Shown here: positions 1-64,000 of the stretch, in pieces
Layout: the number at the start of each line of letters is the position of its first letter
How positions within the stretch are numbered: the stretch's first letter is position 1
Assembly: GCA_017458125.1 (NCBI GenBank)
Contig: JAFTGB010000072.1
Location: 1-64,000, forward strand
DNA: 64,000 nt
Direction: 5' to 3'
Origin: Prevotella sp.
Lineage (GTDB): Bacteria; Bacteroidota; Bacteroidia; Bacteroidales; Bacteroidaceae
Made by a program: the position numbers and the translations under genes
The notes under the pieces: model-generated
The model's database searches: none
What the model saw: only the letters and a program-made list of their open reading frames with translations
What the model was told of the DNA's origin: nothing

Positions 1-1029
1 GACCTTGACAACATCAAGGCACAGATCATCAAGCACTACCAGCACCTGTCAGACCGTGAGGCATTCGTCACGGCAGAGATGGTGCGCAATGCCTATCAGG
101 GCTTCGGCAGCGAATATGAGACCCTGCTGGGTGCTTTCGACAAGGACATTGCCAACCTGAAAAGACGTGTAGGCAAGGACAGGGCTTTGGGAACATACAA
201 ACTACAAGTAAGGTCGAGAAACTACGTAGCGGACTTTCTTCAGATGAATTTCCGTCGAACTGATATATCCATGCAGGAACTGACACCCGACTTCATCAAG
301 GAGTTTGCCGTCTATCTCAGCAATGACCGAGGTCTGGCAAGTTCCACCATCTGGCTGACGTGCATGCACCTGAAAGGAGTAATAGGCCGTGCCCATGACA
401 ACGGCAAGATACAGCGCAACGTGTTTGCGCAGTTCCATATCAGTCCCAAGTGCAAGGAGCGTACCTTTCTGACAGAGGAAGAACTGAAGGAGGTAATGGC
501 ACATGAGTTTGAGGATTCTAACCTCGCATTCGTCCGTGACCTCTTCGTTTTCATGAACTTCACCGCCCTGTCGTTTGTGGACTTGAAGGAACTGACTACG
601 GACAACATCGTGGAGGTGAACGGTGAGAAATGGATTGTCGGCAAGCGTCATAAGACGGGTGTACCTTATCAAGTGAAACTGCTGGCAGTGCCCTTGCAGA
701 TTATCGACCGCTACCGTAAGTATCCAAAAGAAAATCCCAAGTCGGTGTTTGGTGAGGTGAACTACTGGAGCGTATGCAAGAAATTGAAGCCAGTAATGAA
801 AGAGTGCGGCATTGACAAGCCAATTTCCGCACACTGCGCAAGGCATGGATTCGCCACCATGGCTTTAACCAATGGCATGCCCATAGAGAGCGTAAGCCGA
901 GTATTAGGGCACACTAACATCGTCACGACCCAGATATATGCTCGCATCACCACGCAGAAGTTAGACAATGACCTAACCATGTTGGGTAACAAGTTAAACC
1001 AGTCATTCAGTAACATCAAAAGAGCATAG
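1..1029 (+). CDS. Tyrosine recombinase (integrase), 5' end outside window
   Basis: The reading frame is open from base 1, so the N-terminus, including most of the arm-binding domain, lies upstream. A core-binding SAM-like segment (around 230-440) is followed by a catalytic domain. Visible catalytic parts are a Lys in GKRHKTG, HxxR in AHCARHG, the GH of VLGHTN, and the Tyr in TQIYARI. The usual first catalytic Arg (TGLR) is replaced: the box reads TALSFVDL, with Ser at that point, as I recall for CTnDOT-type Bacteroidetes integrases. It would integrate and excise the element that also carries the MobV relaxase downstream. The next gene starts 4 bases after its stop. Family is certain; the attachment site is not identifiable here. 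Confidence 0.93.
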   Translation, partial: DLDNIKAQIIKHYQHLSDREAFVTAEMVRNAYQGFGSEYETLLGAFDKDIANLKRRVGKDRALGTYKLQVRSRNYVADFLQMNFRRTDISMQELTPDFIKEFAVYLSNDRGLASSTIWLTCMHLKGVIGRAHDNGKIQRNVFAQFHISPKCKERTFLTEEELKEVMAHEFEDSNLAFVRDLFVFMNFTALSFVDLKELTTDNIVEVNGEKWIVGKRHKTGVPYQVKLLAVPLQIIDRYRKYPKENPKSVFGEVNYWSVCKKLKPVMKECGIDKPISAHCARHGFATMALTNGMPIESVSRVLGHTNIVTTQIYARITTQKLDNDLTMLGNKLNQSFSNIKRA

Positions 1030-1033
1030 ACGC

Positions 1034-1405
1034 ATGGAAGAAAGAAACATCATCAAGTGGAGTGAGTATAGCGGGTACACTGAACTGACTATACCGAGTG
1101 GGGAGATTTGGATGAGCGAGTCCGAGATAGTGGACTTGTTCGGAGTGTTCATCCCCAAGTTGAGAAACGCCATCAAAGCCCTCTACAAAGAGGAGTTGGT
1201 AAAGCCATACGAGGCAGAGCGAACCATCAAGAAGAGAGATAACTTGTATGTCACAGTATATAACATGGAGGTCGTTCTGCTGCTTGCCTTCCAGCTGAAC
1301 TCCTATCAGGCAAGGGCTGTCCGCAGGGAACTGATGGAACGTATCACCCGTAACCACAAACCGTTTGAGGTGATTCTGACAGCAACAACAGGAAAAGGGA
1401 ATTAG
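1034..1405 (+). CDS. Small protein of mobilizable element, possibly RhuM/KilA-like
   Basis: A 123-residue protein starting just after the integrase stop, so probably co-transcribed. The N-terminal half (residues 10-60) reads like a winged-helix or antirepressor-type segment (SESEIVDLFGV, then KLRNAIKALYKEELV). The C-terminal half carries VYNMEVVLLLAFQLNSYQA followed by RRELMERI, which resembles part of the RhuM/virulence protein family found in Bacteroidetes mobile elements. It has no signal peptide or membrane segment, so a cytoplasmic DNA-binding or regulatory role is plausible, but this is inference. The link to RhuM is by eye only. Confidence 0.6.
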   Translation: MEERNIIKWSEYSGYTELTIPSGEIWMSESEIVDLFGVFIPKLRNAIKALYKEELVKPYEAERTIKKRDNLYVTVYNMEVVLLLAFQLNSYQARAVRRELMERITRNHKPFEVILTATTGKGN

Positions 1406-1433
1406 CAACAATAGCGGCAGGAAATATAAGGAC

Positions 1434-1509
1434 GGACTTTTAGGAGGATAGATAGTGTGTTGGAACGATGGTACGCTCCAATACACAACGTCTATCCCTC
1501 CTTTAGTCC
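1434..1509 (+). other. Candidate oriT of MobV type with nick site
   Basis: An imperfect palindrome spans this stretch: the left arm (GGACT, AGGAGG, ATAGA) mirrors the right arm ending CTATCCCTCC-TTTAGTCC. Inside the left arm, 1453-1461 reads TAGTGTGTT. This matches the published MobM nick sequence of plasmid pMV158, TAGTGTG/TTA, placing the predicted nick between 1459 and 1460. It lies about 360 bases upstream of the MobV relaxase gene, in the non-coding gap 1406-1820. Sequence match is seen directly; function is inferred. Confidence 0.7.
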
Positions 1510-1647
1510 ATCCGTCCATTGCAACTTCCCTATAGTCAAAAAGAAGAAACATCGTCTCACAGAGGACGAAGCACAGGGAACGGCAATGCACGACAGGGCT
1601 GATGCTGGCGCAGGTACGGATATTTTCAAGAGACGGAAAATACCGTA

Positions 1648-1707
1648 GCCTATTAGGGGATTTTTCGAGCCGCACAAACAAGTTTGTGCTAAAAATCCCC
1701 AATAGGC
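1648..1707. repeat. Cruciform-like inverted repeat upstream of mob
   Basis: Outer arms 1648-1665 and 1691-1707 (GCCTATT-AGGGGATTTTT against its complement, one extra base on the left) enclose an inner perfect hairpin of GCACAAAC (1672-1679) with GTTTGTGC (1682-1689). It lies between the candidate nick site and the relaxase start. It may be part of the origin of transfer or a transcription attenuator for the relaxase gene. Confidence 0.6.
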
Positions 1708-1820
1708 CGAGGTGTTGCACCCCTCTGGACTCCCTGCCAAGACCGTCGGCAAGAGCCGAACACAGACAAGAACGAGAGACCAACGAAACGGAATGTCAAA
1801 CAAACAATCAAAACAAGCAA

Positions 1821-3146
1821 ATGGGATACGCAGTATTACACTTAGAGAAAGCAAAGGGAGCGGACTGCGGCATGTCTGCCCACATCGAGAGAACCATAGA
1901 GCCGAAGAACGCTGACCCAAGTCGGACACACCTCAACCGTGAACTAATCCAGTTCCCAGATGGTGTCCGTAACAGGACAGCAGCCATCCAGCACCGCCTT
2001 GACACGGCAGGGCTTAAACGCAAGATAGGCAAGAATCAGGTACAGGCTATCCGCATCGTGCTCACTGGCACCCATGCAGACATGGAGCAAATAGAGCAGA
2101 CGGGCAGACTGGATGAATGGTGCCAAGACAACATTGACTGGCTCCGCAAGACCTACGGAGCGGACAATGTGGTATCAGCCGTATTGCACATGGACGAGGA
2201 AACACCACATATCCATGCCACCATCGTCCCCATCGTACAGACGGAGCGCAAGAAGCAGAAGAAGGAACAGGCAGTCAAGAAGAGATACAGGACGAAAGCC
2301 CCTGCACCCCGTCTATGTGCTGACGAGGTGATGAGCCGTACCAACCTGATATGCTATCAAGACACATACGCTGAGCAGATGGCGGCATACGGACTACAGC
2401 GTGGCATTAAAGGCTCAGAGGCACAGCACATATCAACGCATGAATATTACCGCAGCCTCATTGCGCAGGGCGAGGACTTACAGGCAAACATCACCCAACT
2501 GCTGAAAGAACAGGAAAAGGCAAGATGGGTGATAGCCGAGGCAGAACAGGCAAAGAAAGACCTTGCCCGTATCAAGGCAGAGGCCAAGACAGAGGAACTG
2601 AAGAACTCTGCCACGAAGACTGCCACCAGCGTACTCAACGGAGTGAACTCTCTTCTTGGCGGCAACAAGGTGAACCGACTGGAGAAAGAGAATGCCCAAC
2701 TGCACAGGGAAGTGGATGAGTTAAACGATCGCATCGAAAGACTCCACACTGACATGCAGAAGATGAGGGACAACCACACAAGGGAACTCAACCGCACCAA
2801 TGAGCAGCATCAGCAGGAGGTCAGCAACTTGAAGCGTCTCTTAGACAAGGCTCATAGATGGTTTCCAAGTTTCAAGCGTTTCCTCAACATGGAGCGTGAA
2901 TGTCTGGAGTGTGGCTTCAACGCAGACCAGACCGACAAACTGCTGCATGGGCAGACCGTCAATTATAGCGGGTGGCTGCACTCCAATGAGTACAGGCGCA
3001 ATGCACTTGCCAATAACGTCACGGCACAAGTGATAGTGGATGAGAAACGTTTTCTCTTCCTGCACATAAACAACACACCCATTGCCCAATGGTTTAAAGA
3101 ACAGTTTGGAATAGGTCAAGAGCAACGAAGAAGCCTTAGGGTATAA
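1821..3146 (+). CDS. MobV-family relaxase (Pre/Mob)
   Basis: A 441-residue mobilization protein that would nick oriT and pilot the strand during conjugative mobilization of the element. The start is taken at 1821, where the protein begins MGYAVLHLEKAKG, the usual MobV N-terminus; an upstream in-frame ATG at 1602 would add 73 residues of non-conserved sequence running through the inverted repeat. The metal site H123-M-D125-E126 ... H130-I-H132 is intact. Residues from about 225 to 345 form a long coiled coil, typical of the family. The gene ends at a strong bidirectional terminator. No transfer (tra) genes are present, so it would rely on a helper conjugation machine. Confidence 0.92.
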   Translation: MGYAVLHLEKAKGADCGMSAHIERTIEPKNADPSRTHLNRELIQFPDGVRNRTAAIQHRLDTAGLKRKIGKNQVQAIRIVLTGTHADMEQIEQTGRLDEWCQDNIDWLRKTYGADNVVSAVLHMDEETPHIHATIVPIVQTERKKQKKEQAVKKRYRTKAPAPRLCADEVMSRTNLICYQDTYAEQMAAYGLQRGIKGSEAQHISTHEYYRSLIAQGEDLQANITQLLKEQEKARWVIAEAEQAKKDLARIKAEAKTEELKNSATKTATSVLNGVNSLLGGNKVNRLEKENAQLHREVDELNDRIERLHTDMQKMRDNHTRELNRTNEQHQQEVSNLKRLLDKAHRWFPSFKRFLNMERECLECGFNADQTDKLLHGQTVNYSGWLHSNEYRRNALANNVTAQVIVDEKRFLFLHINNTPIAQWFKEQFGIGQEQRRSLRV

Positions 3147-3185
3147 GAAAATGAGGTGTGTCAGTTTGAACACACCTCATTTTCT
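3146..3185. terminator. Bidirectional terminator between mob and the convergent operon
   Basis: Perfect 16-bp arms at 3146-3161 (starting AGAAAATGAGG) and 3170-3185 with an 8-base loop. The A-rich start and T-rich end let it serve both strands. It overlaps the stop codons of both convergent genes. Confidence 0.85.
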
Positions 3186-3651
3186 ATCTGTCATTCTTAG
3201 AAATTAAAGGAGTAATAAAAATGAATACTTGCAGTCCGTCCTTTCTAATAAAATTGGTCAACTGCTCCAAAGCCCTTACGTAACCTACGGAGTTTTCACG
3301 AATGTTCTCAATAATTTCTGTGTCGCTCGTACCGTCCGATTTCTCCGACGTGCGGATAATCATGTCTTGTGTGATGTTCGAGCCATTGAAGAAACGCGAA
3401 GCCTGTGCCATAGCCTTGACGGATGCCACACGGTTCAGCGCAGCCTCCGTCTTGTACCTCTCCTTGTCGAGTGCCAGCACCGAAATGAGGTAGGCGTCAT
3501 AGTAGTCATCTACAGCTCGGACGCCCTCAAACGGTGCATTATTGTACATACGAATCAAGAAATTCGTAAAAGCCACACGGTCGCTGTTGTAACTTTGGGC
3601 ATGTCCGCCCAAAGTTATTAGCAGGAATAGGGATATAACAGATAATCTCAT
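3184..3651 (-). CDS. Exported protein of unknown function, last gene of envelope operon
   Basis: A 155-residue protein with a clear signal peptide (MRLSVISLFLLITLGGHAQS, cleavage probably after HA-Q). The mature part looks largely helical, with no motif I recognise. Its start overlaps the stop of the preceding gene by four bases (ATGA), which implies translational coupling. It is the fifth and last gene of the minus-strand operon 7091-3184 and ends in the shared bidirectional terminator. Function unknown. Confidence 0.75.
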   Translation of the reverse strand: MRLSVISLFLLITLGGHAQSYNSDRVAFTNFLIRMYNNAPFEGVRAVDDYYDAYLISVLALDKERYKTEAALNRVASVKAMAQASRFFNGSNITQDMIIRTSEKSDGTSDTEIIENIRENSVGYVRALEQLTNFIRKDGLQVFIFITPLISKNDR

Positions 3652-3923
3652 ACCAGTTTTGCTTTCAAAAGGATTGCTAATGATGGTGACTGCACCCTGT
3701 CTACATAATTCTTGAGCGTAACAGTGTTTATCTGCTCCAGTTCTGAGTAAGCAGAATAGAGTTTGTCAATGTTTATCTCAAATGACTTCCCTGTATTCTC
3801 ACGAATCCCACAGCATTCATTCCCCTTTATTTGTATGGACGAGTACCTCACTCCCGTTACGCTTGTTGCAGAATGAACGCTTTGTAGTCTTTTGAGAAAA
3901 CCGTCTTTACTAATTTTATTCAT
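3648..3923 (-). CDS. Small hypothetical protein in envelope operon
   Basis: A 91-residue protein overlapping the upstream gene by 8 bases and the downstream gene by 4. It has no signal peptide, unlike its four neighbours, so it may be cytoplasmic. The sequence mixes beta-like N-terminal stretches (residues 20-50) with a helical C-terminus. I do not recognise a family. The tight overlaps are the main support that it is a real gene. Confidence 0.6.
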   Translation of the reverse strand: MNKISKDGFLKRLQSVHSATSVTGVRYSSIQIKGNECCGIRENTGKSFEINIDKLYSAYSELEQINTVTLKNYVDRVQSPSLAILLKAKLV

Positions 3924-5181
3924 GATTGCGAGTGATAGTGAATTTGGAAATCTTCATCAAATCGTCTTGCGGAATCATTAGAGTCATCAAGATACGATGC
4001 TGGGGAGTTCCCAACTTATGCTTAGGATAACCAGCAACGTAAGCCTTGTCGGTTACATCATAAGCAGCAGTGTCTTCGCAGAAAGAAAAGAAACAAAAGC
4101 TTTCAATGTCCTCTACCGACTGAATGTAATTCAGAATACGGTCTTTGGCAACGTAGTAACGGGTGTAGTTGGTCATACCTGCATTCGCATCTTTAGTCAG
4201 GAAACTCTCATAGGCAGGAATATATTGGTAAAATATCCTTTTATCGTTTATATCGGCACCATATCTTAATTTGTTTCTTTCTCCAAAGCCAGAAGATGAT
4301 GTAACCCGACTAAATGAAGAAACTAATTGTATTCGTGATGCCTCTGTATCAGTGGTTATACAAACATTCAATATTGCTTTGGGGTAGGTAAAGTTGAAAA
4401 ATTCGCTAAGCAGTTCCAGTGTTTTCTTTGAACGGAATGTATATTCCTCTGTCCGCTTATACTTATTCGAACGATAGCCACGATCAACAATACTTGATGC
4501 GACAGGATAAAAACCTATTCCATATACTTCTTTTCCTAACTCTTGATACTCCTTGATTTTCTCTTTGCTGAGCGTGATACTTTCTAATGTGCTGTAAAAA
4601 AGTTCACTGGCTTTGATGGCATTTCCATTGGCAACAGCATCTATTTCTGCTGTAGCCTCTCCGCTTGCTTTCGGATTTGTGACATTGATTTTATAGTCAA
4701 ATCCTGTCATGTACAATTTCTCCATTACACTGAGCATATTTTCTACTATCTTCTCCTCGTTTATCTTGTTCAGTTCTTCCATTTTCAGATTCATGGCAAA
4801 AGAGGCACCTGCAAATTCTGCTTCAGCACCCTTACTCTTGGCATAGCTGATGAGCTGGGGGATGCTGACCGTTGCCTGAAGCATAACGAATGCTTTTCCG
4901 TCTGGCAGATTCTCACTCGAAAGTTCCTTAAAGCCCTTGATGTTGCCATTTGATAATGTTACAACCTCGTCTTTCACTAAGTCGTCGTTCAGAATGGTAG
5001 TGTTAGCCGACACGAATGTGCCGTAAGTCTGTTCGATGGCACTGCGCAGTGCCGACTTCGTAGCCTCCTCCTTTGTTGCGCCGTCGGCAGACACCACCAA
5101 TGTCATCTCGTCTGTAGTCTGGGCACTCACTTGAAATACGTTCAAGATGAATAGTGCGATTAGTAATGCTTTTGCTTTCAT
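3916..5181 (-). CDS. Exported protein with FlgT/LPP20-like N-terminal domain
   Basis: A 421-residue protein with a signal peptide (MKAKALLIALFILNVFQVSAQ). Residues 27-115 show the pattern of FlgT N-terminal/LPP20-type domains: a beta strand, then repeated Ala-rich helix (ATKEEATKSALRSAIEQTYG), the VSANTTILNDDL segment, a Gly-X-Ile turn (NGNIKGF) and a closing strand (AFVMLQATVSI). The remaining 300 residues are not recognisable. Such domains occur in periplasmic or outer-membrane-associated lipoprotein partners, so an envelope role is likely. There is no lipobox Cys. It is the third gene of the operon, 25 bases after the second. Confidence 0.75.
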   Translation of the reverse strand: MKAKALLIALFILNVFQVSAQTTDEMTLVVSADGATKEEATKSALRSAIEQTYGTFVSANTTILNDDLVKDEVVTLSNGNIKGFKELSSENLPDGKAFVMLQATVSIPQLISYAKSKGAEAEFAGASFAMNLKMEELNKINEEKIVENMLSVMEKLYMTGFDYKINVTNPKASGEATAEIDAVANGNAIKASELFYSTLESITLSKEKIKEYQELGKEVYGIGFYPVASSIVDRGYRSNKYKRTEEYTFRSKKTLELLSEFFNFTYPKAILNVCITTDTEASRIQLVSSFSRVTSSSGFGERNKLRYGADINDKRIFYQYIPAYESFLTKDANAGMTNYTRYYVAKDRILNYIQSVEDIESFCFFSFCEDTAAYDVTDKAYVAGYPKHKLGTPQHRILMTLMIPQDDLMKISKFTITRNHE

Positions 5182-5206
5182 TTTCTATATCATATTATGT
5201 TCTTGT

Positions 5207-6142
5207 TTACCACCAACTGTAGATAATGGTTTTGTATATCGCCTTTGGCTGGTTTTTTGCCCACGCAACGCCGATAGCCTTGACTACATCTACGATGCTA
5301 CGTTTGAACTGCTGGTTGTCTTCGTATTGTTTCATCTTGAAATCCCACTCCCGCTTGGCATCGGCCTGTAGTTTCTGCTCTACCGCCAGACGCAATGCCG
5401 ACACTTCGGCATAGTTGGTGAACTTTGGACAAATCTGGCTGATAATGTCTGCCACCTCGCTTGCTCCTTGGGCATTTTGGCTTTTCGCCCATGCGTTTCT
5501 TGCCTTCTCTAATAGAATGGTCGATTCTGAATCCATCTTCTGCTGATAGACTACTCCCGCTTGCTGTTGGCACTGTAAAAAACAATCCCTGCATACATCA
5601 GGAATGGAGGTCAGCAGAAAAATAGCCTCGTCGTATGCCTGAGTGTCTACAAGGCTCTGGGCATTCTGAATGATAGCCGGGCATTGTGAAGTATAATAAT
5701 CCATAATTTTCTCCTTGGCTTCATTGAGCATCTGCTGGATTTTCGGATTATCGCCCTTAATATTGCGGAATGCACTGATAAACGTTTTGTTCTCGTTGGT
5801 GCCAATACCTGCGGCTTGCAGGGTGACTGAGGCGTAAAGTTTGTTTTCCACCACATCGCCCACCATCAGTGTAATGTCCATCTTCTCGGAAATGCGGGCT
5901 GGTGTAGTTGGTGTGACGTCTTTCTGCGTGATGTCAACCTTGGCCGTCAGCACAAAACGCTTAGTGTAGCCATTGTCGGCATAGCCGTTGGCTGTCAGAG
6001 CGCTCTGCAACTTGGTTTCAAGATTTCGTGCCGCTTCCTCAGGTAGTTTCTCGTCAACAACTTGTGCATTGATAGATATGGTCTGTGCATAACATACAAA
6101 GTATGCAAATACAGTTATTATAAATAATGTAGTACGTTTCAT
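5207..6142 (-). CDS. Exported protein of unknown function
   Basis: A 311-residue protein with signal peptide (cleavage near CYAQ-T). Residues 20-140 look like a beta-rich domain in which VDEKLPEEAARNLETKLQSA resembles the helix that opens CsgG/TolB-like N-terminal folds. Residues 150-290 are helical, with a CxxC (CRDC near residue 185) followed by CQQQ, and TPR-like spacing. It starts one base after the stop of the DUF6175 gene, so the two are coupled. Function unknown. Confidence 0.75.
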   Translation of the reverse strand: MKRTTLFIITVFAYFVCYAQTISINAQVVDEKLPEEAARNLETKLQSALTANGYADNGYTKRFVLTAKVDITQKDVTPTTPARISEKMDITLMVGDVVENKLYASVTLQAAGIGTNENKTFISAFRNIKGDNPKIQQMLNEAKEKIMDYYTSQCPAIIQNAQSLVDTQAYDEAIFLLTSIPDVCRDCFLQCQQQAGVVYQQKMDSESTILLEKARNAWAKSQNAQGASEVADIISQICPKFTNYAEVSALRLAVEQKLQADAKREWDFKMKQYEDNQQFKRSIVDVVKAIGVAWAKNQPKAIYKTIIYSWW

Positions 6143-6143
6143 C

Positions 6144-7091
6144 CTATTTCTCTCCTAATACTAATACAGCCTCGCCGAGACCGCGAATAATGACTTTTGA
6201 TGTGATATTGTATGGCTCCTTTTGCAGGAAGTTCCGTAGTTGTGTAGCGAATGCTCGGGCATCCATCGCACGCCCCTTATCATATTGCAGCGGAATGCGT
6301 ACTTGTTCGAATTGTGCAAAGGATTCTGTACCGTCACTTAGATTAAAGGCCCCATTAACGCAGTTTTTCTGTAGCCACGACTGAATGCAGTCGGTCAGTT
6401 CCTCACCGCCGAACTCTGTTTCAAGGTCTTTGTCCCAACTATCCCAACAACGGACGGTCAGCGAAATCTCGCGGCCGTTCTTCTGTTGGTCGGCAAACCA
6501 TTCGCTCATCTGTTTGTCGAACGGCTTGATATTCTCCTTTACCGCTTTCTCTAATAACAGAGGAATGGCATCACTTGATGCTTTCGTTGTCCCTGCCGAA
6601 GTGGCAATGCGCTTGTTGGTATAGGCATCGAAGGCTTCGAGTGTGAACGATGCGGAGCGCCCTGCGCTCTCGCGGTTCAACTTCCACCATATCTGAATCA
6701 CAATGTCCGACTTCATCCGACGTTTCAGAATATCTAGTGGACTCTCCACCAGTTGCGCTCCACTGCTTTTGCTTGTGGTCACGTTGTCCTCAGCCTGTTT
6801 CACACTGAGACTCTTGATTTCCTGTTCGGCATCCTTCAGGCTGTACCCCAATGAGGTTAGCACACCGCCAACCTTGCTGATGACTTGCCCCAATTCAGTA
6901 TCCTCCTGAAATGCCTGCTGATAGTTGGGCACTTTCACGTCCGTTCCCTGATTGTTAAACGTGGTCATGAAATACCGTTGAGTACACCAGTTGTCGCTCG
7001 GCAGAATCATGATTGTCGGCTTCTTTGTCTGCCCGAAAACAGCAATCGCTGCCATTAGGACATTAATCATTAAAAACGTTTTCTTTTTCAT
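6144..7091 (-). CDS. DUF6175 family exported protein, first gene of envelope operon
   Basis: A 315-residue protein with signal peptide (MKKKTFLMINVLMAAIAVFG). The opening KKPTIMILPSDNWC and the later DVKVPNYQQAFQED and ESPLDILKRRMKSDIVIQ stretches match my memory of the Bacteroidetes DUF6175 family, which has a CsgG/TolB-like layout. Length fits the family. It leads a five-gene minus-strand operon of which four products are exported. Upstream lies a 250-base leader with a long imperfect hairpin. No function is established for the family that I know of. Confidence 0.8.
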   Translation of the reverse strand: MKKKTFLMINVLMAAIAVFGQTKKPTIMILPSDNWCTQRYFMTTFNNQGTDVKVPNYQQAFQEDTELGQVISKVGGVLTSLGYSLKDAEQEIKSLSVKQAEDNVTTSKSSGAQLVESPLDILKRRMKSDIVIQIWWKLNRESAGRSASFTLEAFDAYTNKRIATSAGTTKASSDAIPLLLEKAVKENIKPFDKQMSEWFADQQKNGREISLTVRCWDSWDKDLETEFGGEELTDCIQSWLQKNCVNGAFNLSDGTESFAQFEQVRIPLQYDKGRAMDARAFATQLRNFLQKEPYNITSKVIIRGLGEAVLVLGEK

Positions 7092-7182
7092 TCGCTCAAT
7101 TGCTTTAAGTTTGTACTATCCTTTTGGAGGCGATGACTCTACACAAACTTTGGAGCACAAAGAAAGTGCAGACCCGCCATAC

Positions 7183-7304
7183 ACCTTCTTGGCTCGCGAC
7201 AGCCACTATATCCTATGGAGAAGCCTGCACTCTATGAGTACATACTCCTATTGGATATAGTTCTTTGCCCGTATTCTCTTTTCCGAGGTCGCGATTCAGA
7301 AGGT
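7183..7304. repeat. Long imperfect hairpin in leader of the DUF6175 operon
   Basis: Outer arms 7183-7200 (ACCTTCT...CGCGAC) and 7288-7304 (GTCGCGA..AGAAGGT) pair with a few mismatches; inside, CTATATCC (7206-7213) pairs with GGATATAG (7253-7260). It lies in the 457-base gap 7092-7547, between the operon start and the AbiF RNA promoter. If the operon is transcribed from 7347-7355, this is a structured 5' leader on the minus strand. It could instead be a mobile-element end. Confidence 0.55.
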
Positions 7305-7346
7305 GAATTGAGCAAATAAAATATTGTGTCTCTTTCGAAACACGTT

Positions 7347-7355
7347 GCAAAAATA
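7347..7355 (-). promoter_or_regulatory. Possible -7 element for the envelope operon
   Basis: Read on the minus strand the site is TATTTTTGC, a full match to the Bacteroidetes -7 consensus TAnnTTTGC. No convincing TTTG -33 element lies 19-20 bases upstream, so support is moderate. It would give a leader of about 250 nt. Confidence 0.4.
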
Positions 7356-7406
7356 CAATAAAATTACAATATTTGGTATTATTTCTTCAAAAAACTAATA
7401 GAAATC

Positions 7407-7438
7407 TTGCATAATTCAGGAAAAAACATTATTTTTGC
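7407..7438 (+). promoter_or_regulatory. Promoter of the AbiF-associated RNA
   Basis: TTGC at 7407-7410, 19 bases, then TATTTTTGC at 7430-7438. This fits the Bacteroidetes -33/-7 promoter. The predicted start is about 7443-7446, immediately before the structured RNA. Confidence 0.75.
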
Positions 7439-7443
7439 AGGCG

Positions 7444-7535
7444 AAATGAAGAAGATTCTCGGATAAGACAGTCCGAATCAAACGATAACAGAACCCGTCG
7501 GCATCCCGTAGATCTGCTGGCGGGTCACCTTTTTT
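7444..7535 (+). ncRNA. Candidate antitoxin ncRNA of an AbiF-type HEPN system
   Basis: An approximately 90-nt transcript is predicted between a good promoter and an intrinsic terminator, ending 13 bases before the HEPN gene. It has an internal stem (GATT..CGGA, 7454-7463, with TCCGAATC, 7472-7479), an unpaired A-rich linker (7480-7492), then an 11-bp terminal stem (7493-7503 with 7515-7525) with two G-U pairs, and six T. There is no open reading frame of note. Recent work, as I recall it, describes AbiF toxins paired with a conserved ncRNA, and this arrangement fits. The RNA and its role are inferred; the layout is seen. Confidence 0.7.
7493..7535 (+). terminator. Intrinsic terminator of the AbiF-associated RNA
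   Basis: Stem ACCCGTCGGCA (7493-7503) with TGCTGGCGGGT (7515-7525), loop of 11, then T6 at 7530-7535. It sits between the RNA and the HEPN gene, so the toxin would depend on read-through, as in type III toxin-antitoxin loci. Confidence 0.75.
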
Positions 7536-7547
7536 ATATAGACGACA

Positions 7548-8471
7548 ATGAGCAATCAGAAGCCACGAACGATAGATGAACAAATCCGCCTACTCCGTTC
7601 AAGGGGTATGGCGTTTGACAATGAAGAGGAAGCCAAGCTGTGTCTAGCACACATCAGTTACTTCCGTTTGAAATACTATTGGACGGATATGCGAGACGAG
7701 GAAACAGAGCACGACTTTAAGGAAGGTGCTTTGTTTGACAATGTGATTGCCCGATACAACTTTGACCGCACTCTTCGGCTGATACTCTTTGATGCCATCG
7801 AGATTATAGAGGTGGCACTACGGGCTAAGATTATCAACCATCTTTCACAGGCAAAGTATAGCGGACTTTGGTACTTAGATGCTTCTCTCTTTGAACGTTC
7901 AGACTATTATGAGGATTTTGTGCTTGACCTCAAATATGAATTTGACCGTAGCACTGAGCCATTTGCCAAAGAATATATTGCAAAACACTCCAATTGGGAT
8001 TGGGAGTCAATGAATGGTGATAACCCTGATGCATGGATGATACTCGAAAGCGCAACCTTTGGTACACTCTCGAAGATGTATAAGAACTTGAAGAGCCAGT
8101 TACCTGAACGTGCTGCCATCGCCAACGACTTCGGACTGTATTCAGCAAAGGAGTTATCTAGTTGGCTGGAGGCCATTTCAGTGCTCCGCAATATCATTGC
8201 CCACCACTCACGCCTCTGGAACAGAAGCCTTGCCAAACAAGTGACCAATCCCAAAGGGCATCGTGACAAATGGTTGCAGAATCCTTTGACAGACAATCAG
8301 AAGAAGAAACCATACGGAGTTATTTCTGCCATGCTCTATCTCTGTAATGCCGTGTATCCTGACAACAAGATAAAGGAGAAACTGCTTGCCTTGATTGACA
8401 ACAACACAAGCATACCTTATTACAAATACGGATTCACGGGAGACTGGCGAAAGGAACCGATATGGCGGTAA
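7548..8471 (+). CDS. Abi_2/AbiF-type HEPN ribonuclease (abortive infection)
   Basis: A 307-residue Abi_2 (AbiD/AbiF) family protein, a predicted HEPN RNase that would act against cellular or phage RNA on infection. The N-terminus has the family opening (TIDEQIRLLRSRGM, then HISYFRLKYYW). The HEPN motif RX4H is intact as R214-N-I-I-A-H219, followed by HHSRLWN, typical of the family. RYNFDRTLRLILFDAIEIIEVALR (residues 70-93) is the other conserved block. Length is usual for the family. It follows a separate small structured RNA with promoter and terminator, and sits on the mobile accessory region. No antitoxin protein gene is adjacent. Confidence 0.9.
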   Translation: MSNQKPRTIDEQIRLLRSRGMAFDNEEEAKLCLAHISYFRLKYYWTDMRDEETEHDFKEGALFDNVIARYNFDRTLRLILFDAIEIIEVALRAKIINHLSQAKYSGLWYLDASLFERSDYYEDFVLDLKYEFDRSTEPFAKEYIAKHSNWDWESMNGDNPDAWMILESATFGTLSKMYKNLKSQLPERAAIANDFGLYSAKELSSWLEAISVLRNIIAHHSRLWNRSLAKQVTNPKGHRDKWLQNPLTDNQKKKPYGVISAMLYLCNAVYPDNKIKEKLLALIDNNTSIPYYKYGFTGDWRKEPIWR

Positions 8472-8495
8472 GCCCCGTAAATTGTATGTATAAGA

Positions 8496-8528
8496 TTTGG
8501 CGGTTTCAAATAAAAGTATTACCTTTGC
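8496..8528 (+). promoter_or_regulatory. Strong Bacteroidetes promoter downstream of abiF
   Basis: TTTG at 8496-8499, 20 bases, TACCTTTGC at 8520-8528. Both elements match consensus with ideal spacing. The start would be near 8531, at a structured region and 245 bases before the next gene. Confidence 0.8.
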
Positions 8529-8530
8529 CC

Positions 8531-8692
8531 CCGACAAAGAGCCATTGAAACAGGCTGGTGGCTCTGAGTCGGGAGTTCTTTGATAAGCAAATCGCGGCAG
8601 AATGAGGAAATGAGAACCGTTGCCAGTTCGTAACCCTAATTTTTCTCAATCCTTGGAACTGCCTTTATTTACAAAAGGTTTGCGATTTTATC
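8531..8692 (+). ncRNA. Candidate structured RNA between abiF and the methyltransferase
   Basis: After the promoter, a hairpin (CCCGAC 8530-8535 with GTCGGG 8568-8573; AGAGCCA 8538-8544 with TGGCTCT 8559-8565) is followed by nested stems: GATA and AAATCGC (8582-8595) with GCGATTT and TATC (8682-8692), GGCAG (8596-8600) with CTGCC (8659-8663), TGAGAA (8611-8616) with TTCTCA (8643-8648). No coding frame is evident. It could be an independent sRNA or a long leader. It fills most of the 303-base gap 8472-8774. No known class recognised. Confidence 0.5.
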
Positions 8693-8743
8693 CAAAGTTA
8701 CGAAATAAATATGAAATATAAGCGGTGTATTAAGAATTATTTG

Positions 8744-8752
8744 TATCTTTGC
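8744..8752 (+). promoter_or_regulatory. -7 element for the RNA methyltransferase gene
   Basis: TATCTTTGC, a full consensus match, 22 bases before the start codon at 8775. No clear -33 box at the expected place. Confidence 0.55.
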
Positions 8753-8774
8753 ACCACATTTACGCTTTTACATC

Positions 8775-10271
8775 ATGACACAACAATTTGAAATGATCGC
8801 CAAGACCTTTATGGGCCTGGAACCCGTTTTGGCGAAAGAACTGGCGCAGTTGGGCGCAGAGAACGTACAGACAGGACGCCGCATGGTGTCGTTCACAGGA
8901 GACAAAGAGATGATGTATCGCGCTAATTTCCAACTGCATACTGCCATCCGCATTCTGAAACCCATCAAACGCTTCAAGGCATTGTCGGCTGACGACGTCT
9001 ACGAGGGCATCAAAGCCGTCGACTGGTCGGAATACCTGACACTGGACAAGACCTTCGCCGTCGACTCCGTGGTGTTCAGCGACGAGTTCCGACACTCGAA
9101 GTTCGTGGCCTACAAGGTGAAGGATGCCATCGTCGACCAGTTCCGCGAGAAGACGGGCAAGCGGCCCAACATCAGCGTCACCAGCCCCGACATGCGGCTG
9201 CACATCCACATTGCCGACGTGGCACCGGGGAAGAGCGAGTGCACGCTGTGTCTCGACTCTACCGGCGAGAGCCTGCACCGCCGTGGCTACCGGCAGGAGT
9301 CGGTGGAGGCACCGCTCAACGAGGTGCTGGCAGCCGGCATGATTCTGATGACGGGATGGCAGGGCGAATGCGACTTCATCGACCCCATGTGCGGTAGCGG
9401 CACGCTGCTCATCGAGGCGGCACTCATTGCCCGCAACATGGCCCCGGGACTCTTCCGCAAGGAGTTCGCCTTCGAGAAATGGCCCGACTTCGACGCCGAC
9501 CTCTTCGACGAGATATACAACGACGACTCCAAGGAGCGGGAGTTCCACCACCACATCTACGGTTACGATGTCGATATCAAGGCGGTCAACACGGCACGCC
9601 TGAACGCCAAGGCTGCAGGACTGACCAAATACATCAGCGTGGCCGAGCAGGACTTCAAGGACTTCCAGCAGCCTAAAGAGAAGAGCATCATGGTGACCAA
9701 CCCGCCCTACGGCGAACGCATATCGACACCCGACCTCTTAGGCACATACAAGATGATTGGCGAGAGGCTGAAGCACCAGTTTACGGGCAACGACGCCTGG
9801 GTGCTCTCCTACCGCGAGGAGTGCTTCGAGCAGATTGGCCTGAAGCCCAGCATCAAGATTCCGCTCTACAACGGCAGCTTAGAGTGCGAGTTCCGCAAGT
9901 ACCAGATGTTCGACGGCAGGATGAGCGACTTCCGCTCTGAGGGCGGCATCGTCAAGACCGACGAAGAGAAGCGCCAGATGGCTGAAAAGCACCGTTTCCG
10001 CAAGGAGCGTGAGTTTAAGAAACGCCTGAGCGAGCAAGAGGAAAACGAGGATGGCGACATCCGCTCGTTTAAGTTCCACACCATGGAGGAACGCAAGCCT
10101 GGAAACGCCAGAAAGTCCGGTTTTTCCGGAAAGCCCGGAAAGTCTGGAAAGTTTGGGCAACATTCCGGATATTCCGGAAAACCAGGAAAGCCCCACAAAC
10201 CCTACGACCGCCGCTCCCCCCGCGATTTCGGCAAAAAAAACAACAGACGATTTGACGACGATGAAGATTAA
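8775..10271 (+). CDS. THUMP-domain class I RNA methyltransferase (RlmL/YpsC-like)
   Basis: A 498-residue S-adenosylmethionine-dependent RNA methyltransferase, probably for N2-guanosine in 23S rRNA as in the RlmL N-terminal half. Residues 1-60 are the ferredoxin-like and 60-160 the THUMP domain. Motif I reads DPMCGSGTLLIEAAL (around 199-213) and motif IV NPPYGER (around 315), the N6/N2 amino-methylase signature. It lacks the second RlmK-like domain of E. coli RlmL. The last 60 residues are a basic Gly/Lys/Ser-rich low-complexity tail with repeated SGKPGK units ending in an acidic DDDED, probably RNA-binding. It overlaps the next gene by 11 bases. The first gene with the high-GC composition of the core genome. 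Confidence 0.88.
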   Translation: MTQQFEMIAKTFMGLEPVLAKELAQLGAENVQTGRRMVSFTGDKEMMYRANFQLHTAIRILKPIKRFKALSADDVYEGIKAVDWSEYLTLDKTFAVDSVVFSDEFRHSKFVAYKVKDAIVDQFREKTGKRPNISVTSPDMRLHIHIADVAPGKSECTLCLDSTGESLHRRGYRQESVEAPLNEVLAAGMILMTGWQGECDFIDPMCGSGTLLIEAALIARNMAPGLFRKEFAFEKWPDFDADLFDEIYNDDSKEREFHHHIYGYDVDIKAVNTARLNAKAAGLTKYISVAEQDFKDFQQPKEKSIMVTNPPYGERISTPDLLGTYKMIGERLKHQFTGNDAWVLSYREECFEQIGLKPSIKIPLYNGSLECEFRKYQMFDGRMSDFRSEGGIVKTDEEKRQMAEKHRFRKEREFKKRLSEQEENEDGDIRSFKFHTMEERKPGNARKSGFSGKPGKSGKFGQHSGYSGKPGKPHKPYDRRSPRDFGKKNNRRFDDDED

Positions 10272-12447
10272 AACCCTGTTTCTGCTGCTCATCCTATCGC
10301 TCCCCGCTATGGCGCAAGACAAACTATTCACGCTGGAAGACCTGAACTTCGGCGGAAACAACTACCGTAACCTGCAGCCCAAGAACATGTGGCTGACGTG
10401 GTGGGGCGACCAGTTGGTGCGTACCGACGTGGAGGACTGCTTCCTCGTTGACAAGAAAACAGGGAAAGAGAAGCCGCTCTTCACCCTCGACGACATCAAC
10501 CAGTGGACCGGCGGTGACGACAACCGGCATGTGTCCGCCCTCTATGCGGCAACGTTCCCCTACCCTGACGAGCCAGTAGTGGCACTGAAGGGCAAGAAGG
10601 CATTCATGCTGATTGACTGGAAGAAGCACCAGGTGGTTTGGCAGGACAGCACCGCCACGCCGACGGCCAACGACTGGTGCCCGGCATCGAAGGCTACGGC
10701 CTACGTGAAAGACCAACAGCTCTTCGTGGCCGACGCACAGGGACAGCAGCACCAGCTGACCACCGACGGCTCACGCGACGTGGTGTACGCCTCGGCCGTG
10801 CACCGCAACGAGTTCGGCATCATGAAAGGCACCTTCTGGAGCCCTGACGGCCAGCAGTTAGCCTTCTACCGCATGGACCAGTCAATGGTCACCGACTACC
10901 CACAGGTCGACATCTTCCAGCGCAGTGCCACCTACGAGCCGGACAAATACCCCATGGCCGGCATGACGTCGCACCAGGTCACCGTAGGCGTCTACGACCT
11001 CCGCACACGCCGCACGGTGTACCTCAAGACACCCGCCGCAGTGTCCGACGCTTCTCCGTCGGACACCCCCGTCTACTTCACCAACATAGCCTGGGCGCCC
11101 GACGGCAAGACCATCTACATGCAGGAGCTGAACCGCGACCAGAACGACTGCCGACTGGTCAGCTACGACGCCACGACGGGCGAACGCCTGGCTGAACTGT
11201 GCCGCGAGACCAGCACCAAATACGTGGAGCCACTGAACCCCATCCTGTTCCTGCCGTGGGACAGCAGCAAGTTCATCATGCAGAGCCAGCGCGACGGCTA
11301 CAACCACCTCTACCTGTACCATAAGGATGGACGCCTCGTCCGCCAGCTCACCAGCGGCCCGTGGGTGGTGCAGGAGGTGCTGGGCTTCAACGTCAAGCAG
11401 AAGAGCATCGTCATCGCAGCCAACAAATACCACCCACTGCACCGCTGGCTATACAGCGTCAGCATAGCCAGCGGCAAAATGACGGAGCTGGTCAGCGCCG
11501 ACGGCGTGCACCGCGGCGAGCTGTCGGCTTCAGGCACATACCTCTATGACAAATGGAACAACCCCACCATGCCCCGCTGCATCGACGTGGTGAATATCTC
11601 AAAACTTAAAACTCAAGACACAAAACCCCAAGCCTGTCGCCTGCTGACCGCCGAAGACCCGTGGAAGGACTACAGCCAGCCCATCTTCGAGTGCGGCACC
11701 ATCAAGGCCGCCGACGGCGTGACCGACCTGTACTACCGCATGGTGAAGCCACACGACTTCGACCCCGACAAGAGCTACCCCACCGTCATCTACGTCTACG
11801 GCGGACCGCACGCCCACAACGTGGAGGCGTCGTGGCACTGGTACAGCCGCTCGTGGGAGACGTACATGGCACAGAAGGGCTACATCGTCTTCATCCTCGA
11901 CAACCGCGGTTCCGAAAACCGCGGCCGCGACTTCGAGCAGGTCACCTTCCGACAGTTGGGACAGGTGGAGATGCTGGACCAGATGAAAGGTGTGGACTTC
12001 CTGCGCTCGCTGCCCTACGTCGACATGCAGCGCTTAGGCGTACACGGCTGGTCGTTCGGCGGCTTCATGACCATCACACTCATGCTCAACCACCCCGACG
12101 TTTTCAAGGTGGGGGTGGCCGGAGGGCCTGTCATCGACTGGAAATGGTACGAGGTGATGTACGGCGAGCGATACATGGACACCCCGCAGCAGAACCCTGA
12201 AGGCTACGCCAAGACGAGCCTCATCAGCAAGGCCAGCAACCTGAAGGGCCGTCTGCAGATTATCACGGGCTATAACGACAACACCGTCGTGCCCCAGCAC
12301 TGCCTGTCGTTCCTCGATGCCTGCATCAAGGCCGGCACCCAGCCCGACTTCTTCGCCTACCCCGGCGAGGAGCACAACATGCGCGGCCACGCCAGCGTCC
12401 ACCTGCATGAGCGCATCACCCAATACTTCGAGGACTACCTGAGATAG
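10261..12447 (+). CDS. Dipeptidyl peptidase IV, S9B family
   Basis: A 728-residue secreted or periplasmic serine peptidase removing N-terminal dipeptides. The start is ATG 10261, overlapping the previous stop, because it gives a signal peptide (MKIKTLFLLLILSLPAMAQ). Residues 40-470 form the beta-propeller and the C-terminal 250 the alpha/beta hydrolase. The triad is visible: Ser598 in GWSFGG, Asp673 in GYNDN, His705 in EEHNMRGH. An odd point is an AT-rich, repeat-like stretch at 11592-11635 encoding SKLKTQDTKPQ in an otherwise GC-rich gene. Coupled to the methyltransferase by overlap only; no functional link known. Confidence 0.95.
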   Translation: MKIKTLFLLLILSLPAMAQDKLFTLEDLNFGGNNYRNLQPKNMWLTWWGDQLVRTDVEDCFLVDKKTGKEKPLFTLDDINQWTGGDDNRHVSALYAATFPYPDEPVVALKGKKAFMLIDWKKHQVVWQDSTATPTANDWCPASKATAYVKDQQLFVADAQGQQHQLTTDGSRDVVYASAVHRNEFGIMKGTFWSPDGQQLAFYRMDQSMVTDYPQVDIFQRSATYEPDKYPMAGMTSHQVTVGVYDLRTRRTVYLKTPAAVSDASPSDTPVYFTNIAWAPDGKTIYMQELNRDQNDCRLVSYDATTGERLAELCRETSTKYVEPLNPILFLPWDSSKFIMQSQRDGYNHLYLYHKDGRLVRQLTSGPWVVQEVLGFNVKQKSIVIAANKYHPLHRWLYSVSIASGKMTELVSADGVHRGELSASGTYLYDKWNNPTMPRCIDVVNISKLKTQDTKPQACRLLTAEDPWKDYSQPIFECGTIKAADGVTDLYYRMVKPHDFDPDKSYPTVIYVYGGPHAHNVEASWHWYSRSWETYMAQKGYIVFILDNRGSENRGRDFEQVTFRQLGQVEMLDQMKGVDFLRSLPYVDMQRLGVHGWSFGGFMTITLMLNHPDVFKVGVAGGPVIDWKWYEVMYGERYMDTPQQNPEGYAKTSLISKASNLKGRLQIITGYNDNTVVPQHCLSFLDACIKAGTQPDFFAYPGEEHNMRGHASVHLHERITQYFEDYLR

Positions 12448-12462
12448 TCAAACAACAAAACA

Positions 12463-12523
12463 CCCCACACATCCCGCACTTCCCACACTGGCAGTCAGTG
12501 CGGGAAGTGCGGGATGTGTGGGG
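12463..12523 (+). terminator. Long hairpin after the DPP IV gene
   Basis: Perfect 22-bp arms at 12463-12484 and 12502-12523, with an inner CACTG/CAGTG pair in the loop, followed by A6 rather than a T-run. It begins 15 bases after the stop. Probably a terminator or transcript-stabilising stem. Confidence 0.6.
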
Positions 12524-12576
12524 CAAAAAATTCATTACCTAAACATAATATATGCGCGCAGGCGAAAATATCAACC

Positions 12577-12608
12577 ATGTTACATGAGATAAATGTTACA
12601 TGAGATAA
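12577..12608. repeat. Two tandem 16-bp repeats
   Basis: ATGTTACATGAGATAA occurs at 12577-12592 and again at 12593-12608 with no spacer. It precedes the dispersed hairpin element in the gap 12448-13019. Confidence 0.85.
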
Positions 12609-12620
12609 AAAACAACAAAA

Positions 12621-12740
12621 AACAGTGCTATTTGTCTTACAAAAAAACAGCCTGCACCCACAACACCCGCGACACCCGCGACACTGGACGTCGGGTGTCG
12701 CGGGTGTTGTGGGTGCAGGCAAAAAAAATCATTCACTATA
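12621..12740. repeat. Dispersed hairpin element, copy A
   Basis: Perfect 29-bp arms at 12650-12678 and 12692-12720 built from CACCC/GCGAC words, with a 13-base loop. The left flank (AACAGTGCTATTTGT, then ACAAAAAAAC) and the right flank (AAAAAATCATTCACTAT) recur around a similar hairpin at 45451-45560, so flanks and stem belong to one repeated element. It is like a REP or MITE unit; no transposase is encoded. Confidence 0.75.
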
Positions 12741-12798
12741 TAGCACATTTTTTTCATCCAAAGACAGTTACTAAAAGTTACTACGCTCAGCATAAAAA

Positions 12799-12861
12799 TT
12801 CTGATGGTCAGAATTTTAATTCTGATGGCCAGAAATTCATTTCTGATGGTCAGGATTTCAA
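12799..12861. repeat. Three 21-bp tandem repeats
   Basis: Units starting TTCTGATGG at 12799, 12820 and 12841 are spaced exactly 21 bases; each contains TTCTGA-TGG-TCAGAA, itself a small palindrome. They lie just upstream of the serB promoter. Confidence 0.85.
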
Positions 12862-12933
12862 TTCTTTTTCAGTTCATAGCCGTTGCAGACAGTTGCGTCT
12901 GTTCGGCAATGAACAAAGTTTTCATCCGTTTCC

Positions 12934-12965
12934 TTGCGCAAATAGAAAAATATCGTTACCTTTGC
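12934..12965 (+). promoter_or_regulatory. serB promoter
   Basis: TTGC at 12934-12937, 19 bases, TACCTTTGC at 12957-12965. It gives a start near 12970, which excludes the in-frame ATG at 12804 as the translation start of serB. Confidence 0.8.
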
Positions 12966-13019
12966 AACATCAACAAAAGAGCTACTTCCGTGGCGCTTGA
13001 CGAACGAAATGAAAGGGTT

Positions 13020-14258
13020 ATGAAAGAGACTGTTGAAGAACAGATACTGGTGCGCATCACCGGACAGGACCGGCCAGGACTGACGGCCAGCATCATGGGC
13101 ATACTGGCTAAGTATGACGCACAGATACTGGACATCGGCCAGGCCGACATCCACTCCACCCTGTCGTTGGGCATTCTCATCCGTATGGACGACATGAAGT
13201 CGGGACTGGCTATGAAGGAACTGCTGTTCAAAGCCACCGAGTTAGGCGTCAACATCGGGTTCGCCCCCATCTCAGACGACGAGTACGAGGACTGGGTAGG
13301 CCATCAGGGCAAGAACCGCTACATCCTGATGGTGATGGGACGGCAGCTGGAGGCACGGCAGATAGAGGCTGCCACCCGCATACTGGCTGACCAGGGGCTG
13401 AACATCGACAGCATCCTGCGACTGACAGGCCGCAAGAGTATCAAGCAATTAGACAAGCATACACGGGCCTGCATCCAGTTCTCGCTGCGTGGCGAACCGG
13501 TGAACCGTCAGGAGATGCAGTCGAAGCTGATGAAGATTTCGCAGCAGATGGGCATAGACTTCTCATTCCAGCGCGACGACATGTTCCGCCGCATGCGGCG
13601 ACTGATTTGCTTCGACATGGACTCGACACTCATCCAGACGGAGTGTATCGACGAACTGGCCGAGCGCAACGGCGTGGGAGCCGAGGTGCGGGCCATCACC
13701 GAGAGTGCCATGCGTGGCGAGATAGACTTCAAGGAGAGCTTTACGCGGCGCGTGGCCCTGCTGAAGGGGCTGGATGTCAGCGTGATGCAGGACATAGCCG
13801 AGCACCTGCCCATCACCGAGGGTGTGGATCGTCTGATGAGTATCCTCAAGACCTGCGGCTACAAGATTGCCATCCTCAGCGGTGGCTTCACCTACTTCGG
13901 CGAGTACCTGCAGCGCCGCTACGGCATCGACTACGTCTACGCCAACGAACTGGAAATCGGCGAGGACGGCAAACTGACGGGCCGTTACGTGGGCGAGATT
14001 GTGGACGGCCACCGCAAGGCCGAGCTACTGAAACTCATTGCCCAGGTGGAGAAGGTGAACCTGGCACAGACCATCGCCGTGGGCGACGGTGCCAACGACC
14101 TGCCCATGATCAGCGAGGCCGGACTGGGCATCGCCTTCCACGCCAAGCCGCGCGTGGTGGCCAACGCCAAGCAGAGCATCAACACCATCGGACTGGACGG
14201 CGTACTCTACTTCCTCGGTTTCAAGGACTCTTACTTAGGTGACCAAGGGAAGCTGTAA
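13020..14258 (+). CDS. serB: Phosphoserine phosphatase with N-terminal ACT domains
   Basis: A 412-residue enzyme for the last step of serine synthesis, O-phosphoserine to serine. Start chosen at 13020 (MKETVEEQILVRITG), downstream of the promoter at 12934-12965. Residues 8-80 and 95-175 are two ACT-like domains (VRITGQDRPGLTASI opens the first), as in long SerB forms. The HAD phosphatase follows: motif I FDMDSTLIQ (Asp nucleophile), motif II ILSGGF, motif III/IV GDGANDLPMIS. Complete and without oddities. purD follows after 33 bases. Confidence 0.93.
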   Translation: MKETVEEQILVRITGQDRPGLTASIMGILAKYDAQILDIGQADIHSTLSLGILIRMDDMKSGLAMKELLFKATELGVNIGFAPISDDEYEDWVGHQGKNRYILMVMGRQLEARQIEAATRILADQGLNIDSILRLTGRKSIKQLDKHTRACIQFSLRGEPVNRQEMQSKLMKISQQMGIDFSFQRDDMFRRMRRLICFDMDSTLIQTECIDELAERNGVGAEVRAITESAMRGEIDFKESFTRRVALLKGLDVSVMQDIAEHLPITEGVDRLMSILKTCGYKIAILSGGFTYFGEYLQRRYGIDYVYANELEIGEDGKLTGRYVGEIVDGHRKAELLKLIAQVEKVNLAQTIAVGDGANDLPMISEAGLGIAFHAKPRVVANAKQSINTIGLDGVLYFLGFKDSYLGDQGKL

Positions 14259-14291
14259 GAATTGAGAGTTAAGAATTAAGACATAAATAAA

Positions 14292-15560
14292 ATGAAGTTA
14301 TTATTATTAGGCAGTGGCGGGCGCGAGCACGCACTGGCATGGAAGATTGCTCAGAGCAGCAAGTGCGAGAAGCTGTATATAGCACCTGGCAACGCCGGGA
14401 CAAGCAACTGTGGTGAAAATGTAGCGATGAAGGCCGACGACTTTGAGGCCGTCAAGCAGTTCTGCGTCGACAAGCAGATAGACATGGTGGTGGTAGGTCC
14501 CGAAGACCCGTTAGTCAAGGGTATCTACGACGACATGAAGGCCGACGAGCGGACAAAGCACATCCCCGTCATCGGTCCGTCGAAGGCCGGTGCCGTGTTA
14601 GAGGGGTCGAAGGACTTCGCCAAAGGTTTCATGCAGCGTCACCACATCCCCACTGCGCGCTACGAGACGTTCGACGGCGAGCACTTGCAGGAGGGGTTGG
14701 CATTTCTGGAGACATTAGAGGCACCCTACGTGCTGAAGGCCGACGGTCTGTGTGCCGGCAAGGGCGTGCTGATACTGCCCACATTAGACGAGGCAAAGCG
14801 TGAACTGAAAGAGATGCTTGGCGGCATGTTCGGCAACGCGTCGAGCCGTGTGGTCATCGAGGAGTTCCTGAGCGGCATCGAGTGCTCGGTCTTCGTGCTG
14901 ACCGACGGCGACCACTACAAGATACTGCCCGAGGCCAAGGACTACAAGCGCATCGGCGAGCATGACACCGGCCTGAACACCGGCGGCATGGGCAGCGTCT
15001 CGCCCGTACCTTTTGCCACCAAGGAATGGATGCAGAAGGTGGAAGACCGCATCATCCGTCCTACCGTGGAGGGACTGAAGCAGGAAGGCTTCCTTTACAA
15101 AGGCTTCATCTTCTTCGGACTCATCAACGTAAAGGGCGAGCCGATGGTCATCGAGTACAACTGTCGCATGGGCGACCCCGAGACGGAGACGGTGATGCTG
15201 CGCCTGAAGAGCGACATCATAGACCTGTTCGAAGGTGTGGCCGAGGGCAATCTGGACCAGCGCACCATCACATTCGACGAACGCGCTGCCGTCTGTGTCA
15301 TGCTGGTCAGCGGCGGCTATCCTGAGGCCTACCAGAAAGGCTATGCCATCAGTGGCATCGACCAGGTGGAGGGTTCCGTAGTCTTCCACGCCGGCACTGC
15401 CATGAAGGACGGTCAGGTGGTGACCAACGGCGGCCGCGTCATAGCCGTCTCGTCGTATGGCAAGGACAAGGCCGAAGCCTTGCAGAAGTCGTTCACCGAG
15501 GCACAAAAGATTCAGTTCACCGACAAGTATTTCCGCCGCGACATCGGCGCAGACCTGTAA
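14292..15560 (+). CDS. purD: Phosphoribosylamine-glycine ligase (GAR synthetase)
   Basis: A 422-residue ATP-grasp enzyme joining phosphoribosylamine and glycine in purine synthesis. It opens with the PurD signature [15 protein letters not shown], with [12 protein letters not shown] (near 60-75), the ATP-grasp lysine segment [13 protein letters not shown] (near 148) and [10 protein letters not shown] (near 285) all present. Length is normal. Its TAA stop is followed directly by the ATG of the next gene. Confidence 0.96.
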
Positions 15561-16499
15561 ATGACCAAGCTGTTGCAGAACAAGGTAGCCGAGAGCAAGT
15601 TAGCGCTACCCGTGACCGCCCTGTACGCCACCACAGTATGGCTGCTGGGCGGCCTCGTCATGCAGCAGTGGTGGCTGCAGTTCGGCTGTTTTGCCCTGTC
15701 GGCATACCTGATGGCCGAACTGAACAACGTCAACGCCCTCATCCGCGTCTACTCCCGCATGGTGAGCTGCACGTTCTTAGTGCTGTCGTGCTGCGTCTGC
15801 TTCCTGTTCCCCTCGTTCAGAGGCTTCCTCTTCCAACTGTGCTTCATCGGCAGCCTGTTCATCCTTTTCTACGGTTATCAGGACAAGGAGGGCATGGGCA
15901 TCACTTACTATGCCTTCTTTGTGATGGGACTGGCCAGCATGGTCTTCGTTCAGGTCGTCTACCTGCTTCCCCTGCTGTGGATACTCATGCTCACGCACCT
16001 GCAGATGATGTCGTGGCGCACGTTCTTTGCCTCGCTGTTCGGACTGCTGACGCCCTACTGGATAGGTGCCTGCTGGCTGGTGTATATGGAAGACTTTGCG
16101 CCGCTCATCAACCATCTGAGGGAGCTGACAGCATTTCAGTTTCCTTTCGACTACAGCACGCTGACCATGTCGCAAGTGGTCAGCTATGCCTTTCTGACGG
16201 TGCTGGCCATGACAGGCATCGTGCACTACATCCGCAGCCACCAGGGCGACAAGATACGCATCAGAATGCTTTACGGACTCTTCAGCTGGATAGACATCGC
16301 CGTACTGGCGCTGGTTGCCCTGCAGCCCCAGCACTACGACATGCTGATACGCATCAGCATCGTCTGCACGGCACCGCTATTAGGACACTTCATCACGCTG
16401 ACCTCCACGCGCATCACCAATGTGGCCTTCATCGTCATGCTATGTGCGGCCGTTTTACTGACAGGATTTAACCTATGGACAGCATCATCGCTCTTCTGA
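15561..16499 (+). CDS. Polytopic membrane protein of unknown function
   Basis: A 312-residue protein with about ten hydrophobic segments, starting immediately after the purD stop and overlapping the next gene by 25 bases. It resembles Bacteroidetes conserved inner-membrane proteins found near purD (often labelled hypothetical). No catalytic motif visible. Co-transcription with purD and the YqaA-like gene is likely from the spacing. Confidence 0.8.
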   Translation: MTKLLQNKVAESKLALPVTALYATTVWLLGGLVMQQWWLQFGCFALSAYLMAELNNVNALIRVYSRMVSCTFLVLSCCVCFLFPSFRGFLFQLCFIGSLFILFYGYQDKEGMGITYYAFFVMGLASMVFVQVVYLLPLLWILMLTHLQMMSWRTFFASLFGLLTPYWIGACWLVYMEDFAPLINHLRELTAFQFPFDYSTLTMSQVVSYAFLTVLAMTGIVHYIRSHQGDKIRIRMLYGLFSWIDIAVLALVALQPQHYDMLIRISIVCTAPLLGHFITLTSTRITNVAFIVMLCAAVLLTGFNLWTASSLF

Positions 16500-16927
16500 T
16501 CAGCTACGGCTACTGGGGCATGCTTCTGACGGCCTTTGTGGCGGGCAGCTTCTTTCCCTTCTCCAGCGAGGCCGTCATGACGGGACTGTTAGCCGCCGGA
16601 CTTGACCCTATGCTGCTCGTCGTGTATGGCACCATAGGCAACGTAGCCGGAGGCATGTTCAACTACTGTGTAGGGCGTATGGGCAAGCTGGAGTGGATAG
16701 AGCGCTACCTGCACGTGAAGCAGAAAGACCTGGACCGCGCCACCCGCTTCATGGCCGGCCGCGGTGCCTGGATGGGGTTCTTCGCTTTCCTTCCCGTCTT
16801 AGGCTCGGCTATCACCATCGTGCTGGGCCTGATGCGTGCCAACGTGGCCATCTCCATTACCAGCATGGCGCTGGGCAAGTTCCTGCGTTACATACTGATC
16901 ATCTACGCCTCCCAATTGTTTATTTAG
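16475..16927 (+). CDS. YqaA/DedA-type small membrane protein
   Basis: A 150-residue inner-membrane protein of the YqaA branch of the DedA/SNARE-associated family. Features are the FPFSSEAVMTGLLAAG segment (residues 27-42), the GN-AGG-NY turn and the conserved GRGAWMGFFAFLPVLGS block (near 95-112). It overlaps the previous gene by 25 bases. Family role is in membrane homeostasis, possibly lipid scrambling; the exact function here is not known. Confidence 0.85.
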   Translation: MDSIIALLISYGYWGMLLTAFVAGSFFPFSSEAVMTGLLAAGLDPMLLVVYGTIGNVAGGMFNYCVGRMGKLEWIERYLHVKQKDLDRATRFMAGRGAWMGFFAFLPVLGSAITIVLGLMRANVAISITSMALGKFLRYILIIYASQLFI

Positions 16928-16970
16928 CTTAAATTATCATTGTCAATTACCAATTGTCAATTAAATGCAT

Positions 16971-16979
16971 TACCTTTGC
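16971..16979 (+). promoter_or_regulatory. -7 element for the DUF2723 gene
   Basis: TACCTTTGC, full consensus. It lies 32 bases before ATG 17012. The -33 side holds a duplicated TTGTCAATTA word but no well-placed TTTG. Confidence 0.6.
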
Positions 16980-17011
16980 AGATTGGAAACAAACAACACA
17001 CGATAAACAGA

Positions 17012-20000
17012 ATGAAACAATTCAGACTTGTGGACAACATCATGGGCTGGCTGGCCTTTGCCATTGCTGCCTTCGTCTATTGCTCCACCATTGAGCCGAC
17101 AGCCTCCTTCTGGGACTGTCCGGAATTTATCTCCACCGGTTACAAACTGGAAATCGGGCACCCGCCCGGCGCACCGTTCTTCATGCTGACGGCCAACCTG
17201 TTCTCACAGTTTGCCTCAGACCCCAGTCAGGTGGCCTATATGGTCAACATGATGAGTGCCCTGCTGTCGGCAGCCACCATCCTGTTCCTGTTCTGGACCA
17301 TCTCGCACCTGACGCGCCGCCTGCTCATCAAGGACTGGAGCCAGCTGACCACGGCCAAGTTCATCGCCATTGAGGCGTCGGCCATGGTGGGCGCACTCAT
17401 CTATACATTCAGCGACACGTTCTGGTTCTCGGCAGTCGAGGGCGAGGTGTATGCCTATTCGTCGGCTTTCACCGCCGTCGTCTTCTGGCTCATCCTGAAG
17501 TGGGAGGACCAGGCCGACGAGCCGCACGCCGACCGCTGGCTGGTGCTCATCATGTATATGACAGGCCTCAGCATCGGCGTCCACCTGCTGAACCTGCTGT
17601 GCCTGCCTGCCATCGTGCTGGTCTACTACTACCGCAAGTTCCCCACCGACGACCCGAAGCGCGACCTGAAGGGAAGCCTCATTGCTCTCGGCATCTCCAT
17701 CGTCATCCTGGCTGCCGTGCTCTACGGCGTCGTACCGGGCATCGTACAGGTGGGCGGATGGTTCGAGCTGCTGTTTGTCAACGTGCTGGGCTGTCCGTTC
17801 AACACGGGCGAAATCGTCTACATTTTCCTGCTCATCGGTATCACCGTGTGGGCCATCTACGAGACCTACAACGACCTGAACGAGAAGCGCCAGAACATTG
17901 CCTTCCTGCTGGCTGTAGCCCTGCTGGGCATCCCCTTCTACGGCCACGGCTGGATGTCGGTCATCATCGGCATCGTGGTGCTGGCCGTCATGTGGTTTGT
18001 GCTGAGCTACAAGAAGCGTGACAACGAGAGCAAACAACTGCTGCCCTTGGTCACCGCCCGCATCAAGAACACGTCGCTGCTCTGCATGTTGATGCTCATG
18101 ATAGGCTACTCCAGCTACGCACTCATCGTCATCCGCTCGGCAGCCAACCCGCCCATGGACCAGAACTCGCCGGAGGACATCTTCACGCTTGGCGAATACT
18201 TAGGACGCGAGCAGTACGGCCAGCGCCCGCTGTTCTACGGTCAGGCCTACACGTCGCAGGTGGCCCTGAAGCAGGACGGCGAATTCTGCCGCCCCGTCAT
18301 GGAGAAAGGCGCACCCATGTGGCAGCGCAAGGAGAAGGCGTCTGCCGATGAGAAGGACGAATACTTCGTGCTGCGCACCAAGGACGAATACAAATACGCT
18401 CAGAACATGCTGTTCCCCCGCATGTATAGCTCTGCCCACAGCCAAGCCTACGAGAGCTGGATGGGCGGCGTCGACGGCCGCGAGGAGCAGTTCGACCGCT
18501 GCGGCGAGACCGTGACGGTCAAGGTGCCCACACAGTTGGAGAACCTGCGCTTCTTCATCAGCTACCAGTGCAACTTCATGTACTGGCGCTACTTCATGTG
18601 GAACTTTGCAGGCCGACAGAACGACCTGCAGGGCAACGGCGAACTGGAGCACGGCAACTGGCTCAGCGGCTTCGACTGGTTGGACAACTGGCGTCTGGGC
18701 GACCAGGACCTGCTGCCCGACGAGCTGAAGCAGAACAAGGGACACAACGTATTCTACTGCCTGCCACTGCTGCTGGGACTCATCGGACTCTTCTGGCAGT
18801 CGTTAGGCAAGCACCACGACAACGCCAAGGACCAGACGGGCATCCGCCAGTTCTGGGTGGTCTTCTTCCTGTTCTTCATGACCGGACTGGCCATCGTCGT
18901 CTACCTGAACCAGACACCCATGCAGCCCCGTGAGCGCGACTACGCCTACGCAGGCTCTTTCTACGCCTTCGACATCTGGTGCGGCATAGGTGTGGCCGCC
19001 ATCATCCAGATGCTACAACAGTATCTCAAGAAGGTCAACGCCACAGTGCTTGCCGCAGCCGTCGCCGTGGTGTGCCTGGCAGTACCCGTGCAGATGGCCT
19101 CGCAGACGTGGGACGACCACGACCGCTCCGGCCGCTACACTTGCCGCGACTTCGGACAGAACTACCTGATGTCGCTGCAGGACGAGGGCAACCCCATCAT
19201 CTTCACCAATGGCGACAACGACACCTTCCCCCTGTGGTACAATCAGGACGTCGAGGGCGTGCGCACCGACACCCGCGTGTGCAACCTGAGCTATCTGCAG
19301 ACCGACTGGTATATAGACCAGATGCGTCGCCCGGCCTACAACTCACCGTCGGTGCCCATCACGTGGGACCGAATCGAATACTGCGCAGGCACCAACGAGT
19401 ACGTCACCATAGAGCCCCGCATGAAGGACATCATCCGTGAACACTACCGCGACAACCCCGAACTGGCGCACGAGCAGTTCGGCGACGACCCCTTCGAGCT
19501 GAAGAGTGTGCTGAAGAACTGGGTGCGCAACCAGAACCCCGACCTGCACATGATACCCACCGACACCATCTACATGACCATCGACAAGGATGCCGTGCGC
19601 CGCAGCGGTATGATGATGGCCGCAGACTCCATACCCGACCGCATGGTTATCTCGCTGAAGGGCAAGAGCGCGCTCTACAAGGGCGACCTGATGATTCTGG
19701 AGATGCTCGCCGAGTGCAACTGGGTGCGTCCCATCTATGTCGCCGTCTCGGTGGGTGACGAGAACTACATCAACCTGGGCGACAACACCATCACCGAGGG
19801 TCTCGTCTACCGCATCACACCGTTCACCACCCAGCAGGACGGCAAGCCCGTACCCGGTGTCAAGAACTTCGACACCAAGCGCACCTACGACAACGTCATG
19901 CACCGCTTCAAGTTTGGAGGCATCGACAAGCCCGGCATCTACCTCGACGAGACTGTCATGCGCATGTGCTATACCCACCGCCGCATTATGAGCCATCTGG

Positions 20001-20395
20001 CCATGATGCTCATCAGCGAGGGCAAAGACCGTCAGGCCGCCGAGGTGCTGCGCTACGCCGCCAAGATGGTGCCGTCGTACAACGTGCCTCACAACTACAG
20101 CTCCGGCTCCATCGACATGGCACGCTCCTGGGCATCGTTAGGCAACAAGAAGGAAGCCTTCACCATCATCGACGACATGTGGAAAACGGCCTCGCAGTAT
20201 ATGCGCTGGTACTGCAACCTGGAGGGCTTCCGCTTCGACTCTGCTCAGAACGAGTGTGCCGTACAGCTCTACATCATGCAGCAGCTCATCGCCATTGCCG
20301 AACCACTCGACCAGCAATGGGCCGACAAGCACATGAAGGCCCTCAACCAAATGGCGGCCTACTACGAGTCGAAAGGTGGAAACCTGGGGTATTAG
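17012..20395 (+). CDS. DUF2723 membrane protein (predicted glycosyltransferase-like)
   Basis: A 1127-residue Bacteroidetes DUF2723 protein with PMT-like N-terminal topology, proposed to be lipid-linked-sugar glycosyltransferases, perhaps in protein O-glycosylation. The start at 17012 (MKQFRLVDNIMGWLAF) is downstream of the -7 element; an in-frame ATG at 16940 is upstream of it. N-terminal motifs STIEPTASFWDCPEF and GHPPGAPFF (residues 25-60) are the family signature, with the acidic pair expected in GT-C enzymes. About 12 membrane segments reach residue 700, with a large soluble C-terminal part to 1127, including a TPR-like end. Confidence 0.88.
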   Translation: MKQFRLVDNIMGWLAFAIAAFVYCSTIEPTASFWDCPEFISTGYKLEIGHPPGAPFFMLTANLFSQFASDPSQVAYMVNMMSALLSAATILFLFWTISHLTRRLLIKDWSQLTTAKFIAIEASAMVGALIYTFSDTFWFSAVEGEVYAYSSAFTAVVFWLILKWEDQADEPHADRWLVLIMYMTGLSIGVHLLNLLCLPAIVLVYYYRKFPTDDPKRDLKGSLIALGISIVILAAVLYGVVPGIVQVGGWFELLFVNVLGCPFNTGEIVYIFLLIGITVWAIYETYNDLNEKRQNIAFLLAVALLGIPFYGHGWMSVIIGIVVLAVMWFVLSYKKRDNESKQLLPLVTARIKNTSLLCMLMLMIGYSSYALIVIRSAANPPMDQNSPEDIFTLGEYLGREQYGQRPLFYGQAYTSQVALKQDGEFCRPVMEKGAPMWQRKEKASADEKDEYFVLRTKDEYKYAQNMLFPRMYSSAHSQAYESWMGGVDGREEQFDRCGETVTVKVPTQLENLRFFISYQCNFMYWRYFMWNFAGRQNDLQGNGELEHGNWLSGFDWLDNWRLGDQDLLPDELKQNKGHNVFYCLPLLLGLIGLFWQSLGKHHDNAKDQTGIRQFWVVFFLFFMTGLAIVVYLNQTPMQPRERDYAYAGSFYAFDIWCGIGVAAIIQMLQQYLKKVNATVLAAAVAVVCLAVPVQMASQTWDDHDRSGRYTCRDFGQNYLMSLQDEGNPIIFTNGDNDTFPLWYNQDVEGVRTDTRVCNLSYLQTDWYIDQMRRPAYNSPSVPITWDRIEYCAGTNEYVTIEPRMKDIIREHYRDNPELAHEQFGDDPFELKSVLKNWVRNQNPDLHMIPTDTIYMTIDKDAVRRSGMMMAADSIPDRMVISLKGKSALYKGDLMILEMLAECNWVRPIYVAVSVGDENYINLGDNTITEGLVYRITPFTTQQDGKPVPGVKNFDTKRTYDNVMHRFKFGGIDKPGIYLDETVMRMCYTHRRIMSHLAMMLISEGKDRQAAEVLRYAAKMVPSYNVPHNYSSGSIDMARSWASLGNKKEAFTIIDDMWKTASQYMRWYCNLEGFRFDSAQNECAVQLYIMQQLIAIAEPLDQQWADKHMKALNQMAAYYESKGGNLGY

Positions 20396-20432
20396 AAGCA
20401 AATAGCAAGAAGCAAGAAGAGGAAGCAGGAGC

Positions 20433-21044
20433 ATGTTCATTGAGCAACCCGCCAAATGGCTACGCTGGCTGTACCCACATGCGCTGTGGCGTATGGACCG
20501 TCATGAAAAGGCCGTCTACCTGACCTTCGATGACGGTCCCATACCCGAGGCCACGCCGTTCATCCTCGACGTGCTGCACCACTACGGCATCAAAGCCACG
20601 TTCTTCATGGTAGGCGACAACGCCCGCAAGTACCCGCAGCTCCACCAGCGCGTCGTCAACGAAGGGCACCGCATCGGCAACCACACGCACAACCACATCA
20701 GCGGATTCCGCCATACCATCCACGACTACAGCTACAACGTAGAGAAGGCCAACGCCTACCTGAAGACCAACCTGGTGCGACCGCCACACGGCTGGATGCG
20801 CTTAGAACAATATGCATGGCTGTCGCGAAAGTTCAAGATTGTCATGTGGGACCTCGTCACCCGCGACTACTCCAAATGGATGACCGCCGACGACGTGCTG
20901 GCCAACGTCAAGCGATATGCCCGCAACGGCAGCATCATCACCTTCCACGACTCGCTCAAGAGCATCGACAAGCTACGCGTAGCCCTGCCTGCCGCCATCG
21001 AGTGGCTGAGCAGTCAGGGCTACGCTTTCAAAACCTTTGAATAA
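20433..21044 (+). CDS. Polysaccharide deacetylase (NodB domain)
   Basis: A 203-residue NodB-family deacetylase. The catalytic motif 1 TFDDGP (near 32-37) and motif 2 HRIGNHTHNH (H-x-x-x-H, near 80) are complete; motif 3 RPPHGW and the late IITFHDS (HDS) are also present. It has no signal peptide, so it may act at the inner membrane face or be cytoplasmic; the IEQPAKWLRWLYP opening is common in Bacteroidetes homologues. It ends 12 bases from the convergent rhamnulose aldolase gene. Confidence 0.9.
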   Translation: MFIEQPAKWLRWLYPHALWRMDRHEKAVYLTFDDGPIPEATPFILDVLHHYGIKATFFMVGDNARKYPQLHQRVVNEGHRIGNHTHNHISGFRHTIHDYSYNVEKANAYLKTNLVRPPHGWMRLEQYAWLSRKFKIVMWDLVTRDYSKWMTADDVLANVKRYARNGSIITFHDSLKSIDKLRVALPAAIEWLSSQGYAFKTFE

Positions 21045-21055
21045 AAAAGAGTGGT

Positions 21056-21877
21056 TCAGCAGGGACGCTGCTTGGGCAGCTTGAAGACATCCTGCACCTC
21101 CTTCATCTGCCCGGCGGTCATGCCGTCGGGCTCGGAGCCCATGCTGCGGGCACACATATAGATGTTGGCAGCCTTGCAGAGCACGTCGGTCTGGTCGAAG
21201 GCATCCATGATGTCCTGACCGACGGCAACGGTACCATGCTTCTCCCACAGGACCACGTCGTGCGTCTTTATCTGCTCCAGGGTGGCCTCTGCCAGTGCTA
21301 CCGACGACGGCAGGGCGTAAGGCACGATGCCGATGCCCAGCGGTGCAAAGGCCAGCGTCTCGGGTATCATCGACCACAGCACGCGCGTCATCTCGTCGCC
21401 TTTCAGGAAGCGCTGGATATGGCTCATGGCCACCAACTCTATGGGGTGCGTGTGCAGTGTGGCCTTGTAGCACGACCCGGTCTCCAGCAGGTAGTTCTGC
21501 AGAGCCAGATGGGTGGGCAACTCGCTGGTGGGCACCACGTTCTGGTCGGCAATGACGACATACGAAGCGCTGTCGTCCATGATACGGATGACGGAGCCGT
21601 TCTGCATGGGCTCCTTAGCCAGGTCGCGCATGCGCTTACCCGTGCCCTTGCAGTAGAAATACTTGCCTTTCAGGCAGGGCAGCGTCATGCCTATCTTCAC
21701 TACATCGGAAATGGGCGGCATCTTCTTGCACTCGTCATCCATATACTCGGTGACGTTGACGGTGATGTTGCCACCGTTACGCTCTGCCCATCCTTTCTGC
21801 CAGAGGTATCCCGTCACCTCTGCAATCTGATCAATAACCGCTTTGAGTTCGGGGCGGCCTTCCAAAATACTTTTCAT
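21056..21877 (-). CDS. rhaD: Rhamnulose-1-phosphate aldolase (class II)
   Basis: A 273-residue zinc aldolase splitting L-rhamnulose 1-phosphate to DHAP and L-lactaldehyde. Signature parts are AERNGGNITVNV (near 31-42), TSELPTHLALQ (catalytic Glu), the zinc-binding HTHP, and the third His in LWEKHGTVAVG (near 213). Length matches RhaD. It is the last gene of the minus-strand kinase, isomerase, permease, aldolase operon, 24 bases after the permease. No lactaldehyde reductase gene is in the window. Confidence 0.93.
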   Translation of the reverse strand: MKSILEGRPELKAVIDQIAEVTGYLWQKGWAERNGGNITVNVTEYMDDECKKMPPISDVVKIGMTLPCLKGKYFYCKGTGKRMRDLAKEPMQNGSVIRIMDDSASYVVIADQNVVPTSELPTHLALQNYLLETGSCYKATLHTHPIELVAMSHIQRFLKGDEMTRVLWSMIPETLAFAPLGIGIVPYALPSSVALAEATLEQIKTHDVVLWEKHGTVAVGQDIMDAFDQTDVLCKAANIYMCARSMGSEPDGMTAGQMKEVQDVFKLPKQRPC

Positions 21878-21901
21878 GCTATGCTATTTTTATTCCTTTT
21901 T

Positions 21902-23230
21902 TTAATAATTATCGCCATAACGCTCTTTAGTGATGTCGTCCAGAGCACGTCCGCGCGTGTTGGGCACGCCCATGAAGCCTACCACAAGGGAGACGGCCAG
22001 CAGGGCTATCATGCAGAAGGCTGCCATGGTGAAGCCCTCACCGTTCTCGCCATAGATATAGGTGAAGATGAGTCCCCAGACTGCTGACAGGCCGCGCACA
22101 ATGAAGAACATAAGTCCCTGTGCACCGGCACGGAACTTGGCGGGGAACAGTTCGCTACCCCACAGGGCATAGAAAATCTGCGGTGACGAACCGCCCTGCA
22201 CGCCCCAAAGGATGGCGAAGAGCCAGAGTCCCATCATGCCGTTGACACCGATGGTGACGATGACCAGCCAGGCGGAGATAGCCACTAACAGTCCGAAGGT
22301 GTAGATGGCTTTGTGCGATGTCTTGTCGATGATTTTCGAGACGATGAACGTGACGCCAACGATGATAGCCCACTGTATGCAGTTCATCCAGTTAGCCTGT
22401 TCATTGCTCACGCCACCGGCCGTCTCGTAGATATGCGGCTGGAAGAAGCCCATGACCGATGCCACAAGGTTCCACGTCAGATAGATGGTAGCCAGGAAGC
22501 ACACCGTCTTGACAGCTATCTTATTAGAAAACAGGACCTTGATATTGTCAATCAGACCAGCCTGCTTCGACTTGTTTGCCTCAAACTCTGCACTCTCCTG
22601 CAGCTGGCGCTGGAGGTTCCAGGCGATAAAGGCCACGACGAACAGCGAGAAGAACACGATGCGTGAGGAGAAGGCATTGACGGCCTCTGTCGAGAGGTCA
22701 CTGCCGCCAAAGAGATGGGCCACAGCCTCCACCCATCCGAACAGGTATCCGCCCGGTGCGAAGAGCATGCCCAAGAGCAGGATGCACATCGGTCCGAAGC
22801 CCCACGACATCTGCGAGATGCAGATGTTGCGTCCGCGATTATTGACCTCGGACGACTCGGAGATATAGGTCCACGATGCCGGCACACCCACACCCACCGA
22901 GATGCCCGTGATGAGGAAGCCGCAGAGCAGCATGGGGAAGTTGACGCTGAGCATGACGGTGAGCACACCCACCATATACACTATCATGTTGTAGGTGAAG
23001 ATGAACTTCCGGCCGTACTTGTCAGCTAAGAAGCCGCCGATGATGGCGCCGATGGCTGCCCCCAGACAGTTGGCAGAGATGAAGTTAAGCCAGCCCAAGT
23101 GCACCTCGGACAGTCCGAGGTATTTCTGCCAGAGCGTCAGTCCCGATGCTCCGGCCACGATGGCACCGGCATCCAGATAGTTTGTCAGAGACACCGCTAT
23201 GGTGCTCTTCAATGAACCGCTATTTGCCAT
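21902..23230 (-). CDS. MFS sugar transporter, probable L-rhamnose permease
   Basis: A 442-residue major-facilitator protein of the sugar porter type with about 12 membrane segments. It carries the GGFLADKYGRK loop (residues 64-74), between TM2 and TM3, and the mid-protein loop (residues 210-240) typical of the fold. Its place between isomerase and aldolase genes in the operon parallels rhaP in the Bacteroides rhaKIPAO operon, so L-rhamnose/H+ symport is the likely role. Substrate is inferred from context. Confidence 0.85.
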   Translation of the reverse strand: MANSGSLKSTIAVSLTNYLDAGAIVAGASGLTLWQKYLGLSEVHLGWLNFISANCLGAAIGAIIGGFLADKYGRKFIFTYNMIVYMVGVLTVMLSVNFPMLLCGFLITGISVGVGVPASWTYISESSEVNNRGRNICISQMSWGFGPMCILLLGMLFAPGGYLFGWVEAVAHLFGGSDLSTEAVNAFSSRIVFFSLFVVAFIAWNLQRQLQESAEFEANKSKQAGLIDNIKVLFSNKIAVKTVCFLATIYLTWNLVASVMGFFQPHIYETAGGVSNEQANWMNCIQWAIIVGVTFIVSKIIDKTSHKAIYTFGLLVAISAWLVIVTIGVNGMMGLWLFAILWGVQGGSSPQIFYALWGSELFPAKFRAGAQGLMFFIVRGLSAVWGLIFTYIYGENGEGFTMAAFCMIALLAVSLVVGFMGVPNTRGRALDDITKERYGDNY

Positions 23231-23270
23231 ATTATTATTTTATTTAAATGAGAAATAAGTAATGTAAATA

Positions 23271-23336
23271 AGTAATGAGAAATGGCTGCGCCAGAAACTC
23301 CGCCTCAAACATTTTTCATTTCCATTTCTCATTACT
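23271..23336. repeat. Inverted repeat between isomerase-like and permease genes
   Basis: Perfect 15-bp arms, 23271-23285 and 23322-23336 (ATTACT/AGTAAT with GAGAAATGG), with a 36-base loop. The arms extend into AT-rich direct repeats of TTTCTCATTACTCA. Probably an intra-operon attenuator or processing site. Confidence 0.6.
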
Positions 23337-23356
23337 CATTTCTCATTACTCATTTG

Positions 23357-24787
23357 TTATCTGCAAACCACGTCGCACTCCACATTCAGGATCTTGGCCA
23401 CCTTGAGGATGGTGTCGATATGGTGACCCACGGCAGCAGCCATGTGGTGGGTGGGCCCGGCCTCGCTCCACTTGTTGACAAACTCACGGCACGGCAGCGA
23501 GAACTTGGTGCGCATGTTGGTGTCGCCGAACATGAAGATGTCGCCCTCTTCGTTGATGCCCTCGGCCACAACGAACTTAAAGACGCCGTTCTTGTCCTGC
23601 GTGATAGCCAAATAGGTGACGGGGCCCGTGGGCGGATAGAACTGTGTCAGGTAGCCGCCACCGGTCTTGCCGTGGAACACGGGCACAATCTTCATCGTAG
23701 GCTTGTGGGCCTGCGAGATGTCGTAGTCGCCAGACCCTGAGTGGCCAATGATGCAGATGTCCTTCGGGAAGTCTATGGAGTACATCTCTGCCAGGGTGCC
23801 CGTGCCGCTGATGGTCTTCAGTATCGACATGGCCATGGCCACCTTCATGTCGCCCTCCACGGCGCAGGCCGTGTGCTGCTTGATGAGCATCGAGAAGGCG
23901 GGGATGAGCATGGAGTCCAGCTTGCCCGCCACGCCCTGGGCGAAGCCGGCATAGTGCGAGGCTATCATGCCTAAATGCTCGTCCTTCACCCACTGCTCGA
24001 AGGCCACCACATACTTGGCCATGTCCCACACCTTCTCCACGGTGCCGCCGCCTTCGATGTCGAAGGTGTCGAGGATGTCCTGCGCCTTGGCGCGGATGGC
24101 CGCCTCGTCGGTGACGTTGTCGGCAATGGCCCACATCTGTTCCCAGTCGAACTGCTTGGTATAGACGAACATACGGTGATAGAGGTTGGTCTCGTCGATG
24201 TAGAGGTCCATCATGCCGGGATACGGACGGCCAATCTGTGCGATGTTGGTATCGCGGAAGCGGCGGCGCACCTGTGCGGCACGGCACCAGTCTTCAATCT
24301 CAGCCTGTACGCCGGGGTCGCCACCTTCTACAACGCCGGTGATAACTGCCGAGCGCTTGCCGGCACGGTTCAGGTCGGCCACCATCTCACCGATGGCACC
24401 ACAGGCATAGAGGTCGCCCAGCCACGTGGGGATGTCGGTCTTGGCATAGTCGGGAGCCAACTTCTTCTGCAGGTTGACGATGACCACGGGCACATCCAGG
24501 TCGCGCACGGCGGGCAGCATATTATAAGAGGTGCAGTAGGTAAGCATCTGCAGGATGACAAGATCCACATCGGCAGCGCGGAACTTGTCGCCGGCAGCCA
24601 TCGACTGCTCCTTGGTGGTCACCATGCCGCCATCGATAATCTCAATGCTGTCGGGCAGTGTCTTCTTGAAGTCTTCATACTGCTGCTCGAAGTTAGGAAC
24701 GAGCTGTGGGAACTGAGGCAGGTAAGCCTGCAGGGCGATAGAGAACACGCCCACCTTTGCTTTGGTTTCTACTAATGGTTTTGACAT
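23357..24787 (-). CDS. L-fucose/L-arabinose isomerase-fold protein, candidate L-rhamnose isomerase
   Basis: A 476-residue protein of the FucI/AraA structural family, not the RhaA/RhaI TIM-barrel family. Metal and catalytic residues expected in AraA are plausibly present: Glu in CAVEGDMK (near 311), Glu or Asp in LAEMYSIDF (near 333), His in IIGHSGSGDYD (near 350) and His in PTHHMAAAVGHH (near 450). It sits between rhamnulokinase and the permease, precisely where Bacteroides rhaI lies, and no other isomerase is in the operon, so conversion of L-rhamnose to L-rhamnulose is the likely activity. That assignment is contextual; an uncharacterised sugar isomerase is the alternative. Confidence 0.75.
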   Translation of the reverse strand: MSKPLVETKAKVGVFSIALQAYLPQFPQLVPNFEQQYEDFKKTLPDSIEIIDGGMVTTKEQSMAAGDKFRAADVDLVILQMLTYCTSYNMLPAVRDLDVPVVIVNLQKKLAPDYAKTDIPTWLGDLYACGAIGEMVADLNRAGKRSAVITGVVEGGDPGVQAEIEDWCRAAQVRRRFRDTNIAQIGRPYPGMMDLYIDETNLYHRMFVYTKQFDWEQMWAIADNVTDEAAIRAKAQDILDTFDIEGGGTVEKVWDMAKYVVAFEQWVKDEHLGMIASHYAGFAQGVAGKLDSMLIPAFSMLIKQHTACAVEGDMKVAMAMSILKTISGTGTLAEMYSIDFPKDICIIGHSGSGDYDISQAHKPTMKIVPVFHGKTGGGYLTQFYPPTGPVTYLAITQDKNGVFKFVVAEGINEEGDIFMFGDTNMRTKFSLPCREFVNKWSEAGPTHHMAAAVGHHIDTILKVAKILNVECDVVCR

Positions 24788-24866
24788 ATTTTTTTGAGTT
24801 TTGAAGTTTGAGGTTTGAGTTTTGAAGTTTTGAGAGTTTTGAGAGTAATATTAGACTACCCAAAAC

Positions 24867-26357
24867 TCAAAACTTATTAATTATCGCCAGATATTTCTCA
24901 TACGCCTCGGCCCACGCCGCCCCGTCGCCCTGCGGGTGATAGGGCACCGTGTCGACGCTGGCCGCTATCATGCGGCGCATGGCCCATACGTCGTCCACCA
25001 GTCCGGCAGCCTTGGCTTGCACCATGATGTTGCCAATAGCCGTACACTCCTGGGGACCGGCCAGCACTTCGACGCCGAGGGCGTCGGCAGTAAACTGGTT
25101 CAGGTACTTGTTCAGCGAGCCGCCGCCAATGATGTGTAGCACATCCACGGGGAAGTCGGCAAACTCCTTCAGCCACCCAAACACCTGCCGGTAGCGCAGG
25201 GCCAGCGAGTCGAAGATGCAACGGCACAGCTCCGGCGGCGTCTGTGGCACGGTCTGGCATGTCTGGCGGCAGTATTGCTGAATGGCTTCTATCATGGACG
25301 GCGGATTGGCGAACATCGCATCGTCAGGGTTGATAATGCTGCGGAAGGCCTCAACGTCCATTGCCGAGCCCTGCAGCTCGGGATGGCTCAGCCGCCGCAC
25401 CTCCTCAGGCCACTCCTTGCGGCACCGCTCGTAGAGCCACATGCCGCAGATATTCTTCAGGAACCGTGTGGTGCCCTCGATGCCACCCTCGTTGGTAAAA
25501 TTCAACGCGTAGGAGCGTTCATTGATGACGGCCTGCTGCGTCTCTATACCCATGAGGCTCCACGTGCCGCTCGACAAGTAGGCAAAGTGCCCGTTCTTCG
25601 CCGGGACGGCGGCCACTGCCGACGCCGTGTCGTGGCCGGGGACGGCAATGACAGGGACGGGACCTAAGCCCGTCAGCTGCTGCACCTCCTTGGTGAGCAC
25701 GCCCACCTGCTCTCCAGGTTGCACCATGCGTCCGAAATGGCTACGCGTCAGCCCTACGCTCTCAAGGAGCCTCTCCGAGAGGTCACCCGTGCGGGGGTCC
25801 AGCAGCTGCGACGTCGAGGCAATGGTGTATTCGCACACGGCCTCGCCCGTCAGCATCCAGCTCAATGCATCGGGTACGAAAAGCACCTTGCTGCAGTTGC
25901 GCAGGGCGGCGTTGCCGTCCTGCCGCATGGCATAAAGCTGGAACAGCGAGTTGAAATTCATGAACTGTATGCCTGTGATGTCATAGACTTCACGACGGCC
26001 GACGACTTTTTCCAGATACTCCTCCATGCGCCCGAAGGTGTGGGGGTCGCGGTAGGCTATGGGGTTGCGCAGCAGGGCACCGTCGTCGCCGACGAACACA
26101 AAATCGACACCCCACGTGTCAATGCCGACAGATGTGATGTCGATGCCGCGCTTACCCACAATCTGCAGGCCGCGAATCATCTCAAAATACAGGGCATAGA
26201 TGTCCCAGTAGAAGTGCCCGCCAGTCTGTACGAGGTTGTTGGCAAAACGCGTCAGTTCCTCCTGCTCCAAACGGCCACCGGACAGCGTACCCAGAATAGT
26301 ACGACCGCTCGTAGCACCTAAATCAACGGAAAAAAAATAATGCTTCTGCTCTGACAT
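24867..26357 (-). CDS. rhaB: Rhamnulokinase
   Basis: A 496-residue FGGY-family kinase phosphorylating L-rhamnulose at O-1. N-terminal phosphate 1 motif SVDLGATSGRTILG (residues 10-23), the TWGVDF segment (near 86-91), adenosine motif HIIGGGSLNKYLNQ (near 396) and VPGHDTASAVAAVP (near 240) mark it as RhaB. Length is normal. It is the first gene of the operon, behind a consensus promoter, and divergent from GH105, linking rhamnose use to RG-I breakdown. About 79 bases separate it from the isomerase-like gene. Confidence 0.95.
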   Translation of the reverse strand: MSEQKHYFFSVDLGATSGRTILGTLSGGRLEQEELTRFANNLVQTGGHFYWDIYALYFEMIRGLQIVGKRGIDITSVGIDTWGVDFVFVGDDGALLRNPIAYRDPHTFGRMEEYLEKVVGRREVYDITGIQFMNFNSLFQLYAMRQDGNAALRNCSKVLFVPDALSWMLTGEAVCEYTIASTSQLLDPRTGDLSERLLESVGLTRSHFGRMVQPGEQVGVLTKEVQQLTGLGPVPVIAVPGHDTASAVAAVPAKNGHFAYLSSGTWSLMGIETQQAVINERSYALNFTNEGGIEGTTRFLKNICGMWLYERCRKEWPEEVRRLSHPELQGSAMDVEAFRSIINPDDAMFANPPSMIEAIQQYCRQTCQTVPQTPPELCRCIFDSLALRYRQVFGWLKEFADFPVDVLHIIGGGSLNKYLNQFTADALGVEVLAGPQECTAIGNIMVQAKAAGLVDDVWAMRRMIAASVDTVPYHPQGDGAAWAEAYEKYLAIINKF

Positions 26358-26386
26358 AATTGTTTTAGTAGTTTTTCAAATGTCCG

Positions 26387-26419
26387 GCAAAGTTAAGCAA
26401 TTCATCTGACACCGCCAAA
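26387..26419 (-). promoter_or_regulatory. Promoter of the rhamnose operon
   Basis: On the minus strand TTTG (26419-26416), 20 bases, then TAACTTTGC (26395-26387). Ideal consensus and spacing; the start codon of rhaB is 30 bases downstream. Confidence 0.85.
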
Positions 26420-26435
26420 ATAATCTGAGGAAAAG

Positions 26436-26468
26436 TTTGGAAATATCAAACGGAATGGGTATCTTTGC
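26436..26468 (+). promoter_or_regulatory. Promoter of the GH105 gene, with overlapping inverted repeat
   Basis: TTTG at 26436-26439, 20 bases, TATCTTTGC at 26460-26468. The -33 box is the left half of GTTTG-N7-CAAAC (26435-26451), a possible operator. It is back to back with the rhamnose operon promoter; the two -33 boxes are only 16 bases apart. Confidence 0.85.
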
Positions 26469-26505
26469 AAAGAAGAAAACCTACAAATAAATAAAGCTAA
26501 GAACG

Positions 26506-27894
26506 ATGACTGCCAAATTACTTTACACTGTGCTACTGCTCGTCACGGCAATGAGCACACATGCTCAACAAGTAAACGATACCAACACACCACTCCACCT
26601 GATGAAGCCCCAGTACAAGACTGGCTACGGTGTCGTCACGCCTCAGGAGGTAAAACAGAAAATGGACATGGTGCTTCACTATTTGGAGAAGGCTACACCC
26701 TGTACGCTGGAAGACCAGCGGAGTGGCAAAACAGTGCAACCGCAGCAGGCTGACATGCACACAAGGCTGCGCCCCGGCGACTTCAGGCTGACCAGCTACG
26801 AGTGGGGTGTCACCTATTCGGCCATGCTGGCCGCTGCCGAGACTACCGGCGACGAAGCCTACCGCCGCTATGCCTTAGAACGCATGACCCTTCTGGCCCA
26901 GGCAGCTCCACAGTTCGAGATGCTCTACAAGAAAGGTACGGCCATTGACCCGCTGATGCGCAAGGTTGTTGACCCGCACGCCCTTGACGATGCCGGTGCC
27001 ATCTGCGCTGCCATGATTAAGGCTCATATTGCCAACAACCAGTTAGACTACCGACCATGTATAGACCGGTATGCAGACTATATTATAAATAAGGAGTATC
27101 GGCTGAAAGACGGTACCTTTGCTCGGCTGCGCCCACACAAGAACACAGTATGGCTCGATGACATGTTCATGGGTATACCTACCGTAGCCCTTATGGGACG
27201 GCTGACCGGCAACACCCACTATTACGACGATGCTACACAACAGATAGAGCTGTTCCGCAGCAGGATGTTTCTGGAAGGCAAAGGGCTCTTCCGTCATGGA
27301 TGGGTAGAAGCCATGACACCCCACCCCGCCTTCCACTGGGGACGAGCCAACGGATGGGCTATGCTGACACTGTGTGAGGTGCTGGACGTGCTGCCTAACC
27401 GTCATCCAGACCGGCCACGTATTCTACAACTGCTGCAGGCTCACATTGCCGGCGTGGCCAGACTTCAACATCAGGACGGGTACTGGCACCAGCTGTTAGA
27501 CCGCGACGACACCTACTTAGAGACGTCCTGTACTGCTATCTTTACCTATTGCATAGCACACGCCATCAACCAAGGATGGATAGATGCGCTGGCCTATGGC
27601 CCCGTTGCGCTTTTAGGATGGCACGCCGTAGCCAACGCCATCAATCAGAAAGGACAGATAGAAAATGTCTGCGTGGGCACGGGCATGGGATTCGATCCTG
27701 CATTTTACGCTTTCCGTCCTGTTCACGTAATGGCTGCTCACGGCTATGGCCCTGCCTTATGGGCTGGTGCCGAAACCATCAGACTATTGAAGAGCCAACA
27801 CCCCAAATCAAACGATTCTGCCGTTCAGTTCTACTCCGAAGAAGTCCCCACCGATGAACCGATTTTCAACTATGATGGCAAGATTCGCTTTTAA
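26506..27894 (+). CDS. GH105 unsaturated rhamnogalacturonyl hydrolase
   Basis: A 462-residue periplasmic enzyme (signal peptide MTAKLLYTVLLLVTAMSTHA) that releases the unsaturated galacturonic acid left by pectate or RG lyases from RG-I disaccharides. Family features are an (alpha/alpha)6 helical layout, the Asp in VWLDDMFMG (residue near 222), HWGRANGW (near 280-287), and the late HGYGPALWAGAE. It overlaps the next gene by 41 bases, so translation is coupled. It opens the plus-strand RG-I gene group. Confidence 0.93.
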   Translation: MTAKLLYTVLLLVTAMSTHAQQVNDTNTPLHLMKPQYKTGYGVVTPQEVKQKMDMVLHYLEKATPCTLEDQRSGKTVQPQQADMHTRLRPGDFRLTSYEWGVTYSAMLAAAETTGDEAYRRYALERMTLLAQAAPQFEMLYKKGTAIDPLMRKVVDPHALDDAGAICAAMIKAHIANNQLDYRPCIDRYADYIINKEYRLKDGTFARLRPHKNTVWLDDMFMGIPTVALMGRLTGNTHYYDDATQQIELFRSRMFLEGKGLFRHGWVEAMTPHPAFHWGRANGWAMLTLCEVLDVLPNRHPDRPRILQLLQAHIAGVARLQHQDGYWHQLLDRDDTYLETSCTAIFTYCIAHAINQGWIDALAYGPVALLGWHAVANAINQKGQIENVCVGTGMGFDPAFYAFRPVHVMAAHGYGPALWAGAETIRLLKSQHPKSNDSAVQFYSEEVPTDEPIFNYDGKIRF

Positions 27895-30800
27895 AATACT
27901 GATGCTGTTGCTGGCACTACCCCTGTCGGCACAGTCCGGGCTGAACAAAAAAGATTTCAGCAAGTTCTGGTTTGTAGAATCAGAGTCACCTGACTACACC
28001 GTGAAGTTCCTCTCAGACACCTGCGAACTGACAGCACCAAAAGGACTGACACTTTGGCGCAGATTGCCCATGAGCGGCAACAGTGTCGTGGAATACGATG
28101 CCATGGTGGTAAACGAAGGCCATAAGAACGACCGTACCAGCGACCTGAACTGTTTTTGGATGGCCAGCGACCCACAGCACAAGGACATCTGGGCAAGGAC
28201 GGCGTGGCGCAACGGTATCTTCCCTAACTGCTACTCGCTACAAATGTACTACATGGGCTACGGTGGCAACTATAACACTACGACACGGTTCCGCCGATAC
28301 ACAGGAGACGAGCGTGGTGTCAGCGAAGCCGCCTACCGGCCAGCAATATTGAAAGAGTATACCGATGCTGACCACCTGCTGCGTCCCAACCGCTGGTATC
28401 ATATCAAGATAGAGACCAAAGACGGGCGTACACGTTACTTCATGAATAATGAGCTGCTGATAGACTATCTGGACCCGGAACCGCTGGTAAAGGGTTGGTT
28501 TGGATTTCGCACCACACTCTCACGTACGCGCATCACCAACTTCCAGTACCGCACAACCGAAAACCACTCGCTCACGACAGGGATTCCCCTGCACTGGGTA
28601 GGACAGCCACCACACACTCATCCCGTAACCTTCGGCGTTCCTTTCCGACAAGGAGAGTTGAAAGACGCCACGCTTTTAGCACTCTCTGACGGCACACCAT
28701 CAGCAGCATGGGCTACGGCCTACTGGCCCGACGGTTCCATCAAGTGGGCCGCTATGTCTGCCGTAGTTAGAAACATAGCCCCCAACGTTGTGCTCAACGT
28801 GAAAAACAAAAAAAAGACCAACGTAACATCTATCTCTATCAAAGAGTCAGACAACCAACTAACGGTCAATACTGGTCGGCTGACGACGTATATCCCCAAA
28901 AACGGTACACTGCTGATAGACAGCATGATTCTCAATGGCTGCAAAGTAGGTAGTGCCGCCAGTCTTATAGCTACGACTACCAAGGGGATATTCACATCTC
29001 TGACAGAAAAGGTAATAGTGGAACGACAAAGCCCAGTAGATGCCGTCATCAAGATAGAAGGCCGTCATAGCGACGGCAACAGACAATGGCTGCCGTTCTG
29101 CATACGCCTCTATTTCTGGAACGGCTGTGAACAGGTGAAGATGATGCATACATTCATCTACGACGGAGAACAGACCCAAGACTTCATCACCTCGCTGGGC
29201 GTACGTTTCGGAATACCCATGCGGACAGAGACATATAACCGTCATGTAGCCTTTTCCATGTCTCCCACGCAGACATGGGCAGAACCCGTGCAACCACTCG
29301 ACGGACGCCGGGAACTGCGACTATTGAAATCACCTCCCGAAGAAGGACGTGGCATTCGCCAGCAACAGAACATCCAGATGGAGCAAATGGAGGGCAGACG
29401 CATTCCACCCCGCGAGACGTTTGACACCATAGGACGCTCACTCATCGACAACTGGGCCCAATGGGACGGCTACCGGCTGTCACAGTTGACCGACAACGCC
29501 TTCTCTATCCGCAAACGAGCCACCAGCAAATCTCCATGGATAGGTACGTTGACAGGCGAACGTGCACTCGGCTATGCCTTTGCTGGCGACGTAGAAGGTG
29601 GACTGGGTGTCGGACTGAAGGATTTCTGGCAGTCCTATCCTTCCACCATCGAAATCTCCGATGCGCGCAGCCGTGAAGCACACCTGACCATGTACCTGTG
29701 GAGTCCTGAGGCAGAACCAATGAACCTTTGTCACTACGACAGCATTGCACATGGGCTGTTGGAGAGTTACGAAGACGTGCAGCCAGGAATGTCAACGCCC
29801 TATGGCATTGCACGTACCAGTGAACTGTGGATTCTGCCACAAAACAAATACCCTGGTAAGGAGGTCATCGCACAACAGGCACGTACGATAGCAGAAAACG
29901 CACATCTTCTCCCCACACCTGAGTATCTGCACTCGCGTCGGGCCTTTGGCATTTGGTCATTGCCTACAGCTCAGCAGGACGTTGAAAAGCGGTTGGATGA
30001 TTACATCAAGATTTACCAGACAGAAACCGAACGGCATAAATGGTACGGGTTCTGGAACTACGGTGATTTCATGCACGCCTACGACCCTGAGCGCGACGAA
30101 TGGCGCTACGACGTGGGCGGCTATGCGTGGGACAACACCGAACTGGCCTCCCCGCTGTGGCTGTGGGCAATGTTTCTGCGTTCCGGGCGTCACGACATCT
30201 GGAAAATGGCAGAAGCCATGACCCGTCATAATAGTGAAGTGGACACTTATCACATAGGGGCCTTTGCCCCCCTGGGCAGCCGCCACAATGTGAGTCACTG
30301 GGGCTGCGGAGCCAAGGAGGCACGCATCTCGCAGGCTGCATTCCTTCGTTATTACTATTACCTGACAGCCGATGAGCGTACTGGCGACTTGATGCATGCC
30401 CAGACGGATGCCGACACACTGCTGTGGCATCTCGATCCCATGCGGCTGGCCGAACCTCGTGAAAAGTATCCCTGCACTGCTCCTGCCCGGCTGCGCATAG
30501 GTCCTGACTGGGTCGCCTATGCCGGCAACTGGATGACGGAATGGGAACGTACAGGCAATACGTTCTACCGCGATAAGATTATGACTGGCATGCAGACGAT
30601 AGCCACCCTCGACGATGGACTGTTCACCGGCAATAAAGCTCTTGGCTATAACCCGGCCACAGGAGCCATCAGCTATGACGGTCCGAAGGAGTTGCGCAAC
30701 ACCAACCACCTGCTGACCATCATGGGTGGTTTCGAGGTGATGAACGAACTGATGCCGATGATGAACTGCAAACCCTTTGACACTGTATGGCTCGACCATG

Positions 30801-31015
30801 CCAGACGCTACAAGGACATGGCCCTCAAAGTCAGCAAGAACCATTTCCCCGTACGACGCCTTGAAGCCTACGCTGCATGGAAAGACAGGGACGCTGAACG
30901 CATGAATAGTCTATGGAAATCACTGACAGCGCCAGCAAAAGGGCTGTCTACAAACGAGGCAGCCCTTTGGTCGCTTGACGCTATCTATACGTTGGAGGTC
31001 AGGGGAGTGAGGTAG
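27854..31015 (+). CDS. PL26-like exo-rhamnogalacturonan lyase with N-terminal DUF6250-like domain
   Basis: A 1053-residue exported protein. Signal peptide from MMARFAFKILMLLLALPLSAQ; translation may begin at 27854 or at the internal Met codons 27872/27875, all inside the end of GH105. Residues 25-230 form a lectin-like (DUF6250-type) beta domain (FWFVESESPDYTVKFL, RYFMNNELLIDYLD). From residue 240 the PcRGLX/YetA-like N-terminal barrel begins (TGIPLHWVGQPPHTHPVTFGVPF), followed by a long alpha/alpha toroid with WYGFWNYGDFMHAYDPERDEWRYD-type motifs near 720. This suits exolytic cleavage of the RG-I backbone. Family is by memory; activity not proven. Confidence 0.8.
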   Translation: MNRFSTMMARFAFKILMLLLALPLSAQSGLNKKDFSKFWFVESESPDYTVKFLSDTCELTAPKGLTLWRRLPMSGNSVVEYDAMVVNEGHKNDRTSDLNCFWMASDPQHKDIWARTAWRNGIFPNCYSLQMYYMGYGGNYNTTTRFRRYTGDERGVSEAAYRPAILKEYTDADHLLRPNRWYHIKIETKDGRTRYFMNNELLIDYLDPEPLVKGWFGFRTTLSRTRITNFQYRTTENHSLTTGIPLHWVGQPPHTHPVTFGVPFRQGELKDATLLALSDGTPSAAWATAYWPDGSIKWAAMSAVVRNIAPNVVLNVKNKKKTNVTSISIKESDNQLTVNTGRLTTYIPKNGTLLIDSMILNGCKVGSAASLIATTTKGIFTSLTEKVIVERQSPVDAVIKIEGRHSDGNRQWLPFCIRLYFWNGCEQVKMMHTFIYDGEQTQDFITSLGVRFGIPMRTETYNRHVAFSMSPTQTWAEPVQPLDGRRELRLLKSPPEEGRGIRQQQNIQMEQMEGRRIPPRETFDTIGRSLIDNWAQWDGYRLSQLTDNAFSIRKRATSKSPWIGTLTGERALGYAFAGDVEGGLGVGLKDFWQSYPSTIEISDARSREAHLTMYLWSPEAEPMNLCHYDSIAHGLLESYEDVQPGMSTPYGIARTSELWILPQNKYPGKEVIAQQARTIAENAHLLPTPEYLHSRRAFGIWSLPTAQQDVEKRLDDYIKIYQTETERHKWYGFWNYGDFMHAYDPERDEWRYDVGGYAWDNTELASPLWLWAMFLRSGRHDIWKMAEAMTRHNSEVDTYHIGAFAPLGSRHNVSHWGCGAKEARISQAAFLRYYYYLTADERTGDLMHAQTDADTLLWHLDPMRLAEPREKYPCTAPARLRIGPDWVAYAGNWMTEWERTGNTFYRDKIMTGMQTIATLDDGLFTGNKALGYNPATGAISYDGPKELRNTNHLLTIMGGFEVMNELMPMMNCKPFDTVWLDHARRYKDMALKVSKNHFPVRRLEAYAAWKDRDAERMNSLWKSLTAPAKGLSTNEAALWSLDAIYTLEVRGVR

Positions 31016-31023
31016 CTGGGTGC

Positions 31024-32706
31024 TCAGTTTTTCCTCAGATACTTAGCCAGCGGACTCTTGTTGGCACGCAGTCCTTTGGCTATATTCTGGGCATTGGTCT
31101 TGGCACCTAAGAGCGAGGTGTGCGTGTGGTCGTGGTTGAAATACTTCATCGCCTTCTCCTTCTTACCGCACTTCTTGTCCAGGAAGTCGGCGGTCAGGTT
31201 GTGCAAGTCCACAAACTCCACACCCGTCTCTTTGGCCACTTCACGGTACCACTGGCCATAGGTGTCGTTGCGACGCTCTATTTTGCCATCCGTCCACTCG
31301 TTACGCGGGGTCAGCGAGACGAGGATGGGCGTGGCGCCCTTCTCGCGCACGTCCTGTATGAACTTCTTCAGGTACCAGCCAAAGGAGTAGACGACCTCGT
31401 AGCTGCCCACCTGCGTATTCGACTTCAGCTTCTGGTCGATGACGTTCTGCTTGGACTTGTCTTCCTTGGCTGCCTGCATGCGGTAGACGTGGCAGGTGTC
31501 CTTGGCCGTGGCTATGGCAGCGCGGTATTTGGGCTTGTCGATGGCTCCGATGTCGTTGTGCCCAAACTGGATGAGGACGAAGTCGCCGGGCTTCAGCGAG
31601 TTATACACCCGCTCCCAGCGCCCCTCGTTCAGGTAGGAGCGGCAGCTGCGCCCGGCCGTGGCGGCATTGACGATGCCAATCTTCGACTCGTCGAACACGG
31701 TGTTGGCCACGGCACCCCAGCCCCACATGCCATCGGGGTCGCTGTCGGAATTCTTCACCGTACTGTCGCCGGTGATAAAGACCACGGGCCTGCCCCCGGT
31801 GCGGTCGACGTCGTAGACCGGCAGCTGCACGTTGCGCATCATGGCCTTCAGCGGGGTCAGTGCAGGGTTATGGCTGGCCATCAGCCCCTCAGCTGCCGAA
31901 CGGGCATTCATCATGGCACCGAAGCGGCTGGTGTGTATCTTGTCAAGGAAGAAGTGATAGTCGGTCTTCCACGGACCGTAGCTTTCCAGCTTGCGGGCAG
32001 AAATCTCGTTCAGGTCAACGAAGGGCACGCCTTCCTCGGCAGCCACCTGCATCAGCCACTGCGTGTGGGGCTTGCGCACCACCTTGCCCTTGTCGTCATA
32101 GGCGTTGCGCGGGGTCAGCGACATCAGGATGGGGTTGCCGCCTCTCGCGCGAACATCATTAATATATCTACGCATGTAGCCGCCGTAGGTGTAGACGGTC
32201 TCATGCTCACCCGTCTCCTTGATGGTCACGTTCAGCGTATCGCAGCCGGTGCCGGGAATGCTGGCACGGGCACGTCCCGAGTCGTAGGGGCCGTTGTCGT
32301 TGTGGCCGATGGAGATGATGACCCAGTCGCCGGGGCGGATGGCATCACGGACGGGAGCCCACAGTTTGTTGTAGAATGTGCGGCTACTCATGCCACCCAG
32401 CGCCTGGTTCTCCACCGTGATGCGCGTGGGGTCGAAGTATTCGTGGGCATAGTAGCCCCATCCCCACTGGCCGTTGCTGCCGTTGCCTAACGTGCCGGTG
32501 CGCATGGTGGAGTTGCCGATGAGGAAGAGGACGGGATTGCTGCCCCTGCGGCTCGAACCGGGAACGGGACGGGCCGTCATGGCCTTGGCAATGCTGTCGG
32601 GGGTGTTGTCCACCACCCCGTTGACGTCTTTCGGGGCCTCGGCCACTTGTGCCCCTGCGGCAAGGGAAAATGTAGTGAATAGTGTAAAAAACAAACTTCT
32701 TTTCAT
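31024..32706 (-). CDS. Tandem CE12 rhamnogalacturonan acetylesterase (two SGNH domains)
   Basis: A 560-residue exported protein with two CE12/RgaE-like SGNH hydrolase domains. Domain 1 (about 50-295) has LFLIGNST, GHND and DKIHTS; domain 2 (about 305-555) has VFITGDST, GHND and DHTHTS. Both keep the Ser, Asn and Asp-x-x-His catalytic parts. Domain 1 has Asn instead of Asp in the first block (GNST). It would remove acetyl groups from galacturonate of RG-I so that lyases can act. It is transcribed opposite to the neighbouring genes, convergent with PL26 (9 bases apart). Confidence 0.92.
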   Translation of the reverse strand: MKRSLFFTLFTTFSLAAGAQVAEAPKDVNGVVDNTPDSIAKAMTARPVPGSSRRGSNPVLFLIGNSTMRTGTLGNGSNGQWGWGYYAHEYFDPTRITVENQALGGMSSRTFYNKLWAPVRDAIRPGDWVIISIGHNDNGPYDSGRARASIPGTGCDTLNVTIKETGEHETVYTYGGYMRRYINDVRARGGNPILMSLTPRNAYDDKGKVVRKPHTQWLMQVAAEEGVPFVDLNEISARKLESYGPWKTDYHFFLDKIHTSRFGAMMNARSAAEGLMASHNPALTPLKAMMRNVQLPVYDVDRTGGRPVVFITGDSTVKNSDSDPDGMWGWGAVANTVFDESKIGIVNAATAGRSCRSYLNEGRWERVYNSLKPGDFVLIQFGHNDIGAIDKPKYRAAIATAKDTCHVYRMQAAKEDKSKQNVIDQKLKSNTQVGSYEVVYSFGWYLKKFIQDVREKGATPILVSLTPRNEWTDGKIERRNDTYGQWYREVAKETGVEFVDLHNLTADFLDKKCGKKEKAMKYFNHDHTHTSLLGAKTNAQNIAKGLRANKSPLAKYLRKN

Positions 32707-32749
32707 GTCAATTGCTCAGATTAGTTTCATATTTTTTAATTATTTAAGT

Positions 32750-32758
32750 GCAAACTTA
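32750..32758 (-). promoter_or_regulatory. -7 element for the tandem CE12 gene
   Basis: On the minus strand TAAGTTTGC, a full consensus match, 43 bases before the start codon. The -33 region lacks a clear TTTG at standard spacing. Confidence 0.5.
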
Positions 32759-32807
32759 CATATTTTTTTTCAATTTCGGGCGAAAAGACAAAAAAACAAG
32801 GAAAAAA

Positions 32808-32840
32808 TTTCTTAAAATCCTAAAAATTCTTTATATTTGC
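32808..32840 (+). promoter_or_regulatory. Promoter of the first susC
   Basis: TTTC at 32808-32811, 20 bases, TATATTTGC at 32832-32840. One mismatch in the -33. The start near 32846 rules out the in-frame ATG at 32837. Confidence 0.7.
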
Positions 32841-32881
32841 ACCGCTTTAGCGACCAAGTTGCAACTACTAATACAATATTT

Positions 32882-35800
32882 ATGAATAAAGCTAATCTTA
32901 TTACAAGGACTGTCATGCCTATGGCACTGATGTGTTCTGTCATGCTCGTCATGCCCCCCGTGTTAGGGATGCAGACCGTTTCAGCAGCAGAACAGCAGCA
33001 AGGCAGCGTCAACGGAACCGTTGTCGACAGTCAGGGCGAACCAATTATCGGCGCCAGTGTGGTAATCTTAGGCGGTAAGACCGTTCAAGGCACTGTTACG
33101 GACTTTGACGGTAACTTCTCACTGAATGTTGCCCCCGGCACACAGTTGAAAATCTCTTATGTAGGCTACAAGGATCAGATTGTCAAGGCCGCCAAGGGCT
33201 TGAAGGTGACCCTCGAAGAGGAGTCCACCATGCTGCAGGGCGTAGAGGTTGTGGCATACGGCGTGCAGAAGAAAGTGACCGTGACCGGTGCTATCTCCAG
33301 TATCAAGAGCGACGACCTGACGCGTACCTCCGTCGGTTCCGTCAACAACGTGCTCGGCGGACAGCTCTCCGGTGTGACCACCGTCCAGTATTCCGGTGAA
33401 CCCGGTAGCGATGCTGCCGATATCTTCGTCCGTGGTAAAGCCACGTGGGACGACGAGGGTGCCAGACCGCTCATTCAGGTGGACGGTGTGGAGCGTTCGA
33501 TGTCGGACATCGACCCTAACGAAATCGAGAGCATCACCGTGCTGAAAGACGCTTCCGCAACTGCCGTATTCGGTGTGCGCGGTGCTAACGGTGTCGTGCT
33601 CATCACCACCAAGCGCGGTGCCGAAGGCAAGGCCAAGATTTCGTTCTCACTGTCGTTCTCGGCCCTTACCCCCACCAAGATGGTCGAGCAGGCCTCGTCC
33701 TACGACTACGCCCGCTTCTACAACCAGATGCGCATCAACGACGGCCAGGTGCCCACCTTCTCCGACGACATCATCGAGAAGTTCCGTACCGGCAGCGACC
33801 CGCTCCGTTTCCCGAACACCAAGTGGGCTGACTACATCATGAAGGACGTCACCCTGCAGCAGCAGCACAACGTCAACATCAGCGGCGGTACCGACAGGGT
33901 ACGCTATTTCGTCAGTGCCGGTATGTATAAGCAGGGCGGACTGTTCAAGGAGTTCGACATGCCCTACGACTACGGCTACCAGTATCAGCGCTTCAACTAC
34001 CGTGCCAACCTGGACTTGAAAGCCACCAAGACGACGACCATCTCGTTCAACGTTGCCGGTAATGTCGGCGAGACGAACAAGCCGTACGGCGGCAGCGGCG
34101 GTAACGCAGGTACCATCATCAAGAACATCTACTACGCCACCCCGTTCTCCAGCCCGGGCATCGTAGACGGCAAGCTGGTGACCACGACCACTGACTATAC
34201 CGACGGACTGAACCTTCCCTTCACCGGCGGCACCGGTATGTTCTACTACGGTAACGGCTTCAGTCAGGTCAACACCAACAAGCTCCAGATGGACCTCCAG
34301 CTGGAGCAGAAGCTGGACTTCATCACCAAGGGCCTGACCTTCAAACTGAAAGGCTCTTACAACTCCCTCTACACCATTACCAAAAAAGGTAATTCAAGCG
34401 TAGCCACATACGCTCCCATCATCATGCCCATGCTCGACGCCAGCGGCAACGTGATGTACGACGACAAGGGGCAGATCATCTACAACCCAGCCGACATCCA
34501 GTTCCGCAAGAGCGGCGAGACGACAAGACCCGCTTATGGTCATTCTCAGAACAAAGGCCGTGACTGGTACTTCGAGGGCAGCTTCTCCTACAGCCGCACC
34601 TTCGGAGACCATACCGTCAACGCACTCGCACTGTATAACCAGAGCAAGCAATACTACTTTGGCAGTGACGCCAACTACAGCGACGTGCCCCGTAGCTACA
34701 TCGGCTTCGTAGGCCGTGTGACCTATGACTACAAGAACCGCTACATGGCTGAGTTCAACATGGGTTACAACGGTTCCGAGAACTTCGCTCCCGGCAAGCG
34801 CTTCGGCGTCTTCCCCGCCGGTTCTATCGGATGGATTGTCAGTGAGGAGCCGTTCTTCAAGTCGATAAAGAAAGTCGTCAGCTTCCTGAAACTACGCGCC
34901 TCTGTCGGTCTCGTCGGTAACGACAAGACTTCGACGCGCCGCTTCATGTACCTGGCCGACCCCTTCTACATCAACTCCGGCAGCATTGCCAGCAATGCCT
35001 ACACCAACGCTGCCGACCACTACGCCTACCCCTTCGGCAACGGTGCACCGCAGGTGGACCCCGCCGCCATCAAGGGTGCCTACGAGTCAGCCAAGAACAA
35101 CGCCGAGGTGGGCTGGGAGAAGGCCTTCAAGCAGGACTACGGTTTTGACATGAACTTCTTGGACGACCGCCTGCGCACCACTTTCGACTACTACACTGAA
35201 AAGCGTACCAACATCCTTCTGCTTGACGAGACCGTTCCTTCCATGATTGGTTTCACAGTGCCTTACGCTAACCTTGGTGAGGTGAAGAGCTGGGGTTGGG
35301 AAGTCTCGCTAAACTGGCAGGACAAGATTGGCAAGGACTTCCGCTACTGGGCTAAGCTGAACCTCTCCTACAACCAGAACGAAGTGATTGACAAGAAGGA
35401 AGCACCCAAGAACAACGAATATGAGTACCAGAAGGGACACCGTATCGGATCACGCCTCCAGTACAAGTTCTGGAAATTCTACGAGGGCGAGCAGACCAAG
35501 GCAGAATACGAGCAGACCTTCGGCTCTGCATGGCCTGAGAAGCAGCTGGTCGACGAGCTGAAACCCGGCGATGCCGTCTACGTCGACCTCGACAAGAACG
35601 GCGAGATTAACGTCAACGACATGAGCTACGACTACGGTTTCACCAACGACCCCGAGTACATGGCCGGTCTTTCCTTCGGATTTGCCTATAAGCGCCTCAC
35701 CTTCAATGCACAGCTTACGGGTGCATGGAACGTATCGCGTGTCATCTCCGACGTCTTCCGTCAGCCGTTCCTCACCGCCGCAGGCGACCTGCGTGGCGGT

Positions 35801-36145
35801 CTGCTGCAGTACCACCTTGACAACACCTGGGATCCCAACAACCCCAGCCAGAGTGTTGAGTATCCTCGTGTCACCGAGACAAACAAAGCCAACAACTACG
35901 CTGGTTCCACGCTGTACGAGAAAGATGCCAAGTACCTGCGCTTGAAGACGCTCTCTATTGGCTATGACTTCAACAACGCATGGTTCAAGAAAATCGGTTT
36001 CACTAAGTTTGAGCTCATGCTCAGCGGTTATAACCTGCTGACCTTCACGCCGTATCTGTGGGGCGACCCCGAGGCTGTTGCTTCCAATGCACCCTCCTAT
36101 CCCTTGCAGCGTACTTACACCGTCAGTCTGAACGTTGGATTCTAA
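32882..36145 (+). CDS. SusC-family TonB-dependent transporter 1
   Basis: A 1087-residue outer-membrane transporter for RG-I oligosaccharides. Start at 32882, after the promoter. Signal region, then a carboxypeptidase-regulatory-like domain (residues about 40-118; NGTVVDSQGEPIIGASV), a plug (about 130-250; GVRGANGVVLITTKRG closes it) and a 22-strand barrel with a C-terminal aromatic residue (NVGF). It pairs with the SusD gene 46 bases downstream. Specificity to pectin fragments is inferred from the surrounding lyases. Confidence 0.95.
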   Translation: MNKANLITRTVMPMALMCSVMLVMPPVLGMQTVSAAEQQQGSVNGTVVDSQGEPIIGASVVILGGKTVQGTVTDFDGNFSLNVAPGTQLKISYVGYKDQIVKAAKGLKVTLEEESTMLQGVEVVAYGVQKKVTVTGAISSIKSDDLTRTSVGSVNNVLGGQLSGVTTVQYSGEPGSDAADIFVRGKATWDDEGARPLIQVDGVERSMSDIDPNEIESITVLKDASATAVFGVRGANGVVLITTKRGAEGKAKISFSLSFSALTPTKMVEQASSYDYARFYNQMRINDGQVPTFSDDIIEKFRTGSDPLRFPNTKWADYIMKDVTLQQQHNVNISGGTDRVRYFVSAGMYKQGGLFKEFDMPYDYGYQYQRFNYRANLDLKATKTTTISFNVAGNVGETNKPYGGSGGNAGTIIKNIYYATPFSSPGIVDGKLVTTTTDYTDGLNLPFTGGTGMFYYGNGFSQVNTNKLQMDLQLEQKLDFITKGLTFKLKGSYNSLYTITKKGNSSVATYAPIIMPMLDASGNVMYDDKGQIIYNPADIQFRKSGETTRPAYGHSQNKGRDWYFEGSFSYSRTFGDHTVNALALYNQSKQYYFGSDANYSDVPRSYIGFVGRVTYDYKNRYMAEFNMGYNGSENFAPGKRFGVFPAGSIGWIVSEEPFFKSIKKVVSFLKLRASVGLVGNDKTSTRRFMYLADPFYINSGSIASNAYTNAADHYAYPFGNGAPQVDPAAIKGAYESAKNNAEVGWEKAFKQDYGFDMNFLDDRLRTTFDYYTEKRTNILLLDETVPSMIGFTVPYANLGEVKSWGWEVSLNWQDKIGKDFRYWAKLNLSYNQNEVIDKKEAPKNNEYEYQKGHRIGSRLQYKFWKFYEGEQTKAEYEQTFGSAWPEKQLVDELKPGDAVYVDLDKNGEINVNDMSYDYGFTNDPEYMAGLSFGFAYKRLTFNAQLTGAWNVSRVISDVFRQPFLTAAGDLRGGLLQYHLDNTWDPNNPSQSVEYPRVTETNKANNYAGSTLYEKDAKYLRLKTLSIGYDFNNAWFKKIGFTKFELMLSGYNLLTFTPYLWGDPEAVASNAPSYPLQRTYTVSLNVGF

Positions 36146-36191
36146 TCTGAGCGAGAACACCTATATATATTACAAATAAAAGACAAGCACA

Positions 36192-38354
36192 ATGAAGTCA
36201 AATAAAATATTACTCGGAGTAGTCACCATGATGCTGGCAGGGTCAGCATTCGTGGGATGTACCGACGACGTCAAGTTCGGCGACCCTGCACTTGACAAGC
36301 CAACCAGTTCCGAGGCTACCAAAGACACGGTATTCAGCAATGCTGAATATGCGCGCCAGTTCCTCGTGGGCATCTATTCCCGGCAGTATTACGGTCTGCC
36401 GTATGTCAACAGCACAGCACTCCCCCACTCATGCAACCCTTACGCAGGTAAGTTCGACGCACTGACCGACTGCTGGCAAATGGGCTGGACGGGCTCTGCC
36501 ATCTTCGGACAGTATTATCAGGGCGCGCTGAGTTCCACCACGCTGCGTGCCGACGGACTGGACGGACCACTGTTCGGTTTCGACAACGAACACGTATGGG
36601 AAGCCGTACGTGCCGGTAACATATTCTTAGAGAACATCGACAACGTCCCAGGCATGACCGATGCCGAGAAAGGCCGTCTGAAGGCTGAGGCACGCTGTCT
36701 CATTGCAGCCCGCATGTGGGACTGCTTCCAGCACTACGGCGGTATCCCCATCATTGACCACGCCCTGGAAGTCAGTGAGACCACACAGGATTTCCCCCGC
36801 CGTTCGGTGGAAGAGTGTATCGACTACATGGTAGGCCTGCTCGACGAGGCCATTGCCGACCCCAACTTCCCGTGGGTAACGGCCGACCCCGTCACCATGT
36901 CCGGACGCTGGACGCGTGCCGGTGCCCGTGCCCTGAAGGCAAAGATTCTGCAGATGGCCGCTTCGCCCATCTTCAACCCCAAGGACGGTCAGCCCTATTA
37001 CCAGGGAGCCTCCGAGGACGTCCTGCCCTACATCATGTATACCGATGCCTCCAAGTATCAGGAGCGCTGGGACCGTTTCTACAAGGCTTGCGAAGAGTTC
37101 TTCCAGGATTGGGAAGCCAACGGCTGGTACGCCATTGTCCAGGCCGAGAAGAAGACCGACCGCTACTACCGTCTGGCTTACAGAAAAGCCTACGCCCTGC
37201 GTGAGTCTACTGAGATTTTGCACTCTGTCCGTCATCAGGGCTACGACAGCTACACAGCCGGCCGCTACTGCTGGCACAGCTGGTACACCGCCAGCGTTCC
37301 CCGTAACCTCTACTGGCCTACCGAGGAGTATGTGGAGCTGTTCCCCTGGTCTAACGGTGACCCCTTCGACTGGGACAAGGCTTGGGACTATGTCTATAAC
37401 GAGGACGGCACGCTCAAGTACACCTCCAGCGGCACGCCCAACGCCAGTGCACGTGGTCTGAACAGCATGTTCATCCGTGGTACAGAGACTGCTCTGTCGC
37501 AGCTGCTCATCAACGTCACCTACACCCGCGACCCGCGTCTCTATGAGGAGTGCATCGTCAACGGCATGCAGAAGCACCTCGACTGGACGACCGCTGCCAC
37601 CTCCGGCGACATCTGGGAACTGTGGGCCGGCGGTACGGACGGTCTGAAGGGCGTAACCGCCCAGACCGACATGTTCGGCACCGGTTATGGCTACAACAAA
37701 TACTACATGGGTGACGGCACTACCAGCTCGGGCGACAACCAGCGTTACCAGACCCAGTGGGTTTACCTCTCTCTTAACGAAATGTACCTGATGTATGCCG
37801 AGGCTCTGCTGAAGAAGTCAACACCCGACATTCAGAAGGCTTGCGAGATGGTTGACGTCGTCCGCGCCCGTGTCGGCCTCGGTGGTCTGAAGCAGCGCGT
37901 CTTCGGCAACAAAGCCTACTCTGACCCTGTTTATACAGAGGTGAAGAACGCCGGTAAGATTTACGAGTCTACCGCCCTGCTTGACGAGATACTGAACGAG
38001 CGCGCCCGCGAGCTTGGCTTGCAGAACATCCGCTGGTTCGACATGATCCGCTACAAGCGCACTGACTGGATGACCAAGCAGCTCCACCGTCTGGAGATGC
38101 ACCGTCTGAAGCAGAACGCCAAGGGTGAATGGGTTGTCAGCGACACCCAGTGGACGAATGGCGACAAGAAGGACGACGCTTCTTCCCGTCAGCCCCACTA
38201 CTTCACTTACGAGCGTAAGCCCATCGACGGCATCACGCGTGCTCTTTGGGGCGAAGACCCCCAGAGCAACAACGTCCGCAAGTGGCTGCTCACTCCATTC
38301 CCACAGGCCGAAGTTAACAAGGGCTATGGTATTATCCAGAATCCGGGATGGTAA
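36192..38354 (+). CDS. SusD-family surface lipoprotein 1
   Basis: A 720-residue RagB/SusD lipoprotein that caps the SusC barrel and binds glycan. Lipobox AFVGC (Cys near residue 21) follows the signal helix. The N-terminal TPR-like region has NAEYARQFLVGIYS; the C-terminal SusD domain has LNEMYLMYAEALLKK and ILNERARELGLQNIRWFDMIRYKR. It is longer than typical SusD (500-600), with extra loops between about 380 and 500. It follows SusC 1 in one operon. Confidence 0.95.
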   Translation: MKSNKILLGVVTMMLAGSAFVGCTDDVKFGDPALDKPTSSEATKDTVFSNAEYARQFLVGIYSRQYYGLPYVNSTALPHSCNPYAGKFDALTDCWQMGWTGSAIFGQYYQGALSSTTLRADGLDGPLFGFDNEHVWEAVRAGNIFLENIDNVPGMTDAEKGRLKAEARCLIAARMWDCFQHYGGIPIIDHALEVSETTQDFPRRSVEECIDYMVGLLDEAIADPNFPWVTADPVTMSGRWTRAGARALKAKILQMAASPIFNPKDGQPYYQGASEDVLPYIMYTDASKYQERWDRFYKACEEFFQDWEANGWYAIVQAEKKTDRYYRLAYRKAYALRESTEILHSVRHQGYDSYTAGRYCWHSWYTASVPRNLYWPTEEYVELFPWSNGDPFDWDKAWDYVYNEDGTLKYTSSGTPNASARGLNSMFIRGTETALSQLLINVTYTRDPRLYEECIVNGMQKHLDWTTAATSGDIWELWAGGTDGLKGVTAQTDMFGTGYGYNKYYMGDGTTSSGDNQRYQTQWVYLSLNEMYLMYAEALLKKSTPDIQKACEMVDVVRARVGLGGLKQRVFGNKAYSDPVYTEVKNAGKIYESTALLDEILNERARELGLQNIRWFDMIRYKRTDWMTKQLHRLEMHRLKQNAKGEWVVSDTQWTNGDKKDDASSRQPHYFTYERKPIDGITRALWGEDPQSNNVRKWLLTPFPQAEVNKGYGIIQNPGW

Positions 38355-38400
38355 TTCTTTTATCATTGAAAAATTGAAGAATTGAAAAACTGAAACGAAT

Positions 38401-41262
38401 ATGAAAAAAAGAAATATCGTTGTGCTAACATTGCTCGCAGGCCTCAGCCTGCCTGCAATGGCGCAATATGAAATCATTGACTCGGTGGACTTCAAGTCCC
38501 AGACTGTCGATGTGGGTGCCAACCGCACGTTCACCCGTGAGCAGTCGTCAGCATCAGTCAGTGTCATCACCAACAAGGATGTCAACCACCGTGGTGCCAG
38601 CAACATCGGCAACAACCTCATCGGACAAGGCAACGGCTTAGTTGCCCTGCAAGGTGCCGGCCTTTACAATGTGGCCAACCCCACCTTCTATGTCCGAGGC
38701 TTGCAGACGCTGTCGACCAACACGCCGCTCATCCTGGTGGACGGCATCGAGCGTAGCATCGACAACGTCATCTCGGAAGACGTCGAGAGTGTCACCATCC
38801 TGAAGGATGCCGCCGCCACCGCCCTCTATGGTTACAAGGGTGCCAACGGAGCCATCCTCATTACCACCAAGCACGGTCAGTACAACAGCCAGAGCATCAC
38901 GTTCTCTTACGACCACGGCTTCAACTACCTTATTGACAAGCCTTCGTTCGTCGATGCCTACACCTACGGCATGGCGGTCAACGAGGCCATGCGTAACGAA
39001 GGCACTGCCGGCCGCTATAGCGATGCCGTGCTGCAGACCTACAAGGACGGCAGCAACCCGCTGTTCTATCCCAACATCAACTGGGCCGACCAGACGTTCC
39101 GCAACATCAGCCACACCAACAAGTTCAACCTTGAGTTCAAGGGCGGCAGCAAGAACTTCCGCTACTTCACCAACCTGAACCTGGTGACCAACAAAGGCTT
39201 CATCAAGAACTACGACGCCAACGACGGCTACAGCACGCAGGACAAATACACACGCGCTACCATCCGCAGCAATATGGACATGGACCTTGGCCCCAAGACC
39301 AAGATGCACACCCACCTGTTCGGTCTGCTCACCGAGCAGTCACAGCCCGGCAGTCAGGCCGACCTGTGGGGCATGGTCTATACCGTGCCTGCCAACGCCT
39401 TCCCCGTCAAGGCTACTGACGATGTCTGGGGCGGCGATGCCACCTACACCACCAAGAACCCCGTGGCACAGAGTGCCGGCGCCGCTTACTACAAGAAACA
39501 CCAGCGCGCCCTGTACGCCGACGTCGTTCTGGAGCAGGACCTGTCGGCCATCACCGAAGGACTCTCTGCACAGGCACAGTTAGGCTACGACACCTACAGC
39601 AACCTCTACGAGGACCACTCGCGCACCTACCGCTACGGCTACTACACCGTCGCTAACTACACCGGCGGCATTGTCGACCCGGCAGCAGCTACCCTGACCA
39701 CCGACGGCGAGGACACCCCCATGGGCAAGGGTTCCAACAACGACGCATGGGCACGCCGTGCATTCTGGAACGTAGGCATCAACTATGACCGCACCTTCGG
39801 CAAGCACGCCGTCTACGGACAGCTGAAGTACGACTACGAGTACAGCGACTATACCGGTGTCAACACCACCGTCTACCGCCAGAACTACTCGCTGTTCGCA
39901 CACTACGGCTACGACAACCGCTACATGGCCGACCTGGCATTGGTCTACTCCGGCAGTTCCCGCTTAGCCAAAGGCTCCAAGTGGGCACTCTCTCCCACGT
40001 TCTCCGCTTCGTGGAACATCCATAACGAGTCGTTCATGCAGGACGTCAAGTGGGTGGACTTCCTGAAGCTCCGTGCCTCCATAGGTATGATTCAGACTGA
40101 CAATCTGCCCGGCGACAACGTGTGGACCTACTACGACCAGTTCTACGTCATGGACAGTGTCACCTACCCGTTCTACTCCTACGGTTCGGGCTTCGGCCGC
40201 ACCTACATTGCACAGGCTGCCACCCAGAGCCTCGGACGCGAGAAAGCCATCAAGTACAACGTCGGCTTCGACGCCACACTCTTCAAGGGGCTGAACATCT
40301 CCTTCGACTACTACTTCCAGAACCGCAAGGACATCTGGGTGTCCACGGAGGGAGCCTACACCAGTGTCTTCGGTCTGACTACTCCGTACGAGAACCAGGG
40401 TAAGGTTCACAGCTACGGCTTCGAGTTTGCTGCCGACTACAGCAAGCAGATTGGCAAGGTTACCTTCAACATCGGCGGTAACATCAACCTCAACAAGAAC
40501 AAAATCAAGGAGCAGGCCGAAGAGCCCAAGCTCTACCAGAACCTCGTTTCTACCGGACTGCCCTACCAGCAGCTCTTCGGCTACCAAGCCCTCGGTTTCT
40601 TCCAGAAGAGCGACGACCTCAACGGCGACGGCATCATCTCGGCTGACGAGTTTGCCTCTCTCGACTACCCCGTCCAGACCTTCACCACCGTCCGTCCCGG
40701 CGATGTCCGCTATGCCGACATCAATGAAGACGGTGTCATCGACGCCAACGACCGTAAGGCCATCGGCTACAGCACCGTATGCCCTGAGCTGGTTTACAAC
40801 GTCCACCTCGGAGCAGAGTGGAAAGGACTGGGCTTCGACGCTGTCTTCCAGGGCGTAGGCCGTTACTCCGGTGTGATGAACACCAACGGCATGTTCCGCT
40901 CGGCTGTCAGTACCAACACCCTCTCGCAGTATCTGTACGACAACAGCTGGTCGGCAGAGCGCGGCAACACCGAGAACGCCCTCTTCCCCCGTCTGAGCAC
41001 AACGGCCAACACCAACAACGACCAGACCAGCACCCTCAACCTCTTCGACCGTGGCTACTTCAAGCTGCGCAGCGTGGAAATATTCTACAACCTGCCCACC
41101 GAGCTGGTTCAGAAGACCAAGTTCATGAAGAAAGCTAAGGTTTACGTGCGTGGTGTCGACCTCTTCACCGCCGACCATCTCAAGAACGGCGATGCCGGTT
41201 CATACGGAGCTGTCATGCCCCTCACCCGCAACGTGCAGATCGGTGCTTCTTTGACGTTCTAA
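38401..41262 (+). CDS. SusC-family TonB-dependent transporter 2, lacking the N-terminal regulatory-like domain
   Basis: A 953-residue transporter with signal peptide (MKKRNIVVLTLLAGLSLPAMAQ). Unlike transporter 1, it goes within about 30 residues of cleavage straight into the plug (SASVSVITNKDVNHRGASNI), with no GTV-D-G-P-GA carboxypeptidase-like domain. The plug ends in GYKGANGAILITTKHG, and the barrel follows to an aromatic terminus (SLTF). It pairs with SusD 2, 33 bases downstream. Probably a second RG-I oligosaccharide or related glycan importer. Confidence 0.94.
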   Translation: MKKRNIVVLTLLAGLSLPAMAQYEIIDSVDFKSQTVDVGANRTFTREQSSASVSVITNKDVNHRGASNIGNNLIGQGNGLVALQGAGLYNVANPTFYVRGLQTLSTNTPLILVDGIERSIDNVISEDVESVTILKDAAATALYGYKGANGAILITTKHGQYNSQSITFSYDHGFNYLIDKPSFVDAYTYGMAVNEAMRNEGTAGRYSDAVLQTYKDGSNPLFYPNINWADQTFRNISHTNKFNLEFKGGSKNFRYFTNLNLVTNKGFIKNYDANDGYSTQDKYTRATIRSNMDMDLGPKTKMHTHLFGLLTEQSQPGSQADLWGMVYTVPANAFPVKATDDVWGGDATYTTKNPVAQSAGAAYYKKHQRALYADVVLEQDLSAITEGLSAQAQLGYDTYSNLYEDHSRTYRYGYYTVANYTGGIVDPAAATLTTDGEDTPMGKGSNNDAWARRAFWNVGINYDRTFGKHAVYGQLKYDYEYSDYTGVNTTVYRQNYSLFAHYGYDNRYMADLALVYSGSSRLAKGSKWALSPTFSASWNIHNESFMQDVKWVDFLKLRASIGMIQTDNLPGDNVWTYYDQFYVMDSVTYPFYSYGSGFGRTYIAQAATQSLGREKAIKYNVGFDATLFKGLNISFDYYFQNRKDIWVSTEGAYTSVFGLTTPYENQGKVHSYGFEFAADYSKQIGKVTFNIGGNINLNKNKIKEQAEEPKLYQNLVSTGLPYQQLFGYQALGFFQKSDDLNGDGIISADEFASLDYPVQTFTTVRPGDVRYADINEDGVIDANDRKAIGYSTVCPELVYNVHLGAEWKGLGFDAVFQGVGRYSGVMNTNGMFRSAVSTNTLSQYLYDNSWSAERGNTENALFPRLSTTANTNNDQTSTLNLFDRGYFKLRSVEIFYNLPTELVQKTKFMKKAKVYVRGVDLFTADHLKNGDAGSYGAVMPLTRNVQIGASLTF

Positions 41263-41295
41263 TTTGAATACAGAAACAATAGCAATTGAGAAACT

Positions 41296-43059
41296 ATGAA
41301 GATGAACAAATATATTTTAGGAGCTGTGGCTGGTCTTGCACTCTCATCGTGCAACAAGATGGACTACAACGAGTACACCGCATACGACCACGCCTATATC
41401 GACCGAAACTTCGAGTACGTTGGCGGCTTCATGACCACCATTTACAACAATCTTGATACGGACTGGGGCAACTTCAGCGGTGCCATGTTAGCATCGGCTA
41501 CCGACGAGGCAGAGTACAGCACAGCCGGCAATGCCATCGAAGACTTCTACAACGGAGCGTGGAGTCCCGCCAACCCCCGCATGACCATCTGGAACAACGC
41601 CTGGGCCGGCATCACGTACTGCAACGAGATGCTCGACAACTGGCAGGGGCTGACCTTCGACGAGTTCAAGCTGAACTCCGACTACCTGAAGAAGCTCAAC
41701 CAGTACAACAACTACCAGTATGAGTGCCGCTGGGCCCGTGCCTACTTCTACTTCACGCTGGTGCGCCAGTACGGCGACCTGCCTTTCAAGGAGCACAACA
41801 TGAGCGGCGCCGAGGAGGCAGCACTGCCCCGCACGTCGTCAGACGAAATCTTCAACTTCATCGACAAGGAGTGTGCTGAGATACAGGACAAGATTACCCG
41901 TGACTACACCGACCTTGGCGACCTGGCTACCGCCAACGTGGAGACTGGCCGCGCCAACCGTCTGGCCGTCATGGCCTTGCGCGCTCAGGCTGCCCTCTAC
42001 CACGCCAGCCCGCTGTTCAACAAGAACAACGACAGCCAGCTCTGGTACAAGGCCGCCAAAGCCTGTCAGGCACTGGTCGACAGCTGCGCCAAGGACGGCA
42101 AGAAGCTGGCTTCCACCTACAGCAGCCTTTGGGCCAGCGACTTCTACTCCAACTCCGACCCTGCCGGTGAGATTATCTTCGCACGCCGTACCGCCGCCTC
42201 CAACAGCTTCGAGGGCTACAACTTCCCCGTCGGCTACTCTTCAGGCAAGGGTGGCAACTGCCCCACGCAGGACATGGTCGATGCCTACAACATGACCAAC
42301 GGCAAGATGATTGGCGATGCTGACTCTGGCTACAACCCGCAGGACCCCTACACCAACCGCGACCCGCGCTTCGGCATGACCATCGCCCACAACGGCGACG
42401 TATGGCCTAATGACATTACCAATACGGCCGTCACCTCCCTGCAGACCTTCACCGGCGGCTACCATGCCCGTCCGCGTGTGTCGTACGCCACGCCCACCAG
42501 CTACTATCTGAAGAAATATTGCAACCCCTCGCAGATTCTCCGCTCGGGCTACTCCACCACCAGTGCCCATGGCTGGCTGACCTACCGTCTTGGCGGTGCC
42601 TACCTCGACTATGCCGAGGCCCTTTTCCAGTATTTCAAGTCGCAGGGCAACAGCAACGCTGCCGACGCTACCAACAGCGAGTTTACCAAGTCGGCCCGTC
42701 AGATGGCCAGCATGACCCGCCAGCGCGTCAACATGCCCGCACTGCCTACTGGTCTGAGCAACGACGAGTTCTGGACCCGCTACAAGAACGAGCGTCAGGT
42801 TGAGCTCGCCTTCGAGGACCACCGCTTCTACGACATCCGTCGCTGGAAGGAGGACGGCAACAAGTTCATGAATATCCACCGTATGGTCATCACCCCCGTC
42901 TACGCTGAAGACGGTACCACCATAGCATCGTACACCTACCAGACCGTAGCCGTCACCCGCGGCAACGGCCAGTGGCAGGAGAAGTGGAATCTCTTCCCCA
43001 TCTCCCAGACCGAGATTATGAAGTCGGGCGGTGCCTTAGAACAAAACCCCGGATGGTAA
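41296..43059 (+). CDS. SusD-family surface lipoprotein 2
   Basis: A 587-residue RagB/SusD lipoprotein with lipobox LSSC (Cys near residue 18). It has the usual RagB/SusD order: helical TPR region with YFYFTLVRQYGDLPF (near 155), and C-terminal YLDYAEALFQYFKSQ and NERQVELAFEDHRFYDIRRWKEDG (near 510). Length is normal. It ends the plus-strand susC1-susD1-susC2-susD2 set, 29 bases before a terminator. Confidence 0.95.
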   Translation: MKMNKYILGAVAGLALSSCNKMDYNEYTAYDHAYIDRNFEYVGGFMTTIYNNLDTDWGNFSGAMLASATDEAEYSTAGNAIEDFYNGAWSPANPRMTIWNNAWAGITYCNEMLDNWQGLTFDEFKLNSDYLKKLNQYNNYQYECRWARAYFYFTLVRQYGDLPFKEHNMSGAEEAALPRTSSDEIFNFIDKECAEIQDKITRDYTDLGDLATANVETGRANRLAVMALRAQAALYHASPLFNKNNDSQLWYKAAKACQALVDSCAKDGKKLASTYSSLWASDFYSNSDPAGEIIFARRTAASNSFEGYNFPVGYSSGKGGNCPTQDMVDAYNMTNGKMIGDADSGYNPQDPYTNRDPRFGMTIAHNGDVWPNDITNTAVTSLQTFTGGYHARPRVSYATPTSYYLKKYCNPSQILRSGYSTTSAHGWLTYRLGGAYLDYAEALFQYFKSQGNSNAADATNSEFTKSARQMASMTRQRVNMPALPTGLSNDEFWTRYKNERQVELAFEDHRFYDIRRWKEDGNKFMNIHRMVITPVYAEDGTTIASYTYQTVAVTRGNGQWQEKWNLFPISQTEIMKSGGALEQNPGW

Positions 43060-43087
43060 ACCATCCATCATTTCCATCGAAGTTAGT

Positions 43088-43118
43088 CCCTGCACCCCCG
43101 CCGGTGCAGGGATTTTTT
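43088..43118 (+). terminator. Terminator after the susCD set
   Basis: Stem CCCTGCACC (43088-43096) with GGTGCAGGG (43103-43111), then T6 (43113-43118). Confidence 0.9.
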
Positions 43119-43166
43119 AGTCAGCCTGCATCTGCAGACAAATCAACTGCAAAAAAACTTAATTAT

Positions 43167-43198
43167 TTTGGCATATTAAAATAATTTTGTATCTTTGC
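43167..43198 (+). promoter_or_regulatory. Promoter of the secreted protein gene at 43264
   Basis: TTTG at 43167-43170, 19 bases, TATCTTTGC at 43190-43198. The leader is about 60 nt. The gene is thus uncoupled from the susCD operon. Confidence 0.85.
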
Positions 43199-43263
43199 AG
43201 GCAAATACTAATCGACAATACATTATTAACAACTTATTTTACTAATTAAAAACGTTTTTATTT

Positions 43264-45354
43264 ATGAGAAAATTTACTCTATTGACAGCAGTATTTGCGC
43301 TGTTCGCAACAGCAGCAAGTGCTGACACGAAGGTTATCTACCAAGATAACTATGCGGACAAGACCACGTCAATGGCCAACTGGACAGACAACCGCTCTAA
43401 TGGTGCCATCGACTTCATCAACACGCCTGACGGTAACTACATGCAGTTTAACCTGACTCTCAATGGCAACAACTTCAACGGTACCCGCTTCAGCTCCATC
43501 TGGGGTTCTACACCGTGGGAAGGTATTACCCTGCCTGAGACGGGTTACAAGTACGAAGTTTCCTTCAACTTTGAAACTTTTGGTAACGACAGCAAGAATG
43601 CTGCCCAGCGTAATCATGAGATTGCCATCATTAGTGTTACAGAATCAGAAGACCAAGAAGCTGCAACCATCAATGAAGTTTTAGCAAATTATTGGGGTAC
43701 AGCAGGCTCAACCAATGTAACTATCAATGCAGGCAAGGAGAATGAAAAACAAATTGATGTTTTCCCCAACTATCTGTTCAAGCTGTCACAGACAAAGACT
43801 GGCGAAGCTGCCGGTGAAGGAGGTTACGTTGGTAATGGTATGTGTGGTTTCACTATTAATAACGAAACAGAAGAAGTAAAGGTTGCTCAGGGTACTTGGT
43901 ACAAGCTGACGCTCGAAGTAGTGGGTCAGACCGTTAAATACGACATCACTGACATCAGCGGCACTCCCCTGAAGGCTGGCAGCTACACGCTTCCCGAAGG
44001 TGCCGACAACCGTGCCGGCGGTATGATTGTCTACGGTGCACGCTACGCCAGCAAGACCAACGTCGGTCTGGGTCTGAAGATTACCTGCGAGTCTGACGAG
44101 GCTGTAGCCAACGAGCCCATTGTCGCTCTGAGCCAGGTGAAGGGTAACGACCGCGTCTACAAGGTGACTTTCGCCGAGGGCGAGACGCTGCACTACGTGC
44201 TGCCCGGTGCTGAGGAGCAGACCCTCGACTACTGGGATGCTGAGGACGAGGCCGGCAACCCCGGTGTTGCTATGCTGACCGCTACCCAGTCGGGCACGCT
44301 GCAGGCTTGGACCACCAAGGACGTTGCCGTCTCTCAGAAGGTAAACGTCGAGGTTACCGCTGGCTGGATTAAGCTGGTAGACCCCGTTGTGGCCATCTCT
44401 AACGTTTCCGAGGGCTTCGGCAAGTCCTTCACCGTGACGTTCAACGCCTCTGCTCCTGAGCACCTGCTGCCCGTCAATGCCGCCATCACCTACACCATCG
44501 ACGGCGGTGCCGAGCAGGAAGTAGCCCCCGGTGGTACCATCACCATGGACAAGGCCGGTACGCTGGTTGTCACTGTCAACCAGATTCCTCAGGGCGGTCA
44601 GGAGTGGTATAAGCGCAGCTGCGTGACCTACAACAACGACGTGGAGTACGCAATAGCAACTACTTCTAACTTTGTCTTTACTCCTGCTGAGCTGGCCAGC
44701 AATACAGATCTGGAAGCTCCTACTGCTCTTGGCAATTCTGGCAGATCACAATGGGAGCGTGTTTACCAGATGCCTGGTGCTGACGGAGGTGCACTGGAAG
44801 GACGAAATGCATGGGGACTGTGGAATGGCACTGACGATAAAGTCTGCGATATCTACAAAATTAAATTAGATGCTTTGGACAAAGTGCTTGACCCCCTGCG
44901 CGTAGCCGATACAGAACGTACTGAAGACCGCAACAACTACTATTTGTTCCCCTACGAGGGTATTGTGTACTATAGCACTGCCAAAGGAAACAACCACATA
45001 ATATCGATTGACCCGAAGTACGTAACCGATGACGCTGCCAAGCCAAACTTCTATGTTCTGAATGTCACTGTATCATATGACCGTCCTGACAAAGCAGCTG
45101 AGAGCGTATTCCAAACCCACGTCATTAAGACAGATGCTACTTACTCTCAATATCGTTTTGACAATGCTATCAGCAAGGTACAGGTTCTGACCTACAAGGG
45201 CTTCGTTCCCGGCTCTACTGGCATCGAGGCTATCACCACCGTGAAGGAGGCTGACAAGAACGCTCCCATCTACACCATCGGTGGCGTACAGGTGAAGGAT
45301 GCTTCTCAGAAGGGCATCTACATCCAGAACGGCAAGAAGTTTGTGGTGAAGTAA
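43264..45354 (+). CDS. Secreted protein of unknown function with C-terminal sorting-like tag
   Basis: A 696-residue protein with an SPI-type signal peptide (no lipobox). Residues 20-270 look like a lectin-type beta domain; residues 275-440 hold two Ig/CHB_HEX_C-like repeats (ITYTIDGGAEQEVAPGGTIT). The last 25 residues (APIYTIGG ... KGIYIQNGKKFVVK) match the tag on both PL11 enzymes, resembling a T9SS-type sorting domain. A glycan-binding or accessory role at the surface is likely. Base composition is uneven: parts around 43600-43870 and 44650-45130 are much more AT-rich than the rest. No catalytic motif seen. Confidence 0.8.
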   Translation: MRKFTLLTAVFALFATAASADTKVIYQDNYADKTTSMANWTDNRSNGAIDFINTPDGNYMQFNLTLNGNNFNGTRFSSIWGSTPWEGITLPETGYKYEVSFNFETFGNDSKNAAQRNHEIAIISVTESEDQEAATINEVLANYWGTAGSTNVTINAGKENEKQIDVFPNYLFKLSQTKTGEAAGEGGYVGNGMCGFTINNETEEVKVAQGTWYKLTLEVVGQTVKYDITDISGTPLKAGSYTLPEGADNRAGGMIVYGARYASKTNVGLGLKITCESDEAVANEPIVALSQVKGNDRVYKVTFAEGETLHYVLPGAEEQTLDYWDAEDEAGNPGVAMLTATQSGTLQAWTTKDVAVSQKVNVEVTAGWIKLVDPVVAISNVSEGFGKSFTVTFNASAPEHLLPVNAAITYTIDGGAEQEVAPGGTITMDKAGTLVVTVNQIPQGGQEWYKRSCVTYNNDVEYAIATTSNFVFTPAELASNTDLEAPTALGNSGRSQWERVYQMPGADGGALEGRNAWGLWNGTDDKVCDIYKIKLDALDKVLDPLRVADTERTEDRNNYYLFPYEGIVYYSTAKGNNHIISIDPKYVTDDAAKPNFYVLNVTVSYDRPDKAAESVFQTHVIKTDATYSQYRFDNAISKVQVLTYKGFVPGSTGIEAITTVKEADKNAPIYTIGGVQVKDASQKGIYIQNGKKFVVK

Positions 45355-45407
45355 TGTTTTACACTAAACATTAAGAATTAAAGATCAAACTTTAATATTA
45401 AACTATC

Positions 45408-45443
45408 AATCCCCGCCCCCACCATGGGAGCGGGGATTTTTTT
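45408..45443 (+). terminator. Terminator after the secreted protein gene
   Basis: AATCCCCGC (45408-45416) pairs with GCGGGGATT (45430-45438), followed by a T-run ending at 45443. Confidence 0.88.
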
Positions 45444-45450
45444 GCAAAAA

Positions 45451-45560
45451 AACATGCTATTTGTGTAACAAAAAAACTACCTGCACCCACAGCACCCACA
45501 GCACCCAAGTTAAGTGTTGTGGGTGCAGTGGGTGCAGGTAGAAAAAATCATTCACTATCC
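45451..45560. repeat. Dispersed hairpin element, copy B
   Basis: Arms 45477-45504 and 45514-45541 (28 bp, two mismatches, CACCCACAGCACCC words). Both flanks, TGCTATTTGT-ACAAAAAAAC on the left and AAAAAATCATTCACTAT on the right, are shared with copy A at 12621-12740. Occupies part of the 471-base gap 45355-45825. Confidence 0.75.
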
Positions 45561-45617
45561 TACTATATCATACGCAAAGAAGCAAGAACACAAAGCCAAA
45601 TGGTTAAAGACTTTGCG

Positions 45618-45706
45618 TCTGATGCTCATCACAAAAATTCCCACCATGGGAATTTTTGTGATGAGCATCAGAATTTCCGTCATCAGCATGAGGATGACGA
45701 CGGAAA
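45618..45706. repeat. Two hairpins after the dispersed element, one with perfect 26-bp arms
   Basis: Perfect 26-bp arms 45618-45643 and 45647-45672 with a 3-base loop; then TTTCCGT (45674-45680) with ACGGAAA (45700-45706). They lie just upstream of the PL11 promoter, as the 21-bp repeats do upstream of serB after copy A. Confidence 0.8.
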
Positions 45707-45718
45707 GCATTTTGTTTT

Positions 45719-45751
45719 TTTGGTAGTTCAAAGATATTTTTATACCTTTGC
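45719..45751 (+). promoter_or_regulatory. Promoter of the large PL11 gene
   Basis: TTTG at 45719-45722, 20 bases, TACCTTTGC at 45743-45751. Ideal spacing. Confidence 0.85.
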
Positions 45752-45825
45752 AGCTGATATGACGACAACTCGTTGTGAAACCTGAAATAACGAAAAAGAA
45801 ATATCAAACTACTAATACATATTCA

Positions 45826-48800
45826 ATGATGAAAAAAGCCTTTTTTCTTTCATTCCTCCTGCTGGCATCGTGCCTGACGGCCTTCGGCCAGCGGAAGACG
45901 GACCGGCTGGACCGCGGCCTCGTAGCCATCCAGACCACCAACGGCGTCTACTGTTCCTGGCGCATCTTAGGCGAGGAGTATTACGACGTGAAGTACAACC
46001 TGTATCGCGACGGTACGAAGATAGCCAGCGACCTGGACGTGTCCAACTACACCGACGCCTCGGGCTCCGCCGGCAGCCGCTACACGGTGAAGGCCGTGGT
46101 GCGCGGCACGGAGCAGGCCGCCAGCAAGGAAGCCACGGTGTGGAACCAGAACTACCTGGAGATTACGCCCGACCACGGTTCGCTGACATCGACCTACATT
46201 CCTAACGACGCCTGTATGGCTGACGTGGACGGCGACGGCGAACTGGAGATACTGATGAAGTTCGACAATGCCAGTTGGGCCAACACCAGCTACCAGAAAG
46301 CCGGATACAACGGCGAATACTTCATCATGGAGGTGTTCAAGCTCAACGGCAAGAAGCTGTGGTGGGTAGACTTCGGCCCCAACATGGCCGACTTCCAGAA
46401 CAACGAGCAGAACATCGTAGCCTACGACTGGGATCAGGACGGCAAGGCCGAAGCCCTAATGCGCGCTTCGGACGGCACGGTTATCCACATGGCCGACGGC
46501 ACCACACAGACCATCGGCGACGGCTCGAAGAACTATTTAGCTCCTACCAGCAGCGGCCAGTGGTTTGTTCATGACGGCAACGAGTACCTTGTCTACATGA
46601 ACGGCGAGACGGGCAAGCCCTACCAGGTGATGGAGTACCCGCTGAAGCGCTTGGAGGCCGGCGAGACCAACCTCAAGACAGCTTGGGGCGATGACTACGG
46701 CCACCGCTCGACGAAGCACTTCTTCGGTGCACCCTACTTAGACGGTCGCAAGCCCAGCATCTTCTTAGCACGCGGCATCTACACCCGACACAAAATGATT
46801 GCGCTCGACGTCGACCCCGCCACCCACCAGCTGAGCGTGCGCTGGCGCTGGAACTGCAACGACAGCAGCTCGCCCTGGTACGGCAACGGCTACCATAACT
46901 ACGCCATTGCCGACGTCGACTGGGACGGCCGCGACGAGATATGCTTCGGCTCGATGGTCATCGACGACAACGGCAAGGGTCTGTCCACCACGGGCTACGG
47001 CCACGGCGACGCCCAGCACCACGGCGACTTCAACCCCTACGTGCACGGACACGAGATTTTCGCCTGCTTGGAGGACTACCCCAGCTGGGGCAACAACTAC
47101 CGCGACGCCACCACCAGCAAAGTGTACTATAAGTTCACGTCGGGACGCGACGACGGCCGCTGCATGGCCGGCAACTTCTCGAACGACTACCCCGGCGCCA
47201 TGGCCTTCTCGGGCTACGACGAGCCTATCAGCTGCGTCACTGCCGACCACATTCCCGGCATGGACAAGGGCAATATCCCCGACAACTTTCGCATCTACTG
47301 GGACGGTGACCTCTGCGAGGAGGGCCTCAACACGAATGGCTACGCACTCAATAGCACTACCTATATCGTTGGTTCGGGCATCATCCTGAAGTACAAAAAA
47401 GGAACCATAGAGACGCTGACAGGCTCGCTGACCAACAACCATACCAAGGCCACGCCCTGCTATCAGGGCGACCTCTTCGGCGACTGGCGCGAGGAGGTCA
47501 TCATGCGCACAGCTGACAACAAAATCCGCATCTACACCACCACCATCCCCACCCCGTGGCGCAACTACACGCTGTGGCACGACATGCAGTACCGCAACGC
47601 CATGGTATGGCAGATGTGCGGCTACAACCAGCCACCCCACACCAGCTACTTCCTCGGCGAGTTAGAAGGCATCACCGTGGCTCCCCCCGCACTGACCATG
47701 ACCGACCGCACGGAGGTCAGCAACGGCGGCAGCATCGGCACGTCGCTGAACGACAAACAGGTGCTGATGGCCGAGACGGGCGACATGACCGTCAGCGTGA
47801 CCAACGGCGCAGCACCCTACATATTCTTCGACAACGCTCCCTCGTGGGTGCAGGGCACCGACGTGGACGGCACCAGCGCCATGAACCCCGACATCAAGTA
47901 CGCATACTACACGCACACGCTGACGGGCGGCGCCTTCACGGGCAACATGCGCTTAGTGAAGCAGGGCGACGGCACCTTGGTGCTGCCAAAGGTCACCCAG
48001 ACCTACAAGGGCAACACCGACGTATGGGCCGGCACGCTGCAGTTCGACGGCACCATGGAGAGCAGCCCCCTGTGGTTGAACCGCCACACCAGCCTCATCT
48101 CGGACGGCGGCAACTTCAAGGGCGGCATCAAGGCCGACTACAACGCCACCATCTATGTCGGCGGCAAGGACAAGGCCGGCCAGCTGACGACGACGACACT
48201 GGCCTTAGGCTTCGGTTCGCGCGTAACGTTTGACATGTTTGGCGACGGTACTGCCGACCAGCTGACGGCCACTCTGCTGACCATCGAGAAGAAGGACTGG
48301 CAGTATGGTCCGCAGTATTCTACACCCGTCATCGAGATTGTACCCCACTTCGCCACTGGCAGCAACAAACTGCCCGCCGGCAAGCACCTGCTGGCCAACA
48401 TCGGCAGCATTACCGGCAGCATTGACGACATCAAGATAGAGGGCATCAGCGCCCAGAAGCCTACGCTCAGCTATGAGGACGGCAAGCTATACATCAACCT
48501 GGCCGACATGCGCGACGCCACCAGCATCACATGGGACGGCGGCACGGACGGCATCTGGGACTTTGCCGACACCAAGAACTTCAAGCTGAGCGACGGCCAG
48601 AGCGAGGTCTTCGTGACGGGCGACGACGTGGTGTTCAACGACCAGGCCACCATCACCGACATCAAGGTGGAAGGCGAGCTGACGCCGAACAGCGTAACCT
48701 TCGCCAACAACACCAAGGCCTACACCCTCAGCGGCGAGGGCAGCATCATCGGCAACGCCACGCTGAACATAAACGGCGAGGGGCAGGTGACCATCAACAA

Positions 48801-50331
48801 CGTCAACAGCATGACGGGCGGCGTCAACCTGAACAAGGGCACGCTGACTGTCGGCACACTGGCCAACAACATCGGCACTGAGCTGGGTGCCTTAGGCCCC
48901 GTGGCTAACACCATCTACATGGACGGCGGCACGCTGGCCTTAAGCGGTGACATCACCACAGGCCACGCCATCGCACTGTCAGCAAAGGGCGGCAGCGTCA
49001 ACGTACCCAGCGGAGCCACCATGAAGCAGCAGGGGGCTATTGAAAGACAGGCCACCTCCAGCACTGCCGCCCTGCACAAGAAGGGTGCCGGAACACTGGA
49101 GTTAGGCACTGGCAACAACTTTGCAGTGCTCTCCGTCGACGAGGGTACGGTGAGACTCAGCGAGCTAAAGAACGTGATGAACGGCCCGGACAAGATAGTC
49201 TTCAACGGCTCGAATGTCAAGGTGTACGATGCCGACGACGCCTACTCCTACTCCTCCAACCGCATCAACTACGAAGTCGCCGAGGGTGCTACGGGACTGC
49301 TCTATTTAGACAGCCGCTGCGACTACTACGGAAAACTGACGGGCAAGGGCACGCTGACTGTCGTCTCACGCTTCACCCGCGGCAACCTGTACGGCAACTG
49401 GAGCGAGTTCGAGGGTATTCTCGTCTGCGACCAAAACGGACAGGAATTCCGCTGGTTCAACACCTACGGACTGCCAAAGGGCACAATGAACATCCCCGCC
49501 GGGTCGACCGTCAACGCCGAGTCGCGCTCGTTCACGTTAGGCAACCTGACGGGTGGCGGCACGCTGGCCACCAGCGGAACGGTGACCATCGGTTCGCTGA
49601 ACCAAGACATCAACTACACGGGAACCTTCTCGGGCACCACCGTCATCAAGACGGGAACTGGCTCGTGGACCTTCACGCGTCCGGTCAGCGGTGTCAACTC
49701 CTACACCTTCAAGGGTGGCGACATCCAGCTGAACAGCACCAACAGCACGCCGCTCTTCGGCTCGTCATTAGCCACCGTGGAGAACGAGGCCGTGCTGAAG
49801 GGCACCGGCACCGTGGCCGCACTGGCCTTCCAGAGCGGAGGCACACTGATGCCGGGCAGCTACACGTCGTCGCGCCGCTATGGAGCTATCACTTCCACGG
49901 GCACGGTCAGCCTGTACGCCGGCTCCAAGCTGTACCTTGCAGTCTACAACAAGAACAACAACAACACGTCGCGTTCCTACCTGACCATCGGCGGCGACCT
50001 GAAGCTCTACGGCGACATCTACATCGAGTTAGGCAGCAGCTACACGCCGGCAGCAGGCGACGAAATCATCTTCTGGACGGTAGCTAAGGAGGTGACGGGC
50101 AATCCCGTGCTCCACCTGCCCGAGCTGCCCGCCGGACTCTACTGGGATGCCACCGGCCTGCTGACCAAGGAAGGCAAGCTGCGCGTCACCGACCAGCCCA
50201 CCGGCATCAACGCCGTGGAGGCCGACCAGCTGAACGGCGGCAACTACTATACCCTTGACGGCATGCGCATCGACAAGCCCACCAAGAAGGGCATCTACAT
50301 CCGCAACGGCAAGAAGGTCGTCATCAAGTAA
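45826..50331 (+). CDS. PL11 rhamnogalacturonan lyase fused to autotransporter-like repeats and a sorting tag
   Basis: A 1501-residue secreted enzyme. Start at 45826 (MMKKAFFLSFLLLASC then LTAFGQ); a GTG at 45775 is also in frame but weaker. Residues 20-620 are a PL11 endo/exo RG-I lyase: DRLDRGLVAIQT opens it, Ca-binding DVDGDGELEI and DWDQDGKAEA follow, and YNQPPHTSYFLGELEG closes it. Residues about 690-1420 are PATR-like beta-helix repeats (GDGTLVLPK-TYKGNTDVWAGTLQFDG; KKGAGTLELGTGN). The C-terminus has YTLDGMRI...KGIYIRNGKKVVIK. The fusion is unusual: most PL11 enzymes are about 600 residues. Confidence 0.92.
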   Translation: MMKKAFFLSFLLLASCLTAFGQRKTDRLDRGLVAIQTTNGVYCSWRILGEEYYDVKYNLYRDGTKIASDLDVSNYTDASGSAGSRYTVKAVVRGTEQAASKEATVWNQNYLEITPDHGSLTSTYIPNDACMADVDGDGELEILMKFDNASWANTSYQKAGYNGEYFIMEVFKLNGKKLWWVDFGPNMADFQNNEQNIVAYDWDQDGKAEALMRASDGTVIHMADGTTQTIGDGSKNYLAPTSSGQWFVHDGNEYLVYMNGETGKPYQVMEYPLKRLEAGETNLKTAWGDDYGHRSTKHFFGAPYLDGRKPSIFLARGIYTRHKMIALDVDPATHQLSVRWRWNCNDSSSPWYGNGYHNYAIADVDWDGRDEICFGSMVIDDNGKGLSTTGYGHGDAQHHGDFNPYVHGHEIFACLEDYPSWGNNYRDATTSKVYYKFTSGRDDGRCMAGNFSNDYPGAMAFSGYDEPISCVTADHIPGMDKGNIPDNFRIYWDGDLCEEGLNTNGYALNSTTYIVGSGIILKYKKGTIETLTGSLTNNHTKATPCYQGDLFGDWREEVIMRTADNKIRIYTTTIPTPWRNYTLWHDMQYRNAMVWQMCGYNQPPHTSYFLGELEGITVAPPALTMTDRTEVSNGGSIGTSLNDKQVLMAETGDMTVSVTNGAAPYIFFDNAPSWVQGTDVDGTSAMNPDIKYAYYTHTLTGGAFTGNMRLVKQGDGTLVLPKVTQTYKGNTDVWAGTLQFDGTMESSPLWLNRHTSLISDGGNFKGGIKADYNATIYVGGKDKAGQLTTTTLALGFGSRVTFDMFGDGTADQLTATLLTIEKKDWQYGPQYSTPVIEIVPHFATGSNKLPAGKHLLANIGSITGSIDDIKIEGISAQKPTLSYEDGKLYINLADMRDATSITWDGGTDGIWDFADTKNFKLSDGQSEVFVTGDDVVFNDQATITDIKVEGELTPNSVTFANNTKAYTLSGEGSIIGNATLNINGEGQVTINNVNSMTGGVNLNKGTLTVGTLANNIGTELGALGPVANTIYMDGGTLALSGDITTGHAIALSAKGGSVNVPSGATMKQQGAIERQATSSTAALHKKGAGTLELGTGNNFAVLSVDEGTVRLSELKNVMNGPDKIVFNGSNVKVYDADDAYSYSSNRINYEVAEGATGLLYLDSRCDYYGKLTGKGTLTVVSRFTRGNLYGNWSEFEGILVCDQNGQEFRWFNTYGLPKGTMNIPAGSTVNAESRSFTLGNLTGGGTLATSGTVTIGSLNQDINYTGTFSGTTVIKTGTGSWTFTRPVSGVNSYTFKGGDIQLNSTNSTPLFGSSLATVENEAVLKGTGTVAALAFQSGGTLMPGSYTSSRRYGAITSTGTVSLYAGSKLYLAVYNKNNNNTSRSYLTIGGDLKLYGDIYIELGSSYTPAAGDEIIFWTVAKEVTGNPVLHLPELPAGLYWDATGLLTKEGKLRVTDQPTGINAVEADQLNGGNYYTLDGMRIDKPTKKGIYIRNGKKVVIK

Positions 50332-50353
50332 GTCAACCTGACGCACACTCATA

Positions 50354-50391
50354 AAAAAGAGAGGCTCACCAGCAGATGAGCCTCTCTTTTT
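50354..50391. terminator. Bidirectional terminator between the two PL11 genes
   Basis: Perfect 15-bp arms AAAAAGAGAGGCTCA (50354-50368) and its complement (50377-50391), ending in T5 on both strands. It lies between convergent genes. Confidence 0.9.
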
Positions 50392-50406
50392 ACGGGTGTC
50401 GTCGTG

Positions 50407-53400
50407 TCACTTGGAGTATTTCACACCGTTCTTAATATAGACACCGTGCTCAGGCTCACGACTCAGCCGCACGCCCTGTAGGGTGTAGATGGCATCGGAA
50501 GCGTTGCGCTGGTCGTCAGCAAGCCGCTCGCTAATGGCTGTCGCCTCATCCTGAAAGCCAAAGACATAAGACTCGGCACCGGGCAGACCGTTTCTGCCAA
50601 AGAAAGCGAATGCCTCGCCGCCCTTGACGGTGACGTTGCCGTAAGTGCGGTAGAAGCCTACCCCCCTGTTGCCGTTACGGAACTCGTATGCAAACTTGAT
50701 GTCGCTCTGGTCGGTCACCAGGCTGTCACAGTAGTAGCCGCTGAGCCAGCTGGCACTGACGGTAACGTTAGCAGCGAAAGAGGTGGGCGCAAAGCGCGGT
50801 GCGCTGGTTGCCGAATTAAAGACAATGGCACGGTCGGCGGGGATGATTTGTCCAGGTGTGAGCGTAGCATACTTCAGCGTGTCCTGCACACCGGCCACAT
50901 TGGTGATGGACCATGCCGTGACACCCTCGGGAATGATGACGGGGTACGTCGTGTAGAGCGACCCCCAATAGTTGCCGGGCAAATGGCTCTTCATGTTGCT
51001 GGCATCTGCCTCGAACGTTCTGGGCGACAGACTCTTCTCAGTACGCGGGTCATAGCTGACGTGCGGAGGCTGGTTGTAGCCGTCGTTCTGGCTGATGACC
51101 TGTGCCCTGTAGGCGAAATCGTCCATGAGGTGCGGCAGCGTGTAGAGTGTCTCGTAGTTAGTGGCGTTGATGACGAGCTGGTAGTTGCCGTCAGCCTCTG
51201 TCCACGTGACTATCTCCTCGCGCCAGTCGCCCAGCAGGTCGCCCAGCACGCAGGGATTATATTTGGTGCTGTTGTTCAGCGTGCCTATGGTATAGTTGCC
51301 ATTGTTGACCTGCATGCGTTCAAAGTTCATCGTCGTGGGATTGAAGCGCTCCAGCACGCTCTTGTCGTAGTAGTCGTCGGCCAGCGTCTCATTCCAGAAG
51401 ACGCGGTTGTTGAGCGATGCCCCGCCGCCATGTGACACCTGACTGGTGATGAGGTTCTGCTGTGTGTCGTAAAGGTTACTCAGGTTGATACTGGTCTGCC
51501 AGTAGGCATCTTCCGACTCTGGGTTGAAATGCGCCATAATGCCGCGTCCTGTATCATCAGAGGCCGTGATGCGGAATAATATTTCTCCCGTCCTGGCATC
51601 GCGCAGGTTGGCACCGTAGGGCTTGTGCTCTAACGACATGAAGAACTCCTGTCCCGGACGGGAGGGGATGAAGTCGCCTAAGTGCAGGGCGTCGCCATGC
51701 TCCAGACCCGTGCGGTAGAGGGTAGTGCCGTCGGCGTTCAGCGCGCCGGAACCGTAGTGTATCTCCTGCTTGCCGTCGCCGGTGACGTCGCCGACACTAA
51801 TCCAGTGGGCACCCTCGCCATAGACCGTTTTGCTTAGGTTCGTCTTCGAGCCGTCGGCATAGGTCACGGTACCCTTGGTGGCACTCTCGCCACTGTGCAG
51901 CCAGCGCAAGGTCAGATTGGTGCCGTCCCAGTCGTAAGCGCCGATGCGGCATCCACTGTAGTAGCCGCGTGCAAAGATGGCCGACGGGTTGGCATCCTCA
52001 CCGTCCAACCACGCTATGCAGGCCAGATAGCGCTCCGAGCGGTTCTGGTTGCTGTCGCCCCAAAACGACTCCGACACGTCTCCGTAGGCTGTGTGATACT
52101 TGATGGTCTTCAGCTCAGCTCCCGTCATGCCGTCGAACACGGTGATATACTCCGGTCCGCTAACCTGCTTGCCACGTCCGTTTTTCCAGTTGGCCGTGGG
52201 GTCGTCATCGCCCATGATGACATAGTTGCCCTCACCGTCCACGGCTCCAGGTGCCGTCTTCACCATAAACTCACCGAACCCGTCACCATCCAGGTCCCAG
52301 GCTATGAAAGGCGTGGTATGAGCCGAGTTGAACATGTTGGGTCCCGTGTGCAGCATCCACAGGCGGCGGCCATCCATCTTGTAGCAGGAGTAGAAGGCAG
52401 GCGACGTCGTACCGCTGCTGGCAGCGTCCTTCTCGTTGGAAGGAGCCCACTTGAGAATAATCTCGTACTCACCGTCACCATCCATGTCGCAGTAGGAGGC
52501 ATCGTTAGGCGTATAGGTGGCACCGGCCGGCGTGGGGTCTTTGGGCGCACCGCCCTCCAGGGTGATGTACTTAGTCTGGCTGTCCCAGGTGGGACCGCTA
52601 ACCTCGTTCTCTATCACCTTTCCCTGCTCGTCGATGACCTCTAAACGGTAGTAGTGGCTCACGGTGCCGCTGACATCACGGAAGTTTGTTCTGCCGACAA
52701 TGGCGTTACCCTTGTTAAGCGGTGTGGTCTGCTCGCTGGCGTTGTCACCTCTATAGAGCTTAAAGCGGTAGTTGCGCGAGTCGGACTTGCGTGCCCGCCA
52801 CGACACCAGGTTGCCGTTGGAGTGCAAGGACATCAGGCCGCGCTTCAAGGCTACGGCAGTGCCCTTGGACTGACTGCTGGTGACGCTGAAAATGATGGAG
52901 AACTGGAACTCAGTGGCTCCGCCCTTCCTGGCGATACCGACCTGTGCCGTGTTGTTAGATGCCTCATAGCTGACGGTGGCCTCATGACTACCAGCCAGTG
53001 CGGGCTGCAGCGTGGCTACAAAGTCCGTGGGCACGGCATAAAGCTTGGTGGCAAAACGGGCACTCTCGCCATTCTTCAAGCCTTTCACCAAGTCGTATAG
53101 GCTGACGGTGGCGTCTGCCGTGCCAGTCTTTGCCGTACAGGTCAACCCTGAGAGATAGTGAGCCGCGTTGAATACCTCCTCATCCATGACACCTTCCACG
53201 ACGACGTTGCGGAAACCCATGGATTTGGGACTCTCTGTGTCCACACCGTTGAGGTTGTAGATGGAGATGACCAGACTGATGCCGTTCTCGTCGGCAACCA
53301 GGTCGGCAATGGTGAACTCGTTGTGTCCGTAGCCCTCGCTGTTGCCGGCCGCAATCTTATTGCGCAGCACGGTGACGGGAGCCAGTGTCTGCAGCGTCGT

Positions 53401-53823
53401 ACTGCCCTGTCTGACCACGGCATCGACACCACCTCCGTCAGTTCCCACCTTAACACAGTCGAAACTGACCTTGGTAATCTTCAGTTTGTGACCTGCTGCT
53501 GGTTTGATGCCGAAGGTCAGGTCGTGGCCTGGCGTGGCACTGCTGACCTTGGTGGCAGGGGTAAACGCGGCAAAAGGCGGCTCATAGTCCACCGCCGTGT
53601 AGCCCGTGTCGGCTCCGCTCTTGCTCAGTGTCGTCACCTTGGCCAGTCCCTGTCCCTGCTGGAAGGTGGTCGTGAGCAGTGAGGTGAAGCCCTCGTCACC
53701 TGTCAGCTGAGTGTTAGCGAGGTTGGATACATCACTCATCTCCCACTTCACCTTCACCGCCTGGGCCTGAATACCCACGACATACAGGCATAGGAGAGAT
53801 AACGTCAAATAAATCTTTCTCAT
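50407..53823 (-). CDS. PL11 rhamnogalacturonan lyase with long N-terminal extension
   Basis: A 1138-residue secreted lyase. Start at 53823 (MRKIYLTLSLLCLYVVGIQAQ); a Met ten codons upstream has no signal logic. Residues 22-340 are beta-rich adhesion or carbohydrate-binding-like domains. The PL11 domain starts near 350 (RGLMSLHSNGNLVSWRA) with Ca-binding DMDGDGEYEI and DLDGDGFGEF, and GYNQPPHVSYDPRTEKS at its end (near 985). The C-terminal tag (YTLQGVRLSREPEHGVYIKNG) resembles that of the other PL11. It is the last gene of the minus-strand set from 64000. Confidence 0.93.
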   Translation of the reverse strand: MRKIYLTLSLLCLYVVGIQAQAVKVKWEMSDVSNLANTQLTGDEGFTSLLTTTFQQGQGLAKVTTLSKSGADTGYTAVDYEPPFAAFTPATKVSSATPGHDLTFGIKPAAGHKLKITKVSFDCVKVGTDGGGVDAVVRQGSTTLQTLAPVTVLRNKIAAGNSEGYGHNEFTIADLVADENGISLVISIYNLNGVDTESPKSMGFRNVVVEGVMDEEVFNAAHYLSGLTCTAKTGTADATVSLYDLVKGLKNGESARFATKLYAVPTDFVATLQPALAGSHEATVSYEASNNTAQVGIARKGGATEFQFSIIFSVTSSQSKGTAVALKRGLMSLHSNGNLVSWRARKSDSRNYRFKLYRGDNASEQTTPLNKGNAIVGRTNFRDVSGTVSHYYRLEVIDEQGKVIENEVSGPTWDSQTKYITLEGGAPKDPTPAGATYTPNDASYCDMDGDGEYEIILKWAPSNEKDAASSGTTSPAFYSCYKMDGRRLWMLHTGPNMFNSAHTTPFIAWDLDGDGFGEFMVKTAPGAVDGEGNYVIMGDDDPTANWKNGRGKQVSGPEYITVFDGMTGAELKTIKYHTAYGDVSESFWGDSNQNRSERYLACIAWLDGEDANPSAIFARGYYSGCRIGAYDWDGTNLTLRWLHSGESATKGTVTYADGSKTNLSKTVYGEGAHWISVGDVTGDGKQEIHYGSGALNADGTTLYRTGLEHGDALHLGDFIPSRPGQEFFMSLEHKPYGANLRDARTGEILFRITASDDTGRGIMAHFNPESEDAYWQTSINLSNLYDTQQNLITSQVSHGGGASLNNRVFWNETLADDYYDKSVLERFNPTTMNFERMQVNNGNYTIGTLNNSTKYNPCVLGDLLGDWREEIVTWTEADGNYQLVINATNYETLYTLPHLMDDFAYRAQVISQNDGYNQPPHVSYDPRTEKSLSPRTFEADASNMKSHLPGNYWGSLYTTYPVIIPEGVTAWSITNVAGVQDTLKYATLTPGQIIPADRAIVFNSATSAPRFAPTSFAANVTVSASWLSGYYCDSLVTDQSDIKFAYEFRNGNRGVGFYRTYGNVTVKGGEAFAFFGRNGLPGAESYVFGFQDEATAISERLADDQRNASDAIYTLQGVRLSREPEHGVYIKNGVKYSK

Positions 53824-53874
53824 GTTCTCTGTTGTTATTAAGTTAACTATCAATAATTCTCATGTCTTGGCTGT

Positions 53875-55194
53875 TCAGAGGTACACCTTGGGGGCGTCAG
53901 CGGGTTTGGCCTCCGAGAAGGTGGAGAAGTCGATGGGCTTGCCGTCCAGGGTGAAGTCCAGCAGCTCGTACTTGTCGCTGGACTTCACGTCTAACAGGGT
54001 CTTCGTTTCCATCTTGATGTTGCGCAGCGTAATGTTGTTGCAGCGCGACAGCGGCATGTCCTTGCGGTCGCCGGGTTTGAAGAACTGCGTCCAGGGATGG
54101 ATGAAGAGGAAGCGTCCGCAGTGACCGGTGATGTTCTCGACAGTCACGTACTCATAGTGCTGCGGCGTGTCGGGGCGCATCTTGAGCCACAGCACACGGT
54201 CGGCACGCTCGGAGTAGCAGTTGCGCAGGATGATATTGCGGTCGTGCAGCGACTCAGAGCCTAAGGTCAGACAGCCGTGCACGCGGCCGTAGCGGCAGTT
54301 CTGGATGAGGATGCGCTCGCAGGCACCGTTGGTCTCGTCCTTGTCGGCCCATGTGCCCTTGCCACCCTTCAGCACCACGGCATCGTCGTTGACGTGCATG
54401 AAGCAACCGTCAATCAGCACGTCGGTGCACACGTCGATGTCGATGGCGTCCGACGACGGTGCGCCACGCTTGGGGTCCGGCGCAAAGACGTTCTCGGTGG
54501 GCGCAAAGATGTAGCAGCCCAAGTAGCGCACATGGTCGCTCTTATAGACGTGGTTGGTCCAGAATGGCGAGTTGATGAGGTGCACGTCCTGTATGGTCAC
54601 GTTCTTGCAGTTGGAGATATAGGTCAAGCGCGGGCGCTGGGCATCCTTGTTGGTGCACTGCGGGTTCCAGCGGCGGCGTATCCAGAACTCCTGCCAGTAT
54701 TTCAGTCCGTTGCCGTCGATGGTGCCCTTGCCGCTGATGGTGAAGCCGTCCAGTCCGTCGGCATTGATGAGTGCCGAGAAGTATTTGCATGTCTCACCCT
54801 CGATGCGCGTCATGAGGATGGGGTAGTCGATGATGCGCTCCGAACCTTTCAGCGTGCCACCCTCCTGAATGTGCAGGTGCGTGCCCTGCTTAAAGAAGAG
54901 TGCACCGGTCATAAACGTGCCCTGCGGCACGACGACCACTCCCCCGCCCTCCTGAGCACAGCGGTCGATGACGGCCTGTATCTTCTCCGTCTGCAGCTCG
55001 GGGCTGCCTATCAGCACACCGTAGTCGGTCAGCACATACTGCCGCCCCAAGGTGGATGGGTCTATCTTCTGCGTGTTCAGGAACCACGCGTCCATCGGCG
55101 TACCGTCTGGCCACGTCTCTGCTTTCTTCGCCTTCGGCTTGGCCGTGGCCGACAATGTCAGCACAGCCAGCAACAATAATACAATTTTTCTCAT
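53875..55194 (-). CDS. GH28 polygalacturonase / rhamnogalacturonan hydrolase
   Basis: A 439-residue exported GH28 (signal peptide MRKIVLLLLAVLTLSATA). Right-handed beta-helix with GH28 motifs: SPFWT in place of the usual NTD site, SDAIDID and VNDDAVVLKGG supplying catalytic aspartates, HGCLTLGSE in place of GHG, and RVLWLKM for R-x-K. These substitutions are typical of exo-acting or RG-specific subgroups. It would remove galacturonate residues from pectin backbones. 50 bases upstream of PL11 2, transcribed in the same direction. Confidence 0.9.
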   Translation of the reverse strand: MRKIVLLLLAVLTLSATAKPKAKKAETWPDGTPMDAWFLNTQKIDPSTLGRQYVLTDYGVLIGSPELQTEKIQAVIDRCAQEGGGVVVVPQGTFMTGALFFKQGTHLHIQEGGTLKGSERIIDYPILMTRIEGETCKYFSALINADGLDGFTISGKGTIDGNGLKYWQEFWIRRRWNPQCTNKDAQRPRLTYISNCKNVTIQDVHLINSPFWTNHVYKSDHVRYLGCYIFAPTENVFAPDPKRGAPSSDAIDIDVCTDVLIDGCFMHVNDDAVVLKGGKGTWADKDETNGACERILIQNCRYGRVHGCLTLGSESLHDRNIILRNCYSERADRVLWLKMRPDTPQHYEYVTVENITGHCGRFLFIHPWTQFFKPGDRKDMPLSRCNNITLRNIKMETKTLLDVKSSDKYELLDFTLDGKPIDFSTFSEAKPADAPKVYL

Positions 55195-55199
55195 CGTTC

Positions 55200-57980
55200 T
55201 TAATTATTTAATTTTGGCTTTAATTCATCTGGCGACTCATTAGTAAACATATCCACCTTGGGCGTTTCGCACTCATAAAGGTGACGAATAGTGGCCACAG
55301 GCACTTCCACGACAGGCTTAAAGTCAGGTGACTGCATATAGTGCAAGATGCTGTAACGCAACTGGCGGGCCACAGGGCGACGGTCAAGCCCGTTCACAAT
55401 ATCCATCGTCGTCATCAACAGGCGTCCATTCAGCACCCTTGCCTCTATCATCATCCCTAACTTACGGCTTATATGCCAGGTATCAATAGGCTGCACTATG
55501 GGCTGATAGTCGGCAGGAAACTCGCTCAGGTTCATGACCTGCGCACGATGGGTCAGTTCCCACCAGTTCAGGTTCTGCCAGTCATCGGTCGGGAAGTGGC
55601 GGAACACGGGGTGGCCGTTCTGGATATAGGCTCCCGTCGTATGCGGCGGACGCATCTTAAACCACGAAGTATTCCAGAAGACGGGCAGGAAGTTATGCTT
55701 CACATCATTGCCATAGCGCACCTTTCCTGCTGCCGTGAGCAGCACGTCGCCACCATTCTTCAAGACATCAATGGCCGATGAGTCAAGAGTGTCGGTCTCA
55801 TAGACGGTCGTTACAGGCATGTCCATTTGCTGCGGATATACCCAGTATTCCCATGAATTATGAAACGCCGGTGCATTGTCGGACGTGACGGTCACCACCA
55901 GCTTCATTTTCTTTGGCGTAGTCCATGTCTTAGACAACGCCGGATGTATCGTCAGCACGTTGGCATTACGTCCCTGTTGCAGAGTCATCGGCTCTGACCG
56001 GCCGTCCATGTCCGTCCCTTCTACTGTCCACGAGAGGCGGGCATTGCGAAGCGGCTCCTTCCAAGCATTATAGACGTCAATAGGTATGTCTATATCGGTA
56101 TCAGTGAAGACAAACTTCGGAAACTTGGCCAACGGCACTACAGGGGCACAGAATTGCGTCCAGTCATCTGCCGTGCAGTAGCCTTTCTCAAGCCAATGGA
56201 CATTAAGCGGACCCACCAGTGCCGTACCCTGTCCGCTGTAGTCGTTCAGTGCCAGCAACTGGAAACCGGCATAGTCCTGCGTACGCAGGTTGCGCTCTAT
56301 CTCGTACTTATAGCACAGTACCTGCAACCTGCCACTGGACATCAGAAAGTGCTCGGCTTGCGACTGCATGCCGTGGTCGCGCAACAAATCCTGGAACAGT
56401 TCAAAGTTACGCGCTTTGTAAACTCCCGTATATTGCGGTATCTCCTTAAAGTCAGGGAACGCACACCACTGTCCCAGCTCATGGGCAATGATGGGCGAGC
56501 GGTTGGGTTCCGTACCCTTATAGTTGCGCGGGAAAAGAAGCTGCTGGTAGTAGTCGTCATCAGAGTGAGGAGCCTGTTTGTCCCAATCCAACCCGCGTGC
56601 CCCGGCCTTGACATGATACTCCGAACCGTCATCCCATGCCCAGCCGCCACCCACAGAGGCGCCACAATAGATCCGGGTGGGGTCATAGTCCTTCATGGCC
56701 TTCACCCAGTCGCGACAATAAGCCACCCAGTCGCCTGCCGGTTCGTTGCCTGCTGCCATCATTGTAAAGGAGGGATGGTTGCCATAGACATCGAGCATCC
56801 TCCGTCCCTCGTCCAGCAAGTATTGGTCTATTGGCATTCCACGGCGCAACTTGACCCCATGGTTAGGCCACGACGGGCCTTCAGGCTGAAGGTAAAGCCC
56901 CAGGCGGTCAGCTACGTTGAAGGCGGCCTCTGGTGGACAATAGGAATGGAAGCGGACATGATTGATGCCATAGCTCTTGCATTTACGCAGAATGCGTTCC
57001 CAGGAAACTTCGTCCGTAGGGGGATAACCCGTCTCAGGGAAACAGCAGTTACCCACCGTTCCACGCATCCATACAGGCTTGCCGTTCAGCAAGAGCTGAC
57101 TACCGTCAACCGTCATCTGGCGCATACCAAACGTAGTATGCACGGTATCACCGTCACAGACAGCAAAGAGCGTATAGAGCTGAGGAGTGAACTCATCCCA
57201 GAGCTGTGCGCCTGCCATAGGCAGAATAACAGCATAGTCACGGGTAACGACGGCCTTGCGTCCTTCCACCCATACCTTTATCTTAGCATCGTGTGGCTTC
57301 TTCACTGCCACCCGAATGTTCATCTCCTTCACGTCAGGATAGACGCGCAACTGCCGGATGCAGTTCTTGGCGCGGGCCTGCAGTTCCATACGCCCTGCTA
57401 TGCCGTTCCAGTTGCCTTGGGTCTGATCAGTTACACTATGCGAGTCCTGCCCTACCCCCACGTTCTCAATGCCATTATACACCTCAATGCTGATGGTGTT
57501 CTCACCGCCATACACTATATAAGGTGTCAGGTCATACTCATGCGGTACGGAGAGTGACAGCTGATGTCCCGCCGCATGGTTATTCACCGTGACCGTAGTC
57601 TCAATGTGCGGACGCTCCAGAAAGAGGATGACACGACGCCCTTTCCACGACTTGGGGACAATGACCTTACGTTCATACCAGGCACGGCCTACGTAATGAC
57701 GTTCTGGCGTCAGGAAGAAGGGAAACTTCATCTGACCCTCCACGCGGTATTTCTCCATGTAGGGGTTGAAGAAATAGGAGGAGTCGTAAAGCGATCCCGT
57801 CCACTGCGTCTTCACATTGACAAGGTCACCTTTGCCGTTGGTCAGCATGGAGCCTGGCAATACGACACTTCCCTGCTCGCGTTCCGACCTGAACTGCCAT
57901 TGTCCTGACAGGTCAATTTGCCGTTGTGCCTGAATACTCAAGACCCATGGCAATAACAAAACCGTAATGACTTTCCGCAT
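55200..57980 (-). CDS. GH2-family beta-glycosidase
   Basis: A GH2 enzyme of about 926 residues. The start is placed at 57980 (MRKVITVLLLPWVLSIQAQ, signal peptide); codons further up to 58010 would add ten residues. It shows jelly-roll domain (GRAWYERKVIVPKSWKG near 100), Ig-like domain, then the TIM barrel with acid/base Glu in AAGNEPAG and nucleophile Glu in IIAHELGQW. Probably removes galactosyl or other side chains of RG-I, or glucuronyl units; exact activity unresolved. Starts 5 bases upstream of GH28, co-directional. Confidence 0.85.
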   Translation of the reverse strand: MRKVITVLLLPWVLSIQAQRQIDLSGQWQFRSEREQGSVVLPGSMLTNGKGDLVNVKTQWTGSLYDSSYFFNPYMEKYRVEGQMKFPFFLTPERHYVGRAWYERKVIVPKSWKGRRVILFLERPHIETTVTVNNHAAGHQLSLSVPHEYDLTPYIVYGGENTISIEVYNGIENVGVGQDSHSVTDQTQGNWNGIAGRMELQARAKNCIRQLRVYPDVKEMNIRVAVKKPHDAKIKVWVEGRKAVVTRDYAVILPMAGAQLWDEFTPQLYTLFAVCDGDTVHTTFGMRQMTVDGSQLLLNGKPVWMRGTVGNCCFPETGYPPTDEVSWERILRKCKSYGINHVRFHSYCPPEAAFNVADRLGLYLQPEGPSWPNHGVKLRRGMPIDQYLLDEGRRMLDVYGNHPSFTMMAAGNEPAGDWVAYCRDWVKAMKDYDPTRIYCGASVGGGWAWDDGSEYHVKAGARGLDWDKQAPHSDDDYYQQLLFPRNYKGTEPNRSPIIAHELGQWCAFPDFKEIPQYTGVYKARNFELFQDLLRDHGMQSQAEHFLMSSGRLQVLCYKYEIERNLRTQDYAGFQLLALNDYSGQGTALVGPLNVHWLEKGYCTADDWTQFCAPVVPLAKFPKFVFTDTDIDIPIDVYNAWKEPLRNARLSWTVEGTDMDGRSEPMTLQQGRNANVLTIHPALSKTWTTPKKMKLVVTVTSDNAPAFHNSWEYWVYPQQMDMPVTTVYETDTLDSSAIDVLKNGGDVLLTAAGKVRYGNDVKHNFLPVFWNTSWFKMRPPHTTGAYIQNGHPVFRHFPTDDWQNLNWWELTHRAQVMNLSEFPADYQPIVQPIDTWHISRKLGMMIEARVLNGRLLMTTMDIVNGLDRRPVARQLRYSILHYMQSPDFKPVVEVPVATIRHLYECETPKVDMFTNESPDELKPKLNN

Positions 57981-58020
57981 GATGGACATTAGACACCAAA
58001 TTCGCCGCATCTTTTTGAGA

Positions 58021-58338
58021 TTAATCTAAGTGGAACACCTCCTGAACAGGGATGGTGACGGGAGAGTTGTCAGGGTTGACCTCCATGATGTCGGCCATCA
58101 TGTCCCACCACTTCTGCGTGATGGGGTCCACGCTATCCGTGTCCTGCGAACTGCCTTCGCCCTCGCACTCCTGATAGCCGAACAGGATGTTGGTATCGCG
58201 GTCCCAGAAGATGCTGTAGTTGCTCACGCCGGCAGCCTTAATCATCTCCACCAGTTCAGGCCAGATAGCGGCATGCCGTTTCTCGTACTCTTTCTCACAA
58301 CCTGGTTTCAGGTACATCTTAAATGCAAAACGCTTCAT
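58021..58338 (-). CDS. rhaM: L-rhamnose mutarotase
   Basis: A 105-residue cytoplasmic protein of the RhaM/RhaU family, converting alpha and beta L-rhamnopyranose. The motif KRHAAIWPELVEMIKAAGV (residues 20-38) with catalytic His and the SIFWDRDTNILFGY strand match, and length is right. It is embedded in the PUL instead of the rhamnose operon, supporting RG-I as the substrate. Next to the GH2 gene, same strand. Confidence 0.93.
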   Translation of the reverse strand: MKRFAFKMYLKPGCEKEYEKRHAAIWPELVEMIKAAGVSNYSIFWDRDTNILFGYQECEGEGSSQDTDSVDPITQKWWDMMADIMEVNPDNSPVTIPVQEVFHLD

Positions 58339-58393
58339 TTATTTACGATTTACGATTTACGATTTTCTATTTTCGATTGACGATTTTCAATTT
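58339..58393. repeat. AT-rich low-complexity repeats between rhaM and uxuA
   Basis: A run of near-tandem 8-mer words of the form TTTACGAT (four to five copies, degenerating to TTTTCGATT). Similar words recur at 59660-59695 and 61885-61915. Confidence 0.7.
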
Positions 58394-59653
58394 TCAGTCA
58401 AAAAAGCCCGGCTGCTTGTAGGGTATGCCCAACTCACGGTCGACGGTGGCCAAGATGCCCTGCACCTGTGCCATGGCGAACATACGGCCCAACAGGGTAT
58501 AGCCGGCATTGTGTCCGTGACTCGACTCGTCGAAGATGCCACCCGGCTCGTCGGTGAACGTCATACCGTGGTCTACGCGCATGGGGAGAGCAGGATTTTC
58601 CTGTTCAAAGATGCGTGCCAGCTCGATGAGGTCGGCGCGTCCGCCCAAGTGGCTGGCCTCAGTGAAGTCGCCGTTAGGGAAGATGTGGCACGAGCGCAGG
58701 TGCACGAAGTGGGTGCGCGACGCAAACTTACGGGCCAGTTCAACGACATTGTTGTAGGCTCCGGCCGACAGGCTTCCTGCACAGAAAGTCAACCCGTTGT
58801 GCTTGTTGGGTACAGCGTCGAGGAACCAGCGGATATCGTCCTCGGTGCGCACGATGCGCGGCAGGCCCAAGATTTCGATAGGCGGGTCGTCGGGGTGTAC
58901 GCACATGTTCATGTCGCACTCCTCGCAGACGGGCATGATAGCCTCCAGGAAGTTTTTCATGTTCTGCCGCAGCTGTTCCTTGTCAATGCCTTTATAGAGG
59001 TCGAGGAACTCGCGGAACTTCTGCACCGGAGCCTCGTCGTTCTCCGAGAAGTTGCCACTGACGAAGCCCTGCGTCTTGATGACGATGTTCTCCACCAGCT
59101 TGTGGTCTTTCTCGGGCGTCATCGTCTTGGCCAGCTCGTCACACTCCTGCAGCACGTTTCTGTCTATCTTTTCTCCCTTCTCGTTTCTCATCTCAAAGGC
59201 CGCCCACTCCTCGCGAGCGCCTTCCCGCTTCAGGATGTAGATGTCGAAGTAGGCAAACTCGGCATAGTTGAAGTACAGGTTCGTGGCGCCGTTAGGATTG
59301 GCGTGCAGCAGGTCGGTGCGTGCCCAGTCGAGTACGGGCATAAAGTTGTAGCAAATGGTATGGATGCCTTCCGCCGACAGGTTGCGCAGCGACTGCTTAT
59401 ACACCTCTATCTGCTCGTCGCGGTCGGGGCCGCCATACTTGATGGTCTCCACCACGGGCAGACTCTCCACCACGCTCCATCGCATGCCGAAGCTCTCGAT
59501 GTACTCCCGCAGTTCACGAATCTTCTCGCGTGTCCACACCTGTCCCAGCGGCACGTCATGCAGTGCGGTGACGATGCCTTCTACTCCAATTTGTCTCAGC
59601 ATGGCAAGCGTTATCTTGTCCTTCTTGCCAAACCATCTCCATGTTTTTTCCAT
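58394..59653 (-). CDS. uxuA: Mannonate dehydratase
   Basis: A 419-residue enzyme dehydrating D-mannonate to 2-keto-3-deoxygluconate in the galacturonate/glucuronate pathway. The N-terminus MEKTWRWFGKKDKITLAM is typical; metal-site blocks CVHPDDPP (near 258), CAGSLSAG (near 300) and FVHLRSCHIF, and MRVDHGMTF follow. Length is near E. coli UxuA (394) with small insertions. No uxuB, uxaC or kdgK gene is in the window. Placed in the PUL because GalA released from RG-I needs this pathway after isomerisation. Confidence 0.95.
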   Translation of the reverse strand: MEKTWRWFGKKDKITLAMLRQIGVEGIVTALHDVPLGQVWTREKIRELREYIESFGMRWSVVESLPVVETIKYGGPDRDEQIEVYKQSLRNLSAEGIHTICYNFMPVLDWARTDLLHANPNGATNLYFNYAEFAYFDIYILKREGAREEWAAFEMRNEKGEKIDRNVLQECDELAKTMTPEKDHKLVENIVIKTQGFVSGNFSENDEAPVQKFREFLDLYKGIDKEQLRQNMKNFLEAIMPVCEECDMNMCVHPDDPPIEILGLPRIVRTEDDIRWFLDAVPNKHNGLTFCAGSLSAGAYNNVVELARKFASRTHFVHLRSCHIFPNGDFTEASHLGGRADLIELARIFEQENPALPMRVDHGMTFTDEPGGIFDESSHGHNAGYTLLGRMFAMAQVQGILATVDRELGIPYKQPGFFD

Positions 59654-59749
59654 AATTATTATTTTCTATTTACGATTTTCTATTTACGATTTAGAGGCAC
59701 AAGAGAAATCATATTTCTCATTTCTCAACTCTCATCTCTCAACTATGAA

Positions 59750-61828
59750 CTAATTCCCATCCGGCTTCGTCAGGTTGCTGCCCGAAGCGGTGTACCATAC
59801 GAAGGTGTCAGGATTGTCGGGACGTGCCGGGTCGAAGTCCTGCCAGTCGGCACGCAGATGTCCGACCAACGGCGAGTTCATCTGCTTCAGTCCCATCACG
59901 ATCATCTTGGCTATCTCCCACGCGCCGAAGGGGTTGAAGTGGGTGTTGTCGGCCAGCGGCTTGGGCTGGTTGGGGAACGTGTTGGCAGCATAATGCACCA
60001 GAGCTTTCTTGGAGCCTTCCTCGCCCAACGCCTCGAAGAACGTCGTCGACATCGTATTCAGGTCGATGACGGGCACGCCCTCGCGCTTGGCCACCGTCTT
60101 CATGGCCTCGGGGTATTCGTCGTGTGTGTTGCGCATCGTGCGATGGTCATCATTAAACAGGCGGCGTGCCGTCGGTGTGACAAAGATGATGTTTCCGCCT
60201 TTCTCGCGCACACGGTCGGCAAATATCTTCAGGTTTCGTGTGTAGCTGTACCATGCGCCGTCGCCGGCACGCTTCTCTTTCTCGTCGTTATGGCCGAACT
60301 CGCAGATGACGTAGTCACCCTTGCGCAGCTGCGTCAGTATCTTGTCCAACCGCAACTGAGCCAGAAACGTCGTGGCCGACAGTCCACTCTCAGCGTAGTT
60401 GGCCACCACGACACCGTCGTCCATCCACCGGGTAAACATCTGTCCCCACGACGCCCACGGCTCGTCCTCCTGGTCCACCACGGTACTGTTGCCGCAGAGG
60501 AACACCGTCGTTGCCACAGTGTCAGGCTCAATGCGTATGCTCTTGACGGCAGGCGACGGTCCGCAGAAGGTCAGCGTCAGCGAGTCGTCCCAATTTTTGT
60601 ACCCCACCTCGCGGGGCTTCAGCTTGACACGGCTCTTGCCGTCGATGCGCGGGGCATGCTTGTTGACCACGAAGGTCAACGTTTCGTAGCGCCCTTTCTT
60701 CGTCGTCACCACGTCGGCGTAGTGGCGGCGGCTCTCCGCCCTGACCACGGTCTGGGCAGCACGACGCTTCGAGCCCAGCGTAACGGTCACGCGGTAGTTG
60801 CCGTCGGGCACTGGCACGCTGTAGCTGAAGGGCTTGTCGCTGGCACGGTCGAGCGTCACGGCCAAGGGTTTCATCTGCCGATAGATGCCTGCCGTCGGGA
60901 AGGCGGCAAGGAGACGCTGGTACTCGTCGCGTGTTATCTGCATGACGGTGCCGTGACGCGGTGTGAAGTCGCCCTCGGTCTTGGTGTTCTGCACAAAGGT
61001 GAAGCGGCGCAGGTCGTTGCTCCTGGTGAACTGGTAGTGGTGGTCGCGGTAGCAGTCGTACATCAGACACCAGCCGCCGCCGATGAGCGGAAACACGCCC
61101 GCTCCTTCCACGTCGCTCTTCGTCGTCTCGCAGAAGCCGTCCAAAAGCGTCCACGTCTCCGCGCGGTGCAGGTCTTTTACCAAATACTGGCGTATGCCTT
61201 TGTGCTGGCCGTCGGCCTCGGTCTTGAAGAAGAGGTGCAGCTGTCCCTTGCCGTCCTTCACGATGTCGGTGTCGATGGCTGGTGCACCGAAGTCAAACAG
61301 CACCTTCGGCTCCGTCTCCAAGGTGCTGAAGTCGTCGTCAGCGTAGCACCAGTAGACGCGGTCGTAGGGTATGCTGCCGTCGTTGGTCAACAGCGAGAAG
61401 TACACCATATATTTGCCTGCTTTCTCGTCGTAGAACGTCTGCGGTGCCCACACCCTTGTGACGTTGGCAAACGACGTACCGGCGAAGCGCTCGGGGAAGT
61501 GCACCGTGTGGTGCTCCCAGTGTACGAGGTCGCGCGAGCGCATGAGCACCAGTCCGCGGTTGCTGTCCCAGCCCTGCCGACAGCGCATGTCAGTGACCGT
61601 CATGCGGAACCAGCCGTCGCTGCATCGCAGGATGTGGGGGTCGCGCACGCCCTTGGCCCTCGCAATGGTGTCGCTGCCAATGATGGGCTGTCCGCCGTTC
61701 AGCGGGGTGTAGTTGAAGCCGTCGTCGCTCACGGCATAGCAGATTTGTTCTTTCTCCGGGGCATTGCCCGTAAAGTAGACGAAAAGGTAGTTGGTGGCCG
61801 TCAAGACCAATGCTAATAACAAACTCAT
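59750..61828 (-). CDS. GH43-like / CE12 acetylesterase fusion
   Basis: A 692-residue protein. Residues 1-330 form a five-bladed propeller of GH43/GH32 clan type with VRDPHIL, APAIDTDIV and VEGAGVF marking the three acidic catalytic positions. Residues about 425-670 are a CE12/SGNH esterase with VFLCGNST, EFGHND and ADNTHFNP. The first block has GNST instead of GDST. A short N-terminal hydrophobic segment (LLLALVLTATNYLF) may be a signal. Would combine a glycosidase (arabinan or galactan side chains) with deacetylation of RG-I. Confidence 0.87.
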   Translation of the reverse strand: MSLLLALVLTATNYLFVYFTGNAPEKEQICYAVSDDGFNYTPLNGGQPIIGSDTIARAKGVRDPHILRCSDGWFRMTVTDMRCRQGWDSNRGLVLMRSRDLVHWEHHTVHFPERFAGTSFANVTRVWAPQTFYDEKAGKYMVYFSLLTNDGSIPYDRVYWCYADDDFSTLETEPKVLFDFGAPAIDTDIVKDGKGQLHLFFKTEADGQHKGIRQYLVKDLHRAETWTLLDGFCETTKSDVEGAGVFPLIGGGWCLMYDCYRDHHYQFTRSNDLRRFTFVQNTKTEGDFTPRHGTVMQITRDEYQRLLAAFPTAGIYRQMKPLAVTLDRASDKPFSYSVPVPDGNYRVTVTLGSKRRAAQTVVRAESRRHYADVVTTKKGRYETLTFVVNKHAPRIDGKSRVKLKPREVGYKNWDDSLTLTFCGPSPAVKSIRIEPDTVATTVFLCGNSTVVDQEDEPWASWGQMFTRWMDDGVVVANYAESGLSATTFLAQLRLDKILTQLRKGDYVICEFGHNDEKEKRAGDGAWYSYTRNLKIFADRVREKGGNIIFVTPTARRLFNDDHRTMRNTHDEYPEAMKTVAKREGVPVIDLNTMSTTFFEALGEEGSKKALVHYAANTFPNQPKPLADNTHFNPFGAWEIAKMIVMGLKQMNSPLVGHLRADWQDFDPARPDNPDTFVWYTASGSNLTKPDGN

Positions 61829-61830
61829 AG

Positions 61831-61918
61831 ATCTATTTGACTATTTTACTATTTGACTAGTTTACTATTTGATGATTTGAAGTATTTTCGATTTACGATT
61901 TTCAATTTTCGATTTTTG
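61831..61918. repeat. AT-rich low-complexity repeats upstream of the GH43-CE12 gene
   Basis: Two words repeat: CTATTTGA or its close variants (61833-61872) and TTTTCGATTT/ACGATTTTC (61886-61915). Part of the 125-base gap 61829-61953. No -33/-7 promoter of good quality was found here. Confidence 0.65.
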
Positions 61919-61953
61919 AGGCAAAAGTTATCATAATTTTTATATTTTATTTT

Positions 61954-64000
61954 TTATTTATTATTTACAATGAATTCTGCCTCGACGATGCGGAGCTCGC
62001 TGCGCGGCTGGTCGCCGTCCTTGGCCTTGTAGAGGTCCAGTTCGCCTGCGGCAGGCTGCGCCACCTCCACGATGCCACCAAAAGCGTCCTTGTCCGTGCC
62101 TGCTCCTTTGAGGCGGATGGTCACCTCGTCCGTGCGCACTGGCTTCACTGGTTTCAGGTGGACGTAGCCCAAGCTGCGCTCCGTCTCACCGCTCCAGATG
62201 AGCTGCCGCCCGGCGTAGACCTCCAACGGATAGCTGCGCAGGCGCCATCCCGTCAGCTTCAGACAGATGTCGCTGACCACGGCCTTGCGCGCCAGACGGT
62301 ATGTTATCCAACCGGTAGACAGCCGTCCGTCGTTCTTCCATTCCGTCAACTCGTTGTCGTCGTAGCTGTTAGCGGCCTGCTGGCTGTCATAACCAGCCCG
62401 AGCAGACACGATGGGGATGGCCTGCGCACGCTGGATGAACGACGGAGTCTGCAGCGTCTCGCCACGGTCCAGCCTGCCTTTCAGCGTCAGCTGGGGCAGG
62501 TAGTGCGCCGCATCAACGCTATGAGTCTTCAGTTCCAAGTAGGCCGGTTTCAGTCCGTCAGCACACGCCGACAGGCAGATGGTGCCCGCATTCACCGTGC
62601 TGCGCACCAGCACGCGGTTGACACCACAGGCCACGGGCAGCGTCGTTGCGCCGACGTAGTTGTCGGGGGCACCCTTGCCGATGCCGCCCAGCCAGCGTCC
62701 TTCGCCCCACAAGGCAAAGTTGACCATGCGGTCGTCCAACGGGCAGCGCCGTCCCTCACGGTCCAGCACCTCCACCTCGACCAAGGCCATATCCGCCCCG
62801 TCGGCCTTCATGCCCTCGGGGTTCTCCGTGGCGGTGAGCTTCAGCTGGTAGGGTTCGCCCGCCGTCTCCACCCGGTAGCGGCTGCCGTCGGAGCCTGCGG
62901 CCTCCAGCACGCCCGGCTCGTAGGGCACGTCGTCGAACGTGAACAGGTAGTGGTGGCTGCGCCGTCCCTTGCCCATGCTCCTGCCGTTGAGCAGCAGTTC
63001 CACCTCGTCAGCCGTAGAGACGACATAGACGGGTTTCACCGTTCCTGCGGGGTAGTTCCAGTGACCTATTATATAAGTACGCGCAGCCTCATCGTCCACC
63101 CAGCCGCTCCACATCACCTGATGGGCGTAGAAGGCATCCTTGGGTATGCGCATGGCGTCGGTCACGCCGCTGGTGCGGTAGTTCGACTCGCCCCGGTGGT
63201 GCGTGTTGGTGTCGGAGAAGACAATCTTGACGCCACCCGCCGACACGCGCGTGCCCGTGCCGGGACGCTCGCACCAGTAGTCGTACCAGCGTCGTACCAT
63301 CTCGACGGCCAACTGGTCCATGTTACGATTGTAGTCTGTTGCAGGCTTGCCGCGATAGAGCGGACCGTCGCCTTCCTTGTGGAAGGGGTAGCTGTAGGCG
63401 TCCCAATAGTTGCGCAGTCCTTCGTCGCGGCAGTATTCCATGGCCCACATGGGGTGTTTGTGCGACTTGTTGATGTAGAGCATCTCGCCGCCATACTCCG
63501 CCTCGTCAATGTCGAGCATCTCGCGGCTGCCTATGGCACGTCCGCCCGACGGGTCGTAAGTGTCGCGTATCTTTTTCATCTCCAGCATGTGTTCGCGGCT
63601 GATGCTCTCGTTGCCGCACTCGTAGAACAGTATGCTGGGATTGTTGCGGTTGTAGATGATGGCATCCCGCATCAGCGCCGTGCGCTGCTGCCAGCGCGGG
63701 CCCTCCACGTCCTTTTCGGCATCGCCTGCCGGCATGGCCTGTATGAGTCCCACGCGGTCGCACGACTCGATGTCCTGTTTCCATGGCGTGACGTGCATCC
63801 ATCGCACCACGTTGCCGCCCGACTCCACCATCAGGGCGTTGGAGTAGTCGCTGAGCCATGCCGGCACGGACAGCCCCACTGCCGGCCACTCGTTCGACGT
63901 GCGCTGGGCGTAGCCGTGCACCATCAGCACGCGGTCGTTGAGCCACACTTTGCCCTCGCCGAAGCGCGTCTTGCGGAAACCGGTGCGTGTGGTGACGCAG
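61954..64000 (-). CDS. GH2-family glycosidase with C-terminal discoidin-like domain, 5' end outside window
   Basis: Open to the window edge; about 680 residues of the C-terminal portion are seen. TRTGFRKTRFGEGKVWLND is the GH2 boundary of the jelly-roll/Ig domains and barrel; acid/base Glu is in YECGNES and the nucleophile may be the Glu of MWAMEYCRDE. Then Ig-like domains (residues about 290-470) and a discoidin-type binding domain at the end. Likely a beta-galactosidase or related exo-enzyme acting on RG-I side chains. It heads the minus-strand enzyme group in this window. Confidence 0.85.
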   Translation of the reverse strand, partial: CVTTRTGFRKTRFGEGKVWLNDRVLMVHGYAQRTSNEWPAVGLSVPAWLSDYSNALMVESGGNVVRWMHVTPWKQDIESCDRVGLIQAMPAGDAEKDVEGPRWQQRTALMRDAIIYNRNNPSILFYECGNESISREHMLEMKKIRDTYDPSGGRAIGSREMLDIDEAEYGGEMLYINKSHKHPMWAMEYCRDEGLRNYWDAYSYPFHKEGDGPLYRGKPATDYNRNMDQLAVEMVRRWYDYWCERPGTGTRVSAGGVKIVFSDTNTHHRGESNYRTSGVTDAMRIPKDAFYAHQVMWSGWVDDEAARTYIIGHWNYPAGTVKPVYVVSTADEVELLLNGRSMGKGRRSHHYLFTFDDVPYEPGVLEAAGSDGSRYRVETAGEPYQLKLTATENPEGMKADGADMALVEVEVLDREGRRCPLDDRMVNFALWGEGRWLGGIGKGAPDNYVGATTLPVACGVNRVLVRSTVNAGTICLSACADGLKPAYLELKTHSVDAAHYLPQLTLKGRLDRGETLQTPSFIQRAQAIPIVSARAGYDSQQAANSYDDNELTEWKNDGRLSTGWITYRLARKAVVSDICLKLTGWRLRSYPLEVYAGRQLIWSGETERSLGYVHLKPVKPVRTDEVTIRLKGAGTDKDAFGGIVEVAQPAAGELDLYKAKDGDQPRSELRIVEAEFIVNNK

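Follow-up and report, generated by a model that had tools for sequence, protein, structure and literature searches.

A bulge-less AbiF-associated RNA directly upstream of an AbiF-family toxin gene in a gut/rumen Prevotella-type bacterium

Units in which an AbiF toxin is paired with a noncoding RNA (ncRNA) are already known, and one of them comes from Prevotellaceae: PbAbiF with its AbiFr ncRNA (PDB 8VZ6) is the reference structure with ncRNA (Zilberzwige-Tal et al., via PMC12737573 and PMC12373285). According to the review PMC12737573, AbiF is the ancestor of Cas13, nucleotides C32 and U38 in the AbiFr bulge inhibit PbAbiF, and the change of the RNA from antitoxin to guide is an open question. 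For the C. difficile RCd22-abiF locus, PMC12373285 reports that read-through into the toxin was shown and that the RNA leader also represses in cis. The same source places RNA antitoxin, terminator, and toxin in this order in ToxIN and the classical type III systems, as in the locus described here. In Rfam, the family RF03085 (abiF), a 37-nt bulged hairpin, sits upstream of Abi_2 genes. Further background is found in PMC12165695 and PMC8040213.

We analyzed a stretch of 64,000 nucleotides (the window) from a gut/rumen Prevotella-type bacterium, in which a small RNA gene lies directly upstream of an AbiF-family toxin gene. A sequence-only reading had counted it as a mark of novelty that few such units are described in gut Bacteroidales, a mark that PbAbiF removes. 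The unit is a variant of the AbiF RNA toxin-antitoxin kind already known, not a separate kind. We read it, with a probability of roughly 80%, as a type III-like module of toxin and antitoxin that probably serves in phage defence, on the basis of its anatomy, conservation, covariation, co-occurrence, predicted fold, and active-site motif.

Layout of the locus

The RNA followed by the AbiF gene, the order that the sequence-only reading had given, was found with the following features.

7407..7437, + strand: Bacteroidota-type promoter, TTG at 7407-7409, 20-base spacer, TATTTTTG at 7430-7437; same spacing (19 or 20) in 54 of 61 homologues
7446..7535, + strand: AbiF-associated ncRNA, long bulge-less form; covariance-model match of 104.8 bits, the sequence itself being in the model's alignment
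7454..7479, + strand: 5' hairpin GAU-(UC)-UCGGAU / GUCCGA-AUC, its 5' arm bearing a 2-nt bulge, from the fold of a 38-nt region
7480..7491, + strand: linker AAACGAUAACAG, AUAAC invariant in a 29-sequence alignment
7493..7525, + strand: 3' hairpin ACCCGUCGGC-loop-GCUGGCGGGU, loop AUCCCGUAGAUCU; corresponds to the RF03085 motif but lacks the internal bulge
7526..7535, + strand: CACC and U6 tract (U6 at 7530-7535), with the 3' hairpin the predicted intrinsic terminator
7548..8471, + strand: abiF gene (Abi_2/AbiD/F HEPN RNase-type toxin), 307 aa, R214/H219

The protein encoded at 7548-8468, followed by a stop codon, has 307 residues and matches Abi_2 (PF07751, E 1.1e-52, 179.5 bits, above the curated cut-off of 25.6) and AbiD of PADLOC (E 2.9e-66). 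Its HEPN motif R-phi-x3-H is present as R214-N-I-I-A-H219, with R, N, and H invariant in 22/22 aligned rows (window included), and the predicted structure of the monomer has the AbiF fold. The claim of a full-length Abi_2/AbiF protein with an intact R214/H219 motif was thus confirmed.

The arrangement TTG (7407)-N20-TATTTTTG (7430) fits the Bacteroidota promoter consensus. TTG-N19/20-TANNTTTG occurred upstream of 54 of the 61 homologues and in 36 of 2139 control windows, placed at random and not only at intergenic positions. A scan for sigma-70 promoters stayed at chance level (2 found, 1.2 expected). On the + strand, the TTG motif with a spacing of 19-21 is present at 7407 and next at 8497, and the U tract is separated from the ATG (7548) by 12 bases. 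Since the motif is absent in between and the gap is so short, no second promoter of that type serves abiF, and the promoter is probably common to RNA and toxin. Of the consensus promoter that the sequence-only reading gave to the RNA, the promoter itself stands, as a Bacteroidota-type motif, but it is probably not the RNA's own.

The ~90-nt body with two stems proposed earlier corresponds to the hairpins at 7454-7479 and 7493-7525. The terminator had been set apart from these stems; judging from the long 3' hairpin directly before CACC-U6, this hairpin is probably the terminator itself, and a terminator scan placed a shorter stem (7511-7526) in the same place. By analogy, the toxin would probably be made by read-through of the RNA terminator. 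A structured RNA with promoter and terminator thus lies directly upstream of the toxin, as judged from sequence and comparison. Promoter, structured RNA, terminator, and toxin follow each other as in C. difficile AbiF/RCd22 (PMC12373285), but RCd22 has two RF03085 motifs and a separate terminator, whereas the window has one 3' hairpin doubling as terminator and a different 5' hairpin. ToxIN and the classical type III systems differ in toxin and complex and have tandem RNA repeats (same source); no direct repeat of at least 10 nt was found in 7440-7547.

We compared fold energies with 200 dinucleotide shuffles per region. The energy was low for 7440-7539 (z -3.27, 0/200 shuffles as low), 7446-7535 (z -2.72, 5/200), and the 3' part 7490-7540 (z -2.93, 0/200). 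The 5' part 7440-7500 reached a z of only -1.20 (24/200), so the support for the 5' hairpin comes from comparison and not from the window fold; when the whole RNA is folded, its inner helix 7459-7476 forms and its outer part does not. Minimum-energy folding of the complete RNA pairs a purine-rich leader (7446-7454) with the U tract (7529-7537). Purine-rich leaders are common among the relatives' RNAs, and such a pairing might control termination or protect the 3' end.

Conservation and covariation of the RNA

Protein relatives were taken from 60 genomes, from genome_contigs (49 loci), and from 398 genomes of the genus. In nine relatives with 74-94% protein identity (L032, L036, L041, L043, L047, L049, L050, L052, and L054), the 47 bases of linker and 3' hairpin differed at 0-2 positions; fourfold codon positions of the same nine differed by 26-64% and their upstream DNA by 30-53%. 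Farther relatives showed 7/47 (L069), 5/47 (L056), and 8/46 (L055) differences in linker and 3' hairpin; the fourfold count of L056 (5/7) was out of register and was left out. AUAAC was invariant in a 29-row alignment, as were positions of the loop.

The 5' hairpin recurs in the same position with unrelated stem letters. Of 58 distinct 5' regions folded one by one, 35 reached p <= 0.05 against mononucleotide shuffles; counted in the 58 are two off-target regions, one from L062 and one from L056, as well as three that bear an insertion. Swapping arms between lineages raised the energy from -9.25 to -5.48 kcal/mol for the 5' hairpin (n=16) and from -18.4 to -13.2 kcal/mol for the 3' hairpin (n=13), each with a permutation p of 5e-5, in sequences picked for divergence that include some close kin. 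For the 5' hairpin, three other cut points gave p values of 5e-5, 5e-5, and 0.005. No other arm paired as well as the native one in 5/16 (5' hairpin) and 7/13 (3' hairpin) cases. RNAalifold recovered the 3' hairpin only, on a MAFFT alignment that misaligns the 5' arms. The sequence-only reading had made its case depend on conservation and covariation upstream of homologues, and the arm swap, the linker, and the promoter motif all speak in its favor.

These results bear on the view that the RNA is only a cis attenuator or leader, which would limit abiF by termination and would not bind the toxin. The terminator-like 3' hairpin, so close to the ATG, fits this view, as does the cis repression by the C. 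difficile leader (PMC12373285). However, a simple terminator would have no need of a near-invariant apical loop, an invariant AUAAC, or a covarying 5' hairpin, and we consider attenuation alone quite unlikely. Still less credible, to the point of being highly improbable, is a Cas13-like function in which AbiF would be directed by the ncRNA to an RNA target: a spacer-like variable segment is missing, the linker and 3' loop are nearly invariant, and variation falls on the leader, the letters of the stems, and the small 5' loop. Moreover, no CRISPR-like array, as would stand beside a CRISPR-Cas13 gene, was found in 5500-10500 when direct repeats of at least 18 nt were sought; the search returned overlapping low-complexity copies at 10116-10190, inside a methyltransferase gene, and one two-copy family.

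In three relatives (L048, L116, and L145), the 5' hairpin is set apart from the linker by a ~65-nt insertion that looks partly palindromic by eye; since L048 keeps an intact toxin, the spacing of these elements seems flexible. L002 and L053 are evidently one locus, with a toxin stop at codon 69, a broken 5' hairpin, and an intact 3' hairpin.

Relation to bulged AbiF RNAs and their toxins

RF03085 gave no match to the window RNA (7300-7700) even at E 10, which places the RNA outside the family, and at E 1 it matched the core of 0/9 loci of the toxin clade defined below. Other Rfam families searched in 7300-7700 at E 10 gave ROSE_3 (E 0.37) and CRISPR-DR21 (E 4), both on the minus strand and far below cut-offs. 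The RF03085 miss alone is weak evidence, because two of the four bulged loci tested (L008 and L010) were missed as well. Both hairpins have a similar apical loop, but the internal bulge has 6 nt in RF03085 and is absent, by eye, from every RNA-bearing clade row.

In a toxin tree of 60 rows, with RNA types assigned by eye, the 41 rows with bulge-less RNA and L058 formed one clade (support 100/100, branch 1.17), and 15 bulged-RNA rows lay outside it, as did L020 and L021. Left out of the tree were toxins shorter or longer than 270-400 aa and a further 22 named rows. Most of these 22 were near copies, but they included L062, which has lost RNA and start codon, and L063, which lacks upstream DNA. 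The active site reads RN-x-[IV]-AH in the clade versus RN-x-[CL]-[ACG]-H in the bulged rows. Five rows nested in the clade have no 5' hairpin and keep the bulge-less 3' hairpin only, so the 5' hairpin was probably lost there. The toxin of 8VZ6 grouped with the bulged-RNA loci L016/L017, away from the window clade; it is 29% identical to the window toxin and has the site RNSCCH versus RNIIAH in the window.

Could the RNA be an ordinary abiF RNA that the Rfam model misses, with the same mechanism? It has the same position, and its 5' ACAGAA leader and apical loop are similar to those of bulged AbiF RNAs. In addition, our new covariance model scores bulged L010 (22.5 bits) and L008 (13.2 bits) weakly, and Chryseobacterium L182 (43.5% identity), with its short RNA, reaches 35.5 bits, so bulged and bulge-less forms grade into each other. 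Yet RF03085 failed on all nine clade cores, and the bulge is missing in every RNA-bearing row of the 42-row clade, which has its own active-site variant. We regard this explanation as unlikely. By sequence comparison, the RNA is a new bulge-less subclass with a 5' hairpin and an invariant AUAAC linker, tied to one toxin clade. A bulge-less AbiF RNA appeared in no title or abstract opening found in the open-licence literature. The suggestion that the exact RNA may be new thus holds for a subclass that RF03085 does not match, not for AbiF-RNA units as such. Rfam could take up this RNA family, and its toxin clade, with a bulge-less RNA and a second hairpin, provides a natural comparison to work out which functions the RNA needs to fulfil.

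Under the toxin-antitoxin reading, one promoter would give a transcript that mostly ends at the RNA's own 3' hairpin, and occasional read-through would, as we infer here, yield the AbiF mRNA. By analogy with PbAbiF and C. difficile AbiF/RCd22, the ~90-nt RNA would bind the AbiF dimer and block the HEPN active site, with an excess of RNA keeping the toxin silent. Loss of the RNA supply, through phage takeover or loss of the element, would then free the RNase and stop growth. This mechanism is carried across a structural difference, because the window RNA is missed by RF03085, the motif found in the C. difficile system that has been tested. Counting from one base before CCAG, PbAbiFr C32 and U38 would fall in the CAAAUGU bulge of the L016/L017 RNA, which the window RNA does not have, and the bulge missing from the clade RNA is probably what silences PbAbiF. 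Another part of the window RNA must then block the site, most plausibly the invariant linker. We infer that inhibition in the clade would probably be exerted by this linker and the 5' hairpin, not by a PbAbiF-type bulge, and that the 3' hairpin may be protein-binding element and terminator in one.

At E 1, RF03085 matched 9/40 genomes, with scores above the cut-off in 6; the matches include three other places in the window's own genome. Further matches were to C. difficile phage phiC2 (37.6 bits) and to a plasmid of Bacteroides (40.1 bits), and two alphaproteobacterial plasmids scored 32 bits, under the cut-off of 37. At L059, an extra RF03085-like hairpin (2869-2906, 32.8 bits, cut-off 37) stands ahead of the long bulge-less RNA; L060 and L131 likewise have two different motifs in one leader, and such leaders could silence two toxin classes. 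A DUF805b RNA match (RF02914) lies near the AbiF locus of L066 (343-383, minus strand; 33.2 bits, just under the cut-off of 35.6). L182 is a Chryseobacterium plasmid, in which a second, shorter Abi_2 gene (2844-3521) comes after the first.

RNA copies with and without toxin, and surroundings of the locus

Among the matches listed in the 398 genomes, the RNA was directly upstream in 28/28 intact clade toxins (at least 47% identity); the toxin of G104 has neither N-terminus nor RNA, and that of G163 is a fragment at a contig edge. The claim that ncRNA and AbiF HEPN protein are one unit was borne out by their being conserved, covarying, and linked in relatives, and the partnership is well supported by this comparison. 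At L058, the toxin frame is intact and the promoter and RNA 5' part are gone; at L062, RNA and start codon are gone. Outside the clade, L021 (304 aa, RNICAH) has a promoter 18 nt before the ATG and no RNA, and L020 has a leader of another kind, so the RNA is not universal in Abi_2 proteins.

The RNA covariance model found at least 64 places in at least 61 genomes, of which 7 below 40 bits were dropped. The remaining 57 confident copies comprise 28 with an intact toxin, 5 with a broken toxin, 22 with no clade toxin or a remnant, and 2 at a contig edge; copies may be missed, because both genome searches were filtered (10 candidates per genome scored for the RNA, at most 5 for the toxin). The 22 include G261 and G140:C76, which are near contig ends and were counted since the junction is visible. 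Among the 22, seven share one deletion junction. The toxin-less copies L091, L094, L096, L102, L105, L112, and L116 have a junction in common and retain the RNA and about the first 13 abiF codons. G232 has an intact bulged-type AbiF farther on. By eye, the RNAs of G105, G068, and G075 look decayed; G084 and G340 are divergent. No AbiF at E 1e-10 was among the matches listed for G106, G159, G261, G098, and G242 (completeness is 66-88% for G106, G159, and G098). The RNA copy of the L091 genome has a KilA-N gene (PF04383; PADLOC PDC-S22) converging on it. That toxin-less RNAs are in excess does not, in our view, prove which partner is toxin and which antitoxin, because the excess is not significant when target size is taken into account: zero RNA-first losses are expected with P 0.08-0.13 from target size alone.

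Among the five closest toxin-less copies (ten comparisons), the RNA (2-7/91) and the DNA behind it (2-10/125) differ at similar rates, as would suit a mere attenuator. Against this, the RNA of the diverged toxin-less L112 differs less than the DNA behind it, from L091 (3/91 versus 21/125, p 0.002), L096 (3/91 versus 20/125, p 0.003), and L105 (7/91 versus 26/125, p 0.012), these being three of five such pairs, tested and not independent. L116, with its insertion in the 5' part, differs at 0-1/46 in the core and at 19-27/125 in the DNA behind. This pattern points to selection that acts on the RNA in the absence of its toxin, perhaps as a safeguard against AbiF of other origin; gene conversion by intact loci is a possible alternative. 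Toxin-less RNAs make such an anti-addiction role directly testable. We tentatively propose, as a possibility well short of an even chance, that the clade silences a Cas13-ancestor HEPN RNase in a second way: the inhibitory bulge of PbAbiFr would have disappeared, its place taken by an invariant single-stranded linker that the 5' hairpin anchors, with the binding hairpin doubling as terminator, and free-standing RNAs would be selected after toxin loss as trans immunity (anti-addiction) against incoming AbiF modules.

In viral_contigs, 5 stretches matched a pattern and 0 a relative, and phage and plasmid records (67 and 400) held only relatives below 60% identity. In the window, an integrase gene (PF00589) and a Mob_Pre relaxase gene (PF01076) at 79-3143 form a mobilisable element next to the locus. 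Between this element and abiF lies a block of minus-strand genes, of which a DUF6175 gene adjoins abiF, and an RlmL-like methyltransferase gene lies downstream at 8775. Seven neighbours scanned included no convincing defence gene. A weak LmuB match on the relaxase was not taken as one, and a mad2 match (E 1.2e-12) on the methyltransferase was read as general similarity.

The window's own genome also has a decayed paralogue (L024/L176, C77:52532-53209) that is 92% identical over residues 82-307; the 5' part of its RNA is gone, and its toxin has an internal deletion and a frame change near codon 13. The three RF03085 RNAs elsewhere in this genome lie at C25:74355-74391 (58.5 bits; no AbiF match on C25 among the matches listed), at C19:22666-22702 (58.1 bits), adjoining a 122-aa frame that is AbiF-like by eye, and at C56:60912-60978 (38.1 bits), before a full toxin. 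The genome thus holds several AbiF units in differing states of decay.
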